A stretch of 64,000 nt of DNA from Microbacterium testaceum (GTDB lineage Bacteria; Actinomycetota; Actinomycetes; Actinomycetales; Microbacteriaceae), in the NCBI RefSeq assembly GCF_003075375.1, contig NZ_QDFT01000013.1, forward strand, positions 1 to 64,000, written 5' to 3'. The translations under genes and the position numbers were made by a program. The notes below the pieces were generated by a model. The model made no database searches. It saw only the letters and a program-made list of their open reading frames with translations, and was not told where the DNA came from. Shown here piece by piece: positions 1 to 64,000 of this stretch; within the stretch, counting starts at the first letter, position 1; each line of letters starts with the position of its first letter.

Positions 1-860
1 ATGGGACGCCGTGGGGCGACGGAGCGACGAGCGGTGGGACGCGTTCCGGTGCACCGACATTCGCGCAGGCCCCCACCGGTGGGTCGTCCGGGACTCAGCC
101 GGGCGGCGGCGGATTCTCGGGCGGCAACGAGGGTCCGGGCGAGTACGGCCCCTTCCCCCTCGACGTGCCGCACGCCGACCTGGGCCCCAGACCTCCCATC
201 GACCTCGGATCGATCCCGCCGAGCCCGACACCGGACGGCCCGCTCAACGGGTCCCCCACGCTGCCCGGTGTCATCCCGGCAACGCCGGGATCGGGCGTTG
301 CAGCCGGCGGACCCGGAGCCGGACTCGGCTCAGGGCTGAGCGCCGGGCTGATCGCCGGTGGCGGCGGCGCGGCGGCGCTCAGCCGTCTCGCTCGCGGCGC
401 CGGAGCCCCCGGCGGCAGCCTCTTCGGCGGCGGCACGTCGGCAGCGACCGCGTCGAGCCGCGGCGGAGGACTGCTCGGGAAGACCTCGCCGGGAGCCTCC
501 GGCCTCGGCACGCGCGGCGTCGGCGGGCTCGCCGGCGGCGCGGCCGGCGGCGGGACCCCCGGATCCTCCACGGCGCGCGGCGCGGGTATGCGCGGGGGAA
601 CCACGGGAGCAACGGGTGGGAGCAGCCCGGCCGGCGGCGGAGTGCGCGGAGCCTCCGGCGGCGCCGGAACGGGCGGTTCGCGGGCTGCCGGCGGTGCCGG
701 AACGCGTGGCATCGGCGGAATGGGCGGCACCGGTTCGCGCTCCGAACGGCGCGACGACATCACCCGCGGTCTCGGCGGCCCCATCGCCCCGCGCATGGAG
801 GACGACGAGCAGGTCGGGCCCCGTTCCGAGAACGCGCAGGCCGGCGAGCGCGACGAGTGA
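1..860 (+). CDS. C-terminal part of a Gly/Ala/Pro-rich type VII secretion-associated protein (5' end outside window)
   Basis: The reading frame is open from base 3 to a TGA at 858-860, so only the C-terminal ~285 residues are present. The visible part is low-complexity: a Pro/Gly linker, then long Gly/Ala/Ser/Arg stretches, and an acidic-polar tail ending QAGERDE. Third-codon GC bias and the position 42 bp upstream of two WXG100 genes support real coding. Large PPE-like or WXG/LXG-like T7SS substrates of actinobacteria often have such Gly-rich tails after a helical N-terminal domain, so the missing part is probably that domain. No catalytic or toxin motif is visible in the part seen. Function as substrate or chaperone partner is inference. 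Confidence 0.65.
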   Translation, partial: GTPWGDGATSGGTRSGAPTFAQAPTGGSSGTQPGGGGFSGGNEGPGEYGPFPLDVPHADLGPRPPIDLGSIPPSPTPDGPLNGSPTLPGVIPATPGSGVAAGGPGAGLGSGLSAGLIAGGGGAAALSRLARGAGAPGGSLFGGGTSAATASSRGGGLLGKTSPGASGLGTRGVGGLAGGAAGGGTPGSSTARGAGMRGGTTGATGGSSPAGGGVRGASGGAGTGGSRAAGGAGTRGIGGMGGTGSRSERRDDITRGLGGPIAPRMEDDEQVGPRSENAQAGERDE

Positions 861-902
861 CGTCGACCGCGGCCACCCCCATCATCGACAGAAGAGGACA
901 CC

Positions 903-1223
903 ATGTCTGATCGCATCCTGGTCGGCGAGGGCGCGCTCGCCCGCGGCGCCGAGGCCGTCACGGGCGCCCACGCCGACATCGCCGACAGCACCCGGCGCGT
1001 GCTCGACGAGCTCGACGAGCTCCGCGGCACCTGGTCGGGCGACGCCGCGACCGCTTACGGCGTGCTCGTGAACGAATGGACCGCCGGAGCGAACCGCCTG
1101 AACGACGTGCTGATCACCCTCAGCTCATCGCTGCGCGCCACCGCCCGCGACCAGGAGGCCGTCGAAGAATCCCACGGCGCGACCATCCAGGGCCTGGGCG
1201 CGATGCTCGGAGGCCAGCCGTGA
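903..1223 (+). CDS. WXG100-family (ESAT-6-like) protein, first of a pair
   Basis: This 106-residue protein is helical with a central W-S-G turn at residues 44-46, the WXG signature of the ESAT-6/CFP-10 superfamily. Such proteins form helical-hairpin dimers exported by the type VII secretion system. Length fits the family (about 100 residues). It has no YxxxD/E signal after the second helix, ending instead in a flexible Gly-rich tail. The start ATG at 903 sits just after a purine-rich stretch (gaagaggac). The stop overlaps the start of the next WXG100 gene (GTGA), so the two are translationally coupled and probably heterodimerise, with the partner carrying the export signal. Confidence 0.9.
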   Translation: MSDRILVGEGALARGAEAVTGAHADIADSTRRVLDELDELRGTWSGDAATAYGVLVNEWTAGANRLNDVLITLSSSLRATARDQEAVEESHGATIQGLGAMLGGQP

Positions 1224-1507
1224 GCGATCTGCGCGTCACTCCCGAGTCGCTCCACGCCACGGCCGCACGCCTGCGCGCAGAGAGCGCCCGCATCGACGCC
1301 GCTCTCGGCGGGCTGGATGCCGAGGTCACGCGCCTACGCGGCCAGTGGGAGGGGTCCGCCCAGGGCGCCTATGACTCCGCCCAGCGCCAGTGGTCGGCCA
1401 CCCTCGAGCAGATGCGCGACGCCCTGCACCGCATCGCGAACGCCACGGACTCGATGGCCGATGACTACGTCAGCGCCGACCGCGCCTCGGCGGCCCGGTT
1501 CCGCTGA
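1220..1507 (+). CDS. WXG100-family protein, second of the pair, with YxxxD export motif
   Basis: Starting at the GTG that overlaps the previous TGA, this gives a 95-residue protein. It has the helix-turn-helix pattern with W-E-G at residues 43-45 and Y-V-S-A-D at 83-87. The last matches the YxxxD/E secretion signal carried by one partner of T7SS substrate dimers. In mycobacterial CFP-10/ESAT-6 pairs the YxxxD/E partner docks on the EccC ATPase; by analogy this is the signal-bearing subunit. A start further upstream in the same frame is unlikely because it would run through the first WXG100 gene. Confidence 0.9.
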   Translation: MSDLRVTPESLHATAARLRAESARIDAALGGLDAEVTRLRGQWEGSAQGAYDSAQRQWSATLEQMRDALHRIANATDSMADDYVSADRASAARFR

Positions 1508-1518
1508 CCGTCACCCAC

Positions 1519-1541
1519 CGCCGCGGGCCCGCCCCGCGGCG
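1519..1541. terminator. GC-rich hairpin between the WXG100 pair and eccD
   Basis: CGCCGCGGG and CCCGCGGCG form a perfect 9-bp stem with a 5-nt loop, starting 12 bp after the WXG100 stop codon. There is no T-run, so it may be a partial terminator or an mRNA-stabilising structure that sets substrate genes at a higher level than the membrane components downstream. Confidence 0.45.
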
Positions 1542-1599
1542 ACGATAGGATTTCGGGGTCCGACCGCAGGGGCTTCGGTCCGGGAAGAGGGGGCCGCGG

Positions 1600-2934
1600 A
1601 TGGCTGACGTCATGAACGCGACGCGCGCGTTGCTGCGCCTGTCGGTGCAGAGCGAGGGGCGTCGCCTCGACATCGCCATTCCCGCGCAGGTTCCCGTCAT
1701 CGAGTTCCTCCCCGGCTTCGCGCGGTCGCTCGGCGTCCTCGACGCGTCCATGACCTCCGCCGGATACGCGCTGCACCGCGCCGACGGCACGACCGTCGAC
1801 CCCTCACGCGGCGCATCCGCCCAGGGCATCGTCGACGGCGAAGTGCTCACGCTCGTGCGCGGCGGACTGGTCGCCCAGCCCCGGGTGTACGACGACATCG
1901 TCGAAGCGGTCATCGACGCGACCGCGCAGCAGAACCGCCCCTGGACGACACGCGACAACGCCCGCACCGCCCTGGCCGTCAGCCTCGCGCTGCTCGGCGT
2001 CTGCGCGGTGCTCCTGCTCGCCGCCGGTCGCGCCCTGCCCTTCGGCGCGCTCGTCGCCGGGGGCGGCGCCGTCGTGCTGCTCATCGTCTCGGCCGTCGTC
2101 GCCCGCCTCGGTCAGCGCGAAGCCGGCCAGGGCCTGGGGATCGCGGCATCCGTCTTCGCCGGTGTCGCGGGTTACCTCGCCGCACCGGTGGCCCTGCCGA
2201 TGTGGGGGTGGCCCATGGCCGCCGCGGGAGGCACCGCATTCGTCGTCGCGGGCATCGCGCTCGCGCTCTCCCGCGACCGCGCGGAACTGCAGCTCGCTCC
2301 GCTCGTCGCCGGTGGGGCGGTCGGCGTCGCGGGTACTCTCGCCGCCTTCTTCGACCCCGCCGCGGTCTGGACGCTGATGGTCGGCGTCGTCGCCACGCTC
2401 GGCGGAGCCCTGCCCTGGCTCGCGATCAGCACCACGCGGCTTCGCGTGGTGTCGCCGCAGAGCGACGCCGAGATGTTCGCCGACCCCGAGCCCATCGACG
2501 CCGACGACATCGCCGCCCGCGTCGCGCAGGGCAAGCGCATCCTCATCGCTCTGCGTCTGGCCCTCGCCGCCTCGGTACTGCTCGCCACCCCGCTGGTCGC
2601 CGCGCACAATGCGACCGGCGCGGTCCTGTGCGCCCTCGCCTTCGCCGGCATGATGTTCCCGTCCCGCCAGACCTTCGCCCGATCGGGTGTGCTGACCGTC
2701 ATGGCCACCGGCATCCTGGGACTCGTGGTCGCGGGCGTCGCCGTCTCGCTCGCGCAGCCGGGGCTGCGCGTGGGCATCCTGATCGTGCTCGCGGTCGCCA
2801 CCGTGAGCGTCGTGACCGTCACCCTGCTCGCCCCGAAGACCCGCCTGCGCCTGACCCGACTCGCCGACACGGCCGAGCTGCTCGTGCTGGCGTCGCTGCT
2901 CCCGCTGGCCGTGATCTCGTCCGGGCTGGCCTGA
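1600..2934 (+). CDS. eccD: Type VII secretion integral membrane protein EccD
   Basis: This 444-residue protein has a soluble N-terminal domain (about 1-95, YukD/ubiquitin-like, opening with hydrophobic beta strands) followed by roughly eleven hydrophobic segments from residue ~125 to the C terminus. That architecture is diagnostic of EccD, which forms the membrane vestibule of the ESX secretion pore. A short hydrophilic break (about 285-312, rich in Asp/Glu) lies between two membrane bundles, as in the family. The ATG at 1600 follows AAGAGGGGG. It is followed one base after its stop by eccB, and the two surely form one transcript. Confidence 0.92.
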   Translation: MADVMNATRALLRLSVQSEGRRLDIAIPAQVPVIEFLPGFARSLGVLDASMTSAGYALHRADGTTVDPSRGASAQGIVDGEVLTLVRGGLVAQPRVYDDIVEAVIDATAQQNRPWTTRDNARTALAVSLALLGVCAVLLLAAGRALPFGALVAGGGAVVLLIVSAVVARLGQREAGQGLGIAASVFAGVAGYLAAPVALPMWGWPMAAAGGTAFVVAGIALALSRDRAELQLAPLVAGGAVGVAGTLAAFFDPAAVWTLMVGVVATLGGALPWLAISTTRLRVVSPQSDAEMFADPEPIDADDIAARVAQGKRILIALRLALAASVLLATPLVAAHNATGAVLCALAFAGMMFPSRQTFARSGVLTVMATGILGLVVAGVAVSLAQPGLRVGILIVLAVATVSVVTVTLLAPKTRLRLTRLADTAELLVLASLLPLAVISSGLA

Positions 2935-2935
2935 C

Positions 2936-4264
2936 GTGGCCACCAAGGGGGATCTGATCGAGGCGCAGAACTTCTCGCGCCGACGCCTGCTCACCGCCTT
3001 CGTCAGCGGCGCCCCCGGCGGCAAAGAGCTGCAGCCCGCGTCTCCCCTGCGCGCCGTGATCGCCGCGATTTCGCTGTCGGTGCTCGTCGTCCTGGTCGGA
3101 GTGTTCTACGGGCTGATCCGTCCCGGGCTTCCGACCGGGTGGGAGAACGGCAAGCTCGTCCTCGTGTCCGACACGGGCGCCCGATTCGTCACCGTGGACG
3201 GCGTGCTGCACCCGGTGATCAACACCGCCAGCGCCCGCCTGCTGCTGCCGGCCAACGACTACGCCGTCATCTCGACCGATCAGGCCACCCTCGAGGGCAC
3301 GCCCGTCGGCGAGACGCTCGGGATCACCGGCGCCCCCGACGAGCTGCCGCCCGCATCGGGGCTGCTCAACACCGGCTGGAGCGCGTGCGTCAGCGACGAC
3401 AGCGGCATCGACGTGCGCATCTCGGCCGCGGCGGGCCCCGCACCCGCGACCGATCGGGCCGTCGTCGTGTCGGTCGACGGCATCCTGCACGTCGTGCAGG
3501 GCGACCGCAGTTTCGCGGTCTCGAGCGAAGACGCGGATGCCGTGCTGCGCGCCGCGGGCATCTCGTCGCTCTCGCCCCTCACCGTCCCCGCGGCGTGGCT
3601 CGACCTCTTCACCTCCGGTACCGCGCTCACCCCCATCACCCTGCAGAACTACGGGCAGGATGTCGCCGGCACGTCGCTGCGCGTCGGACAGGTCGTTCGC
3701 CAGGCCGGCGCCGCAGACGACGAGCGCTTCCTCGTGCAGACCGGCGGTGTGCTCGAAGCCCTCTCGCCGCTCGCGTGGCAGCTGTACCAGCTCGGCAGCG
3801 GCAGCGCCCTGGGCGGACAGGTGACCGAGGTCACCGCCGACGAGATCCGCAGTCTGCCCACCGCTGCCCAAGGACTCGGCGACGACTGGCCGCGCGTCGG
3901 TTTCGAGACCGTCGCGGCGGGCCAGCGCCCCTGCGCGGTGCTGCAACCGGGCGAGGGCCAGGCCGTCACCGCGCTGGCCACCCAGCCCAGCGCGACCGCC
4001 GTCGCCGCGGGCGTGCGCGTCGACCCCAGCCACGGTGCGCTCGTGCGCGCGGGCGGGCGCGGCGATCAGAGCGCCAGCGTGCTGACCCTGGTGGATGCCA
4101 CCGGCACCGCGTTCCCCCTCCCCGGCGCGACCGACGAGACCGTCGCCCGCCTGGGGTACGGCACCGGTGACGTCGGGGCGATCGCGGACGGCTGGACCGC
4201 GCTGCTGGCCACCGGCCCCTCCCTGAGCGAGAGCGCCGCCCAGCGCACGCCGGAGGCGAAGTGA
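2936..4264 (+). CDS. eccB: Type VII secretion protein EccB
   Basis: The 442-residue product begins with a short cytoplasmic segment (E-A-Q-N-F-S-R-R-R-L near residue 10, typical of EccB), one membrane helix at about 41-62, and a large extracytoplasmic domain. That layout is known for EccB, the periplasmic/cell-wall part of the ESX complex. Two cysteines (in SACVSD and RPCAVL) may form the family's disulfide. The GTG start at 2936 is one base after the eccD stop. The 3' end overlaps mycP by four bases (GTGA). No alternative family fits. Confidence 0.92.
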   Translation: MATKGDLIEAQNFSRRRLLTAFVSGAPGGKELQPASPLRAVIAAISLSVLVVLVGVFYGLIRPGLPTGWENGKLVLVSDTGARFVTVDGVLHPVINTASARLLLPANDYAVISTDQATLEGTPVGETLGITGAPDELPPASGLLNTGWSACVSDDSGIDVRISAAAGPAPATDRAVVVSVDGILHVVQGDRSFAVSSEDADAVLRAAGISSLSPLTVPAAWLDLFTSGTALTPITLQNYGQDVAGTSLRVGQVVRQAGAADDERFLVQTGGVLEALSPLAWQLYQLGSGSALGGQVTEVTADEIRSLPTAAQGLGDDWPRVGFETVAAGQRPCAVLQPGEGQAVTALATQPSATAVAAGVRVDPSHGALVRAGGRGDQSASVLTLVDATGTAFPLPGATDETVARLGYGTGDVGAIADGWTALLATGPSLSESAAQRTPEAK

Positions 4265-5577
4265 CCGCTTTCTCGCGGGCCGCGGCGGTGCTCGTCGCGG
4301 TCGGCGTCGGGCTGGCGGCGACGCCGCTCCCCGCCGAGGCGGTGGGGCCGGCATCCGGGATCCGCTCCGCGACGAACGAGCAGTGCACGGCCGACACGAA
4401 AGTGACCCAGACCCCGCCCGCGCTCGAGACGCTGCAGAGCGACGCGGCGTGGGCCCTCACCCGCGGGGCGGGGGTGACCGTCGCCGTCGTCGACTCCGGG
4501 ATCGCGGCGAACCCGCACCTGGACGCGGTCGTGGTGCCCGGAGTCAACCTGGTGCCCGACGGCACCGACGGCTCGGGACGCACCGACCAATACGGCCACG
4601 GCACCGTCATCGCCGGGCAGATCGCCGCCCAGACGATCGCCGGCTCCGGCGTTCAGGGACTCGCCCCGGCGGCGAAGATCCTGCCGATCCGCGTCTACGC
4701 GGGCGTGTCCGACCAGGTGCGCGAGGCCGGGTTCGGACCGAGTACCGCGCGGATGGCCGAGGGGATCCGCGCCGCCGCCGACCGCGGGGCGCAGATCATC
4801 AACGTCTCGATGAGCACAACAGAGAAGAACGGCGCCCTCGCCGACGCCGTCGCCTACGCCGCCGAGCGCGGCAGTCTCGTCGTCGCCAGCGCGGGCAACC
4901 GCGACTCCGACGCCGCCGTCGAGATCGACGAGAACGACGGGCCGCGTTACCCGGCCGGGTTCTCGGGCGCGATCGGTGTCGCCGCGACCGGCACCGAGGG
5001 CACAGTGACCCAGGCCAGCATCCACGGCACGCACGTGCGCCTGGCCGCGCCGGGTCAGCAGATCGCCTCGACCTGGCCGCTGGGCGGGGACTGCGTCGTC
5101 GCGGCGAACGAACCCGCCACCAGCTACGCGGCGGCCTACGTCTCCGCAGCGGCGGCTCTGGTGGCATCCGCTCATCCTGACGAGACTCCCGCGCAGTGGG
5201 CGTACCGGCTCGAGGCGACCGCCGTGCGCGCGCAGCCGGACGCGCGCTCGAACACCTCGGGCTGGGGCGTCGTGCAGCCCTACGATGCGATCGTGCTCGT
5301 CCCCGGGTCGGGACTGCGGGGCCCGCAGAGCCCCTTCGCGACCGGCACGCCCACCGCGACGCCGACGGCCACGCCCGGAGCCGTCGCCGTCGTGATCGGA
5401 CCGGGACCGGATGCCGAAACCATCCTCACCGCGACCGGCATCGGTCTCGCGGGTCTCGTGGCGCTGGGTGGGATCGGCGTCCTCGCCGTGTACGTCAGCC
5501 GCCGGCGCGAAGAGACGTCGCCGCGACGCCAGCCGCCGCCGGGGCGCGGGCTGTACGGACGCGAAGCGGGCGAGTAG
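4261..5577 (+). CDS. mycP: Mycosin, type VII secretion-associated subtilisin-like serine protease
   Basis: A 438-residue S8 protease. Signal peptide at about 1-27 (cut near AEA), catalytic Asp78 in VVDSG, His113 in YGHGT, Ser288 in the block A-T-S-Y-A-A-A, a Pro/Thr-rich linker, then one C-terminal membrane helix (about 385-408) and a basic tail. This is the mycosin layout: a membrane-anchored extracellular protease required for ESX complex stability. The usual Gly before Thr-Ser at the active site is Ala here, a modest deviation. It starts at the GTG overlapping the eccB stop. No EccE or EccC follows, so those, if present, lie upstream of the window. Confidence 0.93.
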   Translation: MTAFSRAAAVLVAVGVGLAATPLPAEAVGPASGIRSATNEQCTADTKVTQTPPALETLQSDAAWALTRGAGVTVAVVDSGIAANPHLDAVVVPGVNLVPDGTDGSGRTDQYGHGTVIAGQIAAQTIAGSGVQGLAPAAKILPIRVYAGVSDQVREAGFGPSTARMAEGIRAAADRGAQIINVSMSTTEKNGALADAVAYAAERGSLVVASAGNRDSDAAVEIDENDGPRYPAGFSGAIGVAATGTEGTVTQASIHGTHVRLAAPGQQIASTWPLGGDCVVAANEPATSYAAAYVSAAAALVASAHPDETPAQWAYRLEATAVRAQPDARSNTSGWGVVQPYDAIVLVPGSGLRGPQSPFATGTPTATPTATPGAVAVVIGPGPDAETILTATGIGLAGLVALGGIGVLAVYVSRRREETSPRRQPPPGRGLYGREAGE

Positions 5578-5686
5578 CGCGGGCGGGCGCTCGCGCGGGT
5601 CCTGTCGCACAGGCACGTAAGCGCACGGGGGGCGGTCGCGCGGGGGTAGGCGCAGGCGTAGGTGCGGGCGCGGGCGCGGGCGCGGC

Positions 5687-5755
5687 GAGACTGCACGTGG
5701 CTGACAACTCGGTGACATCCTGCAACCGAGTTGTCAGCGAGACGCTGTTTCGCGG
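5687..5755. repeat. 69-bp palindromic repeat, copy 1
   Basis: The unit starts GAGACTGCACGT and ends in CGCGG. Its core is CTGACAACTCGG (5701-5712), a 13-nt loop, then CCGAGTTGTCAG (5726-5737): a perfect 12-bp stem. Copies 2 and 3 lie 182 and 343 bp further on and differ at only a few positions. Confidence 0.9.
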
Positions 5756-5868
5756 CTCGCGGCGCCGACGGGCGAGCGGCACGCCGCAACCGGTGTGGCG
5801 GCGGGTGAGTGCGGGCGTGAGAGCGGGCGCAGCGCGACTGCGGCGCGGCTGCGGCGCGCAGGCGTCCC

Positions 5869-5937
5869 GAGACTGCACGTGGCTGACAACTCGGCGACAT
5901 CCTGCAACCGACTTGTCAGCGAGATGCCGTCTCGCGG
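5869..5937. repeat. 69-bp palindromic repeat, copy 2
   Basis: Same unit and orientation as copy 1. The right arm has a single change (CCGACTTGTCAG), which breaks one base pair of the 12-bp stem. The loop TGACATCCTGCAA is conserved except for its first base. Confidence 0.9.
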
Positions 5938-6029
5938 GCCGGCGGCGCGGGCCGGCGGCGCGGGCCAGCGCCGCCCGGGCCGAAAGGAGGGCGCGGGCGG
6001 GCAGCGTGGGCGCGGGCCATGGGCGAAGC

Positions 6030-6098
6030 GAGACTGCACGTCGCTGACAACTCGGCGACATCCTGCAACCGAGTTGTCAGGGAGACACCGTCTCGCGG
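6030..6098. repeat. 69-bp palindromic repeat, copy 3
   Basis: Same unit and orientation. The 12-bp arms are perfect again, and differences from copy 1 fall mostly outside the stem (GTCGC for GTGGC, GGAGACACC for CGAGACGCT). Confidence 0.9.
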
Positions 6099-6212
6099 GC
6101 TGGGGCGCGGGCGGACGACCGTGCGCCGCGGCGCAGGAGAGCGAGCGCGCACCGCGGCGGCGCACGGCGACGCGCACAGCGCCGCGGGTCGCGACGCGCG
6201 CAGCGCCGCGGC

Positions 6213-7841
6213 TCAGGACGAGGCGGCGGGCCGCAGCTCGAGGTGCGCGTCGCCGAGGCGGAACCGGCCCGGGGCGACCGCCGTCGATCCCGCGGCGATG
6301 CGTTCGGTCCGACCGTCGTCGTGGACGAGCGTGACGCCGTTGGTGGAGTCGAGGTCGGTCACCGTCCAGCCCGTGACGGTCCACTCCAGCCGCGCATGCT
6401 GCTTGGAGACCGTCCGCGTGTGGTCGGCGATCGGGACCGCCTGCACCGACTCATCGGAGGCGACGGGCTTTCGCCCGAGCAGGACCGCACGGCTCGTCAG
6501 GGGCACGCGGGTGCCGTCGGGAAGATCGAGCGTCCACTCCCCGCGGCGCCGGGAACGGGGGCGAACGGTCTGCGTCTGCTCCTCGACCGGCGCCGCGGAC
6601 TCGCCCGCTCCTGCGCCGGCGGTGGTGTCTGTGGAGTCGGTGGTCTCGTCGACCCGATCGGTGGTGGGGGTGGGCGTCGCCGCCGCGGCGTCAATAGGAC
6701 GCTGCGTCATCGCGGGGGTGCCGTGCGTGTCGGCGGATGCCGCCGGCTCGACGGGCGCTGACCGCTCGGCGGATGCCGCCGGCCCGACGGGCGCCGCCGG
6801 CTCGACGGGCGCGGACGGCTCGGCGGATGCTGTCGGCCCGACGGGCGCGGACGGCTCGACGGATGCTGTCGGCCCGACGGGCGCGGAGGGCTCGACGGGC
6901 GCTGCCGGTTCGACGGATGTCGCCGGCTCGACGGATGCCGTCGGCTGGGCGGGCGCCGTCTGGGGTGTCCGGCGCAGTGAGGTGGCCTCGAGGTCGGCGG
7001 AGAGTTCCGTCGCCGCGGTCCGCGGCGAGCGCCGTGTGGGGACGTCCGCGCCCTCCGGAACAGGAGGCGACGCGGCTGCCGACGCCGGAGCGGTCTGCGG
7101 CGTCCGGCGCAGCGAAGTGTTCTCGAGGTCGGCGGGGAGCTCGGCGGCGGCCGGCGATGGCGCACGGCGCACCGACGTGCTGTCGACATCGGCAGGAAGG
7201 CCCGCCGACGGCGCCCGTCCCACCGACGGCACTGCGGCGGCCGTCGCGTCCTCGGAGGGCGCATCCTCGGAGGGCGCGTCCTCAGCCGCGGGGCGGGCGG
7301 GCACGATCTCGACCGGCCCGGGAAGGACGACGGGTGCGGGCGCGACGACGGGCTCGGCGGACGCCGCACGCACCCCGGCGGCAGCCGCGACCGTGCCGGG
7401 CACAGCCGTGATCGGACCCGCGGGCGCGGGGGGCGCGGACACCTCGGAACGCCGCTGCGGTCCGGGCGCGGGGAGCTCGGCATCCGTCCCCCTCTCGGGA
7501 GCGCCCAGGACCTGCGCCCACACCGGGGGGAACAGCAGCGCGAGGGCGGTGGTGCCGGCGCCGCGCCCCACGGCCGTCCCCAGACGATGAGCGGCACGCG
7601 CCTTGAGCACGAGGGCGTAGATGTTCACGACCGGTATGACCAGCAGCACCGCACGCACGGGGTCGATGCCGCCCAGCCGGAAGATCTCGGCGTCGTTCAC
7701 GAGCGGCACCCAAGCGCGCCACCGCTCGGCTCCCCGCGCATCGAACACGCGTGACAGGCCGATGGCGTACCAGACGTGCAGCGCGAGCGCGGGCACGAGC
7801 AGGGCGGCGGCGATCGCGGCGATCAGGCTCAGAACCAGCAT
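6213..7841 (-). CDS. Membrane protein with Pro/Ala-rich linker and C-terminal FHA domain
   Basis: 542 residues from the ATG at 7841, preceded by GGAGGACGC. The N-terminal ~112 residues hold three hydrophobic segments with a W-R-A-W-V-P-L-V-N motif, resembling the DUF5684-type membrane domain. Residues ~113-430 are a disordered Pro/Ala/Glu/Thr linker. Residues ~435-540 form a forkhead-associated domain with the GR (456-457), SKQHAR (479-484) and STNG (499-502) signatures of a phosphothreonine-binding site. The linker contains three copies of a D-[VL]-[DE]-x-T-S-[VL]-R-R motif (218-226, 238-246, 283-291). These resemble the phosphorylated ETTSVFR motif of GarA, so the protein may be a kinase target that binds its own linker. 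It converges on the T7SS genes; a link to them is only positional. Confidence 0.85.
   Translation of the reverse strand: MLVLSLIAAIAAALLVPALALHVWYAIGLSRVFDARGAERWRAWVPLVNDAEIFRLGGIDPVRAVLLVIPVVNIYALVLKARAAHRLGTAVGRGAGTTALALLFPPVWAQVLGAPERGTDAELPAPGPQRRSEVSAPPAPAGPITAVPGTVAAAAGVRAASAEPVVAPAPVVLPGPVEIVPARPAAEDAPSEDAPSEDATAAAVPSVGRAPSAGLPADVDSTSVRRAPSPAAAELPADLENTSLRRTPQTAPASAAASPPVPEGADVPTRRSPRTAATELSADLEATSLRRTPQTAPAQPTASVEPATSVEPAAPVEPSAPVGPTASVEPSAPVGPTASAEPSAPVEPAAPVGPAASAERSAPVEPAASADTHGTPAMTQRPIDAAAATPTPTTDRVDETTDSTDTTAGAGAGESAAPVEEQTQTVRPRSRRRGEWTLDLPDGTRVPLTSRAVLLGRKPVASDESVQAVPIADHTRTVSKQHARLEWTVTGWTVTDLDSTNGVTLVHDDGRTERIAAGSTAVAPGRFRLGDAHLELRPAASS
6732..6941 (-). repeat. In-frame tandem repeat coding for a Pro/Ala/Glu linker
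   Basis: Degenerate ~36-bp units encode repeats of the type S-A-P-V-G-P-T-A-S-V-E-P, at residues about 301-370 of the FHA protein. The units keep the reading frame and are expected to vary in number between strains. Confidence 0.75.
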
Positions 7842-7869
7842 GCGTCCTCCGTCGACGGTCCCCTCGACG

Positions 7870-8112
7870 CTACCGTGCGTCGCCGTTCGGCGCGGCCCCT
7901 GTGGATCGGATGCCCCCGCGTTCGAGCAGACGCGATATCGCCGAGGGCGGCAGCCACGCCGGCTCGGCCACGTCGACCCGGCGCGCGGGACACGACGTGC
8001 ACCGGACGTATCGCACGCGACCCTCGCTCGTGACATGCGACGACTCCGTGATCCACGCGTGCTCGTGGACGGATGCCGCTCCGGCGGCGAGGACGAGGCG
8101 TGGGGCGGTCAT
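7870..8112 (-). CDS. Small conserved protein with a CxxC motif, function unknown
   Basis: An 80-residue product from the ATG at 8112. The middle reads like a compact beta domain ending in V-R-C-T-S-C-P-A-R-R, a CxxC knuckle, after a segment H-E-H-A-W-I-T-E-S-S-H. It has the look of a small actinobacterial protein made of a single Cys/His-containing sheet, but I cannot name the family. The 5' end overlaps the divergently read zinc-finger remnant at 8073. Its stop lies 28 bp from the start of the FHA gene on the same strand, so both may share a transcript. Confidence 0.6.
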   Translation of the reverse strand: MTAPRLVLAAGAASVHEHAWITESSHVTSEGRVRYVRCTSCPARRVDVAEPAWLPPSAISRLLERGGIRSTGAAPNGDAR

Positions 8113-8381
8113 GGACCCCGCGGTTGACGAAGCACGACGGCGAAGGATGGCACCTGCACTATCGCGACGGCGACGAGGAGCTCCCCCGCGTGCTCGCCGC
8201 GGTGATCTCGGTCGGCACCTCGCTGCACCTCGTCACCCGCGGCATGGACCGCCTGACCCGGTGCGCGGCGGAGCCGTGCACGCGGGTCGTGGTCGACGTC
8301 ACCCGCAACGGTCGGCAGCGCTACTGCTCGGTGCGCTGCGCCAACCGCGCCGCCGTGCGGCGTCACCGGGCGCGCGGCTGA
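8073..8381 (+). pseudogene. CGNR zinc-finger (ABATE-type) protein, N-terminally truncated
   Basis: The frame carries the C-terminal half of a CGNR zinc-finger regulator: the H-D-G-E-G-W-H-L-H-Y block of the ABATE domain, then RCAAEPC, and YCSVRCANRAAVRRHRAR. This gives the C-x4-C and C-x3-C ligands and the CANR variant of the CGNR signature. Normal members are about 180-200 residues. Here an in-frame TGA at 8049-8051 limits the product to at most ~102 (ATG 8073) or ~93 (GTG 8100) residues, and the first half would be overlapped by the opposite gene. I read it as a 5'-deleted remnant, though a short functional zinc-finger protein cannot be excluded. Confidence 0.55.
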
Positions 8382-8385
8382 GCCC

Positions 8386-8508
8386 TCAGACGTCGGGCGT
8401 GTGCAGCCGCGCCAGGTACCGGTCGACGCGCAGCGGTACGCCACCGCGATCGGCAAGCGACACCAGGACGATCACCGCGGTCGTCAGGGGGATGGTCCGC
8501 GCGGCCGG
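8386..8508 (-). pseudogene. Possible C-terminal remnant of a membrane transporter
   Basis: A 40-codon open stretch, closed by stops on both sides and without a start of its own, reads as one hydrophobic helix (L-T-T-A-V-I-V-L-V-S-L) followed by D-R-Y-L-A-R-L-H-T-P-D-V. This looks like the last helix and cytoplasmic tail of a solute symporter. The fragment is too short to assign. It sits between the truncated CGNR gene and a GNAT gene, consistent with local decay. Confidence 0.25.
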
Positions 8509-8513
8509 TCACG

Positions 8514-9011
8514 TCAGAGCGGCATGCCGAAGACGTGACGCACGGTGCCGCCGCCGAGGTCATCGGCGATGCGCCGCATGCCGAGGTTCACGGCGACCCG
8601 TTGCGAGGCGATGTTGTCGGGGTGAGTGATCGCGACCAGTTCGTCACTGATGGCGTGGTCGCGGGCGAAGTCGCGGCAGGCGGCGGCGGCCTCGGTCGCC
8701 AGCCCCCGGCCCTGGTGCAGCGGGACGACGTGGTAGCCCACCTCGAGCCTGCGCACCCCGTTCACCCGCTGCCAGGTGAGTCCGCAGTCGCCGACGAACT
8801 CGCCGACGTGGGTCTCGATGATCCAGAGACCAAAGCCGTGTTCGGCGTAATTGGCCTCGTTCCAGCGGATCCAGCGGTCCGCGTCCTCGCGGCTCTTCGG
8901 CGCGGGGTAGAACGTCATCACCACGGGGTCGCCGAGAAGAGCGGCCATCGCGTCGAGGTCGTCGCCGCTCATCTCGCGGAACCGGAGTCGATCGGTGGGC
9001 GGCGGCGGCAT
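8514..9011 (-). CDS. GNAT N-acetyltransferase, RimJ/RimL type
   Basis: 165 residues from the ATG at 9011. It begins T-D-R-L-R-F-R-E-M and contains the segment G-D-C-G-L-T-W, then L-E-V-G-Y-H-V-V and the acetyl-CoA pyrophosphate-binding loop Q-G-R-G-L-A-T-E (motif A, [QR]xxGx[GA]). It ends with the A-S-Q-R-V-A-V-N-L-G-M helix. This is the GNAT acetyltransferase_3 (RimJ/RimL) pattern, with full family length. The substrate cannot be told from sequence. It is divergent from the HAD gene with 70 bp between starts. Confidence 0.85.
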   Translation of the reverse strand: MPPPPTDRLRFREMSGDDLDAMAALLGDPVVMTFYPAPKSREDADRWIRWNEANYAEHGFGLWIIETHVGEFVGDCGLTWQRVNGVRRLEVGYHVVPLHQGRGLATEAAAACRDFARDHAISDELVAITHPDNIASQRVAVNLGMRRIADDLGGGTVRHVFGMPL

Positions 9012-9081
9012 CCGGCCAGCGTAGCGAGGGTGCGTAGCGGCGCAATCGACCGCAGCTCCCATGCTCTGGGAGTCTGAACGT

Positions 9082-9726
9082 ATGAGGACCCACCCCTTCA
9101 CCGATGTGCGCAGCATCGTCTTCGATGTCGGAGAGACGCTCGTCGATGAGACACGGATGTGGTCCGAGCTCGCGGCAGCGGCGGGCGTCACCTCGTTCAC
9201 GCTCATGGCCGCTCTCGGCTCGCTCATCGAAAGGGGAGGGGACCACCGCGAAGTGTGGAGACTGCTGGGGGTGGAGAGGCCCGTTCTCGACGTACAGATC
9301 GACACGGTTGATCTGTATCCGGATGCCCTCGCCTGTCTAGCCGGCCTGCGGGATGCCGGTTTCCTCATCGGCGTGGCGGGGAATCAGCCGGAGGGGGTGG
9401 AGGTCCAGCTCCGCACGGCCGGATTCGCGCCGGACTTCATGGCGTCTTCGGCCGCCTGGGGCGTGTCCAAGCCCTCGTCTGCATTCTTCGCGCGGGTGAC
9501 TCTCGCAGCGGGAGTGCCCGCATCGGCGATCCTCTACGTCGGGGACCGCCTGGACAACGACGTGCTCCCCGCCCGCGCGGCCGGCATGCGAACAGCCTTG
9601 ATCCGCCGCGGGCCGTGGGCCGTCATCCAGAGCCGCTGCCCGGAGGCCGCGCTCGCGGATGTGACGGTCGACTCCCTCGATGAGCTGCAACGAGCGGTCG
9701 GGCTGTCGCGGACCGGGCTCTGCTGA
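9082..9726 (+). CDS. HAD-superfamily hydrolase
   Basis: 214 residues from the ATG at 9082, preferred over 9061 because GGGAG lies about 10 bases before it and the HAD fold begins directly after. Motif I is F-D-V-G-E-T-L with nucleophile Asp15; the usual second Asp is Gly, as in some phosphatase/dehalogenase-like HADs. Motif II lies around GVAGNQ, motif III is Lys in V-S-K-P, and motif IV is Y-V-G-D-R-L-D-N-D. A helical cap follows motif I. It is probably a small-molecule phosphatase. The gene ends 12 bp from the convergent sigma gene. Confidence 0.85.
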   Translation: MRTHPFTDVRSIVFDVGETLVDETRMWSELAAAAGVTSFTLMAALGSLIERGGDHREVWRLLGVERPVLDVQIDTVDLYPDALACLAGLRDAGFLIGVAGNQPEGVEVQLRTAGFAPDFMASSAAWGVSKPSSAFFARVTLAAGVPASAILYVGDRLDNDVLPARAAGMRTALIRRGPWAVIQSRCPEAALADVTVDSLDELQRAVGLSRTGLC

Positions 9727-9738
9727 CGCACTTCCTCA

Positions 9739-10272
9739 TCAATCGTCGACGGCAATAGTCCCGTAAGAGGAGAGTTCGGCAGCCAGATGTCTTTTCGCGC
9801 GCTCGTAGCGCGTTCGCGCGGTCGAGGGGTTGATTCTCAGCAGTGACGCCGCGTCCACGATGGAGAAGCCATCCCAATGGACCAGGATGATGAGCTCCCT
9901 GTTCCTCTCGGAGAGGGTGCGAAGGGCCGCACGTATCGCCTCGCGCCGCTCGGTCGCTTCCGACGCCTCTGCCGGGTCCTCGGACGCTCCGTCCTGCACC
10001 TCGCGCGCCACGCGTTCCACGGTCAGATTCGCCATCCGTCGTCGGCGGTGGTGGTGATGCAGAACGTTGCGTGCGACCCCGAAGCTCCACATCCGTGCCG
10101 CGACAGCCTCGCGCGGCAGATGCTCCCGCCGTCTCCAGATAACGACGAACGTCTCGCTGAGCAGATCGTGGTGCTCGGTGGCGGCCCGGCGGATGAAGTA
10201 GCGCAACAGGTCGGGGCCGTTCGCGTCCACGACAGTTGCGGCCCACTCCTCGGCCGTCATCCCCGTGCTCAC
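9739..10272 (-). CDS. ECF-type RNA polymerase sigma factor
   Basis: 177 residues from the GTG at 10272, which overlaps the TGA of the upstream membrane-protein gene (GTGA). Region 2 is seen in L-L-R-Y-F-I-R-R, D-L-L-S-E-T-F-V-V-I-W and A-R-M-W-S-F-G-V-A-R-N, and region 4 in the C-terminal helix-turn-helix with F-S-I-V-D-A-A-S-L-L and S-T-A-R-T-R-Y-E-R-A. Region 3 is lacking, as in ECF sigmas. The exact overlap implies co-translation with the gene before it, so that gene is the best candidate for its regulator or target. Confidence 0.87.
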   Translation of the reverse strand: MSTGMTAEEWAATVVDANGPDLLRYFIRRAATEHHDLLSETFVVIWRRREHLPREAVAARMWSFGVARNVLHHHHRRRRMANLTVERVAREVQDGASEDPAEASEATERREAIRAALRTLSERNRELIILVHWDGFSIVDAASLLRINPSTARTRYERAKRHLAAELSSYGTIAVDD

Positions 10273-10859
10273 CGAAACGGACCCGTGCACGTATCCGTGC
10301 TGCCCCACTGCGATGCGGCGCCTTGCAGCTCGGTGGGCAAGCGTCGCTCGACCACGGGCAGGATCGCCAATTTGAACGAGATCGCGTCACGAGTCTCCTG
10401 GGTATCGACAGCCCAGGTTTCTCCAGGTTGCGGTGCTCGCGGATTCTCGATCGCTTGGTCGTAGATGTCCTGCCCGACTCCGTCCCAGGACGTCTCTCGG
10501 AGTGCCTCGGCGACCCGTTCTTCGGTCGGTGACCTCTCTTCTTCCCCGATGTGCACGGCCCACGAGCAGGAAACGTTCACACCCGTCGATGTCGTATAGC
10601 GAATGGGAATCACGACGTCCGGGTCCACGCGCACGCCACCCATACCCAACCAGACGGGCACCGCGAGCGCCGCCCCCGTGGTGACCGCGACAGCAGCGAA
10701 TGCCACGGGAACCAGGAAACGCCGTTCGGCGAATCGTGGGCCGTTCGGGGCCGTGGAAGAAGCACGATGCCAGGCCTCGTCAACGACGCGCGCCAGCAAC
10801 CTGTCATCCAGCCGTCGCGCGGGATCGCTGGCTCCCACTTCTTCGTCGCTGGCACGCAT
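10269..10859 (-). CDS. Single-pass membrane protein coupled to the ECF sigma factor
   Basis: 196 residues from the ATG at 10859 (AAGGGTCG upstream; an in-frame ATG at 10886 is less likely). A ~47-residue hydrophilic N-terminus with a helical L-D-D-R-L-L-A-R-V-V segment precedes one membrane helix (about 50-72). The rest is an extracytoplasmic domain with two cysteines. The topology matches a membrane anti-sigma factor, but I see no zinc-binding HxxxCxxC motif. Unusually it is transcribed before, not after, the sigma gene. Anti-sigma function is therefore a hypothesis from coupling and topology only. Confidence 0.6.
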   Translation of the reverse strand: MRASDEEVGASDPARRLDDRLLARVVDEAWHRASSTAPNGPRFAERRFLVPVAFAAVAVTTGAALAVPVWLGMGGVRVDPDVVIPIRYTTSTGVNVSCSWAVHIGEEERSPTEERVAEALRETSWDGVGQDIYDQAIENPRAPQPGETWAVDTQETRDAISFKLAILPVVERRLPTELQGAASQWGSTDTCTGPFR

Positions 10860-11009
10860 GATCGACCCTTCGCGGCACCGGCACACCCGGCGCTCAACCC
10901 TTACATGCCGCGTCGGGCTCCATCCGTCTCAATCTCGTCGGCCCCGCTAGCGGGGACCCGAGCACGGTCGGCTCTCGTCAAGAGCTCCTCCAAGAGCTAC
11001 GGTCGGAGA

Positions 11010-11366
11010 ATGTCGACCACGCAGCCGATCGAAGAAACCGCGGCGCTGCGGCCTCGTCGCCGCCTCAGCCGCGGACTGATCCTCATCGCGGGCGTGGTTC
11101 TCATCCCGTTCGCCCTGGCGCTGATCTTCACCAGCTACCACACGGTGACCGAGGAGTCGGCAGTGCGCCAGGCTTTCGCCCTGGCCGCCGGGCAGACGAT
11201 CGCCATCCTCACCGCGATCGCCGTCGTCGTGGTGACGGCCGTGGAACGGCGGTGGCGCGAACTGCCCCTCTTCGTCGTGATCGCCGTCGCCGTCATCTCG
11301 TCGGCGGTCAGCTCGCTGACGAGGACCGGCGAGCAGCTCGTCCAGCTGCTGTCCACAGTCATCTGA
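11010..11366 (+). CDS. Small membrane protein, three predicted helices, unknown function
   Basis: 118 residues from the ATG at 11010, with GGTCGGAG just before it. A short basic N-terminus (R-P-R-R-R-L-S-R-G) is followed by hydrophobic segments at about 22-43, 58-78 and 84-103. No family motif is recognised. It is divergent from the sigma-linked membrane gene, with ~150 bp between starts. That gap holds no obvious structured element beyond likely promoters. Confidence 0.6.
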   Translation: MSTTQPIEETAALRPRRRLSRGLILIAGVVLIPFALALIFTSYHTVTEESAVRQAFALAAGQTIAILTAIAVVVVTAVERRWRELPLFVVIAVAVISSAVSSLTRTGEQLVQLLSTVI

Positions 11367-11472
11367 TCGCGGCGCGGCGCGCGCAAGAGGCACCCGCGCG
11401 TCCCTGTCCACCCGTCGCGGAACATCCATGCCAGCGCATACGTTGCTGTCATCACCGACGACAGGAGACCCC

Positions 11473-11784
11473 ATGGCCGACGACCTGACCGTGACCCGCA
11501 ACGACGACGCGGGCCGATACGAGATCCACGTGGGCGACGAGCTCGGCGGGTTCCTCGAGTTCGAATCCGCGGGCGACCGCGTCGAGCTCCCCCACACCGA
11601 GATCGACCCCGCTTTCAAGGGCAAGGGCCTCGGCTCGCGTCTGGCGAGCGAGGCGCTGACCGACCTCGCGCGACGGGGCGACACCGTGATCCCCTCGTGC
11701 CCCTTCGTGGCGCACTACCTCGGCGAGCACGACGTCGAGGGCCTCTCCGTCGAGTGGCCCGAGGGCGCCGGTCAATCGTCGTGA
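11473..11784 (+). CDS. YidJ/YjdJ-type GCN5-related N-acetyltransferase
   Basis: 103 residues after AGGAGACCCC. The short GNAT fold has the sequence H-T-E-I-D-P-A-F-K-G-K-G-L-G-S-R-L, with the acetyl-CoA loop K-G-x-G-L-G-S, and the C-terminal V-I-P-S-C-P-F-V-A-H-Y-L block. Together these define the ~95-residue YjdJ-type GNAT family. Homologues are small acetyltransferases of unclear substrate. Its stop overlaps the next start (GTGA), so it is coupled to the pirin. Confidence 0.85.
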   Translation: MADDLTVTRNDDAGRYEIHVGDELGGFLEFESAGDRVELPHTEIDPAFKGKGLGSRLASEALTDLARRGDTVIPSCPFVAHYLGEHDVEGLSVEWPEGAGQSS

Positions 11785-12800
11785 CCCGCCTCGACGTCGC
11801 GCCGCCGGCATCCGAGGGTCCCGTCGACTGCGACGGCCCGCGCGCGCTCGTGGTCGCCGCCCGCGAGGTGCCCCTCGGCGGGGTGCGCGGCATGGAGGTC
11901 CACCGGACCCTTCCCCACCGCTCGCTGCCGATGGTCGGGGCGTGGTGCTTCCTCGACCGCTTCGGACCGCAGGACACCCTAATGCGCGTCGAACCGCACC
12001 CGCACATCGGGCTGCAGACGGTGACGTGGCCGATCATCGGCGAGGTCCGGCACCGGGATGCCGTGGGCAGCGACGTCGTCGTCCGCCCCGGCGCCCTGAA
12101 CCTGATGACCAGCGGCGCGGGCATCGCGCATTCCGAGTACTCGGTCGGCGAGGGGCCGATCCCTTTGGACGCCCTGCAGCTGTGGGTGGCCCTGCCCGAG
12201 GACCGGCGTCACGGCGCCCCCGCGTTCGAACGCCACGAGGATTTGCCCATCCTCGACCTCGGCGACGGGGCCGACGCGGTCGTCGTCATGGGTGACCTGG
12301 GCGGCGTGACCTCGCCGGCGACCGTGCACACCCCCATCGTCGGAGCCGAGCTGCGCCTGCCCGCCGGTGCCACCGTGCGGGTCCCGCTGCATCCCGAGTG
12401 GGAATATGCCGTGTACGGCATGACCGGCACCGCGATGGTCGAGACGGGGGTGGATGCCGTCGACGCCGACGCCGCGAGGCGCCCGACCTCAGCGCCCGAG
12501 GCGGGGCCGACGGCATCCGTCGATCACACCCGCCTGGTCTACGTGGGCAAGGGACGCGACCACCTCGAGCTGCGCAGCGACGAGGGTGCCCGGGTGTTCC
12601 TGCTGGGCGGGGAGCCGTTCGAGGCGGACATCGTGATGTGGTGGAACTTCGTCGGCCGCTCGCACGACGAGATCGTCGAGGCACGTGAGGCGTGGGAGGC
12701 GCGGAGCGAGCGGTTCGGCACCGTGGTCGATCACGGCCCCGAGCGGATCCCGGCGCCGCCCCTGCCGGGCGTCCGGCTCACCCCCCGCAAACGACGCTGA
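11781..12800 (+). CDS. Pirin-family cupin protein
   Basis: 339 residues from the GTG overlapping the previous stop. The N-terminal cupin carries the pirin metal site: H-P-H-I-G with His73 and His75, then G-E-V-R-H-R-D at 87-93, and M-T-S-G-A-G-I-A-H-S-E with His117 and Glu119. The C-terminal pirin domain ends near L-L-G-G-E-P-F and W-W-N-F-V-G-R-S. Pirins bind Fe and act as quercetin dioxygenases or redox-sensitive regulators; which applies here is unknown. It is slightly longer than the usual ~290-320 residues because of an Ala/Asp-rich insertion near residue 225. Confidence 0.88.
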   Translation: MTRLDVAPPASEGPVDCDGPRALVVAAREVPLGGVRGMEVHRTLPHRSLPMVGAWCFLDRFGPQDTLMRVEPHPHIGLQTVTWPIIGEVRHRDAVGSDVVVRPGALNLMTSGAGIAHSEYSVGEGPIPLDALQLWVALPEDRRHGAPAFERHEDLPILDLGDGADAVVVMGDLGGVTSPATVHTPIVGAELRLPAGATVRVPLHPEWEYAVYGMTGTAMVETGVDAVDADAARRPTSAPEAGPTASVDHTRLVYVGKGRDHLELRSDEGARVFLLGGEPFEADIVMWWNFVGRSHDEIVEAREAWEARSERFGTVVDHGPERIPAPPLPGVRLTPRKRR

Positions 12801-12808
12801 ATACGAGA

Positions 12809-12842
12809 ACGCGGCGCCCGAGCCGGAGCCCGGGCGCCGCGT
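12809..12842. terminator. Bidirectional terminator between pirin and subtilase genes
   Basis: ACGCGGCGCCCG and CGGGCGCCGCGT form a perfect 12-bp stem around a 10-nt loop, located between the convergent stops at 12800 and 12854. Confidence 0.8.
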
Positions 12843-12853
12843 CTCCCCGATGA

Positions 12854-15800
12854 TCAGCGCTTGACGTAGATCGAGGTGGTCGTGCGCGACCCCTCGACCG
12901 TCGCGCTGCCGGCGTAGACCGCCGTGACGCGCTGCACGCCCCGGGTCTGCGGGTCGACCGTGATGGTGGCCGTACCGTTCTGCAGGGTGGCGACGTAGTC
13001 CTTGCCGCCGACGGTCACGGTGACGTCGCCCTGGGCGGCGGGACCAGCGGTGGGCTTGACCGTCACGGTGAGGACGAACGGCTCGCCGGTCGTGCCGACG
13101 CGCGGGCTCGGGGTCACCGAGATGCGCGACGAGACGACGACGGGGGCGCCGTTGCTGTCGGCCGTACCGCTGAGCCCGGTGGCCGGGTCGGTCGCGGTGA
13201 CGCGGACGCTCAGGGTGGTGCCCTGGTCGGCGCGCTGCACGCGGTACGTCGCCCCGGTGGCGCCGTCGATCGGCTGACCGTCGCGCAGCCACTGGTACGC
13301 GGTCGTGACGTCGGCCGGATCCCACGTGCCGGGGGTCGCGGTGAGCGTGCGCCCGACCTTGGCCGTGCCCGACACCGTCGGCGCCTCGACCACGACCGGA
13401 GCCGCCTCGCCCGAGTCGACGGTCAGCACCGTCTGCACGTCCGAGTCGCCGTACTGCACGACGCCGAGGTAGCGCGTGTTGGCCGCGAGACCCTGCCACG
13501 ACAGCTCGTACGAGGTCGCCACGCCCTGCTCGACGGGCAGCGGGTTCGGCGTCGCCGTCAGCTGCCCCTCGCCACCCGGCGTGACGTTGACCGTGGTCAT
13601 GTCCCACGTGAACGGCCCGGTGAACGAGTACAGGTTCGCCTCGATCAGGTACGTGCCCGGGGTCGGGTTCGGCAGCGACACCTGCTCGTCGGCCGAGGCC
13701 GTCGCCGAGGTGAAGCGCTCGTAGTACCGCAGGTCGTCGGGGCTGACGACGCGCGACACGAACAGGTCGAGGTCGCTGCCGGTGTCGTCGGACGAGTCGA
13801 GCGTGAAGCGCGAGAGGGTCGTCCCCTCGGGAACGTCTACCGTCCACCGCACGTAGCCGTCGGCGTCGCCCGAGTCCTGGTCACCGGAGTGGCCGTCGAC
13901 CGGGTTGGCGGGGTCGGTCAGCAGCGTCTGCGCGGCCAGGCCCGAGAGCGTCAGCGGCAGCTCGCCGCCCACACCCGGGAGCACCTCGACGCTCGTCGAC
14001 CCGGACAGGCCCGTGCCCGACACCTCGGCCGGAGCCTCGGCCGTCGCGGGGCGCAGCGCGATGGGCGAGCGCACCTGCGTGTCGCCGCTCGTCCAGGTGA
14101 GGAAGCCGGTCGTCCACTGCTCGGCCGGGGCGGTCGTGCGCGAGAAGGTGACGGTGAAGGACTTCGACTCGCCCGCGGCGCCGAACTCGAGCGTCGACGG
14201 CTCGACCACGGCATCCACTCCGGGAACCTCGACGGATGCCGAGAAGGTCCCCGCCTGCGTCGAGGTCACCGTACGGGTGACGGTCTGGGGCTTGGCGAGC
14301 GAACCGATCGAGATCGACGCGAGGTTGAGGTCGCTGCCGTCGATGGGCTCGACGCCGAAGTCTTCGAGGCCCTTGCCCTGCAGGAAGGCAGCCCAGTCGG
14401 CGGGCTCGTTCAGGTAGAGCAGGCCCGGGTCGAAGTACTTCGTCGGGTCGACGTGACCGGCGCCCTGCGCGAAGGGATCCTGAGCGGGAGCACCCTCGAC
14501 GTCGACGGTGTCGTACGCGGTGGTCATCATCGCCGACTTCACCTCGGCCGGGGTGGCCAGGGGGCGCTCGCCGAGGTACAGCGCGGCGAGACCGGCGACG
14601 TGCGGCGACGACATCGACGTGCCCGAGAGGAACTCGAACGTCGGCGTGGCACCGGGGGCGTTGGCCGCGGCCGCGAGGATCGCGACTCCGGGCGCCGACA
14701 CGTCGGGCTTGAGGATGTCGCTGCCGTCGGCGAGCATCGGTCCGCGGCTCGAGAAGCCCGCGACCTGCGGCGTCGGTGTGGTCTCACCCGTGACGTTCTC
14801 GCCCACGAGGGTGGCCGTGGCATCCGCCGTGCCCCGCACGTAGGCGAGCAGGGCGTCGCGGTAGCGCGCGTCGATGTGGACGGTCGGCACGGAGTGGAAG
14901 TCGTTGTCGACCGAGGCGGGCGTGACGTTCACGAGGATCATGCCCACGCCGCCGGCATCCTTGACCGCCTGCGACTTCTCGACGCGGGCGTTCTGGCCGC
15001 GGTCGCACACGACGATCTTGCCGGCGGCCTGCGCCGGGTCGAGCGATCCGAGCAGGCACAGGGCCGCATTCGCGGGATCGGTTCCGGATGCCGCGATGTC
15101 ACCCGCGTACACGACCGGTGCCGTGACCTCCTGGCCCGCGGGCACCGAGACCGAGGCGCCGGCGGCCTGGAACCCGTCGGGCAGCTTCACCGTGCCCTCG
15201 TAGGTCGGGATCGTCGAGGCGGCGACCGTGGTGTACCAGGGCGACGCGTGGTCGGCCGTCGAGGCGCCGGGGCCGGAGTTGCCGGCCGACACCGCGACGA
15301 ATACGCCCGCGGCGGCGGCGTTGAAGAACGCCTGGTCCTCGATCGCGAGGGTGCTCGTGGCGGCGCCGCCGCCGATCGAGTAGTTGATGACGTCGACGCC
15401 GTCATCGACCGCGGCGTTGATCGCGCCGAGCAGGTCGCTGAGCGCGCACACGTCGTCGGTGGTCACGAGAGGGTCGGGGCCGGCCCAGCACGCCTTGTAC
15501 GCCGAGACCTTCGCGGCGGGGGCGACACCCGAGATCGCGCCGAAGTCGATGCCCTCGACGTCGGCTTCGACGCCGTTGTTGCCGGCCGCGGTGCTGGCGG
15601 TGTGCGAACCATGGGCGTCACCGTCGCGGGGCGAGAGGTAGTCGGCCTCGAAGGTGAAGCCGGTGGCCGCCGCGCCCTCGCCGAAGTAGCGTGCGCCGAT
15701 GAGCTTGGTGGAGTAGTCCGACAGCGACCAGCCGTTGCCCTCGGCGACGCGCGGGGAGCGGAAGTCGGTGCCGTCGCCCTTGCGGTACACGACGTCGTTG

Positions 15801-16426
15801 CCGTCGAGGTAGGGCTCGTCGCCGGGGGTGGTGCCCAGCTGCTCGCCCGCGAAGGCGGGGTTCTCGGGCGCGATGCCGGTGTCGACGACACCGACCACGA
15901 CGCCCTCGCCGGCCGCGTCGATCCCACCGACCTTCTGCCACACGCCGTTGTCGCCCTCGAGACCGAGGAACTCGGTGGACGGGACGGCCGCGGGGTGGCG
16001 GATCTCGTCGGGAACGACCTTTTGCACGCCCTTGGTGGCGGCGAGTTTGGCGGCCTGGTTGGGGTCCATCGTGGCGCTGAAGCCGTTGACGGCGATCGTG
16101 TACGAGTAGTCCGGCCGGACGCCCGCCTCGTCGGCGACGTCCTGCTGGCGCTGCTCGAGGAAGGCCGAGTAGCGCCGCGCCTCGGGCGTGCCCGTGTCGA
16201 GGTTGGCGTCCTCGGACTTCGTGGCCTCGAGGCCCGCTTCGCCGCCGCCGTAGGTGGCGACGGGCGCCTCGTCGAGAACGACGATGTAGCGCCCGGTGGC
16301 GGATTCGATGGGTGTGGGTGGGGTCACCCCCTCGCCCACTTCGGCAGCCTGAACGGCGGTGCCGCCGGCGACGGTGAACAGTCCGGCCAGAGAAATGGCC
16401 GCGACCGAACGCAGGGTTCGACCCAT
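12854..16426 (-). CDS. Large secreted subtilisin-family serine protease with PA and Ig-like domains
   Basis: 1190 residues from the ATG at 16426 (GGAG 11 bases upstream). Signal peptide about 1-27; I9 propeptide starting G-R-Y-I-V-V-L-D; S8 catalytic domain with Asp182 (VVDTG), His272 (D-A-H-G-S-H-T) and Ser604 (S-G-T-S-M-S-S-P); a PA domain inserted at about 407-520 (ending near the V-C-D-R-G to H-I-D-A region). Then come Fn3-like and PPC-like beta domains, an Ig-like domain with Y-Q-W-L-R-D-G, and a final Ig-like repeat ending in V-K-R. This resembles cucumisin/C5a-peptidase-like exoproteases. There is no sortase motif or membrane anchor, so it is probably released. It likely degrades external protein. 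Confidence 0.92.
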   Translation of the reverse strand: MGRTLRSVAAISLAGLFTVAGGTAVQAAEVGEGVTPPTPIESATGRYIVVLDEAPVATYGGGEAGLEATKSEDANLDTGTPEARRYSAFLEQRQQDVADEAGVRPDYSYTIAVNGFSATMDPNQAAKLAATKGVQKVVPDEIRHPAAVPSTEFLGLEGDNGVWQKVGGIDAAGEGVVVGVVDTGIAPENPAFAGEQLGTTPGDEPYLDGNDVVYRKGDGTDFRSPRVAEGNGWSLSDYSTKLIGARYFGEGAAATGFTFEADYLSPRDGDAHGSHTASTAAGNNGVEADVEGIDFGAISGVAPAAKVSAYKACWAGPDPLVTTDDVCALSDLLGAINAAVDDGVDVINYSIGGGAATSTLAIEDQAFFNAAAAGVFVAVSAGNSGPGASTADHASPWYTTVAASTIPTYEGTVKLPDGFQAAGASVSVPAGQEVTAPVVYAGDIAASGTDPANAALCLLGSLDPAQAAGKIVVCDRGQNARVEKSQAVKDAGGVGMILVNVTPASVDNDFHSVPTVHIDARYRDALLAYVRGTADATATLVGENVTGETTPTPQVAGFSSRGPMLADGSDILKPDVSAPGVAILAAAANAPGATPTFEFLSGTSMSSPHVAGLAALYLGERPLATPAEVKSAMMTTAYDTVDVEGAPAQDPFAQGAGHVDPTKYFDPGLLYLNEPADWAAFLQGKGLEDFGVEPIDGSDLNLASISIGSLAKPQTVTRTVTSTQAGTFSASVEVPGVDAVVEPSTLEFGAAGESKSFTVTFSRTTAPAEQWTTGFLTWTSGDTQVRSPIALRPATAEAPAEVSGTGLSGSTSVEVLPGVGGELPLTLSGLAAQTLLTDPANPVDGHSGDQDSGDADGYVRWTVDVPEGTTLSRFTLDSSDDTGSDLDLFVSRVVSPDDLRYYERFTSATASADEQVSLPNPTPGTYLIEANLYSFTGPFTWDMTTVNVTPGGEGQLTATPNPLPVEQGVATSYELSWQGLAANTRYLGVVQYGDSDVQTVLTVDSGEAAPVVVEAPTVSGTAKVGRTLTATPGTWDPADVTTAYQWLRDGQPIDGATGATYRVQRADQGTTLSVRVTATDPATGLSGTADSNGAPVVVSSRISVTPSPRVGTTGEPFVLTVTVKPTAGPAAQGDVTVTVGGKDYVATLQNGTATITVDPQTRGVQRVTAVYAGSATVEGSRTTTSIYVKR

Positions 16427-16565
16427 GGTGCGCTCCAAACGGGGGGATGAATTGAGCGATCTGCGCGACATCGGTGGCGCGCGTTGGTCAAACATAGCTC
16501 AGGGCGAATTCATCGCAAACGCATTTCTTGAACTCGGTCTGGCGCGGAGCCGGTCCGAAGCCACG

Positions 16566-17120
16566 TCAGCCGCGCGTCCGCACCGCCAGCCGCGCCCACC
16601 CGCGCGCCGCCAGCGCCACGAGGGCCCCCGCGACGACCCACGTCAGGAACGCCCCGAACGCCCCCGCGACGAAGAGGCCGAGCACGAGCGCCGCGACCAC
16701 CGCGACGACGATCGTCAGTGCGGTCGCGACGAGCAGCAGGGCGGCCCGGAACGGATGCCGCCGGAAGCTGCGCGGACCGTCGAGTGCACCGGCATCCGCA
16801 CCACCCGCCGGCGAGGCGACGACGAACGCCACGAGCAGGCCGACCGCCCCGGCGAGAGGTGACAGCACCGTCAGGGCGCCGACGACCACGAGGGCGACGA
16901 TCACCGCGGCGAGGGCGCGGACGATCCGGGGGCGCCGGGCCCCCGGCGTCCCGACCAGCACGAGCGTCGTGGCCCAGAACGCGACGAGCGCCACCGCCGA
17001 CGCGGCCGCGAGCGCGACGAACTCGACCCCGATCGCGGGAGTGAGCCCGGGCAGTACCAACAGCGCCTGCACGAGGGCGTGGACGAGGACGACCCCCGCG
17101 GCGGCCGCGGTGCGCCTCAC
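16566..17120 (-). CDS. Integral membrane protein, about five helices, unknown function
   Basis: 184 residues from the GTG at 17120, which overlaps the TGA of the lipoprotein gene (GTGA). It consists almost wholly of Ala/Val/Leu-rich helices (about 5-25, 33-55, 67-85, 86-103, 125-150, 151-172) with a short charged loop R-S-F-R-R-H-P-F. No family could be named. It is the third gene of a tightly coupled operon after a Tat-exported metallophosphatase and a lipoprotein, so a role at the cell envelope is likely. Confidence 0.65.
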   Translation of the reverse strand: MRRTAAAAGVVLVHALVQALLVLPGLTPAIGVEFVALAAASAVALVAFWATTLVLVGTPGARRPRIVRALAAVIVALVVVGALTVLSPLAGAVGLLVAFVVASPAGGADAGALDGPRSFRRHPFRAALLLVATALTIVVAVVAALVLGLFVAGAFGAFLTWVVAGALVALAARGWARLAVRTRG

Positions 17121-17464
17121 GAGGCGACTCCGGCCGCGCGGTCGATGACCTCGCTGACGCTGCCGTCGAAGACCACCTTCGACGACACGGTCACCGTGAC
17201 GCGGTCGGGGTCGGACCCCGGAGAGGAGGCCGCGACGTCATCGCCCGTGCTCGTGGTTCCCGTGCAGGCGACCGAGCCGTCGTCGCCGCGTGTGCAGGTG
17301 GGGACGTCCTGCAGGGCGATGCCCTGCTCTTGCAGCACGTCGATCGTCGCGAAGCGCACCTCGGTCAGGTGGTTGCCGCCGACCGGGGCGATCGCGGCGA
17401 TCTGCGAGCACCCGGCCAAGACGGCCACCGCCATCAACGGCGCGATGGACAGGACGCGCCTCAC
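17117..17464 (-). CDS. Small lipoprotein
   Basis: 115 residues from the GTG at 17464. The signal peptide ends in the lipobox V-L-A-G-C, so Cys18 should be lipidated. The mature part has one further cysteine pair (T-C-T-R-G and A-C-T-G) that may form a disulfide, and a beta-rich C terminus (R-V-T-V-T-V-S-S-K). It resembles DUF4333-like secreted domains only loosely. The start overlaps the stop of the phosphatase gene and the stop overlaps the start of the membrane gene. The three are therefore translated as a unit. Confidence 0.7.
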   Translation of the reverse strand: MRRVLSIAPLMAVAVLAGCSQIAAIAPVGGNHLTEVRFATIDVLQEQGIALQDVPTCTRGDDGSVACTGTTSTGDDVAASSPGSDPDRVTVTVSSKVVFDGSVSEVIDRAAGVAS

Positions 17465-19254
17465 AGCCCGCGCTCCTTCTCGTAGGCGAGCAGCCGCGCC
17501 CGCTCGGTGACGTGCTGCGCCTCGAGCTGCGCGTCCGAGATGACCGACAGGTCGAAGGGCGCGGGCAGCAGCAGTTCGGTGTTGCGGTCCAGCGGCGAGC
17601 CGCGGCGCATCAGGGGCGTCTCGGCCCAGTCGTTCGCGGCGAGTTCGCGACTGCGGCTGGCGAGGTCGGCGATCGAGCCCGACGAGCCGGGCACCGCCGG
17701 CGACGAGTGGTCCAGCACCGTCGTGAACAGCGACAGCGTGCCGTCCCGGTTGTCGACGAGCTCGACGACCTGCTGCTGCTGGGGGAAGTCGATGCACGAC
17801 GCGGTCGTGATCTCCCAGAACCCGCCGGTATCGGTGGTGTGGGCCAGGATCTGGTTCAGGTGGGTGTGGCCGTTGAGCCACCCCACCACCACCGGGAACT
17901 CCTGCAGCAACGCGATGAACTCCTCGGCCCCGTACAGCTTCTCGTCGGCCCCCGGTCGTGTCGCCCGGTTCTCGAGCGTGAGGCTGTTGTGGTGGCTGAA
18001 GATCAGCGCGAGCACCTGGTCGCGCTGGGCGATCTCGAGCTGCGCCCGCAACCACCGCATCTGCGACTCGGGCACCGCGCCGTCGGGACCGGCGACCGCG
18101 TTGCAGGTGTCCAACCCGAACGCGCGGACGCGGGGGCTGAGGTCGGCCTGCCACCACGTCTCGCCCGACGCGAGGTTCTGCGCGGTGAAGCCGTGGCCGA
18201 TCGGCCCCGGGGTCGGCTGGGTGCGGAAGTGCTCGGCCATGAATTCGCGCTGCTCGAACAGGTAGCGTTCCCCGTTCGCCGGCACCTGCCGGAACCCGGG
18301 ACTTCCGGATGCCAGCCCCAGCGCCGCGAGCGCCTGCGACAGCACGCTCGTGCTCGACGCCCACCCCTCGAGGGCGGTGGCAGCCGTGGCATCCACCGAA
18401 TACGACTTTCGTCCGCCGACGGCCAGGGCGCGCAGCTGCGGGCTGATGTCGAAGGTGCCGAGCAGCAGTGTGTCGTGATTGCCGTACACCGCGTACCAGG
18501 GGGCGGGCAGGCCCACTGATTCGACCTTCGCGGCGATCGCCTGCGCGAGCAGGTCGGGCAGCCGGGGAAAGCCGTAGTCGCCGAAGGCACCGCCGCGCGG
18601 GTCGCCCGGACGATACGCCCAGGTCGCCTCGCTCCAGGCCTGCACGCCCTGCCACTCGGGGCCGCCGGTGGCGGGGTCGACGGCCAGGCCGTCCATCAGG
18701 TCGATGTACCAGCGCAACTCGAGGTGGGAGTGCATGTCGGCGCTGTCGCCCGTGACGATCGCCGCGCTCATCGGGGCTCCGGTCAGCGGGCTGTACCGCG
18801 CGTCCGAGAACGCCTGCACCATCGCCGCGGTCGCGTGCGGGCTGAGGGGGTCCTGCGGGTGGAAGGCCGAACCCCACGCCGAGTGGTCCTGCACGATCAT
18901 GGGTTCGATGCGACCGGGCGACTGCGCCTCGATCACGTGCAGGTCGGAGAGGTGGCCGAGGTACAGCAGCGACCGCCGGGCCGCGGTGCGGGCGGCCGAC
19001 GGTGCCCGCCGCAGCACGTCGATGCGGGGCAGGTACGGCTCGCCCGGTCCGGTCGTCAGCGCGCGGTAGCGCCCTGAGACGAGGCTCCCCTGACGGATGG
19101 TCTGCTGCAGGGTGGTGGGGATGCCGGCGGCGAGCGCTCCGGGCGCGGTGGCGGCGCGCGCGGATGCAGCCGAGAGCGTGTCGAGTCCGATCCCCGTCGC
19201 GGCGGCGGCGGCAGCGGCGACGTGGAGGAACTGACGGCGGGACAGTCCGGTCAC
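17461..19254 (-). CDS. Tat-exported metallophosphoesterase (PPA1498-type)
   Basis: 597 residues from the GTG at 19254. The N terminus holds the twin-arginine signal S-R-R-Q-F-L (5-10) and an Ala-rich h-region cut near A-R-A. The calcineurin-like metal site is present: H-L-S-D-L-H (Asp104, His106), T-G-D-S (Asp170), Y-G-N-H-D, S-H-H-N and N-G-H-T-H. Size and the F-S-H-H-N-S-L-T-L-E-N block fit the actinobacterial TIGR03767 family, whose substrates are unknown. It acts outside the membrane after folding with metal in the cytoplasm. It is first in the operon with the lipoprotein and membrane protein. Confidence 0.88.
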   Translation of the reverse strand: MTGLSRRQFLHVAAAAAAATGIGLDTLSAASARAATAPGALAAGIPTTLQQTIRQGSLVSGRYRALTTGPGEPYLPRIDVLRRAPSAARTAARRSLLYLGHLSDLHVIEAQSPGRIEPMIVQDHSAWGSAFHPQDPLSPHATAAMVQAFSDARYSPLTGAPMSAAIVTGDSADMHSHLELRWYIDLMDGLAVDPATGGPEWQGVQAWSEATWAYRPGDPRGGAFGDYGFPRLPDLLAQAIAAKVESVGLPAPWYAVYGNHDTLLLGTFDISPQLRALAVGGRKSYSVDATAATALEGWASSTSVLSQALAALGLASGSPGFRQVPANGERYLFEQREFMAEHFRTQPTPGPIGHGFTAQNLASGETWWQADLSPRVRAFGLDTCNAVAGPDGAVPESQMRWLRAQLEIAQRDQVLALIFSHHNSLTLENRATRPGADEKLYGAEEFIALLQEFPVVVGWLNGHTHLNQILAHTTDTGGFWEITTASCIDFPQQQQVVELVDNRDGTLSLFTTVLDHSSPAVPGSSGSIADLASRSRELAANDWAETPLMRRGSPLDRNTELLLPAPFDLSVISDAQLEAQHVTERARLLAYEKERGL

Positions 19255-19325
19255 GAGTTCTTCCGTTCGGGCGGAGGAGGGACTCGAATCTAGCGCCTCG
19301 GCGCCTCGCCCGTCGAGCGCGCCGC

Positions 19326-20534
19326 TCAGTAGGTCGGGGCCGCCGGAAGGCCGAAGAACTCCTCGAGGGTCGTGTAGCCGCCCTCGTGATACGCGCGCGC
19401 CAGTTCGGGGCCGATGTAGCGCTGGTGCCAGGCCTCGGGTTCGTAGCCGCTGACGCTCTCGCGCCCCTGGGCGTAGCGCGTGATGAAGCCGAACTCCCAC
19501 GCGTGCTCGCGCACCCACGCGCCCTGGGTCGAGGCGGCGACGTCGTCGAGGGTGCCGCACGAACGGTCGCAGGGCACGATGTCGACGGCCAGGCCCGACT
19601 GATGCTCGCTGTAGCCGGCGCGGGCGCTCTCGCGGTCGGCCTCGGCCACACCGCCCACCGCGACGCGGCCGGCGTAGGTGGACTGCTGCGTGGAGTACGA
19701 CCGGAAGGCGCTGAGGTAGCCGATCTCGCCCGCCCCCGCGTCGGATGCCGCCTTCACCATCGCCGTCAGGGCGTTCGCCGCCGCCGCGCGCAGGGCCGAG
19801 TCCTCGAGAGCGCGGACGTTCTGCGGCATGATCAGGTCGCCCGCGCGGTAGTCGAGGGGATCGAGCGGGCGCTGCTTGTTCACGACGACCCACTCGCGGT
19901 TCGGGTCGCTCAACGAGACGCACGGGGCGATTCCGGATGCCACCGCCGCACGGAACGCGCTCCCCCCGCCCGCGGCAGCGAGGGCCGCCGCGTCGTCCCC
20001 AGCCGCGAGGGCCGCGGTGAACGCGGGGTCGTCGCACGGGGTCGCGGTGGCGGCGACGGCCGACACCTCGGGCACGGGCAGCCCCGCAGCCGGGACGGCG
20101 GGGGGCCCGGCGGCGACGGCCGTCAGGGCGGCATCGTCGACGGTGGCGGATGCCGTGGCATCCGCTCCGGATCCGGCCACCGCGCCGATGACGAGAGCGG
20201 AACCGATGAGGATCGCGATCGCGGACCCGGCGGCGATCGCGAGCCGGCGACGCCGACGCGCGGGCAGGGACGCGAGGGCCGCGCCGGCGGCGCGCAGGCG
20301 TTCGAGGACGCCGGGGCGAGGGTCACCGGATGTCGGCCGCGGCGCTCGTCCGACGCCGGGCGACACGGCGATCGCGCCCGTCGCGGCTTCGCGCAGCTGT
20401 CGGCGCGTCGTGGGTTCGGCGGGTGCCGGCGGTACGACCGGCAGAGAGAGCGCCGCCGTCGCCAGACGCTCGGCCTCGGCGCGCGCGGCGCGGCGGGGCG
20501 AGAGCTCGGGATCGGGGGACGTCACTCGACCCAT
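19326..20534 (-). CDS. Membrane-anchored VanY-type D-alanyl-D-alanine carboxypeptidase (M15B)
   Basis: 402 residues. A ~105-residue cytoplasmic N-terminus rich in Arg/Ala/Pro precedes one membrane helix (about 108-128, after R-R-R-R-R-L-A). An Ala-rich linker then leads to the M15 peptidase domain, with zinc/active-site signatures S-E-H-Q-S-G-L-A-V-D and E-A-W-H-Q-R-Y-I-G. It should trim D-Ala from peptidoglycan stem peptides. The long cytoplasmic arm is unusual for the family and could be a regulatory region. The ATG at 20534 is used, but the GTG at 20525 is possible because GGGAGA would be better spaced. It is divergent from the SOS-box gene. Confidence 0.87.
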   Translation of the reverse strand: MGRVTSPDPELSPRRAARAEAERLATAALSLPVVPPAPAEPTTRRQLREAATGAIAVSPGVGRAPRPTSGDPRPGVLERLRAAGAALASLPARRRRRLAIAAGSAIAILIGSALVIGAVAGSGADATASATVDDAALTAVAAGPPAVPAAGLPVPEVSAVAATATPCDDPAFTAALAAGDDAAALAAAGGGSAFRAAVASGIAPCVSLSDPNREWVVVNKQRPLDPLDYRAGDLIMPQNVRALEDSALRAAAANALTAMVKAASDAGAGEIGYLSAFRSYSTQQSTYAGRVAVGGVAEADRESARAGYSEHQSGLAVDIVPCDRSCGTLDDVAASTQGAWVREHAWEFGFITRYAQGRESVSGYEPEAWHQRYIGPELARAYHEGGYTTLEEFFGLPAAPTY

Positions 20535-20641
20535 TCTCTCCCGCGCGCCCGCCCGGGTCGACCCCCGCCGGGTGAGTCTGCCCCCGGCGACCGGGTGAAC
20601 GGCCGGTCTTCGGAGGTGAGGTCCAAGCGCTTGCGCCCGAG

Positions 20642-20657
20642 TAGAACATGTGTTCGA
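20642..20657 (+). promoter_or_regulatory. LexA/SOS box
   Basis: TAGAAC-ATGT-GTTCGA differs at one base from the actinobacterial LexA consensus TCGAAC-N4-GTTCGA. It ends 8 bp before the ATG at 20666 and covers an alternative ATG at 20648, which argues that 20666 is the true start and that the message is nearly leaderless. Confidence 0.7.
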
Positions 20658-20665
20658 CTATCGGC

Positions 20666-21781
20666 ATGAGATGGCAGGGACAGCAGTTGGGCGTCGACGA
20701 CGCGGCGGCGCTGCCCGGCCTCGAACGCATGGACGGCCTGGTGCGGTCGGTGACCACGCCCGAGTTCGCCGACATGACGTTCCACGAGGTGCTGTGCAAG
20801 AGCGCGCTGAACCGCGTGCCGGGCGCATCGGCCATGCCGTTCGACTGGACGGTGAACCCGTATCGGGGCTGCGGTCATCAATGTGTCTATTGCTTCGCCC
20901 GCAAGACCCACGAGTATCTCGATCTCGACTACGGGGCGGACTTCGACTCGCAGATCGTGGTCAAGATCAATGTCGCCGACGTGCTGCGCACCGAACTCCG
21001 ACGCGGTTCATGGGCACGCGAACCCGTCATGCTCGGCACCAACACCGACCCCTACCAGCGGGCCGAGGGCCGCTACCGGCTCATGCCCGACATCATCGGC
21101 GCCCTCACCGAGAATGCGACGCCCTTCTCGATCCTCACCAAAGGGACGCTCCTTCGTCGCGATCTCCCCCTGCTGACCGAAGCGGCCCAGCACGTCAGGG
21201 TGTCGCTGGCGATGTCCATCGCGGTTTTCGACGACGCGCTGCAGCACGCCATCGAGCCGGGCACACCGAGCGCCGAGGCGCGACTCGAGACGGTGCGCGC
21301 CGCGACGGCGGCCGGATTCCGGGTGACGGTGTTCCTCATGCCGATCCTCCCCCACCTCACCGACTCCATCCCCGCGCTGGACGACGCCCTCGCGCGCATC
21401 CGCGCCGCGGGGGCCGCACGCGTCGTCTACGGGGCGCTGCACCTGCGGCCGGGGGCGAAGCAGTGGTTCCTGCAGTGGCTCGAACGCGAGCACCCGCACC
21501 TGGTGTCGTCGTACCGGGGCCTGTACCCGGGCGTTGCGTCTCAGGCGCCCAAGGCGTACCGCACGTGGCTCGGGCGGCGCATGCAACCGCTGCTGCGTAT
21601 GCACAGACTCGACGGGTGGGACGAGGACGACCACCCGCGGGGCCGCCCGCAACCGGGCCTCGCCGCCCGCTCGGCGGGGCAGGTCGTCGCCCCGCGCGGC
21701 CTGGGACCCGTGCGCGGCACCGGGGGAACGGCATCCACTCGCCCGCGCGTGGCACCCGCGAGCGAGCCGACGCTCTTCTGA
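20666..21781 (+). CDS. Rv2578c-family radical SAM protein
   Basis: 371 residues beginning M-R-W-Q-G-Q, the usual N terminus of this actinobacterial family. The [4Fe-4S] cluster motif is C-G-H-Q-C-V-Y-C (Cys69, Cys73, Cys76), of the spore photoproduct lyase-like CxxxCxxC type. T-N-T-D-P-Y-Q and a C-terminal TIM-half barrel follow. Family members are DNA-damage-associated radical SAM enzymes of uncertain reaction, distantly related to spore photoproduct lyase. The SOS box directly upstream supports a DNA-repair role and probable LexA control. The Pro/Arg-rich C-terminal ~45 residues look disordered. Confidence 0.88.
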   Translation: MRWQGQQLGVDDAAALPGLERMDGLVRSVTTPEFADMTFHEVLCKSALNRVPGASAMPFDWTVNPYRGCGHQCVYCFARKTHEYLDLDYGADFDSQIVVKINVADVLRTELRRGSWAREPVMLGTNTDPYQRAEGRYRLMPDIIGALTENATPFSILTKGTLLRRDLPLLTEAAQHVRVSLAMSIAVFDDALQHAIEPGTPSAEARLETVRAATAAGFRVTVFLMPILPHLTDSIPALDDALARIRAAGAARVVYGALHLRPGAKQWFLQWLEREHPHLVSSYRGLYPGVASQAPKAYRTWLGRRMQPLLRMHRLDGWDEDDHPRGRPQPGLAARSAGQVVAPRGLGPVRGTGGTASTRPRVAPASEPTLF

Positions 21782-22127
21782 CACCGCGCGCGCCACCGTT
21801 CATCGGCGCCATTTCGCACGACTCAACGCACGCCGCACCCGCCCCCGCCACCGCCTCGCTCGACGCGCCCTTCTCCCTCCCTCCCCCCGCGCGTCATCGG
21901 CGCCAAATGGCACCACCCAACGCGTCTCACGACACTTTGACGCCACCCAATCCCCACTCCCCCGCCACCGTCGCCTCGCTCGACGCGCCCTTCTCCCTCC
22001 CTCCCTCCCGCGCTTCATCGGCGCCAAATGGCACCACCCAACGCGTCTCACGACACTTTGACGCCATTGAAGATCGCGCCCGGGGGGGGCGACGGGCAAC
22101 CAGCGGAAGCATCGTAGGGAAGCACGC
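21782..22127. other. Intergenic stretch with a pyrimidine-rich tandem repeat
   Basis: No gene is seen between the radical SAM stop and the helicase terminator. A partial repeat unit (TTCATCGGCGCC and following, about 21799-21830) is followed by two fuller copies, then ~60 bp of unremarkable sequence with a G-run at 22082-22089. Confidence 0.75.
21844..22066. repeat. Two tandem copies of a 102-106 bp intergenic repeat
   Basis: Copy A is 21844-21945 and copy B 21961-22066. Each begins CCCGCCACCG, passes through CTCGACGCGCCC and a CT-rich tract (TTCTCCCTCCCTCC), then ATCGGCGCCAAATGGCACC, and ends ACACTTTGACGCCA. The copies are almost identical apart from a small length change in the CT tract. 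A degraded third copy lies upstream. Confidence 0.88.
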
Positions 22128-22165
22128 GAAAGCCCCCGGCCGCGGTGACGCGGACGGGGGCTTTC
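22128..22165. terminator. Terminator downstream of the DEAD-box helicase gene
   Basis: GAAAGCCCCC and GGGGGCTTTC pair perfectly over 10 bp. On the minus strand the hairpin starts about 10 bp after the helicase stop and ends in a short T-run, as expected of an intrinsic terminator. Confidence 0.85.
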
Positions 22166-22175
22166 TCGGGTGGGA

Positions 22176-24302
22176 TTACGCCGTGACGTTCGAGAGCTGT
22201 CGACCCGACAGCTCCTCGAGCACGTCGTCGCCCAGCTGGGTCTCTTCGAACGGTGCCTCGATCTCGGCGCGATCGAGCAGCTCGGTCATGCGACGGCGAC
22301 GCTGACGCGTGATGAGCGTGACGACGGTGCCGCTACGACCCGCGCGACCGGTACGGCCCGAGCGGTGCAGGTACGTCTTGTACTCGTCGGGAGCGTCGGC
22401 CTGGATGACCAGGTCGATGTCATCGACGTGGATGCCGCGGGCGGCGACGTCGGTGGCCACGAGCACGTTGACGCGACCCGAGGTGAGCTTCTCGAGGTTG
22501 CGCGTGCGCTTCTGCTGGTTGAGGTCGCCGTGCAGGGCGACCGCGGCGATCCCGGCGTCGTCGAACTGCTCGGCGAGCATCTCGGCGTACGCGCGGGTGC
22601 GGGCGAAGACGAGGGTCTTGCCCTCGCGGTCGACGAGCGAGTCGAGGATCTGCGCCTTGTCGCGGTGCTCGATGACGAGTACGCGGTGCTCGATGGTGCT
22701 CGAGTCCTGGTCTTCACCGGCGACCTCGTACACGGCCGGCTCCACGAGGAACTCGTCGACCAGGGCGGCGACCTCGCGGTCGAGCGTGGCCGAGAACAGC
22801 AGCTTCTGGCTGCCCTTCGCGGTCGCGCGCAGGATCCGCTGCACGGGCTCGAGGAAGCCGAGTTCGCACATGTGGTCGGCCTCGTCCAGCACGGCCACCT
22901 GCACCTGCGAGAGGTCGAGCTTGCCCTGGTTGAGCAGGTCCTCGATGCGACCGGGGGTGCCGATGATGATGTCGACGCCCTTCTTCAGCGCACCGACCTG
23001 ACGCGCCTGGGGCACGCCGCCGTAGATCTGGGTGGTGAACAGTCCGACGCTGCGCGCGATGACCTGCACCGTGCGGTCGATCTGCAGAGCGAGCTCGCGG
23101 GTGGGGGCGAGGATCAGCGCCTTGGGGGCGCGACCGAACTCACGTCGCTGACCGGCTTGCGCGCGCAGGATGCTCTCGACGAGCGGAGCGCCGAAGGCGA
23201 TGGTCTTGCCCGAACCCGTGCGACCACGGGCGAGGACGTCGCGGCCCTCGAGGATCGGGGCGACGGTGGCCGCCTGGATCGGGAAGGGCTTCTCGGCCCC
23301 CAGGCCGGCGAGCGCGCGGACGATGTTGTCGCCCAGACCCAGCTCCGCGAATCCGGCGCCGGTCACGGTCGCCGCGTCCACGGCCTCTGCCTGCAGGCGC
23401 TCGTGCACGACGTCGACGCGCTGCTCGTGCTCGGCGGAGCGCTGCGGCGTGGCGTTCCAGTCGCTGCGGCTGGGGGCGTCGGAACGGCGGGGACGGTCAT
23501 CGAACGAGCGCGCCGGGCGGTCGCTGCGGTCGAACGAACGCGCCGGACGATCGTTGCGGTCGAACGAGCGAGCCGGACGGTCGCCGGACTCGCGACGGGG
23601 GCGCTCGTCGCGGTCGAATGAACGCGCGGGACGCTCGGTGCGGCCGAACGAACGAGCCGGACGGTCGTCGCGGTCGAACGAACGAGCCGGACGGTCATTC
23701 CGATCGAACGAACGCGCCGGACGATCGTTCCGGTCGAACGAACGAGCCGGACGGTCGTCGCGATCGAACGACCGCGCGGGGCGATCGTTACGGTCGAACG
23801 AGCGAGCCGGACGGTCGTCGCGATCGAACGACCGCGCGGGGCGATCGTTACGGTCGAACGACCGCGCGGGGCGATCGTTACGGTCGAACGAGCGAGCCGG
23901 ACGATCGCTACGGTCGAACGAACGAGCCGGACGGTCGTTCCGATCGAACGAACGAGCCGAACGCTCACCGGCGTCGCGACGCGGACGCTCGTCACGGTCG
24001 AACGAACGCGCGGGACGGTCGTTCCGATCGAACGAACGCGCGGGGCGATCGTCGCGTGCCGACGAGCGGATGGTGCGGGCCTCGTCGCGACCGGCGCGCT
24101 CCGAGGAGCTCCACCGGCGCTTGTCGGGCGCGCCCTCGGCCTCGGGACGGTAGCCGCGGTGGCCGGGGCTCTTGCTCCCGGGCTTGGTGCCGCCCTCGGC
24201 ACCGGGACGGCGCTTGCGGTCCTGGAACGAGGTCTGGGCGCCGTAGCGGGGCTCGAAGTTCTTGGCGGCGCGGCCGCCGGCGGGCTTCTTGTTCTTGGGC
24301 AT
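22176..24302 (-). CDS. DEAD-box RNA helicase with long N-terminal RS/D-rich repeat region
   Basis: 708 residues from the ATG at 24302 (AGGAAG upstream). Residues 1-83 are basic and disordered. Residues 84-270 are a tandem repeat of the 10-residue unit N-D-R-P-A-R-S-F-D-R, with 17 A-R-S-F cores. The helicase core follows: Q motif near 319-342, Walker A G-R-T-G-S-G-K-T (360-367), P-T-R-E-L (400-404), D-E-A-D (473-476), S-A-T (504-506), R-G-I-H-V-D-D and H-R-S-G-R-T-G-R (646-653). DEAD helicases unwind short RNA duplexes in ribosome assembly and mRNA decay, often at low temperature. Many have a disordered C-terminal tail; here the tail is N-terminal. It probably mediates RNA binding or condensate formation. 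Confidence 0.92.
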   Translation of the reverse strand: MPKNKKPAGGRAAKNFEPRYGAQTSFQDRKRRPGAEGGTKPGSKSPGHRGYRPEAEGAPDKRRWSSSERAGRDEARTIRSSARDDRPARSFDRNDRPARSFDRDERPRRDAGERSARSFDRNDRPARSFDRSDRPARSFDRNDRPARSFDRNDRPARSFDRDDRPARSFDRNDRPARSFDRDDRPARSFDRNDRPARSFDRNDRPARSFDRDDRPARSFGRTERPARSFDRDERPRRESGDRPARSFDRNDRPARSFDRSDRPARSFDDRPRRSDAPSRSDWNATPQRSAEHEQRVDVVHERLQAEAVDAATVTGAGFAELGLGDNIVRALAGLGAEKPFPIQAATVAPILEGRDVLARGRTGSGKTIAFGAPLVESILRAQAGQRREFGRAPKALILAPTRELALQIDRTVQVIARSVGLFTTQIYGGVPQARQVGALKKGVDIIIGTPGRIEDLLNQGKLDLSQVQVAVLDEADHMCELGFLEPVQRILRATAKGSQKLLFSATLDREVAALVDEFLVEPAVYEVAGEDQDSSTIEHRVLVIEHRDKAQILDSLVDREGKTLVFARTRAYAEMLAEQFDDAGIAAVALHGDLNQQKRTRNLEKLTSGRVNVLVATDVAARGIHVDDIDLVIQADAPDEYKTYLHRSGRTGRAGRSGTVVTLITRQRRRRMTELLDRAEIEAPFEETQLGDDVLEELSGRQLSNVTA
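23493..24053 (-). repeat. In-frame 30-bp tandem repeats coding for the RS-type region
   Basis: About 18 units of 30 bp encode R-P-A-R-S-F-D-R-[NDS]-D and variants, interrupted twice by D-E-R-P-R-R segments. Unit sequence is highly conserved at DNA level (TCGAACGAACGCGCCGG and similar on the plus strand), so slippage and recombination are likely. Confidence 0.9.
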
Positions 24303-24542
24303 GGGGGACTTCCTGGGTTCTGTTCGCGCGAAACAGCGACACCGCTCGTAGCGGTGAGAAACCCGGACATCCGTCGGCCGGGGGCCATTTCAGTGATGGT
24401 CGAGGCCGCGATCGCGTCCTGTCCATCGGCCCCTTGGACTCACAAACCCATCCGCGCATCACGCGCGGTGTCCAGAGCCGACCGCACCACGTTACCGGTC
24501 GCGCCTGAGAACGGCATCCACGTTCCCGCCCCCGTGCACCGA

Positions 24543-24612
24543 GAACAGGAGAAAGGCACCACAACAGGCCGATCCGGCGACGATCGCCCTGTTTTCGCGG
24601 CATCCCCTGTCC
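24543..24612. repeat. Hairpin repeat, copy 1 (AACAGG/CCTGTT type)
   Basis: Contains GAACAGG, ACAACAGGCCGATCCG, CGCCCTGTT and CATCCCCTGTC in order. The inner AACAGG/CCTGTT and outer CGAGAACAGG/CCTGTCCTCG arms can pair as a nested stem. Confidence 0.8.
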
Positions 24613-24676
24613 TCGACACAACCACACTCGGCCCGCCCCCGCTCCGTACAGCGTCGCAACGCACCTTGTGCCGACA

Positions 24677-24772
24677 CCGCCCGCCACGAGAACAGGGCGA
24701 TGACACCAGAACAGGCCGATCCGTCGTCGAACGCCCTGTTGCCGTGACATCCCCTGGTCTCGTGGCGGGCGG
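24677..24772. repeat. Hairpin repeat, copy 2, with extended outer stem
   Basis: The core 24690-24756 matches copy 1 (GAACAGG, AACAGGCCGATCCG, CGCCCTGTT, CATCCCCTGG). It is bracketed by CGCCCGCCACGAG and CTCGTGGCGGGCG, a perfect 13-bp outer stem not shared by copy 1. Confidence 0.82.
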
Positions 24773-24836
24773 GTCGCGCCCGGTGAGGCAGCACCGCACC
24801 GCACCGCCCACGCCGGGCCTCGACGAAAATGGACGT

Positions 24837-25463
24837 ATGGCAGACACCGACGCCCACCCCATCACGGTGGCGATCGAGCGGCGCATCGACCCGACGCGCA
24901 CCGCCGAAGCGACCTCCTGGATGCAGGCCGGCACCGACCTCGCGACCGCTTTCCCCGGCTTCCTCGGCTCGGGGTGGGTGCGCGCGGGCGAAGACAGCGA
25001 CCTCTGGTACATGCTGTACCGCTTCCGCGACATCACCACGCTCGAGGAGTGGGAGAGCTCCTCGCAACGCCGCTGGTGGTTGGACTCCGGACGCCCCTTC
25101 GCCCGCGAGGAGCGCAGCGAGCGCCGCACCGGCATCGAGGGATGGTTCGACGCCCCGCTCGGTTCCGTCCTCGATACGGCGACGGATGCCGGGACCCAGC
25201 CCATCCAGCAGCCCGTGCCGCCCGCACCCCCGCGGTGGAAGCAGGCGGTCACCATCTGGGTCGGCTTCTTCCCCACGAACCTGCTCGCGTCGTGGCTGCT
25301 GGGCTTCGTGCCGGGCTTCGCCGAGGTGCCGCTCGTGCTGCGGGTCCTGGCGACGACCCTCATGCTCACCCCGGTCATGACCTACGCGGTCCTGCCGTGG
25401 GTCACCCGCCTGCTGCGGCCCTGGCTGCAGCGTCCGCCCCGCGCTCGAAAGGCCTCGTCATGA
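24837..25463 (+). CDS. Antibiotic-biosynthesis-monooxygenase-like protein with C-terminal membrane helices
   Basis: 208 residues from the ATG at 24837. Residues ~8-105 form one ferredoxin-like ABM domain (I-T-V-A-I-E-R-R-I-D, W-Y-M-L-Y-R-F, W-W-L-D-S-G-R). A Pro-rich linker then leads to two hydrophobic helices (about 140-160 and 165-185). This is the architecture of the membrane-tethered ABM superfamily proteins. They are usually called monooxygenases, but enzyme activity is seldom shown. Its stop overlaps the next start (ATGA), so it is coupled to galM. Confidence 0.78.
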   Translation: MADTDAHPITVAIERRIDPTRTAEATSWMQAGTDLATAFPGFLGSGWVRAGEDSDLWYMLYRFRDITTLEEWESSSQRRWWLDSGRPFAREERSERRTGIEGWFDAPLGSVLDTATDAGTQPIQQPVPPAPPRWKQAVTIWVGFFPTNLLASWLLGFVPGFAEVPLVLRVLATTLMLTPVMTYAVLPWVTRLLRPWLQRPPRARKASS

Positions 25464-26365
25464 CCGCTGATCCCACCGGCATCCGCTTCCACCTGCGCAC
25501 CGCGCACTCCTCGGCCGAGATCACCCAGGTGGGCGCGGCGCTGCGCGCCCTGACCGTCGGAGGCGTCGACCTGGTTCCGCGCTACCCCGACGACCTGCCC
25601 ACGCCCGCGGCGTCGGGGGTCGTTCTGGTTCCGTGGCCGAACCGCATCCGCGACGGCAGGTACTCCTTCGACGGCGAGGACCTGCAGCTCGCGATCAGCG
25701 AGCCGAAGTTCGGCAATGCCAGCCACGGCCTGCTGCGGTTCGGCACCTATGAGCCGGTGGAGCAGTCCGACGAGCGGCTCGTCCTCGCCGCCGACGTGGT
25801 GCCGCAGACCGGGTACCCGTTCCACCTGCGTACGCGGGTGACGTTCGTGCTCGAGCACGACGGCCTCCACGTGACGCACGAGATCCGCAACGTCGGCGCC
25901 CGGACGGCACCGGTCGCCCTGGGTGTGCACCCCTACCTCCAGATCGGCGGGGTCGACACCGCCGACCTCGTCGTCCGCTCCACCGGCACGACGACCCTGG
26001 TGCTCGACGAGCGCAACATCCCCGTCGACGAGGTCCCGGTGGGACCCGGAACCGACCTGCGCGCGGGGCTGCGGCTGGGCGACGCCGCACTCGACAATGG
26101 GTACCGGGGAATGGAGCGGGATGCCGCGGGGCGCGCAGTGCACACGCTCACCGCCCCCGACGGACGCCGCGTGGAGCTGTGGCAGGACGAGGGGTTCCGC
26201 TGGGCGCAGGTGTTCACCACCGACCGCTACCCGGGTCACCCTCTCGCGGTGGCGGTCGAACCGATGACGGCGCCGGCGAACGCGTTCGCGTCGGAAATCG
26301 ACCTGGACACGGTCGAATCCGGTGCCGAAATGCGGCGGGAATGGGGTGTCCGTTTCGTGGCGTGA
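25460..26365 (+). CDS. Aldose 1-epimerase (galactose mutarotase) family protein
   Basis: 301 residues from the ATG overlapping the previous TGA. The galactose-mutarotase fold is seen in V-V-L-V-P-W-P-N-R-I-R-D-G-R-Y, N-A-S-H-G-L-L-R, the conserved G-V-H-P-Y-L block with a catalytic-type His, and C-terminal V-A-V-E-P-M-T-A-P-A-N-A-F with the catalytic-type Glu. It interconverts alpha and beta anomers of aldohexoses. No sugar operon surrounds it, so it is probably housekeeping. Confidence 0.88.
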   Translation: MTADPTGIRFHLRTAHSSAEITQVGAALRALTVGGVDLVPRYPDDLPTPAASGVVLVPWPNRIRDGRYSFDGEDLQLAISEPKFGNASHGLLRFGTYEPVEQSDERLVLAADVVPQTGYPFHLRTRVTFVLEHDGLHVTHEIRNVGARTAPVALGVHPYLQIGGVDTADLVVRSTGTTTLVLDERNIPVDEVPVGPGTDLRAGLRLGDAALDNGYRGMERDAAGRAVHTLTAPDGRRVELWQDEGFRWAQVFTTDRYPGHPLAVAVEPMTAPANAFASEIDLDTVESGAEMRREWGVRFVA

Positions 26366-26374
26366 AACGGCCCT

Positions 26375-26394
26375 TGTCCCCCAAATGGGGGACA
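26375..26394. terminator. Terminator after the mutarotase gene
   Basis: TGTCCCCC-AAAT-GGGGGACA is a perfect 8-bp stem with a 4-nt loop beginning 10 bp after the stop. A smaller GTTTC/GAAAC hairpin overlaps the stop codon itself. Confidence 0.65.
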
Positions 26395-26568
26395 CGCGAT
26401 TGCGCATATGATCTGGGAAAATCCCAGACAAGCCCTTTCCTATGAAGGCGGCGCGAACGATACCATGTGGCTCGACGGTTTCCGTCAAGGCCGGGGGCGG
26501 CAAAGGACCAAGGTTTCCCCCGGTTTCTACCCGAACGAGCCGACGGGGGCCGAGGGTCCCGCGATGAG

Positions 26569-26604
26569 GGGGGATCCCCGTTCCGTCTGAAGGAAAGATC
26601 CCCC
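26569..26604 (+). promoter_or_regulatory. Hairpin enclosing the ribosome-binding site of the DUF998 gene
   Basis: GGGGGATC (26569-26576) can pair with GATCCCCC (26597-26604), leaving a 20-nt loop that holds AAGGAAAG, four bases before the ATG at 26608. Such a fold would place the Shine-Dalgarno sequence in the loop or strand of a hairpin and could tune translation. Confidence 0.4.
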
Positions 26605-26607
26605 ATC

Positions 26608-27945
26608 ATGAGCAGCGCGCTCCGCTCCGCCGTCCCCGCTTCCTTTCCGGCGCCGACCTTCACCGGCGCGACCCGTCGCCTGCGGGCGCTTCCCTCTCTG
26701 CACGTGGGCGCCGCTGCGCTGATCGTGCTCGTGGGCGGGCTGCTGCTCGCGATCGCCACGACGAGCGACCCGCTCTGGTGGCAGCTGCACTTCAGCCAGC
26801 TGGGGATCTTCGGCGACCTTTCGAGCGCATTCTTCAACAGCACGCTCAAGGTCAGCGGAATGATCGTCGTCGTCTTCGCCTTCTGCGTGCGCCGTGACGT
26901 CGCGCGACTCGGCCGCGGTCCCGTCCGCCGGGGCGCCGCGACCGTCGCCTGCATCTGCCTGAATGTGGTCGGTGTGAACCTTGCGCTCGTCGGGTGCATT
27001 CCACTGAACACCGACAAAGACCTTCACGACCGCGTCGCCGGATCCATGGTCCTCGGATTCCTCGCGTTGCTGATCAGCGCCCCGATCATGTTCAACCGCC
27101 TCGGCAAGCGCATGGCGATCAGCACAGGCATCGCAACCGTCTGGCTGGTCGTCTCGATCGCCCTCTTCGTGACGGCGACGATCAACCTGGCGCTGTTCGA
27201 GACCATCTCGTGCACCGCGATGTTCGCGTGGTCGGGCATGTTCACCCACGTGCTGGCCTCGGCGGCGGCGAAGGCCACCGTCCGCGCCGAGGGCGCTGCC
27301 GTCCGTCACCTCGCACCGCGGGGCATCGGTCGTATGGTGTCGTCGCGCGGCGCGCGCACCACCACGCGCGCCACCGCCCCGCGTTCCACCGCCCCGCGCC
27401 CCACGGCCGCGCGTCCCACCGCCTCGCGCCTCACCGCTCCGCGCCCCGCCGCCTCGCGCCTCACCGCTCCGCGCCCCGGCGCCGCGCGTCCCACCGCCCC
27501 GCGCCTCACCGCCGCGCGTCCCACCGCTCCGACCTTCCCCGCCGGCCCGCTCGTCGCACGAGCCGGTGATGCCTCTCGTCCGCTGCTCGCCCCGTCGCAC
27601 CCCGTCGCGCGTCTCGCGGGCCTCGGCGCACGCTCGCACACCACCGCCGCCCCCACCCGCGGTGATACGGCATGGGCGCAGGGACCGGCATCCGCAATCT
27701 GCTGCGCGGACGCGCGACCGGTCGACCGCGCCGATTCGTCGCACGCCGCAGGGCGCACGCTCGCCCTCGCCTCGTCGATGCGGTCGACCAGGCCGACCCG
27801 CCCCGGCGGGCGGGCGCGCCCGGTCAGTGCTTCTCGCGCAGCTCGCGTCGGCTCAGCGGGTGACCGTCTTCGGCGATTGTCTCGGCCGGTTCGGCCGTCT
27901 TCGACGCGCGTCGCTCCCGGCGCCGCTCGCTCGCTCCTTCGATGA
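26608..27945 (+). CDS. DUF998-like membrane protein with long low-complexity C-terminal tail
   Basis: 445 residues from the ATG at 26608. Residues ~33-225 hold six hydrophobic helices with L-G-I-F-G-D-L-S-S-A-F-F-N and G-C-I-P-L-N-T-D-K-D-L-H-D. That is the DUF998 pattern of small actinobacterial membrane proteins (normally about 210-230 residues). After residue ~235 the chain becomes Ala/Arg/Pro/Thr repeats (R-P-T-A, R-L-T-A-P) and then irregular basic sequence to the end. The last 122 bp overlap the 3' end of the opposite RND gene. Third-position GC stays high through the repeats but weakens near the end. A frameshift that extended an originally shorter protein is possible. Confidence 0.7.
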   Translation: MSSALRSAVPASFPAPTFTGATRRLRALPSLHVGAAALIVLVGGLLLAIATTSDPLWWQLHFSQLGIFGDLSSAFFNSTLKVSGMIVVVFAFCVRRDVARLGRGPVRRGAATVACICLNVVGVNLALVGCIPLNTDKDLHDRVAGSMVLGFLALLISAPIMFNRLGKRMAISTGIATVWLVVSIALFVTATINLALFETISCTAMFAWSGMFTHVLASAAAKATVRAEGAAVRHLAPRGIGRMVSSRGARTTTRATAPRSTAPRPTAARPTASRLTAPRPAASRLTAPRPGAARPTAPRLTAARPTAPTFPAGPLVARAGDASRPLLAPSHPVARLAGLGARSHTTAAPTRGDTAWAQGPASAICCADARPVDRADSSHAAGRTLALASSMRSTRPTRPGGRARPVSASRAARVGSAGDRLRRLSRPVRPSSTRVAPGAARSLLR

Positions 27946-30900
27946 GGTTGTAGAGCGTCGGCAGCACCAGCAGCGTCAGGAACGTCGACGACACGAGACC
28001 GCCGATCACGACCACCGCGAGCGGTTGCGAGATGAAACCGCCGTGCCCGGTGATGCCCAGCGCCATCGGCACGAGGGCGAAGATGGCGGCGAGCGCGGTC
28101 ATCAGGATGGGGCGCAGGCGTCGCGCCCCGCCCACGATCGTCGCGTCGTGCACGCTCAGTCCGCGCGCCCGGTACTGGTTGACCAGGTCGATGAGCACGA
28201 TCGCGTTGGTCACGACGATGCCGACGAGCATCAGCGCGCCGATCATGCCCGCCACGCCCAGCGGCACCCCGGTGACGAACAGCATCAGGATCGCACCGGT
28301 GGCCGCGAACGGCACCGACACGAGCAGCTCGAGCGGCTGGCGCAGCGACTTGAAGGTCGCCACCATCACGACGTAGACGATCAGGATGGCCGCGAGCAGG
28401 GCCAGCCCGAGCTGACCGAAGGCGTCCTGCTGGTCGGTGACGACGCCGCCGACCTTCGCGGTGGCGCCCTCGGGGAGCTGCACATCGGCCAGCGCCGCGT
28501 TCACTGACGCCGAGGAGCTGCCCAGGTCGTCCGAGGTGGGGGTGACGGTGATGGATGCCGTGCGCAGCCCGCGCGAGGTGGTGATCGACGGCGGGGTCTG
28601 GCTCTGCTCGACCGTCGCGATCTCGTCCAGGCGGACGGTCCCGGCGGCGCTGGGGATCTCGAGCGCGCGCAGGTCGTCGATGGTCGCCGGCGGGTTGGCC
28701 GAGGCGAGGTAGACCGTGACGCCGCGTCCGTCGATCTCGACCGTGCCGGCCTGGCGCGGCTGCTGGGCGGCTGTGACGAGGGCGCCCACGGCGCGTTCGG
28801 ACAGCCCGCGCTCGGCGGCCGCGTCGCGGTCGACCCGCACCGAGACGAACGGCAGCGAGGCCGAGAGGCTGCTCGTGACCTGGCCGATGCCCTCTCGTCC
28901 GTCCAGGCCCGCCACGACCGCGTCGCTGGCCTGTTGCAGCGCCTGGCCGTCGGCGGCGGTGACGTCGACCGTGATGTCGGTGGAGCCGAAGCCGCCGCCG
29001 GAGGAGGCCACCTCGATCTCTCCGGCATCGGTGAGCTTCTCGAGCTCGGTGCGCACGCGCTCCCGCAACTCGACCTGGTCGGCACCCGACTCGGAGGTGA
29101 TCGAGTACGTGATGCCCGTCCCGCCGCCCGAGAAGGCGTCGCGCAGCGCCGAGCCGCTCGAGCCGATCGAGGTCTGGACGGTCTGCACACCCGCGGTGTC
29201 CAGTAGCACGGCCTCGACCTTCTGGGCGGCCGCGTCCTCGGCATCCAGGCTCGGGGCCGAACCGATCTTCTGCGTCACGGTGAAGGTGTTCTGACCGGAA
29301 TCGCCGAGGAAGTCGGTCTTGAGCAACGGCACCGCGGCGAGCGTGCCGCCGAGCACGAGGACGGCGAGGCCCAGGGTCACCCACGAGTGCCGGAGTGTCC
29401 AGCTGAGCACCGGCACGTACGCCTTCTGCAGGCGCGTGGGGGGCGCGTCGGCGGCTTCGGGGTCGACCGGCTCGCCGTCGGCGTCGCGCACGACGGTCCC
29501 GGGCTTGAGGAACCACGACGCGAGCACCGGCACGATGGTCAGCGAGACCAGGAGCGAGGCGGCCATGGCGATCGTGACGGTGAGAGAGAACGGGCGGAAC
29601 AGCTCGCCGGTCACGTCGCCGACGAACGCGATCGGCAGGAACACCGCCACCGAGGTGATCGTGGATGCCGTGATGGCGGCCGCGACCTCGCGCACGGCCC
29701 GGATGATGGTGGGGATCTTGTCGGCGTCGCCCACGTAGTGGCGTTTGATGTTCTCGATCACGACGATGGAGTCGTCCACGACGCGGCCGATGGCGATGGT
29801 GAGCGCGCCCAGGGTGAGGATGTTCAGCGAGTAGCCGAAGGCCTGCAGGCCGACGAAGGTGATGAGCACGCTCGTGGGGATCGAGATGGCCGTGACCAGC
29901 GTCGAGCGCACCGAGAGCAGGAAGACGAGGATCACGACGACCGCGAAGACGAGGCCCAGCAGACCTTCTTGAGCGAGGGCCTCGATGGACTGCGTGACGA
30001 ACGGCGCCTGATCGAACACGACGGTGAAGGTCGCACCCTGACCGAGCTGGGACTCCAGACCGGGCAGGGCGGCGAGGACCCCGCGCGAGACGTCGACGGT
30101 GTTGGCCGCCGGGAGCTTGGTGACGGCGATCGTGAGGGCGGGCTGGCCGTCGACGCGTGAGAGCGTCGTGACGGGGTCGGTCTGCAGCTGCACCGTCGCG
30201 ACGTCGGCGATCGTGGTGGCGCCCGCGCGCTGCTGCGCCGCGTCGGTCGGCACGAGCGGGAGGGCCGAGATCTCGTCGACGCTGGTGAGCTTCTCGCCGG
30301 TCTGCACGGTGAGGGTCTGATCGCCCTCGGTGAGCGAGCCGCCCGGGAACAGCACGCCGTTGGCGTCGAGCGCGTCGGTGATCGCCTGCTGGCTGAAGCC
30401 GCGCTCGGCCAGCTTGCCGGTGTCGGGGGTGATCGTCACGCGCTGGCCGGTGCCGCCGACGATCTGCGCGCCGTTGACGCCGTCGACGTCCTCGAGGTCG
30501 GGGATGACGCTGTTCTGCAGCACCGACTGCGTGGCCTGCGCGTCGCTGAAGCCGGTGACGGCGAGCTGGATGACGGGGAAGTCGTCGATGCTGGCCGACG
30601 CGACCGTGGTGTCGGCGGACTCGGGCAGCTGGTCGTCGATGCGCGCGATGGCCGCGAGGATCTTCTGCTGCGCGGCGGCGAGATCGGTGCCGTAGGTGAA
30701 CGACGCCGACACGATCGAGGAGTTCGTCGTACTGGTCGCCGTCGTCGACTCAAGGCCCTCGACGCCGCGGATCGCGTTCTCGATCGGGGTCGACACGTCG
30801 GCCTCGACGACCTCGGGCGACGCCCCCGGGTAGGTCGTCACGACGGCGAGCTGCGGGAACTCGATCGAGGGGATGAGCTCCTGCTTGAGGCTGGTCAGCG

Positions 30901-30985
30901 CGAGACCGCCGAAGATCGCCGCGACGATCGTCACGAGGGCGATCAGGGCGCGGTTCTTCAGGCTCAGGACGGCCAAATACGACAC
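27824..30985 (-). CDS. AcrB-type RND efflux pump permease, orphan
   Basis: 1053 residues from the ATG at 30985. Two homologous halves, each with one membrane helix, a large extracytoplasmic pore/docking region (conserved Y-P-G-A-S-P-E-V-V-E in the first) and a bundle of membrane helices. The proton-relay region G-R-V-V-D-D-S-I-V-V-I-E-N has the conserved Asp-Asp of helix 4. Length and motifs fit the HAE-1/ACR_tran family, like SwrC of Bacillus. No membrane-fusion or outer-membrane partner is nearby, as expected for a one-membrane Gram-positive. Substrate unknown. A perfect palindrome just upstream suggests TetR-type control. Confidence 0.9.
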   Translation of the reverse strand: MSYLAVLSLKNRALIALVTIVAAIFGGLALTSLKQELIPSIEFPQLAVVTTYPGASPEVVEADVSTPIENAIRGVEGLESTTATSTTNSSIVSASFTYGTDLAAAQQKILAAIARIDDQLPESADTTVASASIDDFPVIQLAVTGFSDAQATQSVLQNSVIPDLEDVDGVNGAQIVGGTGQRVTITPDTGKLAERGFSQQAITDALDANGVLFPGGSLTEGDQTLTVQTGEKLTSVDEISALPLVPTDAAQQRAGATTIADVATVQLQTDPVTTLSRVDGQPALTIAVTKLPAANTVDVSRGVLAALPGLESQLGQGATFTVVFDQAPFVTQSIEALAQEGLLGLVFAVVVILVFLLSVRSTLVTAISIPTSVLITFVGLQAFGYSLNILTLGALTIAIGRVVDDSIVVIENIKRHYVGDADKIPTIIRAVREVAAAITASTITSVAVFLPIAFVGDVTGELFRPFSLTVTIAMAASLLVSLTIVPVLASWFLKPGTVVRDADGEPVDPEAADAPPTRLQKAYVPVLSWTLRHSWVTLGLAVLVLGGTLAAVPLLKTDFLGDSGQNTFTVTQKIGSAPSLDAEDAAAQKVEAVLLDTAGVQTVQTSIGSSGSALRDAFSGGGTGITYSITSESGADQVELRERVRTELEKLTDAGEIEVASSGGGFGSTDITVDVTAADGQALQQASDAVVAGLDGREGIGQVTSSLSASLPFVSVRVDRDAAAERGLSERAVGALVTAAQQPRQAGTVEIDGRGVTVYLASANPPATIDDLRALEIPSAAGTVRLDEIATVEQSQTPPSITTSRGLRTASITVTPTSDDLGSSSASVNAALADVQLPEGATAKVGGVVTDQQDAFGQLGLALLAAILIVYVVMVATFKSLRQPLELLVSVPFAATGAILMLFVTGVPLGVAGMIGALMLVGIVVTNAIVLIDLVNQYRARGLSVHDATIVGGARRLRPILMTALAAIFALVPMALGITGHGGFISQPLAVVVIGGLVSSTFLTLLVLPTLYNLIEGASERRRERRASKTAEPAETIAEDGHPLSRRELREKH

Positions 30986-31007
30986 GAAGGACCCTCCGGG
31001 GTGACTT

Positions 31008-31029
31008 TTCGATACAAGGGTGTATCGAA
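31008..31029 (-). promoter_or_regulatory. Palindromic operator upstream of the RND pump gene
   Basis: TTCGATACA-AGGG-TGTATCGAA is a perfect 9-bp inverted repeat with a 4-nt spacer, 23 bp before the start codon. Length and symmetry suit a TetR-family repressor, but no TetR gene is adjacent. Confidence 0.7.
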
Positions 31030-31067
31030 TCCTCAGTATCCCACGGGCCTCGCCCGCACGGCCGGGC

Positions 31068-31433
31068 TCAGAGCAGGGAGCCCACCGAGAGCCCGATCGC
31101 CGCCGCGATCACCGAGCCGACGAACGACGCGACCGCGTACGCGACCGAGGTCCGCGTGCGGCCCTCTTCGGCGAGCAGAGCGGTCGTCACCGCGACCGCA
31201 CTGAAGGTCGTGTAGCCGCCCAGCAGACCGGTGCCGATGATCCACCGCCACGCCTCGTCCGCCGCGAGCGGAGTGACGAGCCCCAGAGCGAGCGCGCCGG
31301 TGAGATTGACCACGAGGATCCCCCACGGGAACCGCTCCCCCGTCCGCCGCCGCACGGCCACGTCGACGAGGTAGCGCACCGCCGCCCCGACGCCACCGGC
31401 GATCACCACGGCGAGGAAGACGAGGGGGTTCAC
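31068..31433 (-). CDS. crcB: CrcB-type fluoride ion channel
   Basis: 121 residues, four membrane helices, GTG start at 31433. The Fluc/CrcB signature is clear: G-G-x-G-A-x-x-R-Y near residue 13, N-L-T-G-A-L-A-L-G (Asn in the fluoride path), and G-L-L-G-G-Y-T-T-F-S-A (the central Thr-Thr-Phe-Ser). Fluc subunits form dual-topology dimers and export fluoride. A second crcB lies 9.4 kb away. No fluoride riboswitch (crcB motif) was recognised upstream. Confidence 0.92.
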   Translation of the reverse strand: MNPLVFLAVVIAGGVGAAVRYLVDVAVRRRTGERFPWGILVVNLTGALALGLVTPLAADEAWRWIIGTGLLGGYTTFSAVAVTTALLAEEGRTRTSVAYAVASFVGSVIAAAIGLSVGSLL

Positions 31434-31464
31434 GCCGCCAATCTACGCCCGCCCCGCCCCCGGC

Positions 31465-31689
31465 TCAGGCTTCGAGAGCCTCGACGCGGCGACGCAGCTC
31501 TCCGGCCTTCTCGGCGCCGATCTGAGCCTCGGCGAGCTTGAGCGCCGCACTGGCCGTGAGCGTGCGAGCCACGAGGTAGGTCGGGCTCGCCTTGAGGTCG
31601 GGGATCACGTCGAGGATGATGCCCGCGGCATCCGGGTCCGTCATGAGCGTTCCGAGCTTGATCTTGGCGAGGTCGTATCGAGCAGTCAT
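31465..31689 (-). CDS. Small protein of unknown function, 74 residues
   Basis: The ATG at 31689 follows GGAGGACTCC, a strong ribosome-binding site. The product is a compact helical protein: L-G-T-L-M-T-D-P-D-A-A-G-I-I-L-D-V-I-P-D-L-K. This resembles the small all-helical module (short-helix, DPxA, IPxL) found at the C termini of some actinobacterial glycosidases, here standing alone. Near-palindromic TGCACATATGTACA lies about 46 bp upstream (31736-31749). Function is unknown. Confidence 0.7.
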   Translation of the reverse strand: MTARYDLAKIKLGTLMTDPDAAGIILDVIPDLKASPTYLVARTLTASAALKLAEAQIGAEKAGELRRRVEALEA

Positions 31690-31750
31690 GGAGTCCTCCG
31701 TCGTGGGTGCGTCGTCGTCACCCTGCGCAGATTGTTGCACATATGTACAG

Positions 31751-32635
31751 CTATGTCACCGTGCCTCGAGGGTCCCGCGAGAGCGCTCCGACGAGGTCGA
31801 ACGCAGCCCGCGCCTCGGGCGTCCAGAACGCCCCGACGTAGACGTGGAACCCCGCCGCCGCGGTGACCAGGCGCGCGGGCGCCCCCTCCGCCGCGGCTCG
31901 CGCCACGAACGCGACGGCGTCGTCGAAGAAGATGTCGCACCCGCCCTGGAACACGAGGGTGGGCGGCAGCGTCGCGAGCGGCATGCGAGCGGGATTCAGC
32001 GCCGCATCGTTCAGGCCGCGCGCGCCGACCCACGCCCTCGCGCCGGCACGAAGGCCGGGCACCCGCAGCGACGGGTCGCGTCGCACGCGCCGGCCGATCG
32101 CGGGGTCGTCCAGGGCGAGATCCAACCACGGGGACAGGAGCACCAGCGCGTCGGGACGACGCCGCGCCCGCAGCGCGAGACCCACCGCGACGGTTCCCCC
32201 CGCCGAGTCGCCCGCCACGAGCAGTCGGGACACCCCTCGGCGCGCGGCCAGCCGTTCGTACTGCGCGTCGACGGCGGCGAGGGTCTCGTCGGCACCGTGC
32301 TCGGGGGCCAGCGGATAGCAGACGACCGTGACGGCCGCCCCGGTCGCGCGGGCGAGGCGCTCGATGATCCACCAGTGCTCGGGGACGAGGGGATTCACCA
32401 GGCCTCCCCCGGGCAGGTACAGCAGTTCGAGCCCCGGCGTCCGCCGAGCGGGCTCGTAGCGGAAGACGGGCCGCCCGCCCTCGTGCGTCACCGTCACCCG
32501 GCCGCGGCGACGCAGACGCGCGGGAGGGGTGGCCGCACGGCGATCGGGGTCGAGGGTGGCGAGATAGTCCTCGCGCCCGAGCGCGCGGCGGATCGGGCGG
32601 GCGTTGAGCCACATCGCCGCCGTCGTGAGCCTCAT
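31751..32635 (-). CDS. Alpha/beta-hydrolase fold protein of the HSL/esterase type with altered oxyanion motif
   Basis: 294 residues from the ATG at 32635 (a GTG at 32647 is possible). The nucleophile elbow is G-D-S-A-G-G (Ser144), with Asp234 in G-G-C-D-I-F-F and His264 in G-F-H-V-Y completing the triad. The usual H-G-G-G oxyanion motif reads L-P-G-G-G (74-78), so the first His is lost. It should hydrolyse small esters or amides, but the changed oxyanion motif leaves the chemistry open. It is the last gene of an operon with the SRPBCC and flavin oxidase genes; a 20-bp gap separates it from the former. Confidence 0.82.
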   Translation of the reverse strand: MRLTTAAMWLNARPIRRALGREDYLATLDPDRRAATPPARLRRRGRVTVTHEGGRPVFRYEPARRTPGLELLYLPGGGLVNPLVPEHWWIIERLARATGAAVTVVCYPLAPEHGADETLAAVDAQYERLAARRGVSRLLVAGDSAGGTVAVGLALRARRRPDALVLLSPWLDLALDDPAIGRRVRRDPSLRVPGLRAGARAWVGARGLNDAALNPARMPLATLPPTLVFQGGCDIFFDDAVAFVARAAAEGAPARLVTAAAGFHVYVGAFWTPEARAAFDLVGALSRDPRGTVT

Positions 32636-32655
32636 CGAAAGCGACACCGGCGCTC

Positions 32656-33090
32656 TCAGCTTCCGGATGCCATGTCGCCCAGCGCGTTCGTGGTGACCAG
32701 CCGCACGACGGCGGGAAGGCCGGCCGCGATCTTGCGCCCCACGAGCAGGCCGAAGACCGCCGACAGCGGACCCGCGATCTCGACCCCGTGCGTGACCGAG
32801 AGGCCGTTCGCGGTCTTCACCATACGGTGCGGGAAAGAAAGGGTCGCGCCGGGAAGACCGATGCGGAAGTCCATCGCCACCCCGGGCTGCAGGTCGGTGA
32901 AGGTGAACCGCTGGGCCGGGGCACCGTGATTGACCACGCGCCCCCTCTCGCCGACGCGCGGCGGTGTCGAGAAGACCGCCTCGCGCAGGTCGGGATCGTC
33001 GATCACCCAGTCCTCGGGCGTGGTCCACCTCTTCCACACCGCGTCAGCTGTCGCGGTCGTGAGGTGCGTGTAGCTACGGCGCCAGGTCAT
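32656..33090 (-). CDS. SRPBCC-family (polyketide-cyclase-like) protein
   Basis: 144 residues from the ATG overlapping the upstream stop (ATGA). The fold pattern is that of the START/Bet v1-like SRPBCC family: an N-terminal strand, A-V-W-K-R-W-T-T-P-E-D-W in the first helices, F-T-D-L-Q-P-G in the sheet, and a long C-terminal amphipathic helix. Such proteins bind hydrophobic ligands. The tight coupling with an amine oxidase and an esterase suggests it handles an intermediate or product of that pathway. Confidence 0.8.
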   Translation of the reverse strand: MTWRRSYTHLTTATADAVWKRWTTPEDWVIDDPDLREAVFSTPPRVGERGRVVNHGAPAQRFTFTDLQPGVAMDFRIGLPGATLSFPHRMVKTANGLSVTHGVEIAGPLSAVFGLLVGRKIAAGLPAVVRLVTTNALGDMASGS

Positions 33091-34508
33091 CGGGCGACTC
33101 CCGTCTGTTCGTCATCGGTCGTGGGGACGGCGAGCAGGGCTTGCGCCTGCAGCGCGGCGCGCTCCCCGGCGCGCACGGCGCCATCCATGAAGCCGGTCCA
33201 CCGCTTCGCGGTCTCGGTGCCGGCCCAGAGCACGCGGCCCACCGGCTCCGCCAGCGCCGAGGCGTAGGGGACGACCGCCCCCGGCCCGGGCACGGCGGTC
33301 GGCCCGCCCGCGACCCAGGGCTCGGCCCCCCAGCGCTGATCGATGTAGCCGGTGGCGTCCAGAGCCTTCGGTCCGTACAGGTCGGCGAACGACGACAGCA
33401 CGCGGGCGCGGCGTTCCGCTGGGGGCAGGTCGTCCCACTCGCGGGCGTACACCCCGCCCACGAAGCCCAGCAGCACGCCGGGCGCATCCAATCCCGCGGG
33501 GCCGGCGTCGAAGGTGATGAAGACCGGACCGGTGTCGGACAGGCCCTGGCCGGAGAGGTCGCGATCCCGCCAGAACGGGCGGTCGTAGACCGCGTAGGCC
33601 TTGGACAGCACTCCGGCCGGCCAGCGCTGCGCCATCTGGGTGTGCGCGGGAGGCAGGGCGGGGGCGAAGGCGATCCGGCCGCGCAGAGATGGCGGCACGG
33701 CGACGACGACCGCGCGCGCACTGACGCTCTCGTGGTCGGTGGTGACGCGCACCCGGTCGGCCGTCGCGTCGATCCGACGCACCGGCGCCCGCAGGCGCAG
33801 CGCCTCGCCCAGCCCGGCGGCGAGTCGGCGCGCGATCTCGTACGATCCCTCGACGAAGTGCTCCTCTTGGGCGCCCCCGGCGGTGTCGAGCATGGACGAC
33901 AGCCCGCCCGCCTGATGGATGTAGTGCAGCGCGTGCAGGAACGAGATCTCGTCGGGCTCGCACCCCCAGGTGGTGCGCCCCGCGATGGCGATGAGGTCGC
34001 GGGCGGCGGATGACGCGTGCGACCGGCGCAGCCACGATCCGAGGCTCTCGGCATCCCACTGCGCGGCCTGGCCGGCGGCGGCGGGTCGACCGCACGGAAC
34101 GGTACGCGCCAGCCGGTCGAGCGTGAGCTGGATGCGGGCGACGTCGACGATGCTCGCACCCACCGGCGGCACCGTGCCGCGATACCGCCGATGCTGACCA
34201 CGCCACCGGATGACGTTCTGACCGGCGGTGTAAGTGGCGAAACGCGTCACCCCCACCTCGTCGGCGAGGGCGAGCACACGGTCCTGGCCGGGCCCGACGA
34301 ACGTGCCGCCGAGGTCGACGTGGACCCCCGCCACCTCGGCGGAGGACACGCGTCCGCCGACGCGGTCGTCGGCCTCGAACACGGCGACGCGCGCCCCGAA
34401 CTGACGAAGGCGGTGGGCGGCGGTGAGACCCGAGAGGCCGGCGCCGACGACGACCACGTCGACGTCGGGGGCGGACGACTCGGCCACGGTCGAGGGGGAG
34501 GCGGTCAT
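33087..34508 (-). CDS. Flavin-containing monoamine oxidase family protein
   Basis: 473 residues from the ATG at 34508. Rossmann FAD motif G-A-G-L-S-G (22-27), then R-V-G-G-R (49-53). The C terminus has W-A-G-T-E-T-A-K-R-W-T-G-F-M-D-G-A with A-G-E-R-A, the second FAD signature of MAO-like oxidases, with no covalent-flavin Cys in it. It oxidises a primary amine or polyamine to an aldehyde with H2O2 release; the exact substrate is unknown. It heads the three-gene operon and is divergent from a TetR gene 56 bp away, which likely controls it. Confidence 0.88.
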   Translation of the reverse strand: MTASPSTVAESSAPDVDVVVVGAGLSGLTAAHRLRQFGARVAVFEADDRVGGRVSSAEVAGVHVDLGGTFVGPGQDRVLALADEVGVTRFATYTAGQNVIRWRGQHRRYRGTVPPVGASIVDVARIQLTLDRLARTVPCGRPAAAGQAAQWDAESLGSWLRRSHASSAARDLIAIAGRTTWGCEPDEISFLHALHYIHQAGGLSSMLDTAGGAQEEHFVEGSYEIARRLAAGLGEALRLRAPVRRIDATADRVRVTTDHESVSARAVVVAVPPSLRGRIAFAPALPPAHTQMAQRWPAGVLSKAYAVYDRPFWRDRDLSGQGLSDTGPVFITFDAGPAGLDAPGVLLGFVGGVYAREWDDLPPAERRARVLSSFADLYGPKALDATGYIDQRWGAEPWVAGGPTAVPGPGAVVPYASALAEPVGRVLWAGTETAKRWTGFMDGAVRAGERAALQAQALLAVPTTDDEQTGVAR

Positions 34509-34564
34509 AGGCTTGCTCCGTTTCTGGTGCGACAGCGGCCGGCGGAGCCGGCGAGGAGGACAGC

Positions 34565-35200
34565 GTGAGCGAGACGTCGACCCGATCGATGCGGGCGCGC
34601 GGCCGCGCGCGGAGGGAACTGCTGCTGGATGCGACGATCGCGATCATCGCCGAGGGCGGCATCGCCGCCGTCACCCATCGGTCGGTGGCCGCCGCGGCCG
34701 GTGTTCCGCACTCGTCGACGACCTACTTCTTCGACTCCCTCGACGACATGATCGGAGAAGCGGTCGCGCACGCGATGGCGGCCGAGATGGAGCGCCTCGA
34801 GCAGTTCCGTGCGGTTCTCGAGACCAGCGGCAACCGCCCCGGGGCGGCGATCGACGAGTTCGTCGAGATCGTGCGGACGCAGTCGCAGGAGCACACGGTC
34901 GCGCAGTTCGAGATCTACCTGTTCGCCTCGCGGCATCCGGCCCTGCGGGTGCACGTGGAACGCATCCTCGACGAGACCCGGTCTCTCGCCGCGGCCGTGC
35001 TGCGCACCAACGGCGTGACCGACCCCCGCGCCGCGGCCGCGGTGGTCGCGTTGATCGACGGTTTCGCCCTGCATCGCATCGCCCGTTCCGAAGAGGTCCA
35101 GTTCCAGTCGCTGGCGCACGCCCTGCGCGCCGCGATGGTGGGGTTCGTGACGCTCGCCGCGACGTCGTCGCTGGGCGAGACGGACGCGTCCCCCGCCTAA
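34565..35200 (+). CDS. TetR-family transcriptional regulator
   Basis: 211 residues from the GTG at 34565, preceded by GAGGAGGAC. The N-terminal TetR helix-turn-helix is T-I-A-I-I-A-E-G-G with V-T-H-R-S-V-A-A-A-A-G-V and S-S-T-T-Y-F-F-D-S. The C-terminal helical domain (about 75-190) binds an unknown effector. Starts of this gene and the flavin oxidase share a 56-bp gap, so it most likely represses the divergent operon and itself. The downstream esterase gene may also be a target. Confidence 0.9.
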   Translation: MSETSTRSMRARGRARRELLLDATIAIIAEGGIAAVTHRSVAAAAGVPHSSTTYFFDSLDDMIGEAVAHAMAAEMERLEQFRAVLETSGNRPGAAIDEFVEIVRTQSQEHTVAQFEIYLFASRHPALRVHVERILDETRSLAAAVLRTNGVTDPRAAAAVVALIDGFALHRIARSEEVQFQSLAHALRAAMVGFVTLAATSSLGETDASPA

Positions 35201-35264
35201 GTGGGACAAACGTACTGTTTTCTGCGGCTCATTTCGACCGGACCTCGTCATTTCACAATTTCGT

Positions 35265-35286
35265 CACAGAAACTGGTACGTCTGTG
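35265..35286 (+). promoter_or_regulatory. Possible operator upstream of the esterase gene
   Basis: CACAGA-N10-TCTGTG is a 6-bp inverted repeat 56 bp before the start codon. A second imperfect palindrome, AAACGTACTGTTT, lies at 35208-35220 just after the TetR stop. Both are weak candidates for TetR control. Confidence 0.3.
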
Positions 35287-35342
35287 CAATAAAGTGAGCC
35301 CACAGTCGATCCCGCCGTAGTGATCGACAGAAGGGTTCCGCG

Positions 35343-36413
35343 ATGATCCGTCCCCGCCTCCACGACCATGCGCTCCGGTGGGGGGCACGCGCCCTCGGCT
35401 CGACGCCATCCGTCGTCCTGCGCGCCGTCAATGGCCGCCCGGTCGTCGTCGACGGATGCACGCTGCACCCCGCGGTGCAGGCCTCGCTGCGCGTCATGAA
35501 CGACGCACCGGGCGCGCGATTCGAGCTGCTCCCGGTCGAGGCCGCCCGCGAGCACATCGAGCGCGAGGCGTGGACCTTCGCCAGCACCCTGCGCCTCGCG
35601 CAGCGCGACGACATCGTCATCCCCACGCGCTCCGGGTCCGTCCCCGGGCGCGTGTACCGCGCTCGCACCGACGGCGCGGCATCCGGGACCGTCGTCTACT
35701 TCCACGGGGGCGGATGGGTGCTCGGATCCGTCGACAGCGCGGATGCCACCTGCCGCACGCTCGCCGACAGCTCGGGCCTGACCGTGGTGTCGGTGGGATA
35801 TCGCCTGGCCCCCGAGGACCCGTTCCCCGCGGGCCTCGAGGACGGCGTCGACGCGTTCCGCTGGGTACGCGACAACGCCGCGCGCTTCGGTTCCCGCGCG
35901 TCGACCGTGGGCGTCGGCGGCGAGAGCGCCGGCGGCAACATGGCGGCGGTCGTGTCGGCCGTGACGCGCGCGGACGCCGAGGGCTCGCCCGCGTTCCAGA
36001 TCCTGTTCTGCCCGGTCACCGATCTGTCGCGCAAGCACCGGTCGTACGAGCTCTTCGCCGACGGCTTCTTCCTCACCGAGGCGCAGATGGACTGGTACGC
36101 CGCGCACTACCTCGGCGACTCCGGCCGACGCGACGATCCGCTCGTGTCCCCCCTTCTCGCCGACGACGTGTCGGGACTCGCCCCCGCCTACGTCGCCGTG
36201 TCGGGCTTCGACGTGCTGCGCGACGAGGGGGTGGCGTACGCGCGCAAGCTCGAGGCGGCCGGCGTGCCCACGACCCTCGTGACCCACGCCGACCAGATCC
36301 ACGGGTTCTTCAACGCGTGCGGCGCCCTCCGCGACGCGCGCACGGCGGTGGCGGATGCCGGTCGCTGGGCCCTCGCCACCCTCGCCGCCGCACCGGCGGG
36401 CGACGCGCGGTGA
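35343..36413 (+). CDS. Hormone-sensitive-lipase-family esterase (alpha/beta hydrolase)
   Basis: 356 residues after GAAGGGTTCCGCG. It has the HSL family motifs H-G-G-G-W (121-125, oxyanion hole) and G-E-S-A-G-G-N with nucleophile Ser195, plus Asp290 in G-F-D-V-L and His320 in Q-I-H-G-F-F. A ~90-residue helical cap precedes the core. Such enzymes cleave short- to medium-chain esters in the cytoplasm. Its stop overlaps the start of the MFS gene (GTGA), so import and ester cleavage of one compound are probably linked. Confidence 0.9.
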   Translation: MIRPRLHDHALRWGARALGSTPSVVLRAVNGRPVVVDGCTLHPAVQASLRVMNDAPGARFELLPVEAAREHIEREAWTFASTLRLAQRDDIVIPTRSGSVPGRVYRARTDGAASGTVVYFHGGGWVLGSVDSADATCRTLADSSGLTVVSVGYRLAPEDPFPAGLEDGVDAFRWVRDNAARFGSRASTVGVGGESAGGNMAAVVSAVTRADAEGSPAFQILFCPVTDLSRKHRSYELFADGFFLTEAQMDWYAAHYLGDSGRRDDPLVSPLLADDVSGLAPAYVAVSGFDVLRDEGVAYARKLEAAGVPTTLVTHADQIHGFFNACGALRDARTAVADAGRWALATLAAAPAGDAR

Positions 36414-37687
36414 TCGCCGACACCCCGCTCGGGTCGTCGGCTGCCTACGCCGAGCCCACGCGCCCCGTCCGGGCCGGGTGGATCGCCGCCTTCGCCGGGG
36501 TCTGGCTGGGCTTGTGGATGGCCCAGCTCGTGCCCGTCCAGGTGCTCCTTCCCCTGCAGATCGCCGCCCAGCACGCGAGCGACGACTGGCTCGTCTCGCT
36601 CGTCACCTACGGGCTGGTCAGCGCGGTCGCCGGGACGTTCGTCGTCATCGCCTACCCGATCGTGGGCGCCCTGAGCGATCGCACCCGCTCCCGCTTCGGC
36701 CGACGACGCCCGTGGATCCTCGGCGGGGTCGTCCTCGCCTCGACCGGGCTGGCCCTGCTCGGCGTGCAGACCGCGACCCTCGGCACCGTCGCGATGTGGA
36801 CGGCCGTCATGATCGGCTTCTGCATGGCATCCGCCGCCCTGACCGCGGTGATGGCCGACACGGTGCCCGCGGGGCAGCGCGGCCTGGTGTCGGGATGGAT
36901 CTCCGCGCCCAACGCCCTCGGCATCCTGCTGGGGATCGTGCTGGTGACCGCGGTGTTCACCACCACGCCCTCGGGATACCTCGCTCTCGCGGTGTGCGCA
37001 CTCGTGCTGGCGGTGCCGTTCCTGCTGGTCCTGCGCGATGCCCCCCTGACGGACACCGAGGCCGCCCTGCTCGCACCGCTGACCCCGCGCACGATCCTCA
37101 CGTCGATCTGGGTCGACCCTCGTCGTCACCCCGATTTCGCGTGGACGGTCGCGAGCCGCGTCCTCATCAACCTCGGCAACGCCATCGCGACGACGATGCT
37201 GCTGTACTTCTTCACCTTCGCGCTGGGAGTGGCCGACCCGACCGGCTTCCTCGTCTTCACGACGGTGATCTACATGGCGGTGACGATCGTGGCATCCGTC
37301 GCCCTCGGAAAACTCAGCGACGTCGTCGGTCGCCGCCGGGTGTTCGTCTTCGCGTCGGGCTCGGCGCAGGCGATCGCCGCGCTGCTGCTCGCGATCGCCC
37401 CGTCGGAGTCGGCCGCGGTGGTCGGAGCCGTGCTGCTCGGTCTGGGACAGGGCTGCTTCTTCGCCGTCGATCAGGCGCTGGCCACGCAGGTGCTGCCCTC
37501 GGCCGAGACGCGGGGCAAGGACGTGGGGATCATGAACATCGCCCTCGCCGGTCCCCAGGCCTTCGGTCCGCTGCTGGGCGCGGGCGCGGTGGTGCTGTTC
37601 GGCGGGTTCCCCGGGCTCTTCCTCGCCAGCGGCCTCGCGGGACTGCTCGGATCGGTCGTGATCATGCGCGTGCGCTCGGTGCGGTGA
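36410..37687 (+). CDS. MFS transporter
   Basis: 425 residues from the GTG overlapping the esterase stop. Twelve hydrophobic segments, with the MFS loop 2-3 signature G-A-L-S-D-R-T-R-S-R-F-G-R-R-R-P and the second-half version G-K-L-S-D-V-V-G-R-R-R. The double Arg-rich R-S-R-F-G-R-R-R-P resembles glycoside-pentoside-hexuronide/sucrose-type carriers rather than drug exporters. With the coupled esterase it probably moves the esterase substrate or product. It ends 19 bp from the convergent aldehyde dehydrogenase. Confidence 0.87.
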   Translation: MIADTPLGSSAAYAEPTRPVRAGWIAAFAGVWLGLWMAQLVPVQVLLPLQIAAQHASDDWLVSLVTYGLVSAVAGTFVVIAYPIVGALSDRTRSRFGRRRPWILGGVVLASTGLALLGVQTATLGTVAMWTAVMIGFCMASAALTAVMADTVPAGQRGLVSGWISAPNALGILLGIVLVTAVFTTTPSGYLALAVCALVLAVPFLLVLRDAPLTDTEAALLAPLTPRTILTSIWVDPRRHPDFAWTVASRVLINLGNAIATTMLLYFFTFALGVADPTGFLVFTTVIYMAVTIVASVALGKLSDVVGRRRVFVFASGSAQAIAALLLAIAPSESAAVVGAVLLGLGQGCFFAVDQALATQVLPSAETRGKDVGIMNIALAGPQAFGPLLGAGAVVLFGGFPGLFLASGLAGLLGSVVIMRVRSVR

Positions 37688-37706
37688 TCGTCGCCGCGGC
37701 GCGCGC

Positions 37707-39173
37707 TCAGCGGTAGAGCAGCCGGATCAGGCGATCGACCAGGCGGTCGGTGGCGGCCGACCGCCGCATCGTCGTGAGCGTGAGCAGTCGGAAGCGCTGA
37801 CGCGTGAGCGCCTGGGGATACGTGAACTCGCGCAGTCCGTCGGCGCCGTGGATGCGGCCGAAACCCGAGTCCCCCACCCCGCCGAAGGGGAGCGCGGGAA
37901 CGGCGGCGAAGGCGATCACGGCGTTGATCGCGATCATCCCGCCGCGCAGCCGCAGCGCGAGATCGCGGCCGCGCCGCTTCGAGAAGACCGCACCCGACAG
38001 GCCGTAGCGCACGGCGTTGGCCTTCTCGACGGCCTCGTCCATGGATGCCACGCGATTGACCACGAGCGTGGGACCGAAGGTCTCGTCGCGCACGGCGGAG
38101 GACCGCTCGTCGACGTCCGTGAGCAGCACGGGCTGCAGCGTGGACCCGTCCGCGGGCACCGGGCCGACCCGGAGGACCGCGCCCCGCGCGAGCGCGTCGG
38201 CGACGTGCGAGCGGACCACGTCGGCCTGTCGCGGCATGGTGAGGGGACCGAGCCGAGCCGCCTCGTCGGCTCCGGCCCGCAATTCCGCCGTGCGTTCGGC
38301 CACCGCCGCGACGAAGCGGTCGTAGATCGCCGTGTGCGCGTAGACGCGCTCGATGCCGATGCAGGTCTGACCCGCGTTCGAGTAGGCCCCCCAGACCGCT
38401 GCCTCGGCAGCCGCGTCGAGATCGGCGTCCTCGTCGACGAGCAGGGCGTCCTTGCCGCCGGCCTCGATGACGACGGGGGTGAGGGTCTCGGCGCAGGCGG
38501 CCATGACGGCCTTGCCCGTCGCCGTCGATCCGGTGAAGGCGATCTTGCCGACACCGGCGCGGCAGAGGGCGGCCCCGGTCTCGCCGAAGCCGGTCACCAC
38601 CGAGAACGCGTCGGCCGGCCCGCCCGCGCGCACGAAGGCGCGCTGCAGCCACACGCCGACGCCGGGGGTGTACTCGCTCGGTTTGAACACCACGGCGTTG
38701 CCCGCGGCGAGCGCGTAGGCCAGCGACCCCATGGGGGTGAAGACGGGGTAGTTCCACGGCCCGATCACCCCGACGACGCCGTAGGGCACGTAGCCCAGGC
38801 TCGAGGCCTGGTTGAGCATGAGCACGCCCGAGGCGACGCGCCGCCGCCGCAGCGTCCGCCGGGCGTGCGCCGCCGACCACGACAGATGGTCGAGGGCGAG
38901 CAGGATCTCGAGCCGTGCGTCGCCGCGTGGCTTGCCCGTCTCGGCCCGGACCGTGTCGATGAGGCCGTCGAGGTCGGCGACGATCGCGCGCCGCCAGGCG
39001 TGCAGCACGCGCTTCCTTCCCGAGAAGCCCAGGCCCCGCCAGACCGGGGCGGCCGCGCGGGCGCGGGCGACCGCGGCGGCGACCTCGTCGGCACCGTGCA
39101 CCGGGTGCGTGCCGACGACTCGACCGTCGAGGGGACTGACCGAGGCGAACGTCGTGGTCGTCATGGCATCCAT
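37707..39173 (-). CDS. NAD(P)-dependent aldehyde dehydrogenase
   Basis: 488 residues from the ATG at 39173 (an ATG three codons later at 39164 is equally plausible). ALDH motifs: G-P-W-N-Y-P (Asn141), F-T-G-S-T-A-T-G-K (213-221), catalytic base Glu237 in V-I-E-A-G-G-K, nucleophile Cys271 in N-A-G-Q-T-C. It oxidises an aldehyde to the acid. It is the last gene of an operon after the class II aldolase, which would release an aldehyde such as lactaldehyde or glycolaldehyde. That aldehyde is its likely substrate. Confidence 0.9.
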   Translation of the reverse strand: MDAMTTTTFASVSPLDGRVVGTHPVHGADEVAAAVARARAAAPVWRGLGFSGRKRVLHAWRRAIVADLDGLIDTVRAETGKPRGDARLEILLALDHLSWSAAHARRTLRRRRVASGVLMLNQASSLGYVPYGVVGVIGPWNYPVFTPMGSLAYALAAGNAVVFKPSEYTPGVGVWLQRAFVRAGGPADAFSVVTGFGETGAALCRAGVGKIAFTGSTATGKAVMAACAETLTPVVIEAGGKDALLVDEDADLDAAAEAAVWGAYSNAGQTCIGIERVYAHTAIYDRFVAAVAERTAELRAGADEAARLGPLTMPRQADVVRSHVADALARGAVLRVGPVPADGSTLQPVLLTDVDERSSAVRDETFGPTLVVNRVASMDEAVEKANAVRYGLSGAVFSKRRGRDLALRLRGGMIAINAVIAFAAVPALPFGGVGDSGFGRIHGADGLREFTYPQALTRQRFRLLTLTTMRRSAATDRLVDRLIRLLYR

Positions 39174-39174
39174 C

Positions 39175-39828
39175 TCACACCCCGTGCGTGCGGCCGTACC
39201 CCGTCGCGACCGCGGTGGCGATCACGGACGCCTGCTGCGATGCGCTGAGCTCGGCGGGTTTTCCGGCCCCGCGAGCCCGCAGGTAGATGTCGCAGGCCCA
39301 CTCGAGCACGGTCGTGTTGGAGATCGCCTCGGCGAGATCGCGACCGGTCGTCACCGCGCCGTGATGAGCGAGGATGACGGCGTTCGCCCCGGCCAGCGCG
39401 CGTCCGGCGTCGGCGGCGAGCTCGGCGGAGCCGAACACCGAGAACGGCACGACGTCGATCTCGCCGCCGAGCGCAAGCTGCTGGTAGTGCACGCACGGCA
39501 GCCGGTCCGAGACGAGCGAGAGGGCGACCGCGGCGGGGGCGTGCGTGTGCACGACCGCCCCCACGGCCTCGTCGGCGTACGCCGCCCGATGCAGCTCGAG
39601 CTCGGAGCTGGGGGCGAGGTCGCCCGCGACGATCCGGCCGTCATCGCCGACGATCACGACGTCGTCGACGGCGGCCTCGGCGAACACGACCCCGGTCGCG
39701 GTGATGGCGATGCCGCCCGCGACGCGGACGCTCACGTTGCCGGCCGTTCCCTTGACCAGGCCCTGCGCGGCGAGCGCACGGCACGCGCGCGCGATGTCGG
39801 CGCGCGGGTCGTCGTCGGGCCGCGTCAC
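39175..39828 (-). CDS. Class II aldolase (fuculose-phosphate aldolase/adducin family)
   Basis: 217 residues from the GTG overlapping the kinase stop (GTGA). Family motifs: G-T-A-G-N-V-S near residue 28, S-S-E-L-E-L-H with the acid/base Glu, V-V-H-T-H-A-P with two zinc His, and A-H-H-G-A-V-T-T-G with a third. It cleaves a sugar 1-phosphate such as fuculose-1-P, rhamnulose-1-P or ribulose-type phosphate into dihydroxyacetone phosphate and an aldehyde. It is placed between the kinase that could make the phosphate and the dehydrogenase that could remove the aldehyde. Confidence 0.88.
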   Translation of the reverse strand: MTRPDDDPRADIARACRALAAQGLVKGTAGNVSVRVAGGIAITATGVVFAEAAVDDVVIVGDDGRIVAGDLAPSSELELHRAAYADEAVGAVVHTHAPAAVALSLVSDRLPCVHYQQLALGGEIDVVPFSVFGSAELAADAGRALAGANAVILAHHGAVTTGRDLAEAISNTTVLEWACDIYLRARGAGKPAELSASQQASVIATAVATGYGRTHGV

Positions 39829-40754
39829 GGGGCCACCGTGCCGAGCAGCGCGTCGATGGAGGCGGCGTCGTACCGGCCGTGGGCGGTGCCGACGCCGGAC
39901 ACGACCTGCGCGGCGACGGCGGAACCGAAGCGGGCCGCGGCGATCGCGTCCTCGCCGCGCAGCCGGGCGAAGACGAACCCCGCGGAGAAGGCGTCGCCGC
40001 CTCCGCTGGTGTCGACGGGTTCGGCCGGGACGATCGGAACGCGTTCGACCGCGCCGTCCTCGACGACGACGATGTCGCGCCCCCCGTCGGTCACGGCGAC
40101 GATCCTCGCGCCCGCCGCGTGCAGCGCGCGGGCGGCCGCGGGCAGGTCCGTCTCTCCGGTCCAGCCCAGGGCCTGCTCGGCGTTGGGCAGGACGTAGTCG
40201 GCGTGCGGAAGCAGCGGCTCGATGAGCCCGTAGAAGGCCGGGTCGCCGCCGATGAGGAAGTCGAGAGAGGTCGTCGCGCCGTGGCGATGGGCGTGCTCGA
40301 GGATCTCGACGACGTTCTCCGGTCCGAGCAGCTCGGGCGCGCCGACGTGGACGTGCTCGGCGGCGGCGAGCGCCTGCCACGGCACGGTGTCCGCGGCGAG
40401 CGCGTTCGCGCCCACGACGTGCAGGGCCGGACGCGAGCCGTCGGAGCGGATGGGCAGGACGGATGCCGAGGTCGGCAGATCGCCGGCGACCAGGTGCGTG
40501 ACGTCGACGCCGGCGTCGCGCAGCAGGCCGGTCAGTACCCGTCCGGCGACGTCGTCGCCCACGGCCCCACTGGTCGTGACGCGGGCTCCCAGCTTGCTCA
40601 GCACCAGGGCGGTGCCCCCGGCGGGGCCGGCGGCGGACAGGACGATCTCGTCGACCAGGAGCGAGCCCTGTCCCTCGGGGATCGCGTCGACGGGGTGCAC
40701 GATCGTGTCGAGCACGTGGGCTCCGAGCGTGACGATCTCAGGGGCGGCGTTCAT
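39825..40754 (-). CDS. PfkB-family carbohydrate kinase
   Basis: 309 residues from the ATG at 40754. Ribokinase fold with the N-terminal G-P-A-G-G-T-A-L (43-50; the usual Asn is Thr) and the C-terminal anion-hole/catalytic motif D-T-S-G-G-G-D-A-F with base Asp254. The middle Ala of the usual DTxGAGD is Gly. It phosphorylates a sugar or sugar derivative. It is the first gene of the kinase-aldolase-dehydrogenase operon, 43 bp from a strong palindrome that is probably its operator. No isomerase is in the operon, so the substrate may already be a ketose. Confidence 0.87.
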   Translation of the reverse strand: MNAAPEIVTLGAHVLDTIVHPVDAIPEGQGSLLVDEIVLSAAGPAGGTALVLSKLGARVTTSGAVGDDVAGRVLTGLLRDAGVDVTHLVAGDLPTSASVLPIRSDGSRPALHVVGANALAADTVPWQALAAAEHVHVGAPELLGPENVVEILEHAHRHGATTSLDFLIGGDPAFYGLIEPLLPHADYVLPNAEQALGWTGETDLPAAARALHAAGARIVAVTDGGRDIVVVEDGAVERVPIVPAEPVDTSGGGDAFSAGFVFARLRGEDAIAAARFGSAVAAQVVSGVGTAHGRYDAASIDALLGTVAP

Positions 40755-40796
40755 CGTCGAACCTCCGGGTCGGGCGACGCGAGAAGTCGCGTCACG

Positions 40797-40818
40797 AAGT
40801 GGCACATTTGTACCACTT
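40797..40818 (-). promoter_or_regulatory. Near-perfect 22-bp operator before the kinase-aldolase-dehydrogenase operon
   Basis: AAGTGGCACA-TT-TGTACCACTT: the arms are complementary over 10 bp except for one C/T difference. Symmetry and the TGGTACA core are typical of GntR- or DeoR-type repressor sites. No regulator gene is adjacent, so it is controlled from elsewhere. Confidence 0.7.
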
Positions 40819-40837
40819 TCTGCACCGCGCGACAACG

Positions 40838-41203
40838 TCAGGCCCGCGCGCGCCCCCCGCGACCGATCAGCACGCCACCCCACGCCGCCGCCGTCCCCAC
40901 GACCACGGTCGCCGCACCCCACCACAGCAGGCCCAGGTCGGCCGACTCCACGGCGAGCGCACTGTAGGTGGTGAACCCGCCCAGCACGCCCGTACCCATG
41001 AACAGCTGCACGCGCTGCGCGCGCGAGGACTCCGGCATCCGGGCCCGCCATCCGAACAGGATGCCGATCGCGAACGCACCCACCACGTTGATGAGCGGCA
41101 CCAGGGCGGGCCCGAGGTCTGCACCGAACGCCAGGGTCAGGCCGGCCCGCGCGGCCGTGCCGATCGCCCCTCCCACCGCCACCAGGACGACGTCACGCCA
41201 CAT
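40838..41203 (-). CDS. crcB: Second CrcB-type fluoride ion channel
   Basis: 121 residues from the ATG at 41203 (GTG codons at 41209 and 41218 are alternatives). Four helices, with G-G-A-I-G-T-A-A-R, N-V-V-G-A-F-A-I-G and G-V-L-G-G-F-T-T-Y-S-A, the Fluc signature. In many actinobacteria two crcB genes are adjacent and form heterodimers; here they are separated by ~9.4 kb and both are on the minus strand. It lies downstream of topoisomerase IB with a 27-bp gap. Confidence 0.9.
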   Translation of the reverse strand: MWRDVVLVAVGGAIGTAARAGLTLAFGADLGPALVPLINVVGAFAIGILFGWRARMPESSRAQRVQLFMGTGVLGGFTTYSALAVESADLGLLWWGAATVVVGTAAAWGGVLIGRGGRARA

Positions 41204-41230
41204 GCTCACCCGCGCCACCTTACGCCCGGG

Positions 41231-42196
41231 TCACTCCCCCAGGATCAGGCGCCTGATCGCGGCATCCTTCGATCCTCCGACGTCCATCGTGCGCCCCTTG
41301 CGGTAGAGCGCGAAGACGCGGGGATCGATATAGCTCGCGCGAGCGACGGCCGGGGTGTTGCCCAGGGCCTCGGCCGCACAGCGGACGGCGGCCAGCTCGG
41401 CCTTCTTGCGTTCGTTCTTGCCCCCCACCGCGCCCGCCTTCGCGAGGGACTCGGCCGCGAGGATGGTGCCGCGCAGCGTCCGGAAATCCTTCGCGCTGAA
41501 CGGCCCGCCGGTGAGCGAGCGCACGTAGGCGTTGACGTCGCCGGGGGTCAACGGCACGCGCCGACGTCCGCGCTTGTAGCTCAGCAGCGCGGCGCGCGAG
41601 CGTCCGAGTGCGAGTTCGTCGACGAGGGATGCCACTTCCGCATCGCGGAGCGACAGCTCGGCCCGCTTGCCGCTCTTCGCCGGAAACGACAGACGGACCA
41701 GGTCGCCCTCGACGACGGCGTCCCTGCGCTGCAGGGTCGTCAGTCCTCGGCTGCCGTTCGTGACGAAATACCGCGCGTTGCCCACGCGGGGCGCGACGAG
41801 GTCCAGAAAGCGGAACGACACCGCCAGCACCCGCTCGCGGTCGATCTCGGATCGTCGCAGCGACTGCGTCACGCGCGCGCGGGCCCGCGGGAGCGACTCG
41901 GCGAGCTGCAGGGCCCGGGCGAACTTGCCCTTGTCCTGTCGTTTCGACCAGTCGGCGTGGTACGTGTACTGGCGGCGTCCCGCCTCGTCGGTGCCCACCG
42001 CCTGGATGTGCGCGTTGGCATCCTTCGCGATCCAGACCTCGCGCCAGGCCGGGGGGATCACCAGACCACGGGCGCGCTCGGCCTCGCTCTCGGGAACGGC
42101 GGCGCCGGTGTGGTCGACGAAGCGGAACCCCGACCCCGACCGCACCCGGCGGTAGCCCGGGTCCTCGTAGGGCCGCACCCGGATGAGCCGCGCCAT
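41231..42196 (-). CDS. DNA topoisomerase IB (eukaryotic/poxvirus type)
   Basis: 321 residues from the ATG at 42196. The catalytic Tyr289 sits in N-T-P-A-V-A-R-A-S-Y-I-D-P. Active-site Arg/Lys are in R-V-G-N-A-R-Y (Arg137), and K-D-F-R-T-L-R-G (Lys236, Arg239). The N-terminal domain has W-I-A-K-D-A-N-A-H-I-Q-A-V-G and R-Q-Y-T-Y-H. It relaxes supercoils through a 3'-phosphotyrosine bond. It lies 5 bp after a Rho_N/SAP-like gene, with which it surely shares a transcript; the pair is probably a DNA-maintenance or stress unit. Confidence 0.92.
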   Translation of the reverse strand: MARLIRVRPYEDPGYRRVRSGSGFRFVDHTGAAVPESEAERARGLVIPPAWREVWIAKDANAHIQAVGTDEAGRRQYTYHADWSKRQDKGKFARALQLAESLPRARARVTQSLRRSEIDRERVLAVSFRFLDLVAPRVGNARYFVTNGSRGLTTLQRRDAVVEGDLVRLSFPAKSGKRAELSLRDAEVASLVDELALGRSRAALLSYKRGRRRVPLTPGDVNAYVRSLTGGPFSAKDFRTLRGTILAAESLAKAGAVGGKNERKKAELAAVRCAAEALGNTPAVARASYIDPRVFALYRKGRTMDVGGSKDAAIRRLILGE

Positions 42197-42201
42197 CGGG
42201 G

Positions 42202-42471
42202 TCAGTGGGAGCGGAGCATGTCGATGAGCTCCGCCTTCTTCTTGTTCGAGTAGCCGGTGAGGCCGAGTTCCTTCGCGCGCTTCTTGAGCTCGTCGACGGT
42301 GCGGTCCTCGTAGTCCTCGGCGTGGCCGCCCTTCTCGCCGACTTTGTCGCGGCCCTGCGCCGCCGCCGCGTTCGAGATGCGCGCCGCCTTCTCTTTCGAG
42401 TCGCCCTCGGCGCGGAGCTTCTCGTAGAGCTCGGGATCCTTCAGGCTGTTCGAGCCACGTCCGTCGGGCAT
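42202..42471 (-). CDS. Small basic protein with DUF7218-like and Rho_N (SAP-like) domains
   Basis: 89 residues from the ATG at 42471 (GGAAGGAGCC upstream). The N-terminal half is S-L-K-D-P-E-L-Y-E-K-L-R with K-E-K-A-A-R-I-S-N-A-A-A, typical of DUF7218. The C-terminal half, T-V-D-E-L-K-K-R-A-K-E-L-G-L and K-K-K-A-E-L-I-D-M-L-R, is a Rho termination factor N-terminal/SAP helix-hairpin module that binds nucleic acid. Together with topoisomerase IB downstream it points to a DNA-binding role. Confidence 0.85.
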   Translation of the reverse strand: MPDGRGSNSLKDPELYEKLRAEGDSKEKAARISNAAAAQGRDKVGEKGGHAEDYEDRTVDELKKRAKELGLTGYSNKKKAELIDMLRSH

Positions 42472-42650
42472 GGTCGGCTCCTTCCGTCGATGCCTCGACC
42501 GTAGAACCGGCGTCTTCCGCGCGTCCGGAGGGTTGACATCCTCTCCCACCCCGCTGCGGCGCGCCTGCTCCCCCGCACCGTTGCCGCCGTTCGACGGCCC
42601 GGCGACGAGAACAAGCGCGAGGGCGTCGGCGGCAGGGGGGTTGACGCGAA

Positions 42651-42664
42651 CGCGATATATCGCG
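42651..42664 (+). promoter_or_regulatory. Operator palindrome 1 of the DUF4097-PadR operon
   Basis: CGCGATATATCGCG is a perfect 14-bp palindrome. It falls in the spacer of a likely promoter with TTGACG at 42641-42646, so binding should block initiation. ATATAT-centred palindromes are typical of PadR-family regulators. Confidence 0.8.
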
Positions 42665-42678
42665 ACACTGGTGAACAA

Positions 42679-42692
42679 CGCGATATATCGCG
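42679..42692 (+). promoter_or_regulatory. Operator palindrome 2 of the DUF4097-PadR operon
   Basis: An identical copy of CGCGATATATCGCG, 28 bp after copy 1 and 17 bp before the ATG. The AAGGAG ribosome-binding site follows at once. Two sites allow cooperative autorepression by the PadR protein encoded second in the operon. Confidence 0.8.
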
Positions 42693-42709
42693 AGTAAGGA
42701 GTGGAAGAC

Positions 42710-43555
42710 ATGGAGAAATGGATCGTCCACCCGGGCGAGACGCGCGTCATCGACGTCGACGCGCTGCGAGAGCTCAAGATCGGCCTGGTCGGCGGCCAGG
42801 TCGACGTCATCGCGCACGACGAGCCCGACGCCCGCATCGAGGTGCACGGCGTCACGGTCAAAGACCTGCGCATCGAGATGGTCGACGGCCGCCTCGAGAT
42901 CGATCACCCGCAGCTGCGGTGGGACAACTTCCTCGAGGTGTTCCGCAACTTCGGCGCCGGTGGCCCCAAGGCCGAGATCAGCGTCGCCGTCCCGCGCACC
43001 GTCGCCCTGACGCTGGGCGTCGTCAGCGCGAGCGCCCTCGTCTCGGGGTTGCGCACCGACGTACGCCTGAACACCGTCTCGGGCGACATCATGGTCGACG
43101 GTCTGGTCGGCGACGTCGACCTCAACGCCGTCTCGGGCGACGTGCAGGTGCGCGAGCTCGACGGCGCCCTCAGCGCGAACAGCGTCTCGGGCGACGTCGC
43201 GGCGACCGGGCGGATCACGAAGGCCTCGATCGACACGGTCTCGGGCGCGATGCTCGTCGACTCGACGGGACCCACGCAGTCGATCTCGCTCAACTCCGTC
43301 AGCGGCACGGCGACCGTACGGCTCGACCGCTCGCTCGCGGCGAACTACGTCTCGCGCTCGGTCAGCGGTCGCGTGCAGATCGACGGCCAGGTGCGCTCCG
43401 GAAAGGGACCCACCACCTACACGGGCTCGACCGGCGCCCTCGCCGGGCAGTTCGTCGACGTGCGCGCCAACACGGTCTCGGGCGAGATCACGGTGCTGCG
43501 CCGCGGCATCTCGGGCCTGCGCCCCGAAGAGCTCGCCGGAGAGGAGGAGTGGTGA
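42710..43555 (+). CDS. DUF4097-family beta-helix protein
   Basis: 281 residues from the ATG at 42710, nine bases after AAGGAG. The N-terminal ~100 residues form beta strands, then residues ~110-265 are repeats of N-T-V-S-G-D-[IV] and variants (N-A-V-S-G-D-V, N-S-V-S-G-D-V, D-T-V-S-G-A, N-S-V-S-G-T, N-T-V-S-G-E). These build the right-handed beta-helix of DUF4097. No signal peptide or membrane helix is seen, so it is cytoplasmic. It is coupled to the PadR regulator by an ATGA-type overlap. In Bacillus and actinobacteria DUF4097 genes often accompany PadR or envelope-stress regulators. Confidence 0.88.
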   Translation: MEKWIVHPGETRVIDVDALRELKIGLVGGQVDVIAHDEPDARIEVHGVTVKDLRIEMVDGRLEIDHPQLRWDNFLEVFRNFGAGGPKAEISVAVPRTVALTLGVVSASALVSGLRTDVRLNTVSGDIMVDGLVGDVDLNAVSGDVQVRELDGALSANSVSGDVAATGRITKASIDTVSGAMLVDSTGPTQSISLNSVSGTATVRLDRSLAANYVSRSVSGRVQIDGQVRSGKGPTTYTGSTGALAGQFVDVRANTVSGEITVLRRGISGLRPEELAGEEEW

Positions 43556-44160
43556 TGAGCCCCGTCTTCTCGCACGGCGACCTGCGCCTGTACATCCTGA
43601 GCCTGCTCGACGAGGCTCCGCGCCACGGGTACGACCTGATGCAGGCGCTGACCGAACGCACCGGCGGCACCTACTCGCCGTCGGCGGGCACGATCTATCC
43701 CCGCCTCGCCAAGCTCGAAGAAGAGGGCCTGGTCACCAAGACCGTCGACGGTCGCAAGACCGTTTACGAGATCACGGATGCCGGTCGCACCGAGGTCGCG
43801 GCACGCTCCGGCGATCTGCAGGGTATCCAGGCGGGTCTGGCCGACAGCGTCCGACTGATCGCCGACGAGGTGCGCGGCAGCGTCCGCGACGCGATGCGGA
43901 GCCTGCGCGCCGACCTGGCCGCGGCTTCGCGCGAGGAGCGGGAGCAGGCGCAGCCCTCGCTCGTCGACGACGCCCGGTCGCGCAGCCGCGAGCAGCTGTC
44001 GCGCGCGGACGCCGCCCTCACCGAGTTCCGCGGTCGCGTGCGCTCGGAGCTGCGCGCGCACGTCGCGCGCGGCGGCGAGCTGCGCGAGGCCGGCGTCGAC
44101 GAGATCGAGGCGGCGCTGCGTCAGGCGTCCGACGCGGTCGCGCGCGCGATGCGCGTGTGA
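43555..44160 (+). CDS. PadR-family transcriptional regulator
   Basis: 201 residues from the ATG overlapping the previous stop, after GAGGAGGAG. The winged-helix domain (1-85) has the PadR signatures L-R-L-Y-I-L-S-L-L, P-R-H-G-Y-D-L-M, Y-S-P-S-A-G-T-I-Y-P-R-L and L-E-E-E-G-L-V. A long helical C-terminal part (about 90-200) with alternating charge is a dimerisation coiled coil. It should bind the twin CGCGATATATCGCG sites upstream and so repress its own operon. It ends 4 bp from the convergent UspA gene. Confidence 0.92.
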   Translation: MSPVFSHGDLRLYILSLLDEAPRHGYDLMQALTERTGGTYSPSAGTIYPRLAKLEEEGLVTKTVDGRKTVYEITDAGRTEVAARSGDLQGIQAGLADSVRLIADEVRGSVRDAMRSLRADLAAASREEREQAQPSLVDDARSRSREQLSRADAALTEFRGRVRSELRAHVARGGELREAGVDEIEAALRQASDAVARAMRV

Positions 44161-44164
44161 GGCT

Positions 44165-44677
44165 TCACTCCCAGGGGAGCTGATCGTCGGCGCCGACCGG
44201 GTCGTCCTGCGGGACGACGAGCACCGGTCGGCGCTGGCGGTGGCTCAGACGCGCGGCGACCGACCCGGTCAGGAACTCGCGCACCGATTCGCCGATCCCG
44301 CGTTTACGCGTGCCGACGACCAGCAGCGACGCGCCGGTCTCGTCGGCCAGACGGATGAGGGCGAGTGCGGGGTCGCCGATCTCCTGCCGCGCACTCCACG
44401 TCACGTCGTGCCCGGCGAGGACCTTCTCGGCGGCGGCGCGGACGTCGTCGAGGGCCGCCTTGGCGGCTGCCCCCGCAATGTCCGCCGTCGTGGAGTGCAC
44501 GTACCCGTCGGGGTCCTCGAACGCCACGAAACGCGTCGTGTCGACGTGAACGACCAGCAGCTCGGCGCGCGCGAGGGCCGCGTAGCGGGCCGCCTCGCGC
44601 ACCACCCGCGACGACTGTCCGGGCACGACGCCCGCGATCACGGGCCCGGAGGCGGCGGGGCGGGGCAGATCGGTCAT
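44165..44677 (-). CDS. Universal stress protein (UspA family)
   Basis: 170 residues from the ATG at 44677, after GAGAGGACC. One Usp domain: V-I-A-G-V-V-P-G-Q at the N terminus, A-L-A-R-A-E-L-L-V-V-H-V-D, and the ATP-binding-type tail G-T-R-K-R-G-I with G-S-V-A-A-R-L-S and R-P-V-L-V-V. The G-2x-G-9x-G pattern is nearly intact, so ATP binding is likely. The role is general stress survival; no partner gene is obvious. Confidence 0.87.
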   Translation of the reverse strand: MTDLPRPAASGPVIAGVVPGQSSRVVREAARYAALARAELLVVHVDTTRFVAFEDPDGYVHSTTADIAGAAAKAALDDVRAAAEKVLAGHDVTWSARQEIGDPALALIRLADETGASLLVVGTRKRGIGESVREFLTGSVAARLSHRQRRPVLVVPQDDPVGADDQLPWE

Positions 44678-44836
44678 GATGGTCCTCTCACGGGGGCGGC
44701 GCCGGGCGCCGACCGCTCGACGGCTCGGCCGGAATGCGCCGTGATATCCTGGCTGCTACTCTTACCGGCTCGGTCCGGAACCGCAATACGCAGGGTCCTC
44801 GTGTGGCCCTCGACGTCGATCGTGAGGGGGTCTCGC

Positions 44837-45019
44837 ATGGGGCGTGGCCGTCAGAAGGCGAAGAACACCAAGATCGCCCGTGAGCTGAAGTACGACACCT
44901 ATTCGGTGAACTACTCGGCTCTCGAGCGCGAACTGGGTGCACCCGCAGCGGGAGAAGACGCGTACGTCGACAAGTGGGCCGACCAGTACAGCGACGAGTA
45001 CGAAGACGAGAAGGCCTGA
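44837..45019 (+). CDS. DUF3073 small protein
   Basis: 60 residues from the ATG at 44837. M-G-R-G-R-Q-K-A-K-N-T-K-I-A-R-E-L-K-Y is the invariant N terminus of actinobacterial DUF3073, followed by an acidic tail (Y-S-D-E-Y-E-D-E). The family is conserved near purF/purM in actinobacteria, as here. The positive head may bind nucleic acid; function is not known. A promoter probably lies around 44740-44762 (TACTCT as -10). The region 44678-44836 holds no other gene. Confidence 0.92.
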   Translation: MGRGRQKAKNTKIARELKYDTYSVNYSALERELGAPAAGEDAYVDKWADQYSDEYEDEKA

Positions 45020-45089
45020 CGCCTTCTTCTTGCACTCCTCGCCGCTGATGCGGCTCGGTGCGTTCGTCGTACCCGCGGGAACACCCGAT

Positions 45090-45120
45090 GAAGGGCGCTG
45101 ACATTCCGTCGGCGCCCTTC
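45090..45120. terminator. Bidirectional terminator between DUF3073 and the MFS gene
   Basis: GAAGGGCGC and GCGCCCTTC form a perfect 9-bp stem with a 13-nt loop between convergent genes. A smaller AAGGC/GCCTT hairpin spans the DUF3073 stop codon. Confidence 0.78.
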
Positions 45121-45196
45121 GTCCGTGTCGGCGGGCGTGTCGTCGGCTGTACGCGGAGGCACCTCGCGACGTCACGTCGGGCCGGCGGATGCCGCG

Positions 45197-46414
45197 TCAC
45201 CAGACGCGTCCGGTGCGCCTCTCCCACGCGTCCTCGATGCTCTCGCGCCGCGCCATCACCACCGCGGCCGGTGCCGCGGCGCAGACGACGCACCCGAGGA
45301 TGATCAACCCGAGGGTCCACCCCCCGGTGATCTCGTGCGTCAACCCGAGCGTCAACGGCATGAGCGACGCGAGCCCGTACCCCGCGCTCTGCACCAGACC
45401 GCTCAGCGCCACGGTCGTCTCGTGCGAGCGCGTCCGCAGACCGAACAGCGTCAACGCGAGGGGGAAGAGCAGGGGCGGGATGCCGATCAGCACGACCCAC
45501 AGCACGGTCGCCGCCGCGGGGGCGAAGAGCAGACCGCCCACGCCCCCCAGTCCCGTGACGACGGCGACGACGTAGAACGGTGTCGTGCGTCCGATGCGCC
45601 CGATGAGGATCGGAACGATCAGCGACACCGGCAGACCCATGAACGAGAACAGCGCGAGCAGTCCGCCGGCCTCGGCGGCATCCACTCCCGCGATGTCGAT
45701 GAGCAGCGGCGGCATCCACGCGAACATCGCGTACGCCACCGACGAGTTGACTCCGAACGTCACCACCAGCGCCCACGTCTGCGGCACGCGCACGATGCGC
45801 GACAGCACAGACGTCCGGGGCTCTTCGACGGTGTCGACCCGCGAGGCGCGGGCACGGAGGCTGAGGACGAGCCACGGCACCACCGCGGCGACGGCAACGC
45901 CCGCCCAGGTCGCGAACGACCCGCGCCACCCGATCGCGTCCGCGAGGGGGACTGCGACCAACGGCGGGACGAAGGTCGCGACCGCCATCGTCGTGGAGTA
46001 GACCGTCGTCATCAGGCCGATCCGGCCGGGGAAGTACTTCTTCACCACGGTCGGCAGCAGCACGTTCGCCACCCCCACCGCGGCGAAGATCCCCGCCGTC
46101 GCCGCCAGCAGCGAGCCGGCGTCGACCGCCGCGGCGCGCAGCGCGAGCATCGCCGCACCCAGGGTCGCCGCGATCAGCACGGTGCGCTCCAGGCCCAGCC
46201 GCCGCTCGATCGCCGGCGTGACCATGCCCGACAGCGCGAAGGCGACCGGGGGCGCCATGCCGATCAGCCCGACGACCGCGGCGGGCACGGCGAAGTCGCG
46301 CTCGATGACCGTCAGCAGGGGCGACAGCGATGCCACGGCAAGACGCAGCGTCAGCGCGAGCAGGACGATGGCCGCCGCGGCGAGCGCGACCCGACCCGCT
46401 CCCGCGCGGGTCAA
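45197..46414 (-). CDS. MFS transporter of the CynX/NimT type, coupled to purF
   Basis: 405 residues. No ATG or GTG is well placed; the TTG at 46414 overlaps the purF stop (TTGA) and gives the right N terminus before helix 1 (V-A-L-A-A-A-A-I-V-L-L). Twelve hydrophobic segments, with R-R-E near the C terminus and P-G-R-I-G-L in loop 4-5. The pattern fits the cyanate/2-nitroimidazole MFS family. Translation depends on purF, so expression follows purine synthesis; transport of a purine-related compound is only a guess. Confidence 0.82.
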   Translation of the reverse strand: MTRAGAGRVALAAAAIVLLALTLRLAVASLSPLLTVIERDFAVPAAVVGLIGMAPPVAFALSGMVTPAIERRLGLERTVLIAATLGAAMLALRAAAVDAGSLLAATAGIFAAVGVANVLLPTVVKKYFPGRIGLMTTVYSTTMAVATFVPPLVAVPLADAIGWRGSFATWAGVAVAAVVPWLVLSLRARASRVDTVEEPRTSVLSRIVRVPQTWALVVTFGVNSSVAYAMFAWMPPLLIDIAGVDAAEAGGLLALFSFMGLPVSLIVPILIGRIGRTTPFYVVAVVTGLGGVGGLLFAPAAATVLWVVLIGIPPLLFPLALTLFGLRTRSHETTVALSGLVQSAGYGLASLMPLTLGLTHEITGGWTLGLIILGCVVCAAAPAAVVMARRESIEDAWERRTGRVW

Positions 46415-47886
46415 GACTCCTGGCTGCCCTCGACCCAGGCGAGGTACTCGTCCGACACGGTGCCCGTCACGTAGCGACCGTCGAAGCAGCTCATGTCGAG
46501 GTCGACCAGGTCGGTGCCCTCCATGATGGCGGCCTTCAGATCCTCGACCTCCTGGTACACGAGGTAGTCGCAGCCGAGCTCCTCGGCGATCTCGGGGATC
46601 GTCCGTCCGTGGGCGACGAGTTCGTGTCGCGAGGGCATGTTGATGCCGTACACGTGGGGGTAGCGCACCGGCGGCGCGGCCGAGGCGAACGTGACGCTCT
46701 TGGCTCCGGCATCCCGGGCCATCTGGATGATCTCGCGGCTCGTGGTGCCGCGGACGATCGAGTCGTCGACGAGCAGCACGTTCTTGCCCTGGAACTCGGT
46801 CGACATCGCGTTGAGCTTCTGGCGCACGCTCTTCTTGCGCACCGCCTGCCCGGGCATGATGAAGGTACGGCCGACGTAGCGGTTCTTGTAGAAGCCCTCG
46901 CGGTACTCGATGCCGAGCTTGCGGGCGACCTGCATCGCGGCGGGGCGCGCCGAGTCCGGGATCGGCATGACCACGTCGATGGCGCCGGCGGGGGTGTACT
47001 TGGCCACCGTGTCGGCCAGGCGCTCACCCATGCGCAGGCGCGTCTCGTAGACGGACACGCCGTTCATGACGGAGTCGGGGCGCGCGAGGTAGACGTACTC
47101 GAACGAGCAGGGGGCGAGCATCGTCTTCTCGGCGCACTGCTGGGCGTGAAGCGTGCCGTCGAGCGCGATGAACACGGCCTCACCGGGTTCGACGTCGCGC
47201 ACGACCTCGAAGCCGCCGTTCTCGAGCACGAGCGACTCGGACGCGACGATGTACTCGTCGCGCGGCTCGCCGCCGGGCACCTGGGCGGCGGCGCGCTTGC
47301 CCAAGATGAGGGGACGGATGCCGAAGGGGTCGCGGAACGCGAGCAGTCCGTAGCCCGCGATCAACGCGATCGAGGCGTAGGAGCCCTCGACGCGCTCGTG
47401 CACGCGCGCGACGGCGCGGAACACCTGCGCGGGATCGAGGTCGGGGCCCGTGATCTCGGACTGCAGCTCGGAGCCCAGGATGTTCACGAGCAGCTCGGTG
47501 TCGCTGCTGGTGTTGAGGTGACGGCGGTCCTTCGAGAACAGCTCGCTCGTCAGCTCGCGCGTGTTCGTGAGGTTGCCGTTGTGCACGAGCACGATGCCGT
47601 ACGGCGCGTTGACGTAGAAGGGCTGCGCCTCTTCTTCGTTGGATGCCGTGCCCTTGGTCGCGTAGCGCACGTGGCCGAGGCCGATGTCGCCGAGCAGCGC
47701 CCGCATGTCGCGCGTGCGGAACGCCTCGCGCACCTGACCGCGGGCCTTGTGGATGTGGAACACCCCGCTGGACTCGGCGGTCGCCATGCCCGTGGAATCC
47801 TGTCCCCGGTGCTGGAGGAGCAGGAGCGCGTCGTAGATCTCCTGGTTGACCGGGCCCTGCCCGGCCATGCCGACGATGCCGCACAT
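46411..47886 (-). CDS. purF: Amidophosphoribosyltransferase (purine biosynthesis step 1)
   Basis: 491 residues. M-C-G-I-V-G puts the catalytic Cys at position 2 with no propeptide. The Ntn glutaminase domain has Q-H-R-G-Q-D-S and H-N-G-N-L-T-N; the phosphoribosyltransferase domain has the PRPP loop V-L-L-V-D-D-S-I-V-R-G-T-T. It makes phosphoribosylamine from PRPP and glutamine. Six bases separate it from purM upstream, and its stop overlaps the MFS start. Length is normal for the family. Confidence 0.97.
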   Translation of the reverse strand: MCGIVGMAGQGPVNQEIYDALLLLQHRGQDSTGMATAESSGVFHIHKARGQVREAFRTRDMRALLGDIGLGHVRYATKGTASNEEEAQPFYVNAPYGIVLVHNGNLTNTRELTSELFSKDRRHLNTSSDTELLVNILGSELQSEITGPDLDPAQVFRAVARVHERVEGSYASIALIAGYGLLAFRDPFGIRPLILGKRAAAQVPGGEPRDEYIVASESLVLENGGFEVVRDVEPGEAVFIALDGTLHAQQCAEKTMLAPCSFEYVYLARPDSVMNGVSVYETRLRMGERLADTVAKYTPAGAIDVVMPIPDSARPAAMQVARKLGIEYREGFYKNRYVGRTFIMPGQAVRKKSVRQKLNAMSTEFQGKNVLLVDDSIVRGTTSREIIQMARDAGAKSVTFASAAPPVRYPHVYGINMPSRHELVAHGRTIPEIAEELGCDYLVYQEVEDLKAAIMEGTDLVDLDMSCFDGRYVTGTVSDEYLAWVEGSQES

Positions 47887-47892
47887 GGGGTG

Positions 47893-49035
47893 TTAGTTCG
47901 CTCCGTTCGCCGGGTGACCGGCATCCGCGTAGGTTCCGACCAGGCGCACGGCGCCCCCGTCGACGCCCTTGGCGCCCTGCTCGTACTCGCCCTCGGGGCG
48001 AGCGCCGTCGCGGACGACGCCGACCTGCCAGGTGGCGATCCCGTCGGCCGTCAGCGCGGCGGTCACCGCGTCGGCCACCTCGGGTGCGACGACCGCGAGG
48101 AAGCCGATGCCCAGGTTCCAGGTGCCTTCGGTGGCGGTCAGGTCGAGGTCGCCCATGTCGGCCAGCACGCGGAACACCGGCGAGGGGCTCCACGTCGAAC
48201 GGTCGACGTCGACCCACGTCTGCTGCGGCAGCACGCGCGCGAGGTTGGCGGCGATGCCGCCGCCGGTCACGTGACTGAGCGAATGGATGCCACCGCCCAC
48301 CGCGCCGTCGTCGAGCAGACGCAGCAGCGGCGAGGTGTACAGGCGCGTGGGCTCGAGAAGAGCCTCGCCCCAGGTGCCGCCGAGGTCGGCGGAGGCGGCG
48401 CCGTAGGCGATGCCCGCGCCGGTGATGATGTGGCGCACGAGCGAGTAGCCGTTGGAGTGCAGGCCGCTCGACGCGAGAGCCAGCACGACGTCGCCGCTGC
48501 GGACCCGGTCGGCACCGAGCACGCGGTCGGCCTCGACCACACCGGTCGCCGCTCCGGCGACGTCGTAGTCGTCGATGCCGAGCAGGCCGGGGTGCTCGGC
48601 GGTCTCGCCGCCCACCAGCGCGGTGCCCGTGAGCGCGCAGCCGCGCGCGATGCCCGCGACGATGTCGGCGATGCGCTGCGGCACCACCTTGCCGCACGCG
48701 ATGTAGTCGGTCATGAAGAGCGGGCGCGCGCCGACCACGACGATGTCGTCGACGACCATGCCGACGAGGTCTTCGCCGATGGTGTCGTGCTTGTCGATCG
48801 CCTGCGCGATGGCGACCTTGGTGCCGACGCCGTCGGTGCTGGTCGCGAGCAGCGGCTTGGCGTAGTCGCGCAGGGCCGAGGCATCGAACAGACCGGCGAA
48901 GCCGCCCACACCACCGAGCACCTCGGGCCCGTGCGTGCGGCGCACGGCCGACTTCATCAGTTCGACGGCGAGGTCTCCGGCAGCGGTGTCGACGCCGGCA
49001 GCGGAATAGGGGTTCTCGTGGGGAGCGGAAGCCAC
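47893..49035 (-). CDS. purM: Phosphoribosylformylglycinamidine cyclo-ligase (AIR synthetase)
   Basis: 380 residues from the GTG at 49035. AIRS motifs: N-P-Y-S-A-A-G-V-D, S-T-D-G-V-G-T-K (ATP site), V-D-D-I, G-G-E-T-A-E, and S-H-V-T-G-G-G in the second half. It closes the imidazole ring in purine synthesis (step 5). It is first in a purM-purF-MFS transcript. The N terminus is slightly extended relative to the usual ~345 residues; the C-terminal tail supplies the rest. Confidence 0.96.
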   Translation of the reverse strand: MASAPHENPYSAAGVDTAAGDLAVELMKSAVRRTHGPEVLGGVGGFAGLFDASALRDYAKPLLATSTDGVGTKVAIAQAIDKHDTIGEDLVGMVVDDIVVVGARPLFMTDYIACGKVVPQRIADIVAGIARGCALTGTALVGGETAEHPGLLGIDDYDVAGAATGVVEADRVLGADRVRSGDVVLALASSGLHSNGYSLVRHIITGAGIAYGAASADLGGTWGEALLEPTRLYTSPLLRLLDDGAVGGGIHSLSHVTGGGIAANLARVLPQQTWVDVDRSTWSPSPVFRVLADMGDLDLTATEGTWNLGIGFLAVVAPEVADAVTAALTADGIATWQVGVVRDGARPEGEYEQGAKGVDGGAVRLVGTYADAGHPANGAN

Positions 49036-49127
49036 CGGAACAGACTACCCGGGGCGGACACGCGCGGGTATCGGCCGGCGGCGCAAGGCCCGCCCCGCAC
49101 CCCGTCGCGCCTCCCTACACTTGCTGC

Positions 49128-49739
49128 ATGACGGGCGGTCAGCCGGAGTGGGTGATCCGCGAGGACGCGGCGCAACCGGTGCTCGTCGCGCTGTATCTGC
49201 GGCAGGTCCTCGGCATCCGCTCCCCCGAAGAACTGCCGTCGCTCCGCCGGGTCCCGACGCCGCTGACGACCTATGGATCGGATGCCGAACACGCGCGCCT
49301 GGAGCGGGAATGGCGCGAGTACTGGGCGATGACGGTCGAGCCCCAGGCGCACCCCTCGCCCGTGCCGCTCGAGCTGCTCGACGGCTTCGACACGCTCGTG
49401 GCCCTTCCCGTCGACGGAGCCGATGCCCTGCGCAGAGCCGCCCGACCCCACGGCGACGACGCGCTCGACTTCGCCCGTTTGGCGCACGACCGTTACGCGC
49501 GGGAATCGGCCGCGCGGCCGGGGGTGTCGTACCGCGCCTACGCGAGCGCGATCGCCGCCCACGAGCGCGCGGTGGGACGACGCGCGCACTCGTTCGAACT
49601 GAACGTGCAGGTGCTGCCGCTGGCGCAACGCGGAGTGTGGTGGATCGGTTCGCTGACCGTCGCGGTCACGGACGGCCTGCGCGGGGATGTCGCGGCCTTC
49701 GACGCCGCGATCCACCCGATCATCGCCGAATTGGCGTGA
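49128..49739 (+). CDS. Conserved hypothetical protein next to purM
   Basis: 203 residues from the ATG at 49128, divergent from purM. It is soluble and alpha/beta: residues ~1-60 are helical (A-L-Y-L-R-Q-V-L-G-I), a Leu-rich segment follows, and the end has Q-V-L-P-L-A-Q-R-G-V-W-W-I-G-S-L-T-V-A-V-T. No family motif, signal peptide or membrane helix is recognised. GC bias and composition support real coding. Confidence 0.7.
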   Translation: MTGGQPEWVIREDAAQPVLVALYLRQVLGIRSPEELPSLRRVPTPLTTYGSDAEHARLEREWREYWAMTVEPQAHPSPVPLELLDGFDTLVALPVDGADALRRAARPHGDDALDFARLAHDRYARESAARPGVSYRAYASAIAAHERAVGRRAHSFELNVQVLPLAQRGVWWIGSLTVAVTDGLRGDVAAFDAAIHPIIAELA

Positions 49740-49742
49740 GGC

Positions 49743-50078
49743 TCAGACCTCGTACTGCTCGTGGTCGACCGTGACCAGACGCGTCCGGGAGTTCAGCACG
49801 CGCTCGAACACGAGCGCGGCGACCGCGGCGACCGAGATACCGATCACGACGCAGATGAGCGCGGTGAAGCCGAACACCTGCAGCTGCGAGTAGGCGACCT
49901 GCGTGTAGGGGCTGACGTTGGCACCGTCGATCGCGACGGTGAGGATCAGAGCGGCGAGGATGCCGAGGAAGGCACCCGCCAGCATGAAGACGCCGTACTT
50001 GGGTGCGCGGCGCACCGTGACGGTCTCGATCTCGTCGCGGATGTACACCGGACGCTCGGGGACGGGCTGGTCGGACAT
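49743..50078 (-). CDS. Small membrane protein with two helices
   Basis: 111 residues from the ATG at 50078 (an ATG at 50084 is also possible). A cytoplasmic N terminus ending V-R-R-A-P-K-Y leads to helix 1 (about 29-49), a short loop with N-V-S-P-Y-T-Q, helix 2 (about 67-91), and a polar tail ending E-Q-Y-E-V. It resembles small conserved actinobacterial membrane proteins found near purine genes, but I cannot name a function. Confidence 0.7.
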   Translation of the reverse strand: MSDQPVPERPVYIRDEIETVTVRRAPKYGVFMLAGAFLGILAALILTVAIDGANVSPYTQVAYSQLQVFGFTALICVVIGISVAAVAALVFERVLNSRTRLVTVDHEQYEV

Positions 50079-50237
50079 ACGCATATTGTCCCACCGTCGG
50101 CCGCGGAGTGGGCCGGGTTCTTCGGCGTCGAGCGACGCCGGACGAAACCGCAGTCTCTCGTCGAGACCGCGCGCCCCGGGCGGACATCGCGTGCGGTTTC
50201 GGTCGACGGCTACGGTCTCGCCGACAAGAGGGGCGGG

Positions 50238-50594
50238 TCAGGGGCGCAGGGGCAGGAGCGCGCTCAGATCGGCGCGCACCCCGGATGCCACGATGCGGCC
50301 CGAGGTGACGGCATCCGCCCACACCTCCTCACCCGTGGCGACGGCGATCCACGTCGCGGCGTCGGTCTCGACCACGTTGGGCGGGGTGCCGCGCGTGTGA
50401 CGGGGCCCCTCGATCACCTGCACGGCACCGAAAGGGGGCACGCGCATCTCGACCGAGTTGCCCGGGGCCTTCTCGGCGAGCAGCTGCAGCAGGTAGCGCA
50501 CGGCCGTGGCCAGAGCCGGGCGGGGGGCGTCACCCGCGGCGACGGCGGCGAGGGCGGCGCGACCGTCTCCGGTCTCGATGCGGCGAGGGGGCAT
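50238..50594 (-). CDS. Sterol-carrier-type (SCP2-like) small protein
   Basis: 118 residues from the ATG at 50594. M-P-P-R-R-I at the N terminus, [22 protein letters not shown] in the middle and [14 protein letters not shown]-x-R-A-D-L-S at the end match the actinobacterial sterol carrier family protein that often sits by purD, as here. The hydrophobic cavity may bind a lipid; the role is unproven. Divergent from purD. Confidence 0.82.
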
Positions 50595-50798
50595 GGCATC
50601 CACGCTACTGGCGGCGGGGACGGGCCGGGGCGCGTGCAGATCCTCCGCGATGCGCACAACTTCAGCTCGCCGGCGCCCGGTTCGACGGAGGATGCGCACG
50701 TCGCGGAGGTTACGCACGCGCATCCCGGCGCCGAAGGCGTGCCCGCAGCCGATACCGCGTCGCCCGAGCCCGGGCGCGCCGCTCGATAGGCTGACCGC

Positions 50799-52070
50799 GT
50801 GAGAATCCTGGTCCTCGGTTCGGGCGCGCGCGAGCACGCCATCATCCTCGCGCTGCGCTCCGAAGAGGCGTCGCACGCGATCTTCGCCGCCCCCGGCAAC
50901 GCGGGGATCGCGCGCGAGGCGCACCTCGTCGACCTCGATCCGCTCGACCCGGTCGCCGTGCTGACCTTCGCCAAGGACGAGGCGATCGACCTCGTCGTGG
51001 TCGGCCCCGAGGCGCCGCTGGTCGCCGGCGTGGCCGATCCGCTGCGGGCGCACGGCATCCCGGTGTTCGGTCCCGGCAAGGCCGCGGCCCAGCTCGAGGG
51101 CTCGAAGACGTACGCGAAGCGGATCATGGATGCGGCGGGCGTCCCCACCGGGCGTTCCGTGCGCGCTCACGACGCGGCCACGGTCGCCGCAGCGCTCGAC
51201 GAGTTCGGTGCGCCCTACGTCGTCAAGGCCGACGGTCTGGCCGCGGGCAAGGGCGTGATCGTCACGAGCGATCGCGACGCCGCCCTGGCACACGCCGACA
51301 CCTACCTGCCCACCGGTGCGGTGCTCATCGAGGAGTTCCTGTCGGGACCCGAGGTGTCGCTGTTCTTCCTCAGCGACGGCGACCACGTCGCCCCCCTGAG
51401 CCCCGCCCAGGACTTCAAGCGCCTGCGCGACGGCGACGAGGGCCCCAACACCGGCGGGATGGGCGCGTACTCGCCGCTGCCGTGGCTGAGCGAGCGCTTC
51501 GGCGATGAAGAGACGTTCGTCGACCTCGTCACGCGCGAGATCGCCGAGCCCGTGATCCGGCAGATGGATGCCGAGGGCACGCCCTTCATCGGGCTGCTCT
51601 ACGCGGGACTCATCCTGACCGAGCAGGGCGTGAAGGTCATCGAGTTCAACGCGCGCTTCGGCGACCCCGAGACCCAGGTCGTGCTGCCGCGCCTCATCGA
51701 CCCGCTGTCGACGCTGCTGCTGGCCGCGGCGTCGGGCACGCTCGAGGATCAGCCGCGACCCGCCTTCGCCGAGGCCACCGCGGTCACCGTGGTGCTCGCG
51801 AGCCAGGGCTACCCCGAGGCCCCGCTCACCGGGCGCGTGCTCACCGGCATCGACGAGGCCGAAGAAGTCGACGGTGTGCACGTCGCCCATGCCGCGACGG
51901 CGCTGCGCGACGGCGATCTGGTCGCGACCGGGGGCCGCGTGCTCAGCGTCGTCGCCACCGGCACGACCTTCGCCGAAGCGCGCGAGGCGGCCTACGCCGG
52001 CCTCGAGCGCATCGGCCTCGAGGGCGGTCAGTACCGCACCGACATCGCGTCGAAGGTCGCACAGGTCTGA
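50799..52070 (+). CDS. purD: Phosphoribosylamine-glycine ligase (GAR synthetase)
   Basis: 423 residues from the GTG at 50799. The N domain starts [14 protein letters not shown]; the ATP-grasp part has [18 protein letters not shown], and [18 protein letters not shown], and [14 protein letters not shown] is the metal-binding block. It catalyses step 2 of purine synthesis. It is alone on its strand but 1.8 kb from purM/purF, so the three early steps are clustered. Confidence 0.97.
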
Positions 52071-52098
52071 GGCGCGAGGGGCCTCCGACTCCGGGGAC

Positions 52099-52458
52099 TC
52101 ACGCCCTGACGAGGAGGATCTGAAAGCCGTCCGGGTCGAGGAACGCCGACGCGTTCGCTTGCCAATAAGGGTTCGCCGGGACGGTCTCGCGCCCTGCGAG
52201 CCGAGCCGCGATCCGCTCGAGTTCGGCCTCGTCGTCCAGGTAGAGGACCAACAGCGATTCCGGGTCCGGTGCCGGGGCGGTCTGACCCCCTCCCGTCGTG
52301 AATTCGAGATGCGCGCCGGTTCCGGGCAGATCGAAGAACACTCCGTCGTACCCCGCGTGATTCTGGAAGTCCCCTCGCAGGGGCAGCCCGAGATCGTCCC
52401 GGTAGAACCTCACCAGCTCGGGAAGGCGGTCCGTGTGACGCGCGAAGCGGATCTTCAT
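52099..52458 (-). CDS. Glyoxalase/bleomycin-resistance (VOC) family protein
   Basis: 119 residues from the ATG at 52458. One VOC module: beta-alpha-beta-beta-beta pairs with [26 protein letters not shown] and the closing [11 protein letters not shown]. His/Glu metal-type residues (H8, E52 in H-L-E-F) are present. It may dimerise to form a ring-cleaving or lyase site, or bind a toxin. Divergent from the methyltransferase with 30 bp between starts. Confidence 0.82.
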
Positions 52459-52488
52459 GACTCCATTCTGAGCGCGTACGCTCGGCCG

Positions 52489-53085
52489 ATGACCTCGACG
52501 ACCGCCGCGTACGAGGCGCGGGCGCAGGAGTACATCGACGCCCTCGGCACGATGGATGCCGTGCACCCCGTCGACCGGGCGATCGTCGACGCGTGGGCGG
52601 ACGAGGTGAGCGGCCCCGTGCTCGACGCCGGGTGCGGGCCCGGCCAGTGGACGGCGCATCTCGCCGGTCGCGGGCTCGACGTCCGCGGGATCGACCTGGC
52701 GCCGCGATTCGTGGAGCACGCGCGCGCGACGCACCCCGGCATCCGCTTCGAGGTGGCGAGCATCGACGAGCTGCCCGACGCGGACGCCTTATTCGGCGGA
52801 GTGCTGGCGTGGTTCTCGACCATTCATCACTCCCCCGACCGGATCGGCGTGGCCCTCCGCGGGTGTGCGCGTGCCCTGCGCCCCGGCGGCGAGCTGCTGC
52901 TCGGCTTCTTCGTCGGCGCAGCCCCCGAGCCCTTCGACCACGCCGTCACTCGCGCGTGGCGATGGCCCGTCGCCGAGCTGACGCGAGAGCTGGATGCCGC
53001 CGGCTTCGACGTGCTCGAAGCGCAGACGCGTGAGACGCGCGGCGCGCGCCCGGTGGGATCGCTTCGTTGCGAGCGGCGGGTATGA
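52489..53085 (+). CDS. Class I SAM-dependent methyltransferase
   Basis: 198 residues from the ATG at 52489. Motif I is V-L-D-A-G-C-G-P-G-Q-W, motif post-I ends V-R-G-I-D-L-A-P, and A-L-R-P-G-G-E-L-L-L is motif III. This is the methyltransf_11/25 pattern, of the size typical for small-molecule methylases. Substrate unknown. The start overlaps the promoter region of the VOC gene, and the two are probably co-regulated from the shared 30-bp gap. Confidence 0.85.
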   Translation: MTSTTAAYEARAQEYIDALGTMDAVHPVDRAIVDAWADEVSGPVLDAGCGPGQWTAHLAGRGLDVRGIDLAPRFVEHARATHPGIRFEVASIDELPDADALFGGVLAWFSTIHHSPDRIGVALRGCARALRPGGELLLGFFVGAAPEPFDHAVTRAWRWPVAELTRELDAAGFDVLEAQTRETRGARPVGSLRCERRV

Positions 53086-53173
53086 CAGCCGTGCCCGCGA
53101 TCGCGCGGGCATCCCCCGCCGGTGCGCGCGCGGACTGCGCCGCGGGTCGATCGAGGTCGGAGCAGCCCCGGAA

Positions 53174-53557
53174 TCAGATATGCGAGAGAAGACGACCGGC
53201 ACCGGCTGCGGCGGTCGCGAGCTGACGGTCGAAGGTCGCGAGGGGAACGTCGGCTCGCTCGGCGGTCGCGAGGACGCAGGTGTCCGGCATCTTCAATCCC
53301 CACCGCGCACGCAGGCGCGCGAGCACGAGGGGCTCGTCGGGACCGAGGATGGTGACGTCGACGCCGACGCCGCGCAGGTCGTGCCAGACCCGTTCGGCCA
53401 CGCCCCGCTTGGCGGGACCGACCAGGACCTCGGCGGCCGTCAGCGGGTGGACGAGGTAACCGGACGGGTTCTGCTCCATGAGATTCACGGCGGCAGCATG
53501 GTGCGCGTCAGACGCGTCCAGGAAGCCGATCAGCACCCCGGCGTCGAGGACGATCAC
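53174..53557 (-). CDS. vapC: PIN-domain toxin (VapC-like ribonuclease)
   Basis: 127 residues from the ATG overlapping the antitoxin stop (ATGA). The PIN active site acids are all present: Asp5 in V-L-D-A-G, Glu43 in T-A-A-E-V, Asp92 in P-D-T-C, and Asp110 in F-D-R-Q-L. VapC toxins cleave tRNA or rRNA. Size is normal. It is held off by the protein from the gene just before it. Confidence 0.88.
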   Translation of the reverse strand: MIVLDAGVLIGFLDASDAHHAAAVNLMEQNPSGYLVHPLTAAEVLVGPAKRGVAERVWHDLRGVGVDVTILGPDEPLVLARLRARWGLKMPDTCVLATAERADVPLATFDRQLATAAAGAGRLLSHI

Positions 53558-53820
53558 TCACTCCACCCGTCGCGGACCTCATCGAGATAACCCGGTCCGT
53601 AGAGCTCGGTGTGCGCGCCGGCGAGCTGCCGGAGACGGGCGACACGGCGCTCGGCAGCAGACTGCTCGCCCGCCTCGATCGTCTTGACCCCCGCGTCCAG
53701 GAGCTTCAGCAGGAGCACGCTGTCGCGATCCTCTTCCGGCCAGTGCGCCCGCGCGACCTCGAGGGCGTGACGCACCTGCGGGGTGTGCGTGATGTTCGTC
53801 CGGGGGTGGCTGGTCGGCAT
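53554..53820 (-). CDS. vapB: Antitoxin partner of the PIN toxin
   Basis: 88 residues from the ATG at 53820. The N terminus (T-N-I-T-H-T-P-Q-V-R-H-A-L-E-V-A-R-A) resembles a short ribbon-helix-helix strand and helix; the C terminus ends W-S-E, likely the toxin-masking tail. The exact antitoxin family is not certain, but gene order, overlap and size make the role secure. An imperfect inverted repeat upstream probably binds the VapBC complex. Confidence 0.8.
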   Translation of the reverse strand: MPTSHPRTNITHTPQVRHALEVARAHWPEEDRDSVLLLKLLDAGVKTIEAGEQSAAERRVARLRQLAGAHTELYGPGYLDEVRDGWSE

Positions 53821-53827
53821 GCCGTGA

Positions 53828-53855
53828 GTGTACCACCGCGTTATCGGTGTAACAC
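53828..53855 (-). promoter_or_regulatory. Putative VapBC operator
   Basis: GTGTACCACC and GGTGTAACAC are arms of an inverted repeat (8 of 10 bases complementary) with an 8-nt spacer, starting 8 bp upstream of the antitoxin ATG. Confidence 0.55.
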
Positions 53856-53872
53856 TTGTGCTCACTCGAGAC

Positions 53873-53903
53873 GAATGCCGCCACCCCTTGGGGTGACGGC
53901 ATC
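53873..53903. terminator. Terminator of the EmrB-type MFS gene
   Basis: ATGCCGCCACCCC and GGGGTGACGGCAT pair over 13 bp with one mismatch and a 2-nt loop, just downstream of the MFS stop on the minus strand. Confidence 0.75.
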
Positions 53904-53914
53904 CGTGATCCTGC

Positions 53915-55477
53915 TTACTCCCCCGCGGCGGCGGGAGCGGCCTGCGCGGTCTGCTGCGCCGGGCCCTCGTCGCGGGGCGCGCCGTGCGGACGGATCATCG
54001 AGGGGCGCTTCATGAACAGCACCACGATGAGTCCGACACCGATCACGACGATCGGCAGAAGCAGCGACTGCCCCATGGCCTGCGAGAACCCGCCGACCAC
54101 CTGCGGCGGCAGCGCTCCCGAACCGAAGCTGGCACCGGCATCCGCAGCCCCCGGCAGGTTCGCCTCGAGACGCGCCTGCATGAACGCGGCGATGGATGCC
54201 GAACCGATGACCGATCCGACGGTGCGGGTCGTGTTGTAGATGCCCGCTCCGGCACCCGCCTGGCGCGGCGGCAGGTTGCGCGTGGCGGTGGTGGCGAGAG
54301 GGCCCCACATGCCCGCGTTTCCGACACCCATGAGGGCCGAGGGGATGAGGAACATCCAGATCGGGGCGTCGTTCAGGATGAGCGCCACGTAGATGCCCAG
54401 CGATCCGCCGACCAGCAGCAGTCCCGGGACGAGGAGGAACCGCGGGTCGGTGCGGTCGAGCAGTTTGCCCGCGAAGGGAGCGAGGACGCCCGAGAGGATC
54501 GCCAGCGGGACCAGCAGCAGCGCCGACTCGGTGGGCGTGAGGCCGCGGGCGAGCTGCAGGTAGAACATCTGCGGCAGGGCCATGCTCGTCACGGTGAAGC
54601 CGACGGCCGCGATCGCGAAGTTCGCGACCGAGAAGTTGCGGTCCGTGAACAGGGCGAGAGGCACCAGGGGCTCGCCCGTGCTGCGTCCCTGCGTCCAGAT
54701 GAAGACGCCCATCACGACGACGCCGGCGATCACCATCGCCCAGATCCACGCGGCCCACGAGAAGTGCTCGCCCTCTTGCAGACCGAAGACGATGAGGAAC
54801 AGACCCACCGCGCTGAGGACGACGCCGAGGATGTCGAACTTGTGCGCCGTGCGCGGCAGCTGCGGCACCAGGATGACCGCGGCGACGAAGCCGATGACAC
54901 CGACGGGGATGTTGATGAAGAAGATCCACTCCCACCCGAGGCCGTCCACGAGCAGGCCGCCCGCGAGAGGGCCGACGAGGGTGGCGACACCGGCCGTGGC
55001 ACCCCAGAGGCCCATGGCGGCACCGCGGTTCTGCGGCGGGAAGGTGCGGGTGATGACGGCCATCGTCTGCGGGGTCATGAGCGCCGCGCCCAGGCCCTGG
55101 ACGGCGCGGGCGGCGATGAGCACCTCGAGGCTGGGCGCGAGACCGCACGCGAGAGACGCGATGGTGAACACCGCCAGGCCCGTGAGGTAGATGTTCTTGG
55201 GGCCGAAGCGGTCGCCGAGGCGACCGGTGATCAGCAGCGGCACGGCGTAGGTGAGCAGGTAGGCGCTGGTGACCCATACGACGTTGTCGAGGTTGTTCGT
55301 GTTCGGGTCGAGCGCGGCCTTGATCGCGGGGTTCGCCACCGAGACGATCGTGGTGTCGACCAGGATCATGAAGAACCCGATGACCAGCGCCCACAGGGCG
55401 GGCCACGGACTCTTGGCGGGGGTCTTGAAGGACCCCGTCGACGGGGATGCCGCGGACGCGGCGCGGGAATCGGTCAT
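53915..55477 (-). CDS. DHA2-family MFS drug exporter (EmrB/QacA type)
   Basis: 520 residues from the ATG at 55477, coupled to the PadR stop (ATGA). About fourteen helices, with the DHA2 motif D-T-T-I-V-S-V-A-N-P-A-I in helix 1, G-R-L-G-D-R-F-G-P-K in loop 2-3 and R-A-V-Q-G-L-G-A-A-L-M-T-P in helix 4. Exports hydrophobic or cationic compounds against a proton gradient. The adjacent PadR gene and its palindromic operator point to inducible resistance. Confidence 0.92.
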   Translation of the reverse strand: MTDSRAASAASPSTGSFKTPAKSPWPALWALVIGFFMILVDTTIVSVANPAIKAALDPNTNNLDNVVWVTSAYLLTYAVPLLITGRLGDRFGPKNIYLTGLAVFTIASLACGLAPSLEVLIAARAVQGLGAALMTPQTMAVITRTFPPQNRGAAMGLWGATAGVATLVGPLAGGLLVDGLGWEWIFFINIPVGVIGFVAAVILVPQLPRTAHKFDILGVVLSAVGLFLIVFGLQEGEHFSWAAWIWAMVIAGVVVMGVFIWTQGRSTGEPLVPLALFTDRNFSVANFAIAAVGFTVTSMALPQMFYLQLARGLTPTESALLLVPLAILSGVLAPFAGKLLDRTDPRFLLVPGLLLVGGSLGIYVALILNDAPIWMFLIPSALMGVGNAGMWGPLATTATRNLPPRQAGAGAGIYNTTRTVGSVIGSASIAAFMQARLEANLPGAADAGASFGSGALPPQVVGGFSQAMGQSLLLPIVVIGVGLIVVLFMKRPSMIRPHGAPRDEGPAQQTAQAAPAAAGE

Positions 55478-56094
55478 GGTGTGGTCTCCTTCGAGACGCT
55501 GTTCTTCGTGAGATGTTCGGGGATCTCGTCGGGACCCCAGGCGAGGGAGCCGTCGACGAGGCGTGCGCGCAGGGCGTCCTGCCACGCGAGTTCGGCGTCG
55601 AGAAGTGCGGCTTGGCGCTGCACCTCGACCATGAACTGATCGGGGACGCCGCGGTGGGCGGCCCCGTCCAGACCGGTGCGGTGCTCGTGCGCCGAGGCGA
55701 CGAGCAGGGCACGGCGTCGGTCGAGCAGGGCGACCACTTCGTCGCGCTCGAGGTTGTGCGCCTCGGCGAGCGCGACGCGGAAGTCCGCCGCCCGCTCGAT
55801 CTGCGGCAGTTCGGTGCGCACCCACTCCTCGACCGCCTGGCGGCCGGCGTCGAGCAGGGTGTAGGTGGTGCGTTCGGGGCGGTTGCCGTGGCGGTCGACG
55901 CCGACCTCGGCGAGAAGTCCGTCGCGTTCGAGGCGCGCGACGGTGTGGTAGATCGTGCCCTTCTGCAGGGGTACGAGGCGGTCGTCCTTGCGCTCGCGCA
56001 GCAGGCGCACGAGCTCGTAGGTGTGCATGTCGCCCTCGCGCAGGGTCGCGAGGATCATGACGGCGACCGGGGTGAGACGGCTGTGTTCCGGCAT
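55474..56094 (-). CDS. PadR-family regulator of the adjacent exporter
   Basis: 206 residues from the ATG at 56094, nine bases after AAGGAGGGG (starts at 56109 and 56130 are less likely). Winged helix: L-T-P-V-A-V-M-I-L-A-T-L, H-T-Y-E-L-V-R-L-L, K-G-T-I-Y-H-T-V-A-R-L and L-L-A-E-V-G. The C-terminal Vir_Pad part is helical with E-R-D-E-V-V-A-L-L-D-R-R-R. It is the first gene of the pair and likely represses both from the palindrome at 56122. Confidence 0.9.
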   Translation of the reverse strand: MPEHSRLTPVAVMILATLREGDMHTYELVRLLRERKDDRLVPLQKGTIYHTVARLERDGLLAEVGVDRHGNRPERTTYTLLDAGRQAVEEWVRTELPQIERAADFRVALAEAHNLERDEVVALLDRRRALLVASAHEHRTGLDGAAHRGVPDQFMVEVQRQAALLDAELAWQDALRARLVDGSLAWGPDEIPEHLTKNSVSKETTP

Positions 56095-56121
56095 CCACCC
56101 CTCCTTCATGGTCCATGTCGA

Positions 56122-56139
56122 ATAGTCCATGTGGACTAT
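56122..56139 (-). promoter_or_regulatory. PadR operator upstream of the exporter operon
   Basis: ATAGTCCA-TG-TGGACTAT is a perfect 8-bp inverted repeat, 28 bp upstream of the PadR start. A half site (GGTCCATG) is repeated at 56110-56117, suggesting a two-site arrangement. Confidence 0.75.
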
Positions 56140-56259
56140 ACGCGTTTGTGCGGCGCGGCGCGAACCCGTCGAACGGATCGAGCGCCCCGGCAGAAGTCAA
56201 CGACCAGTCCGCGCCCGCCAGGGGGGACTTGCGGGAACGCGAATCGCGACCGCGGGAAC

Positions 56260-56297
56260 GACGAATGCCCCGCGCCGGAGGGCACGGGGCATTCGTC
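56260..56297. terminator. Terminator at the end of the sugar ABC operon
   Basis: GACGAATGCCCCG and CGGGGCATTCGTC are a perfect 13-bp stem with a 12-nt loop, 9 bp beyond the kinase stop on the minus strand. Confidence 0.85.
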
Positions 56298-56305
56298 ATC
56301 GGAGG

Positions 56306-56983
56306 TCAGTCGGCGATGAGCACCCGACCGGTCGCGCCGGACACGATCAGATCGGCACGCTCGCGGGTGGCCTCGATCAGGACCGCGTTGACACCGTCGA
56401 CCTCGCGCGCCCAGGCGAGAGCCGCCTGCGGGGATCGCCCTCCCCGCACGTGGCGCTCGACGAGTCGTGTCTCGCGCTCCTCGGCCGGTGTGTCGCAGAA
56501 CCACACCTCGTCCAGCGCCCCGCGCACGCCCGCCCACGGCTCGTCGCCGACGAGCAGATAGTTGCCCTCCACCACGACGATGCGCGCCGACGGCTCGATC
56601 GCGATCTCGCCCGCCACACCCTCGTCGACCTCGCGCCGGAAGCTCGGCGCGTACACGGTGTGGTCCGTCTCGCGCCGCACCCTGCCGAGCAGGGCGAGGA
56701 AGCCCCACCCGTCGAAGGTGTCGAGCGCCCCCTTGCGTTCGCGTCGGCCGAGCCGGTCGAGCGACGCGTTCGCCAGATGGAACCCGTCCATCGGAAGCGC
56801 CGCGGCCCCACCGCCGCGGCGCTCGTTCAGTTCCGCCACGATCGCGGCGGCCAGGGTCGTCTTGCCGCCGCCGGGGCTGCCCGCGATGCCGAGCAGGTAG
56901 CGGCCGCCCGCGGCGCTCGCAGCCTGCTCGACGCGGTCGACCAGTTCGGCGACGGCGGACGAGGGAGGCCCCTCAGGCGCCAT
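56306..56983 (-). CDS. P-loop nucleoside/nucleotide kinase family protein (FrcK-like)
   Basis: 225 residues from the ATG at 56983. Walker A G-S-P-G-G-G-K-T-T (35-43), then M-D-G-F-H-L in the acceptor region and V-V-V-E-G-N-Y-L-L (Walker B-like). This is the PanK/uridine-kinase-like family that includes FrcK of the Sinorhizobium frcBCAK fructose operon. It should phosphorylate a sugar or sugar analogue that enters by the ABC system. It is the last gene of the operon and overlaps the first epimerase by 11 bp. Confidence 0.82.
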   Translation of the reverse strand: MAPEGPPSSAVAELVDRVEQAASAAGGRYLLGIAGSPGGGKTTLAAAIVAELNERRGGGAAALPMDGFHLANASLDRLGRRERKGALDTFDGWGFLALLGRVRRETDHTVYAPSFRREVDEGVAGEIAIEPSARIVVVEGNYLLVGDEPWAGVRGALDEVWFCDTPAEERETRLVERHVRGGRSPQAALAWAREVDGVNAVLIEATRERADLIVSGATGRVLIAD

Positions 56984-57842
56984 GACCCGCTTCGATCTGC
57001 ATCGACATGAACGCGAGGGCGTGCCGTGCCAGGGCCGGACCGTCGTTCCACAGGTTGCGCCAGATGGCGAGGTCGTTCGACAGGGTCGGCGAGACGACCG
57101 CCGACGAGAACGATTCGAAGGTGATGGGCCCGGAGTAGTCGATGTCGGCGAGAGCGTGGAAGAACGCGGTGAAGTCGAGGTGCCCCGAGCCCAGGTAGCC
57201 GCGGTGGTTCTCGCCGATGTGCACGTAGCCCAGACGGTCTCCCACCAGGTGCACGGGGCGGACCAGATCGTCCTCCTCGATGTTCATGTGATACGTGTCG
57301 AGGTGGATCAGGACGTTGTCGTGGCCGATGTCGTCGGCCAGGCGCAGCGCGTCGGCGGCGGTGTTGATGACGTTCGTCTCGTAGCGGTTGCAGATCTCGA
57401 GCCCGAGCGTCATGCCCTTGCCCTGCGCCTCGACGGCGAGGTCCTTCAGGGTCGCGACGACGTTGGCCCGGCCGGCGGCGCTCAACTGGTGCCCGTACTT
57501 GCCGAGCGCGCTGTACAGGGCGCCTGTGAAGTGCGTGCCGCCGAGGTCGTGAGTGATCTGCAGCGAGTCGTGGAGCAGCTTCGCCCCGCGTTCGACGACC
57601 TGCGGGTCGTCGCTGGACACGTCGGCTGCGAAGGCGAGGCCGCGGGAGCACACGATGCCCAGACCGGCGGCCTCGAGCTTGGCGCGCGCGTCGGCGACGT
57701 CGAGGCTGGTCGCGTCGTGGAGCGAGAGCTCGAGGATGTCGTACCCGGCCGCGCGGGTCTGGTCGATGATGACGCTCATGTCGTCGGGCGTCGTACCGCC
57801 CGCGAAGACGAGGGCGTGGACGCCGAGGGAGTTGGTGACCAT
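56973..57842 (-). CDS. Sugar epimerase, D-tagatose/D-psicose 3-epimerase-like (first of two)
   Basis: 289 residues from the ATG at 57842. A TIM-barrel AP-endonuclease-2 fold with the metal ligands of ketose 3-epimerases: Glu149 (L-G-L-E-I-C), Asp182 (H-L-D-T-Y-H-M-N), His208 (V-H-I-G-E-N-H-R-G) and Glu243 (T-F-E-S-F). H-L-D-T-x-H-M-N-I-E-E is diagnostic of the D-tagatose 3-epimerase family. It interconverts ketohexoses at C3 (for example psicose and fructose). It works with the paralogue just upstream and the kinase downstream. Confidence 0.85.
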   Translation of the reverse strand: MVTNSLGVHALVFAGGTTPDDMSVIIDQTRAAGYDILELSLHDATSLDVADARAKLEAAGLGIVCSRGLAFAADVSSDDPQVVERGAKLLHDSLQITHDLGGTHFTGALYSALGKYGHQLSAAGRANVVATLKDLAVEAQGKGMTLGLEICNRYETNVINTAADALRLADDIGHDNVLIHLDTYHMNIEEDDLVRPVHLVGDRLGYVHIGENHRGYLGSGHLDFTAFFHALADIDYSGPITFESFSSAVVSPTLSNDLAIWRNLWNDGPALARHALAFMSMQIEAGHGA

Positions 57843-57879
57843 GAGGTGAGTTCTTTCGTGAAAGGTCGAACGGGGAGGA

Positions 57880-58746
57880 TCAGGAGGCGACGGTCTCGGC
57901 CAGCCGCGCCTTGAGGAAGGCGAGCGACGAGGCGGCGAGTTCGTCGGGGTCGGACCAGAGCGGATGCCACAGGCCGATGTCGATGGCGGAGGTCTCGCCG
58001 ATGACGACGGGCGAGAAGGACTCGACCGTGATCGGGCCCGCGAACCCGACCGCCGCCAGGGCGGCGAGGAGCGCGGTCCAGTCGATGGTCCCGGTGCCGA
58101 GCCGGCCGCGGTGGCTCTCGCTGGCGTGCAGGTAGCCGAGGCGCCGTCCGGCGGTCTCGACGGCCGCCGACAGGCTCTGCTCCTCCATCGCCGCGTGGAA
58201 CGTGTCGAGGTGGACCACGACGTTGGACGCACCCATGTCGTCGACGAACCGCGCCGTCTGGGCGGCCGTGTTCAGTAGGTTCGACTCGTAGCGGTTGACG
58301 TACTCGACCCCGAGGGTCACGCCCGCCCGCGCGCCGACCGCGGCGACCCGCCGCAGCACGTCGAGCGAGCGCTCGCGCGCCGCGGTGGTGGGCAGGCGGT
58401 CGTAGCGGCCCATCGCCGAGAACACCACCCCGCCGACGAAGGTCGCGCCGATGTCGGCGGCAAAGTGCATCGCCTCGGTCAGGCGGTGCTCTCCGCGGGC
58501 GCGCCGGGCGGGGTCGGCATCCGAGATGTCATCCGAGAACGACAGCGCGAGCGACACCGAGGCGTCGATGCCGTGCCGCGAGAGGGCCCGCACCGTGTCC
58601 CCCGCGTCGAGCACCTCGCGGTCGATCGCCGGGATCTCGATGAGGTCGTACCCCGCGGCGGCCGCCGCACCGATGGCGCGGTCGGCCGCGACAGGGCTCC
58701 AGTCGAACCCCCACACACCCGCGTGGATGCCGAAGAGCTGCGTCAT
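57880..58746 (-). CDS. Sugar epimerase, D-tagatose 3-epimerase-like (second of two)
   Basis: 288 residues from the ATG at 58746. Same fold and ligand set as its neighbour (Glu148 in L-G-V-E-Y-V, Asp181 in H-L-D-T-F-H-A, His207 in L-H-A-S-E-S-H-R-G, Glu242 in V-E-S-F), but H-A-A-M-E-E replaces H-M-N-I-E-E. The two share only part of their sequence, so they are old paralogues that may act on different ketoses or different carbons. Co-transcribed with the ABC transporter genes. Confidence 0.83.
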   Translation of the reverse strand: MTQLFGIHAGVWGFDWSPVAADRAIGAAAAAGYDLIEIPAIDREVLDAGDTVRALSRHGIDASVSLALSFSDDISDADPARRARGEHRLTEAMHFAADIGATFVGGVVFSAMGRYDRLPTTAARERSLDVLRRVAAVGARAGVTLGVEYVNRYESNLLNTAAQTARFVDDMGASNVVVHLDTFHAAMEEQSLSAAVETAGRRLGYLHASESHRGRLGTGTIDWTALLAALAAVGFAGPITVESFSPVVIGETSAIDIGLWHPLWSDPDELAASSLAFLKARLAETVAS

Positions 58747-58750
58747 CGTC

Positions 58751-59518
58751 TCAGGCGGCCTTGGCGCCGGTGATGAGCGCGACGAGCTCGTCGCCGTCGG
58801 TTTCGGCGGCACGACGTTCGGCGACGGCCAGACCGCCGCGCATGACCCACACGTGATCCGACAGGCGCAGCACCTGGTCGAAGTTGTGGCTGATGAGCAG
58901 CACCGCGACGCCCTGTTCCTTGAGCTTGCGGATGATGCCCTCCACGCGCGCGGTCTCCTGCACGCCCAGGGCAGCGGTGGGCTCGTCCATGATGACGATG
59001 GACCCTCCCCAGCCGGCCGCACGCGCGATCGACACGGCCTGGCGCTGCCCGCCCGACAGGCGTCGCACCCGACTGGTGACCGGCGGCACGTTGACCGCGA
59101 GGTCCGAGACGAGTTCTTGCGCGGTGGCGCGCATGGCCTTGCGGTCGAGGAAGCGGAAGGGGCCGAAACCCGTCGTCTTCTCGCGCCCGAGGAAGAAGTT
59201 CTGCCAGACGGTCAGATCCTCGACCAGGGCCAGGTTCTGCTGCACGGTCTCTATTCCGTGCTCGCGCGCGGCGAGCGGGGTGTCGAGGTGGACGTCGCGG
59301 CCGTCGAGCGTGATGGTGCCGGAGTCGGGGCGATGGATGCCGGAGAGGCACCGCACGAGCGTCGACTTGCCGGCGCCGTTGTCGCCGATGAGGGCCGTGA
59401 CCTCGCCGCGCCGCATGGTCATCGAGGCGCCGCGCAGGGCGTGGACGCCGCCGAAGGACTTGGTGATGTTCTCGGCGGAGAGGACGATGTCGTTTCCGCC
59501 CGGGATGTCAGTGGTCAT
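58751..59518 (-). CDS. ABC sugar transporter, single-domain ATP-binding protein (FrcA-like)
   Basis: 255 residues from the ATG overlapping the permease stop. Walker A G-D-N-G-A-G-K-S (45-52), signature L-S-G-G-Q-R-Q-A-V, Walker B I-V-I-M-D-E-P-T-A-A-L-G, and H-loop His in L-L-I-S-H-N. It has one nucleotide-binding domain, unlike the double RbsA/MglA, and so matches FrcA and works as a homodimer. It powers uptake with the permease and binding protein in this operon. Confidence 0.92.
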   Translation of the reverse strand: MTTDIPGGNDIVLSAENITKSFGGVHALRGASMTMRRGEVTALIGDNGAGKSTLVRCLSGIHRPDSGTITLDGRDVHLDTPLAAREHGIETVQQNLALVEDLTVWQNFFLGREKTTGFGPFRFLDRKAMRATAQELVSDLAVNVPPVTSRVRRLSGGQRQAVSIARAAGWGGSIVIMDEPTAALGVQETARVEGIIRKLKEQGVAVLLISHNFDQVLRLSDHVWVMRGGLAVAERRAAETDGDELVALITGAKAA

Positions 59519-60510
59519 TTCTTCTGGAACCTCGTGAGAAGGGCGGCGAGTACGACGACGAGACCGACGGCGAGCGGCTGGTAGAACTGCGACACTCCGA
59601 CGAGCGTCAGTCCGTTGCTGAGGGCGGTGAGCAGCAGCGCACCCAGGACGGGGCCGACGATCTTCCCGCGGCCGCCGGTGAGGGCGACACCGCCCAGGAC
59701 GACGGCGGCGATCGAGTTGAGCAGGTACTGCGTGTTGATGGCGGGTTCGGCGGCACCGATGCGGGCGACGAGGAGGATGGATGCCAAGCCCGCGAGCATC
59801 GCCGCGAGCACGTACACCGCAATCCGCACGCGCGCCGCGTTGATGCCGTTGGCGACGGCCGCCTCTTCGCTGCCGCCGATGGCCTGCACGTGCAGTCCGA
59901 ACCGGGTGCGGAACATCACGACGCCGAAGACGACGGCGATCACGACCGCGATGAGGAACGGGAAGCCGAAGATGCCGATCGAGCCGGCGGTGAGGCGCAG
60001 CAGCTCGGGGCTGGTGAACGAGATCGGCTTGCCCTGGGTGAGGATGAGCGCCAGGCCCGTCGCGACCGAGAGCGTTCCGAGGGTGGCGATGAAGTCGGTG
60101 ACCTTGCCGGTGGCGATGAGCAGACCATTGGCCACGCCGACGAGGCCCGACGCGACGATCGCGATGACGGCCGACAGCCAGAAGCCCAGACCGGCCTGCC
60201 ACGCGAGACCGAAGCCGACCGCGCCGAGCGTCATGGTGGCCGAGATCGACAGGTCGATGCCGCCCGTGGTGATGACGAAGGCCTGCGCGACCGCCAGGAT
60301 CACCAGGATCGCCGAGGCGATGAGCATGGCCTGGATGTTGCCGAGAGTGAGGAAGGAGGGGCTCAGGATCGCGAAGACGATCACGAGGAGGACGAGCCCG
60401 ACGGGGGCGGCGTTCTCTGCCCAGAAGCTGAGACTGCGCGCGTCCCGTCCCAGCGCCGCGAAGCGGGAGGGGGGAACGTCGAGCGTCGTCGTTCTCAACG
60501 GAGTTGTCAT
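59515..60510 (-). CDS. ABC sugar transporter permease (RbsC/FrcC type)
   Basis: 331 residues from the ATG at 60510. About ten hydrophobic segments with the monosaccharide-permease motifs T-G-G-I-D-L-S-I-S-A-T and A-I-G-G-S-E-E-A-A-V-A-N-G-I (EAA-like). It forms the membrane channel for a monosaccharide. Coupled to the ATPase by ATGA overlap. A 76-bp gap holding a strong hairpin separates it from the binding-protein gene. Confidence 0.92.
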   Translation of the reverse strand: MTTPLRTTTLDVPPSRFAALGRDARSLSFWAENAAPVGLVLLVIVFAILSPSFLTLGNIQAMLIASAILVILAVAQAFVITTGGIDLSISATMTLGAVGFGLAWQAGLGFWLSAVIAIVASGLVGVANGLLIATGKVTDFIATLGTLSVATGLALILTQGKPISFTSPELLRLTAGSIGIFGFPFLIAVVIAVVFGVVMFRTRFGLHVQAIGGSEEAAVANGINAARVRIAVYVLAAMLAGLASILLVARIGAAEPAINTQYLLNSIAAVVLGGVALTGGRGKIVGPVLGALLLTALSNGLTLVGVSQFYQPLAVGLVVVLAALLTRFQKK

Positions 60511-60545
60511 GACGGAGCGGACTTTCTCGAAGAAGGGGAAGGGGA

Positions 60546-60573
60546 GCCGGGGCGGAGCGCGCTCCGCCCCGGC
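60546..60573 (-). promoter_or_regulatory. 28-bp palindrome between the binding-protein and permease genes
   Basis: GCCGGGGCGGAGCG followed directly by CGCTCCGCCCCGGC: the arms are perfectly complementary over 14 bp. In an operon such intergenic stem-loops protect the upstream message, so it likely raises the level of binding protein over permease. Confidence 0.75.
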
Positions 60574-60586
60574 GTGTCGGCCGGTG

Positions 60587-61621
60587 TCAGCCGAGCAGGT
60601 CGGCGAGGGGGTTGGTGAACTCCTCGAACGGCTGCGGGAACTTCGCGATGGCGTCCGAGGCGTTCTGCTCGGTGACCAGGGCGGTCGGGGACTCCACGTT
60701 GGAGGGGAGCGTGCCGCCCTTGACGGCGACCTCGCACGCCTGCACACCCAGCTGTCCGATCGCGAACGGGTACTGCGCGACGGTCGCGGACAGTCCGCCC
60801 GCGGCCACCGACTCGAGCGCGTCCTTGTTGCCGTCGACGCTGACGACGACGATCTGGCCCGTCTTGCCGGCGTTCTCGACGGCCTTGACGATGCCGAGGC
60901 CCATGTCGTCGTTGGCCGCGAAGAACGCCGCGATGTCGGGGTTGGCGGCGATGATGTCGGTGGCCTTGGTCAGGGCGAGCTCGCGCTTCCAGTCGGCGGC
61001 TTCCTCCTGGACGACCTCGAGGCCGCTCGCCGCGGCCTTGAAGCCGTCGATGCGCGCCGCGCTGGTGACGTTGCCCGCGACGCCGCCGATGATGGCGACC
61101 TTGGCGCCCGCGGCGACCTTGCCCGCGACGAACTCGCCGGCCTTGCCGCCGGCCGCCTCGTTGTCGGTGCCGATGTAGGTGGCGGGGGTGACGCCGGCGG
61201 CGGAGGCGGCGTCGGCGTCGAGGGGCTGGTCGATGTTGACGACCGGGGTGCCCTTCGCGGCGATGGGCGCGAGCGCCTGGACGAGGTTCGTGCCGCTGAT
61301 GGGGTTGATGATGAAGCAGCCCATGTCCTGGCCGGCCAGGGTCGTCAGCTTGTCGGCCTGACCGGTGGTGTCCGCCGTGTCGGCGGCCGCCTGCACCGAG
61401 ACGTTCACGCCGTCGGTCGAGGCGGTGTCGGTGATGCCGTCCTGCATCGCCTGGAAGAACGGGTTGTCGAGTCCCTTGATGACGGCGGCGATCGACGACG
61501 AGCCGGAGCCGCCGGCCGTGGAGGCGGCGGGGGACGAACATCCCGCGAGGGAGATCGCGAGGGCCGCAGCAGGCGCGGCCAGGAAGATGAGGCGGCGCTT
61601 CTGAGCGTTGGTGCGGAACAT
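60587..61621 (-). CDS. ABC sugar transporter substrate-binding lipoprotein (RbsB/FrcB type)
   Basis: 344 residues from the ATG at 61621, after GAAGGACAGAG. Signal peptide with lipobox S-L-A-G-C (Cys28). Periplasmic-binding-protein type 1 fold: L-D-N-P-F-F-Q-A-M-Q-D-G, Q-A-A-A-D-T-A-D (spacer), N-P-I-S-G-T-N-L, N-I-D-Q-P-L-D-A and A-A-N-D-D-M-G-L-G. It should bind a monosaccharide outside the membrane. The first gene of the operon, divergent from the ROK regulator with a promoter in between. Confidence 0.92.
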   Translation of the reverse strand: MFRTNAQKRRLIFLAAPAAALAISLAGCSSPAASTAGGSGSSSIAAVIKGLDNPFFQAMQDGITDTASTDGVNVSVQAAADTADTTGQADKLTTLAGQDMGCFIINPISGTNLVQALAPIAAKGTPVVNIDQPLDADAASAAGVTPATYIGTDNEAAGGKAGEFVAGKVAAGAKVAIIGGVAGNVTSAARIDGFKAAASGLEVVQEEAADWKRELALTKATDIIAANPDIAAFFAANDDMGLGIVKAVENAGKTGQIVVVSVDGNKDALESVAAGGLSATVAQYPFAIGQLGVQACEVAVKGGTLPSNVESPTALVTEQNASDAIAKFPQPFEEFTNPLADLLG

Positions 61622-61664
61622 CTCTGTCCTTCGAATCAGGGCACCACTGCGTGCCGGTAACGTC

Positions 61665-61693
61665 AATGTAGCGCCCCTTTCGATTACTCACAA
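61665..61693 (-). promoter_or_regulatory. Promoter of the sugar ABC operon
   Basis: Read on the minus strand, TTGTGA (-35, 61688-61693), a 17-nt spacer and TACATT (-10, 61665-61670) lie 43 bp upstream of the binding-protein start. The ROK repressor probably binds nearby. Confidence 0.55.
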
Positions 61694-61758
61694 CACAAAA
61701 GATGGGGATCTTTGAGGTTTCCGTTACGATGTGATCACGCTGACGAGGAGGTGACGCG

Positions 61759-62925
61759 ATGACGGAGCTGGGATCGCACGAGAGCGACGTGCTCGGACTC
61801 TTCCGCGAGCATGGGTCGCTCAGTCGCACCGACGTCATCACGCTGTCCGGATTGTCGCGATCGACCATCAACCAGCGTCTCGCCGCGCTCACCGCCGCGG
61901 GGCTGCTGCAACCCCTCGAGGGCGGAGAGTCCACCGGCGGGCGCCCGTCGAGCCGGTTCGCCTTCCGCGCCGACCGCGCCGTGATCCTGTGCGCCGACAT
62001 CGGCGCGACCGGCTTCACCGCCGCGGCCTGCGACCTGAGCGGAACCCCCCTGGCGCAGACCGAGGTCGCCATCGACGTGTGGGAGGGCCCGGAGCCCGTC
62101 CTCGGCGCGATCCTCGAGGCCTTCCGATCACTGCGCCCCGACGCCGACGTTTGGGCCATCGCCATCGGCGTCCCCGGACCGGTCGAGTTCGCCGCGCACC
62201 GCGTCGTGAACCCTCCGATCATGACCGGGTGGGATCGCTTCGACATCGCGGGGTGGTTCTCCCCGGCCTACGCCGCGCCCGTCATCGTCGAGAACGATGC
62301 CAACGCCCGCGCGGTCGCCGAGGCCCGGCACCACCGCCTCGACAACGTCATCGCCCTCAAGCTCGGAACGGGCATCGGCGCCGGGCTGGTCTTCAACGGC
62401 CAGATCATCCGCGGCGACAAGGGTGCGGCGGGCGACATCGGTCACACGCGCGCGGTGATCGTGGAGTCGCCCGCGCGCGAGTGCCGATGCGGGAGCTTCG
62501 ACTGCGTCGAGGCCTACGCCGGCGGATGGGCGATCGAACGCGAGCTCGACCAGGCGGGGCTGACGGTCCACGGCGTCCGCGACATCGTCGAGCTGGTGCA
62601 GAGGGGCGACATCGACGCCGTGCGTCGGGTCCGCGGCGCCGGACGCGTGATCGGCGACGCGATCGCCGACCTCGTCAGCATCCTCAACCCGCGCGCCATC
62701 GCGCTCTCGGGCCAGCTCGCCGAGTGCGACGAGGTGCTGATGTCCGGCATCCGGGAACGCGTCTACCAGCGCGCGACACCGCTGGTGACGCGCGACCTGG
62801 TGATCGCGCGCTCCGACCTGGGCGCCCTGGCCGGGGTCATCGGCCTCGCACTCATCTCGAGCGACGCGATCCTGCGACCAGCCTCGCTCGACGAGATCCT
62901 CAAGCGCGCGACCGCCCCGGTCTGA
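61759..62925 (+). CDS. ROK-family transcriptional repressor (FrcR-like)
   Basis: 388 residues from the ATG at 61759, after GAGGAGGTGACGCG. N-terminal winged helix (about 5-60) with L-S-R-T-D-V-I-T-L-S-G-L-S-R-S-T-I-N. The ROK sugar-kinase-like part has A-D-I-G-A-T-G, V-E-N-D-A-N-A (Asp180 retained), G-D-I-G-H-T and the zinc cluster C-R-C-G-S-F-D-C (242-249). It senses a sugar. Divergent from the ABC operon, as frcR is from frcBCAK, so it is most likely the operon repressor. It ends 8 bp from the convergent BCCT gene. Confidence 0.92.
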   Translation: MTELGSHESDVLGLFREHGSLSRTDVITLSGLSRSTINQRLAALTAAGLLQPLEGGESTGGRPSSRFAFRADRAVILCADIGATGFTAAACDLSGTPLAQTEVAIDVWEGPEPVLGAILEAFRSLRPDADVWAIAIGVPGPVEFAAHRVVNPPIMTGWDRFDIAGWFSPAYAAPVIVENDANARAVAEARHHRLDNVIALKLGTGIGAGLVFNGQIIRGDKGAAGDIGHTRAVIVESPARECRCGSFDCVEAYAGGWAIERELDQAGLTVHGVRDIVELVQRGDIDAVRRVRGAGRVIGDAIADLVSILNPRAIALSGQLAECDEVLMSGIRERVYQRATPLVTRDLVIARSDLGALAGVIGLALISSDAILRPASLDEILKRATAPV

Positions 62926-62933
62926 CCCGCGAC

Positions 62934-64000
62934 TCAGCCCTTCTCGGGCGTGGACGCGACCGTCGGCTCCGCCGGCACCGACCGACGCTGCCGCCACCGC
63001 GCCGGCAGGCCGAAGATGCCGCGCTGGTTCGCCTCTTCGACCTCGAGGCCGTAGTGCTCGCCGATCGCATCGCGCAGCTGCGCACGCTCGGCCTTGTCGT
63101 AGGCCTTCATCTCGCGGCGGAACGCGGTGACGGTCGCCCAGCAGATGGCCAGCAGCACCAGGCTGAAGGGCAGCGCGATGCTGATCGCCGCGGTCTGCAG
63201 GGCGGTGAGCCCGCCCGCGATCAACAGGGCGAAGGCGATGACCGCGGTGGCCAGAGCGAAGAAGACGCGCACCCAGTTCTTCGGTTCCTCTTCGCCGCCG
63301 GTCGCGATCATGCTCATCACCAGGGCACCCGAGTCGGCCGAGGTGACGAAGAACACGGCGATCAAGATGAGGAAGCCCACGATCAGCACCGCCGAGCCGG
63401 GCACCCCCTCGAGCATCTGGAACAGCGCCGTCGACACGTCGACCGATCCGTCGGGACCGGCGAGGGACGCCGTCCCGGTCAGCTCGCCGTAGATCGCGGT
63501 GCCACCGAGGACGGTGAACCACAGGATGCCGACGAGCGTGGGCACCAGGATCACGCCGACCACGAACTCGCGCACCGTCCGGCCGCGCGAGATGCGCGCG
63601 ATGAAGATGCCCACGAAGGGCGCCCACGAGATCCACCAGCCCCAGTAGAACGCCGTCCACGCGCCCTGCCACGCCACGCCGTCGTCGCCGGCGTAGGCGC
63701 TGACCGTGAACGACAGCCCCACGAAGCTCTGGATGTAATTTCCGATGGACTGCACGACGTCGCGCAGCAGGAACTCGGTGGGCCCGACGAAGAGCAGGAA
63801 CAGCATGAGCAGCCCCGCGAGCACGAGGTTGATGTTGGACAGCCACTTCATGCCCTTGCCCACGCCCGAGAGCAGCGAGAACAGCACGAAGCCCGTGATG
63901 ATGCCGATGATGATCGCCTGGCTGATGATCGACGGCGGCACGACGCCGAGGAAGTCGAGTCCGGCGCTGATCTGGATGACGCCGAGCCCCAGCGAGGTCG
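62934..64000 (-). CDS. BCCT-family glycine betaine/choline transporter (5' part outside window)
   Basis: The C-terminal ~355 residues are present; the frame is still open at the window edge. It has the BCCT core W-T-A-F-Y-W-G-W-W-I-S-W-A-P-F-V-G-I-F-I, with G-R-T-V-R-E-F, and T-S-A-D-S-G-A in a later helix. The last ~100 residues are cytoplasmic and charged, which in BetP-type carriers senses K+ and membrane tension. Sodium-coupled uptake of a compatible solute such as betaine is expected. Confidence 0.92.
   Translation of the reverse strand, partial: TSLGLGVIQISAGLDFLGVVPPSIISQAIIIGIITGFVLFSLLSGVGKGMKWLSNINLVLAGLLMLFLLFVGPTEFLLRDVVQSIGNYIQSFVGLSFTVSAYAGDDGVAWQGAWTAFYWGWWISWAPFVGIFIARISRGRTVREFVVGVILVPTLVGILWFTVLGGTAIYGELTGTASLAGPDGSVDVSTALFQMLEGVPGSAVLIVGFLILIAVFFVTSADSGALVMSMIATGGEEEPKNWVRVFFALATAVIAFALLIAGGLTALQTAAISIALPFSLVLLAICWATVTAFRREMKAYDKAERAQLRDAIGEHYGLEVEEANQRGIFGLPARWRQRRSVPAEPTVASTPEKG

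Follow-up and report, generated by a model that had tools for sequence, protein, structure and literature searches.

A membrane-anchored FHA protein with repeated candidate phosphothreonine sites at a type VII secretion locus of Microbacterium testaceum

Introduction

The ligand site of FHA domains is made up of an Arg, a Ser, a His and a Thr-Asn-Gly sequence, and to our knowledge few bacterial cases are known, mainly mycobacterial ones, of multi-site phosphothreonine stretches that are read by such domains. GarA is not known to have a membrane domain or a long linker.

GarA is phosphorylated in its ETTS motif and regulates TCA-cycle enzymes (PMC12321487). The regulatory region of Rv1747 undergoes a condensation that is promoted by PknF phosphorylation and reversed by PstP (reviewed in PMC9312465), while FhaA carries 23 phosphosites, and the PknA-dependent motif of M. 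tuberculosis favours acidic residues at -1 and -3 to -6, Leu or Val at +3 and a basic residue at +4 (PMC7164672). In bifidobacteria the PFNA cluster has the gene order pkb2-fn3-aaa-atp-duf58-tgm, to which some species add the phosphatase gene prpC, a hypothetical gene and, at the end, fha (PMC8430577).

The protein described here is encoded in a stretch of 64,000 nucleotides from M. testaceum (GCF_003075375.1, contig NZ_QDFT01000013.1, positions 1 to 64,000, forward strand), called the window below. A preliminary description made from the sequence reported an FHA protein with three GarA-like motifs in a linker and knew of no comparable arrangement; Rv1747 and FhaA are close precedents, as far as the two sources cited for them go. 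Set against GarA, Rv1747 and FhaA as these are described in the cited accounts, the protein would thus represent known chemistry in a new arrangement. Searches of the open-licence literature for DUF5684, for ETTSVFR with an FHA domain and for type VII secretion in Microbacterium with an FHA domain returned nothing, and no account of bacterial FHA arrays was found there among the papers listed, as judged by titles and the start of abstracts.

Domain organization of the FHA protein

The gene and its three parts are located as follows.

6213–7841, minus strand: DUF5684-linker-FHA protein, 542 aa, including the stop codon (translation and Pfam)
7500–7841, minus strand: DUF5684 membrane domain, residues 1–114 (Pfam and AlphaFold2)
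6537–7499, minus strand: disordered linker, residues 115–435 (AlphaFold2, without secondary structure and with low pLDDT; alignment)
6225–6536, minus strand: FHA domain, residues 436–539 (Pfam, ligand-site residues and Foldseek)

Residues 41–114 match DUF5684 (PF18936) with 29.2 bits, above the cut-off of 27.4, and residues 455–505 match FHA (PF00498) with 29.9 bits against a cut-off of 20.7. The AlphaFold2 model, based on an alignment of 19 rows, has no secondary structure in residues 117–430, where the means of ten-residue blocks lie between 36 and 56 pLDDT, and reaches mostly 90 or more in the FHA domain, with one block at 71. The preliminary description of an FHA protein with a membrane domain and a disordered linker is thereby borne out. 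Since phmmer gave no match between the FHA domain and PDB sequences, the fold was compared instead, and the Foldseek matches are mostly FHA domains, among others those of EmbR, MDC1, FhaA, OdhI, GarA, Rv1747 and DgcB, some of them solved with phosphopeptides. R457, S479, H482, T500, N501 and G502 are invariant in the 19 rows of the alignment (L041, a near-copy of L040, was omitted), and with the family cut-off passed and the ligand-site residues in place, the domain is a predicted reader of phosphothreonine.

The protein is neither GarA/OdhI (NF041660, 16.8 bits with a cut-off of 200) nor FhaB/FipA (Rv0019c), although the model of the latter is the best NCBIfam match (NF049868, 34.1 bits with a cut-off of 125). 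With GarA and OdhI it appears to share an acidic-Thr site N-terminal to the FHA domain (T423 in the window protein, found in 17 of 19 rows), and it differs from GarA in being anchored in the membrane with a linker of 320 residues. Rv1747, as reviewed, resembles it in general layout, as a membrane protein with FHA domains and a disordered linker; it combines an ABC transporter with two FHA domains, where the protein described here has DUF5684 and one FHA domain. FhaA and FhaB are comparable as actinobacterial FHA proteins, and separate FHA genes on contig C6 of the same genome, as read from their sequence, probably encode them.

Within the same linker an 18/54-nt tandem repeat at 6739–6958 encodes a Pro/Ala-rich hexapeptide array, the length of which varies relative to the closest orthologue.

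Repeated motifs in the linker

The motif D-[LV]-[DE]-x-T-S-[LV]-R-R is found at residues 218, 238 and 283, as was claimed, and in all three copies the Thr has an acidic residue at -2 and is followed by basic residues, so that the repeated linker sites of the preliminary description stand.

7164–7190, minus strand: site copy 1, DVDSTSVRR, residues 218–226
7104–7130, minus strand: site copy 2, DLENTSLRR, residues 238–246
7029–7052, minus strand: degenerate unit GADVPTRR, residues 264–271, kept in L031
6969–6995, minus strand: site copy 3, DLEATSLRR, residues 283–291
6949–7169, minus strand: internal duplication with copies 2 and 3, a direct repeat of 86 nt, spaced at 135 nt and 73% identical

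Chance can be set aside as the origin of the three motifs, for none of 200,000 linker shuffles gave even one strict copy. The DNA pattern encoding the motif occurs three times in the 3.36 Mb genome of the window, always within the FHA gene, and twice in G016, the closest relative, whose genome is 86% complete, there also inside the FHA gene; it is absent from the genomes of four other relatives, and the reversed pattern used as a control had no match in any of the six genomes scanned. Among the 331 stop-to-stop ORFs of at least 100 aa in the window, the FHA ORF is alone in having at least two acidic-x-T-[VILS]-[VIL]-...-basic sites. Since the direct repeat contains copies 2 and 3, the copy number is ascribed to internal duplication and not to repeated independent origin; further tandem repeats are present in the linker.

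Conservation among orthologues

Twenty loci with a lone FHA gene linked to type VII secretion system (T7SS) genes were compared, the linkage itself being the selection criterion, so that the orthologue class partly rests on it. Cut sequences (L011, L054, L055 and L059), loci without T7SS linkage (L061 and L062) and repeats of loci already included (L043, L044, L045, L051, L053 and L060) were left aside. Several copies of the motif are found in two of these orthologues, one copy in six and none in 12, and a general conservation of the motif is thereby rejected; its repetition is lineage-limited. The nearest orthologue, L031 from a metagenome-assembled Microbacterium (on the same contig as L043), has four copies, one of which ends with RG instead of RR while the first is without the leading Asp. 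The six proteins with one copy (L032, L033, L046, L047, L048 and L049, all but L032 from the M. testaceum branch) have a single E-x-T-S-[LI] site directly after an LPGPV[DE]I block.

Poor conservation among close orthologues had been named beforehand as grounds for giving up the idea of functional motifs, and in part it was observed, with several copies in just two of 20 orthologues and none in 12. The further expectation, that the motifs would be conserved in an otherwise variable linker, holds in so far as they have changed less than the other parts of the linker between the window and L031, but other sites are conserved more widely. In this pair the 27 motif codons have a dN/dS of 0.07 and the remaining linker one of 0.54, compared with 0.08 for residues 415–436, 0.19 for the FHA domain and 0.18 for the membrane domain. 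Of the motif residues 26 of 27 are kept, against 192 of 255 in the other linker, where 23 residues at gaps were excluded. Fisher's test gives p 0.013, and permutation gives p 0.023 across the linker and 0.082 within residues 200–310. The signal of selection on the copies thus appears modest and comes from one species pair, and it is suggestive, not strong.

The Thr is retained in every full copy of the window protein and L031. This, together with the recurrence of an acidic-x-Thr core in arrays adjacent to FHA genes (see below), argues against motifs that have nothing to do with phosphorylation and merely form a charged linker pattern or a docking site for a partner; their acidic and basic runs could bind by charge, but we regard this explanation as very improbable.

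Sites close to the FHA domain

Two further sites, both absent from the preliminary description, are located between the repeated motifs and the FHA domain.

6621–6656, minus strand: RVDETTDSTDTT site (ETTDxT), residues 396–407 (alignment)
6540–6584, minus strand: juxta-FHA site EEQTQTVRPRSRRRG, residues 420–434 (alignment and dN/dS)

E399, T400, T401, D402 and T404 of the former are kept as RVxETTDxT in 13 of 19 aligned rows and are absent from the short-linker forms, and L037 has a variant of it that is aligned elsewhere. The juxta-FHA site has the form [DE][DE]xTQTxRPRSRRRG or shorter, with residues 420 and 421 acidic in all 19 rows and Thr423 in 17, the two others having Pro (L040) and Glu (L049). 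Judged from the alignment, the DExTQT and ETTDxT sites are kept more widely than the three linker copies, and the label GarA-like, which had been given to the linker copies, fits these two sites better. The window genome also has a GarA/OdhI relative of its own, scoring 149 bits against a cut-off of 200 with the model matched from position 20, which carries DTTQTHD N-terminal to its FHA domain and, by eye, makes the label more suitable for the juxta-FHA site.

In L049, from M. testaceum StLB037 strain DE0422, the Glu in place of Thr423 is a possible phosphomimic, and the Gln-Thr that follows is kept.

These sites bring up the explanation that the juxta-FHA site, perhaps with ETTDxT, is alone the working phospho-switch of the GarA type, and that the linker copies have little function, having arisen incidentally as repeats expanded around a single older site. 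The far wider retention of the juxta-FHA site points that way, as do the position of copies 2 and 3 inside a DNA duplication with 135-nt spacing, the other tandem repeats in the linker, the variation between no, one and several copies across 20 orthologues, and the irregular copies of L031, ending with RG or without the leading Asp. We nevertheless consider it rather unlikely, since the motif residues are kept at 26 of 27 positions while the surrounding linker diverges, if only in one species pair, and relatives repeatedly have acidic-x-Thr arrays beside their FHA genes.

The type VII secretion locus

The FHA gene is convergent with three genes of a type VII secretion locus, of which the last has a clear subtilase domain.

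1600–2934, plus strand: EccD of type VII secretion (TIGR03920, over cut-off)
2936–4264, plus strand: EccB of type VII secretion (TIGR03919, over cut-off)
4261–5577, plus strand: mycosin-like subtilase, MycP (Peptidase_S8; TIGR03921 with 244 bits, below the cut-off of 279)

Relatives of the FHA protein are found in M. testaceum, M. hydrothermale, M. halimionae and Leifsonia, among others. Among the matches listed in the search of the genus, 30 loci comprise 13 where mycP adjoins the FHA gene, including that of the window, 16 paralogue loci and one cut locus. In a second set T7SS genes adjoin 9 of 14 non-duplicate loci, two of the nine being from Leifsonia. By its position beside mycP-eccB-eccD in relatives, the FHA gene is taken as a predicted member of the type VII secretion locus. 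The contig of the window genome (G000) begins near the eccD side, and the rest of the locus sits on another contig. None of the listed kinase positions falls inside the T7SS stretches examined in nine genomes, and a kinase encoded in the locus is therefore rejected. MoxR, DUF58 and TgpA were not found by query search in the window and seven other T7SS loci with a solo FHA gene, and the 20 lone-FHA loci have no ORF with three or more sites of the [DE]-T-[VIL]-[VIL] type.

The T7SS locus encodes another FHA protein, RDD-linker-FHA, next to a gene for an FtsK/SpoIIIE (EccC-like) ATPase.

L063, 11359–12657, minus strand: RDD-linker-FHA, RDD found by Pfam
L064, 10656–13019, minus strand: RDD-linker-FHA
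G000, contig C14, 67562–67798, minus strand: RDD-linker-FHA

Another explanation is that the linker sites are phosphorylated but are bound by other FHA proteins, for instance this one encoded at the opposite end of the secretion locus, which would tie two membrane proteins of the locus together. Its gene lies next to the ATPase gene in G072, where both RDD and FHA exceed their cut-offs; similar FHA proteins are seen in G007 and G000 (FHA over cut-off, and translations), and the window genome has six FHA domains in all. We hold a pairing of the linker sites with the RDD-FHA protein to be improbable.

Array proteins encoded beside related FHA genes

The window protein is matched in at least 137 of 149 genomes of the genus at E 0.001, a number that mixes orthologues, paralogues and partial matches. 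From the matches listed, 40 loci with a DUF5684-linker-FHA paralogue were picked by hand (L077, L078 and L097 belong to another branch). All 40 paralogues have a juxta-FHA site with an acidic residue at -2, the Thr, two aliphatic residues and then basic ones, a pattern drawn up from examples already inspected. Downstream of the FHA gene a tail-anchored ORF is located in 30 of the 40 loci, none being found in the other 10, and 28 of these 30 ORFs contain at least two acidic-x-Thr-...-basic sites, with a mean of 5.3 against 1.0 after shuffling (the ORF with most sites was taken where a locus had several that qualified). rpsL is found downstream in 29 of the 40. As a control with a stricter site, 2,921 ORFs of at least 100 aa in 54 loci were scanned, and at least two strict sites were present in 22. 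Of these ORFs 20, from as many loci, lie downstream of the FHA gene, two are the FHA gene itself and none is found elsewhere; the strict pattern is not reached in 34 of the 54 loci. Three array proteins scanned had no Pfam or NCBIfam family match. The window genome has such a paralogue on contig C82 (L067), followed by repeated DDDTVLS sites.

A family search of 120 genomes with a T7SS-linked Leifsonia protein as query found relatives in 15, including the window's own. An array ORF over the listed thresholds lies beside the FHA gene in 10 of the 14 others (L135–L140, L142, L144, L146 and L148), with weaker arrays in L141 and L145 and none seen for L143 and L147; the loose threshold also passed two FHA proteins and, in L147, an elongation-factor ORF. 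Of 13 sequences compared from these genera, 9 have an acidic residue at -2 in the juxta-FHA site, the exceptions being L140, L145, L147 and L148; in Leifsonia it stands at -1. Four of the 14 loci are T7SS-linked (L136, L137, L139 and L148, with L137 and L139 from the same genus). Together with two Leifsonia loci they make six T7SS-linked loci outside the window clade, and all six have the order MoxR, DUF58, TgpA, FHA and array, followed by mycP-eccB-eccD on the opposite strand. Their array genes encode D/E-x-T-[VIL]-[VIL] repeats, that of L148 falling short of the strictest pattern. Within Microbacterium, DUF58-TgpA-FHA-array faces mycP in L078 and mycP-eccB in L097.

In a tree rooted at the midpoint the 19 lone-FHA proteins tested form one clade (100/99). 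A larger group (100/97) joins this clade to the T7SS-linked proteins from other genera and to five further ones, and within it the side without the window has a support of 83/82; 6 of 75 rows were left out of the tree (L084, L092, L140, L141, L143 and L146). We suggest that the window gene may be the T7SS-side reader left from a locus of the MoxR-DUF58-TgpA-FHA-array type.

The paralogue locus L110 has genes for a kinase, an Ig-like protein, a MoxR AAA protein, DUF58, a TgpA transglutaminase, DUF5684-FHA, an array protein, ribosomal S12 and S7, and elongation factor G (the Ig-like, S12, S7 and elongation-factor-G genes were identified by reading the sequence). From the kinase to TgpA this is the order of the PFNA cluster as published, with the FHA genes matched by position; a place behind MoxR-DUF58-TgpA is thus found for the FHA gene of L110 and not for that of the window, which keeps just the FHA gene beside the T7SS, and an array gene is not named in the account of the PFNA cluster cited above. 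The window genome has a kinase gene that matches the one of the paralogue cluster. Gene order in this way ties a Ser/Thr-kinase gene cluster of the PFNA type, the function of which is unclear, to a type VII secretion locus.

An array-reader pairing was not found described among the papers listed in searches of the open-licence literature, and this recurring pairing is the more interesting part compared with the three linker copies. The repeated occurrence of an array protein next to an FHA reader suggests a shared candidate way of switching or clustering the reader.

Proposed mechanism

Our main reading, for which a probability of roughly 0.5 seems appropriate, is that the protein is a membrane-anchored phosphothreonine reader with its own linker seeded with extra kinase-acceptor sites. 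Most likely, to go by sequence and gene order, a kinase acts on the sites of linkers and arrays and the FHA domain then reads them, in cis for the window protein and in trans at other loci. A Ser/Thr kinase would phosphorylate Thr222, Thr242 and Thr287 in addition to the older ETTD and juxta-FHA sites, and the FHA domain of the same or a neighbouring molecule would bind the phosphorylated sites. The number of modified sites might then set the state of the reader as self-occupied, free or cross-linked in membrane clusters beside the type VII apparatus. At most of the related loci examined the job seems to be split between the DUF5684-FHA reader and the tail-anchored array protein downstream, whereas the window lineage has no array gene beside the reader and carries multiplied sites in cis, which could compensate for the missing gene. 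The idea of a multi-site phospho-reader, already put forward in the preliminary description, gains from these arrays of similar sites in the neighbouring protein of relatives and appears to be the likely theme.

The reading as phospho-sites draws on the acidic-x-T next to the FHA domain in 40 of 40 paralogues and T423 in 17 of 19 orthologues, on the low dN/dS of the motifs (0.07 against 0.54) and the single site kept in six further orthologues, on strict arrays being confined to ORFs downstream of FHA genes (20) or the FHA gene itself (2), and on the kinase in the paralogue gene cluster together with the invariant ligand-site residues and the fold of the FHA domain. Against it stand the difference between T-S-[LV]-R-R in the window and T-V-[LV]-S-x-R, the commonest form in arrays; the several copies in just two of 20 orthologues; the sampled T7SS stretches without a kinase gene; the 10 of 40 paralogue loci without a tail-anchored ORF; and the presence of strict arrays in just 20 of 54 loci. 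With acidic residues at -2 and -4, an aliphatic one at +2 and Arg at +3 and +4, the window motif fits the PknA-dependent motif, as given in PMC7164672, in part: it matches with the acidic -4 and the basic +4 and departs from it with Arg at +3 and the acidic -2.

More tentatively, and possible rather than probable, there may be a module of the Microbacteriaceae in which a kinase writes on a tail-anchored disordered array that is read by DUF5684-FHA, with the resulting clusters coupling a PFNA-type MoxR-DUF58-transglutaminase machine to the T7SS; the window protein would be array and reader in one chain. The relatives fall into a natural series, in which the sites form an array in trans, are single in cis, are multiplied in cis or are absent, which makes the effect of site number on clustering testable.

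Other features of the locus and its relatives

Between the convergent stop codons of the mycP and FHA genes, at 5678–6121, an element of 101 nt is present three times, two of the copies sharing 77% and 84% identity with the first. The elements contain inverted repeats around GACAACTCGG...CCGAGTTGTC and resemble a cluster of REP-type palindromes. A 102-aa ORF at 8073–8378 on the plus strand has a CGNR zinc finger (PF11706, 56 bits) preceded by about 60 residues. In L062, which is not T7SS-linked, an ORF on the plus strand (8002–9339) combines a kinase-like region, in which HGR replaces HRD, with array sites fused behind it; the kinase-like region has no Pfam match and a weak NCBIfam match, and is a possible pseudokinase.
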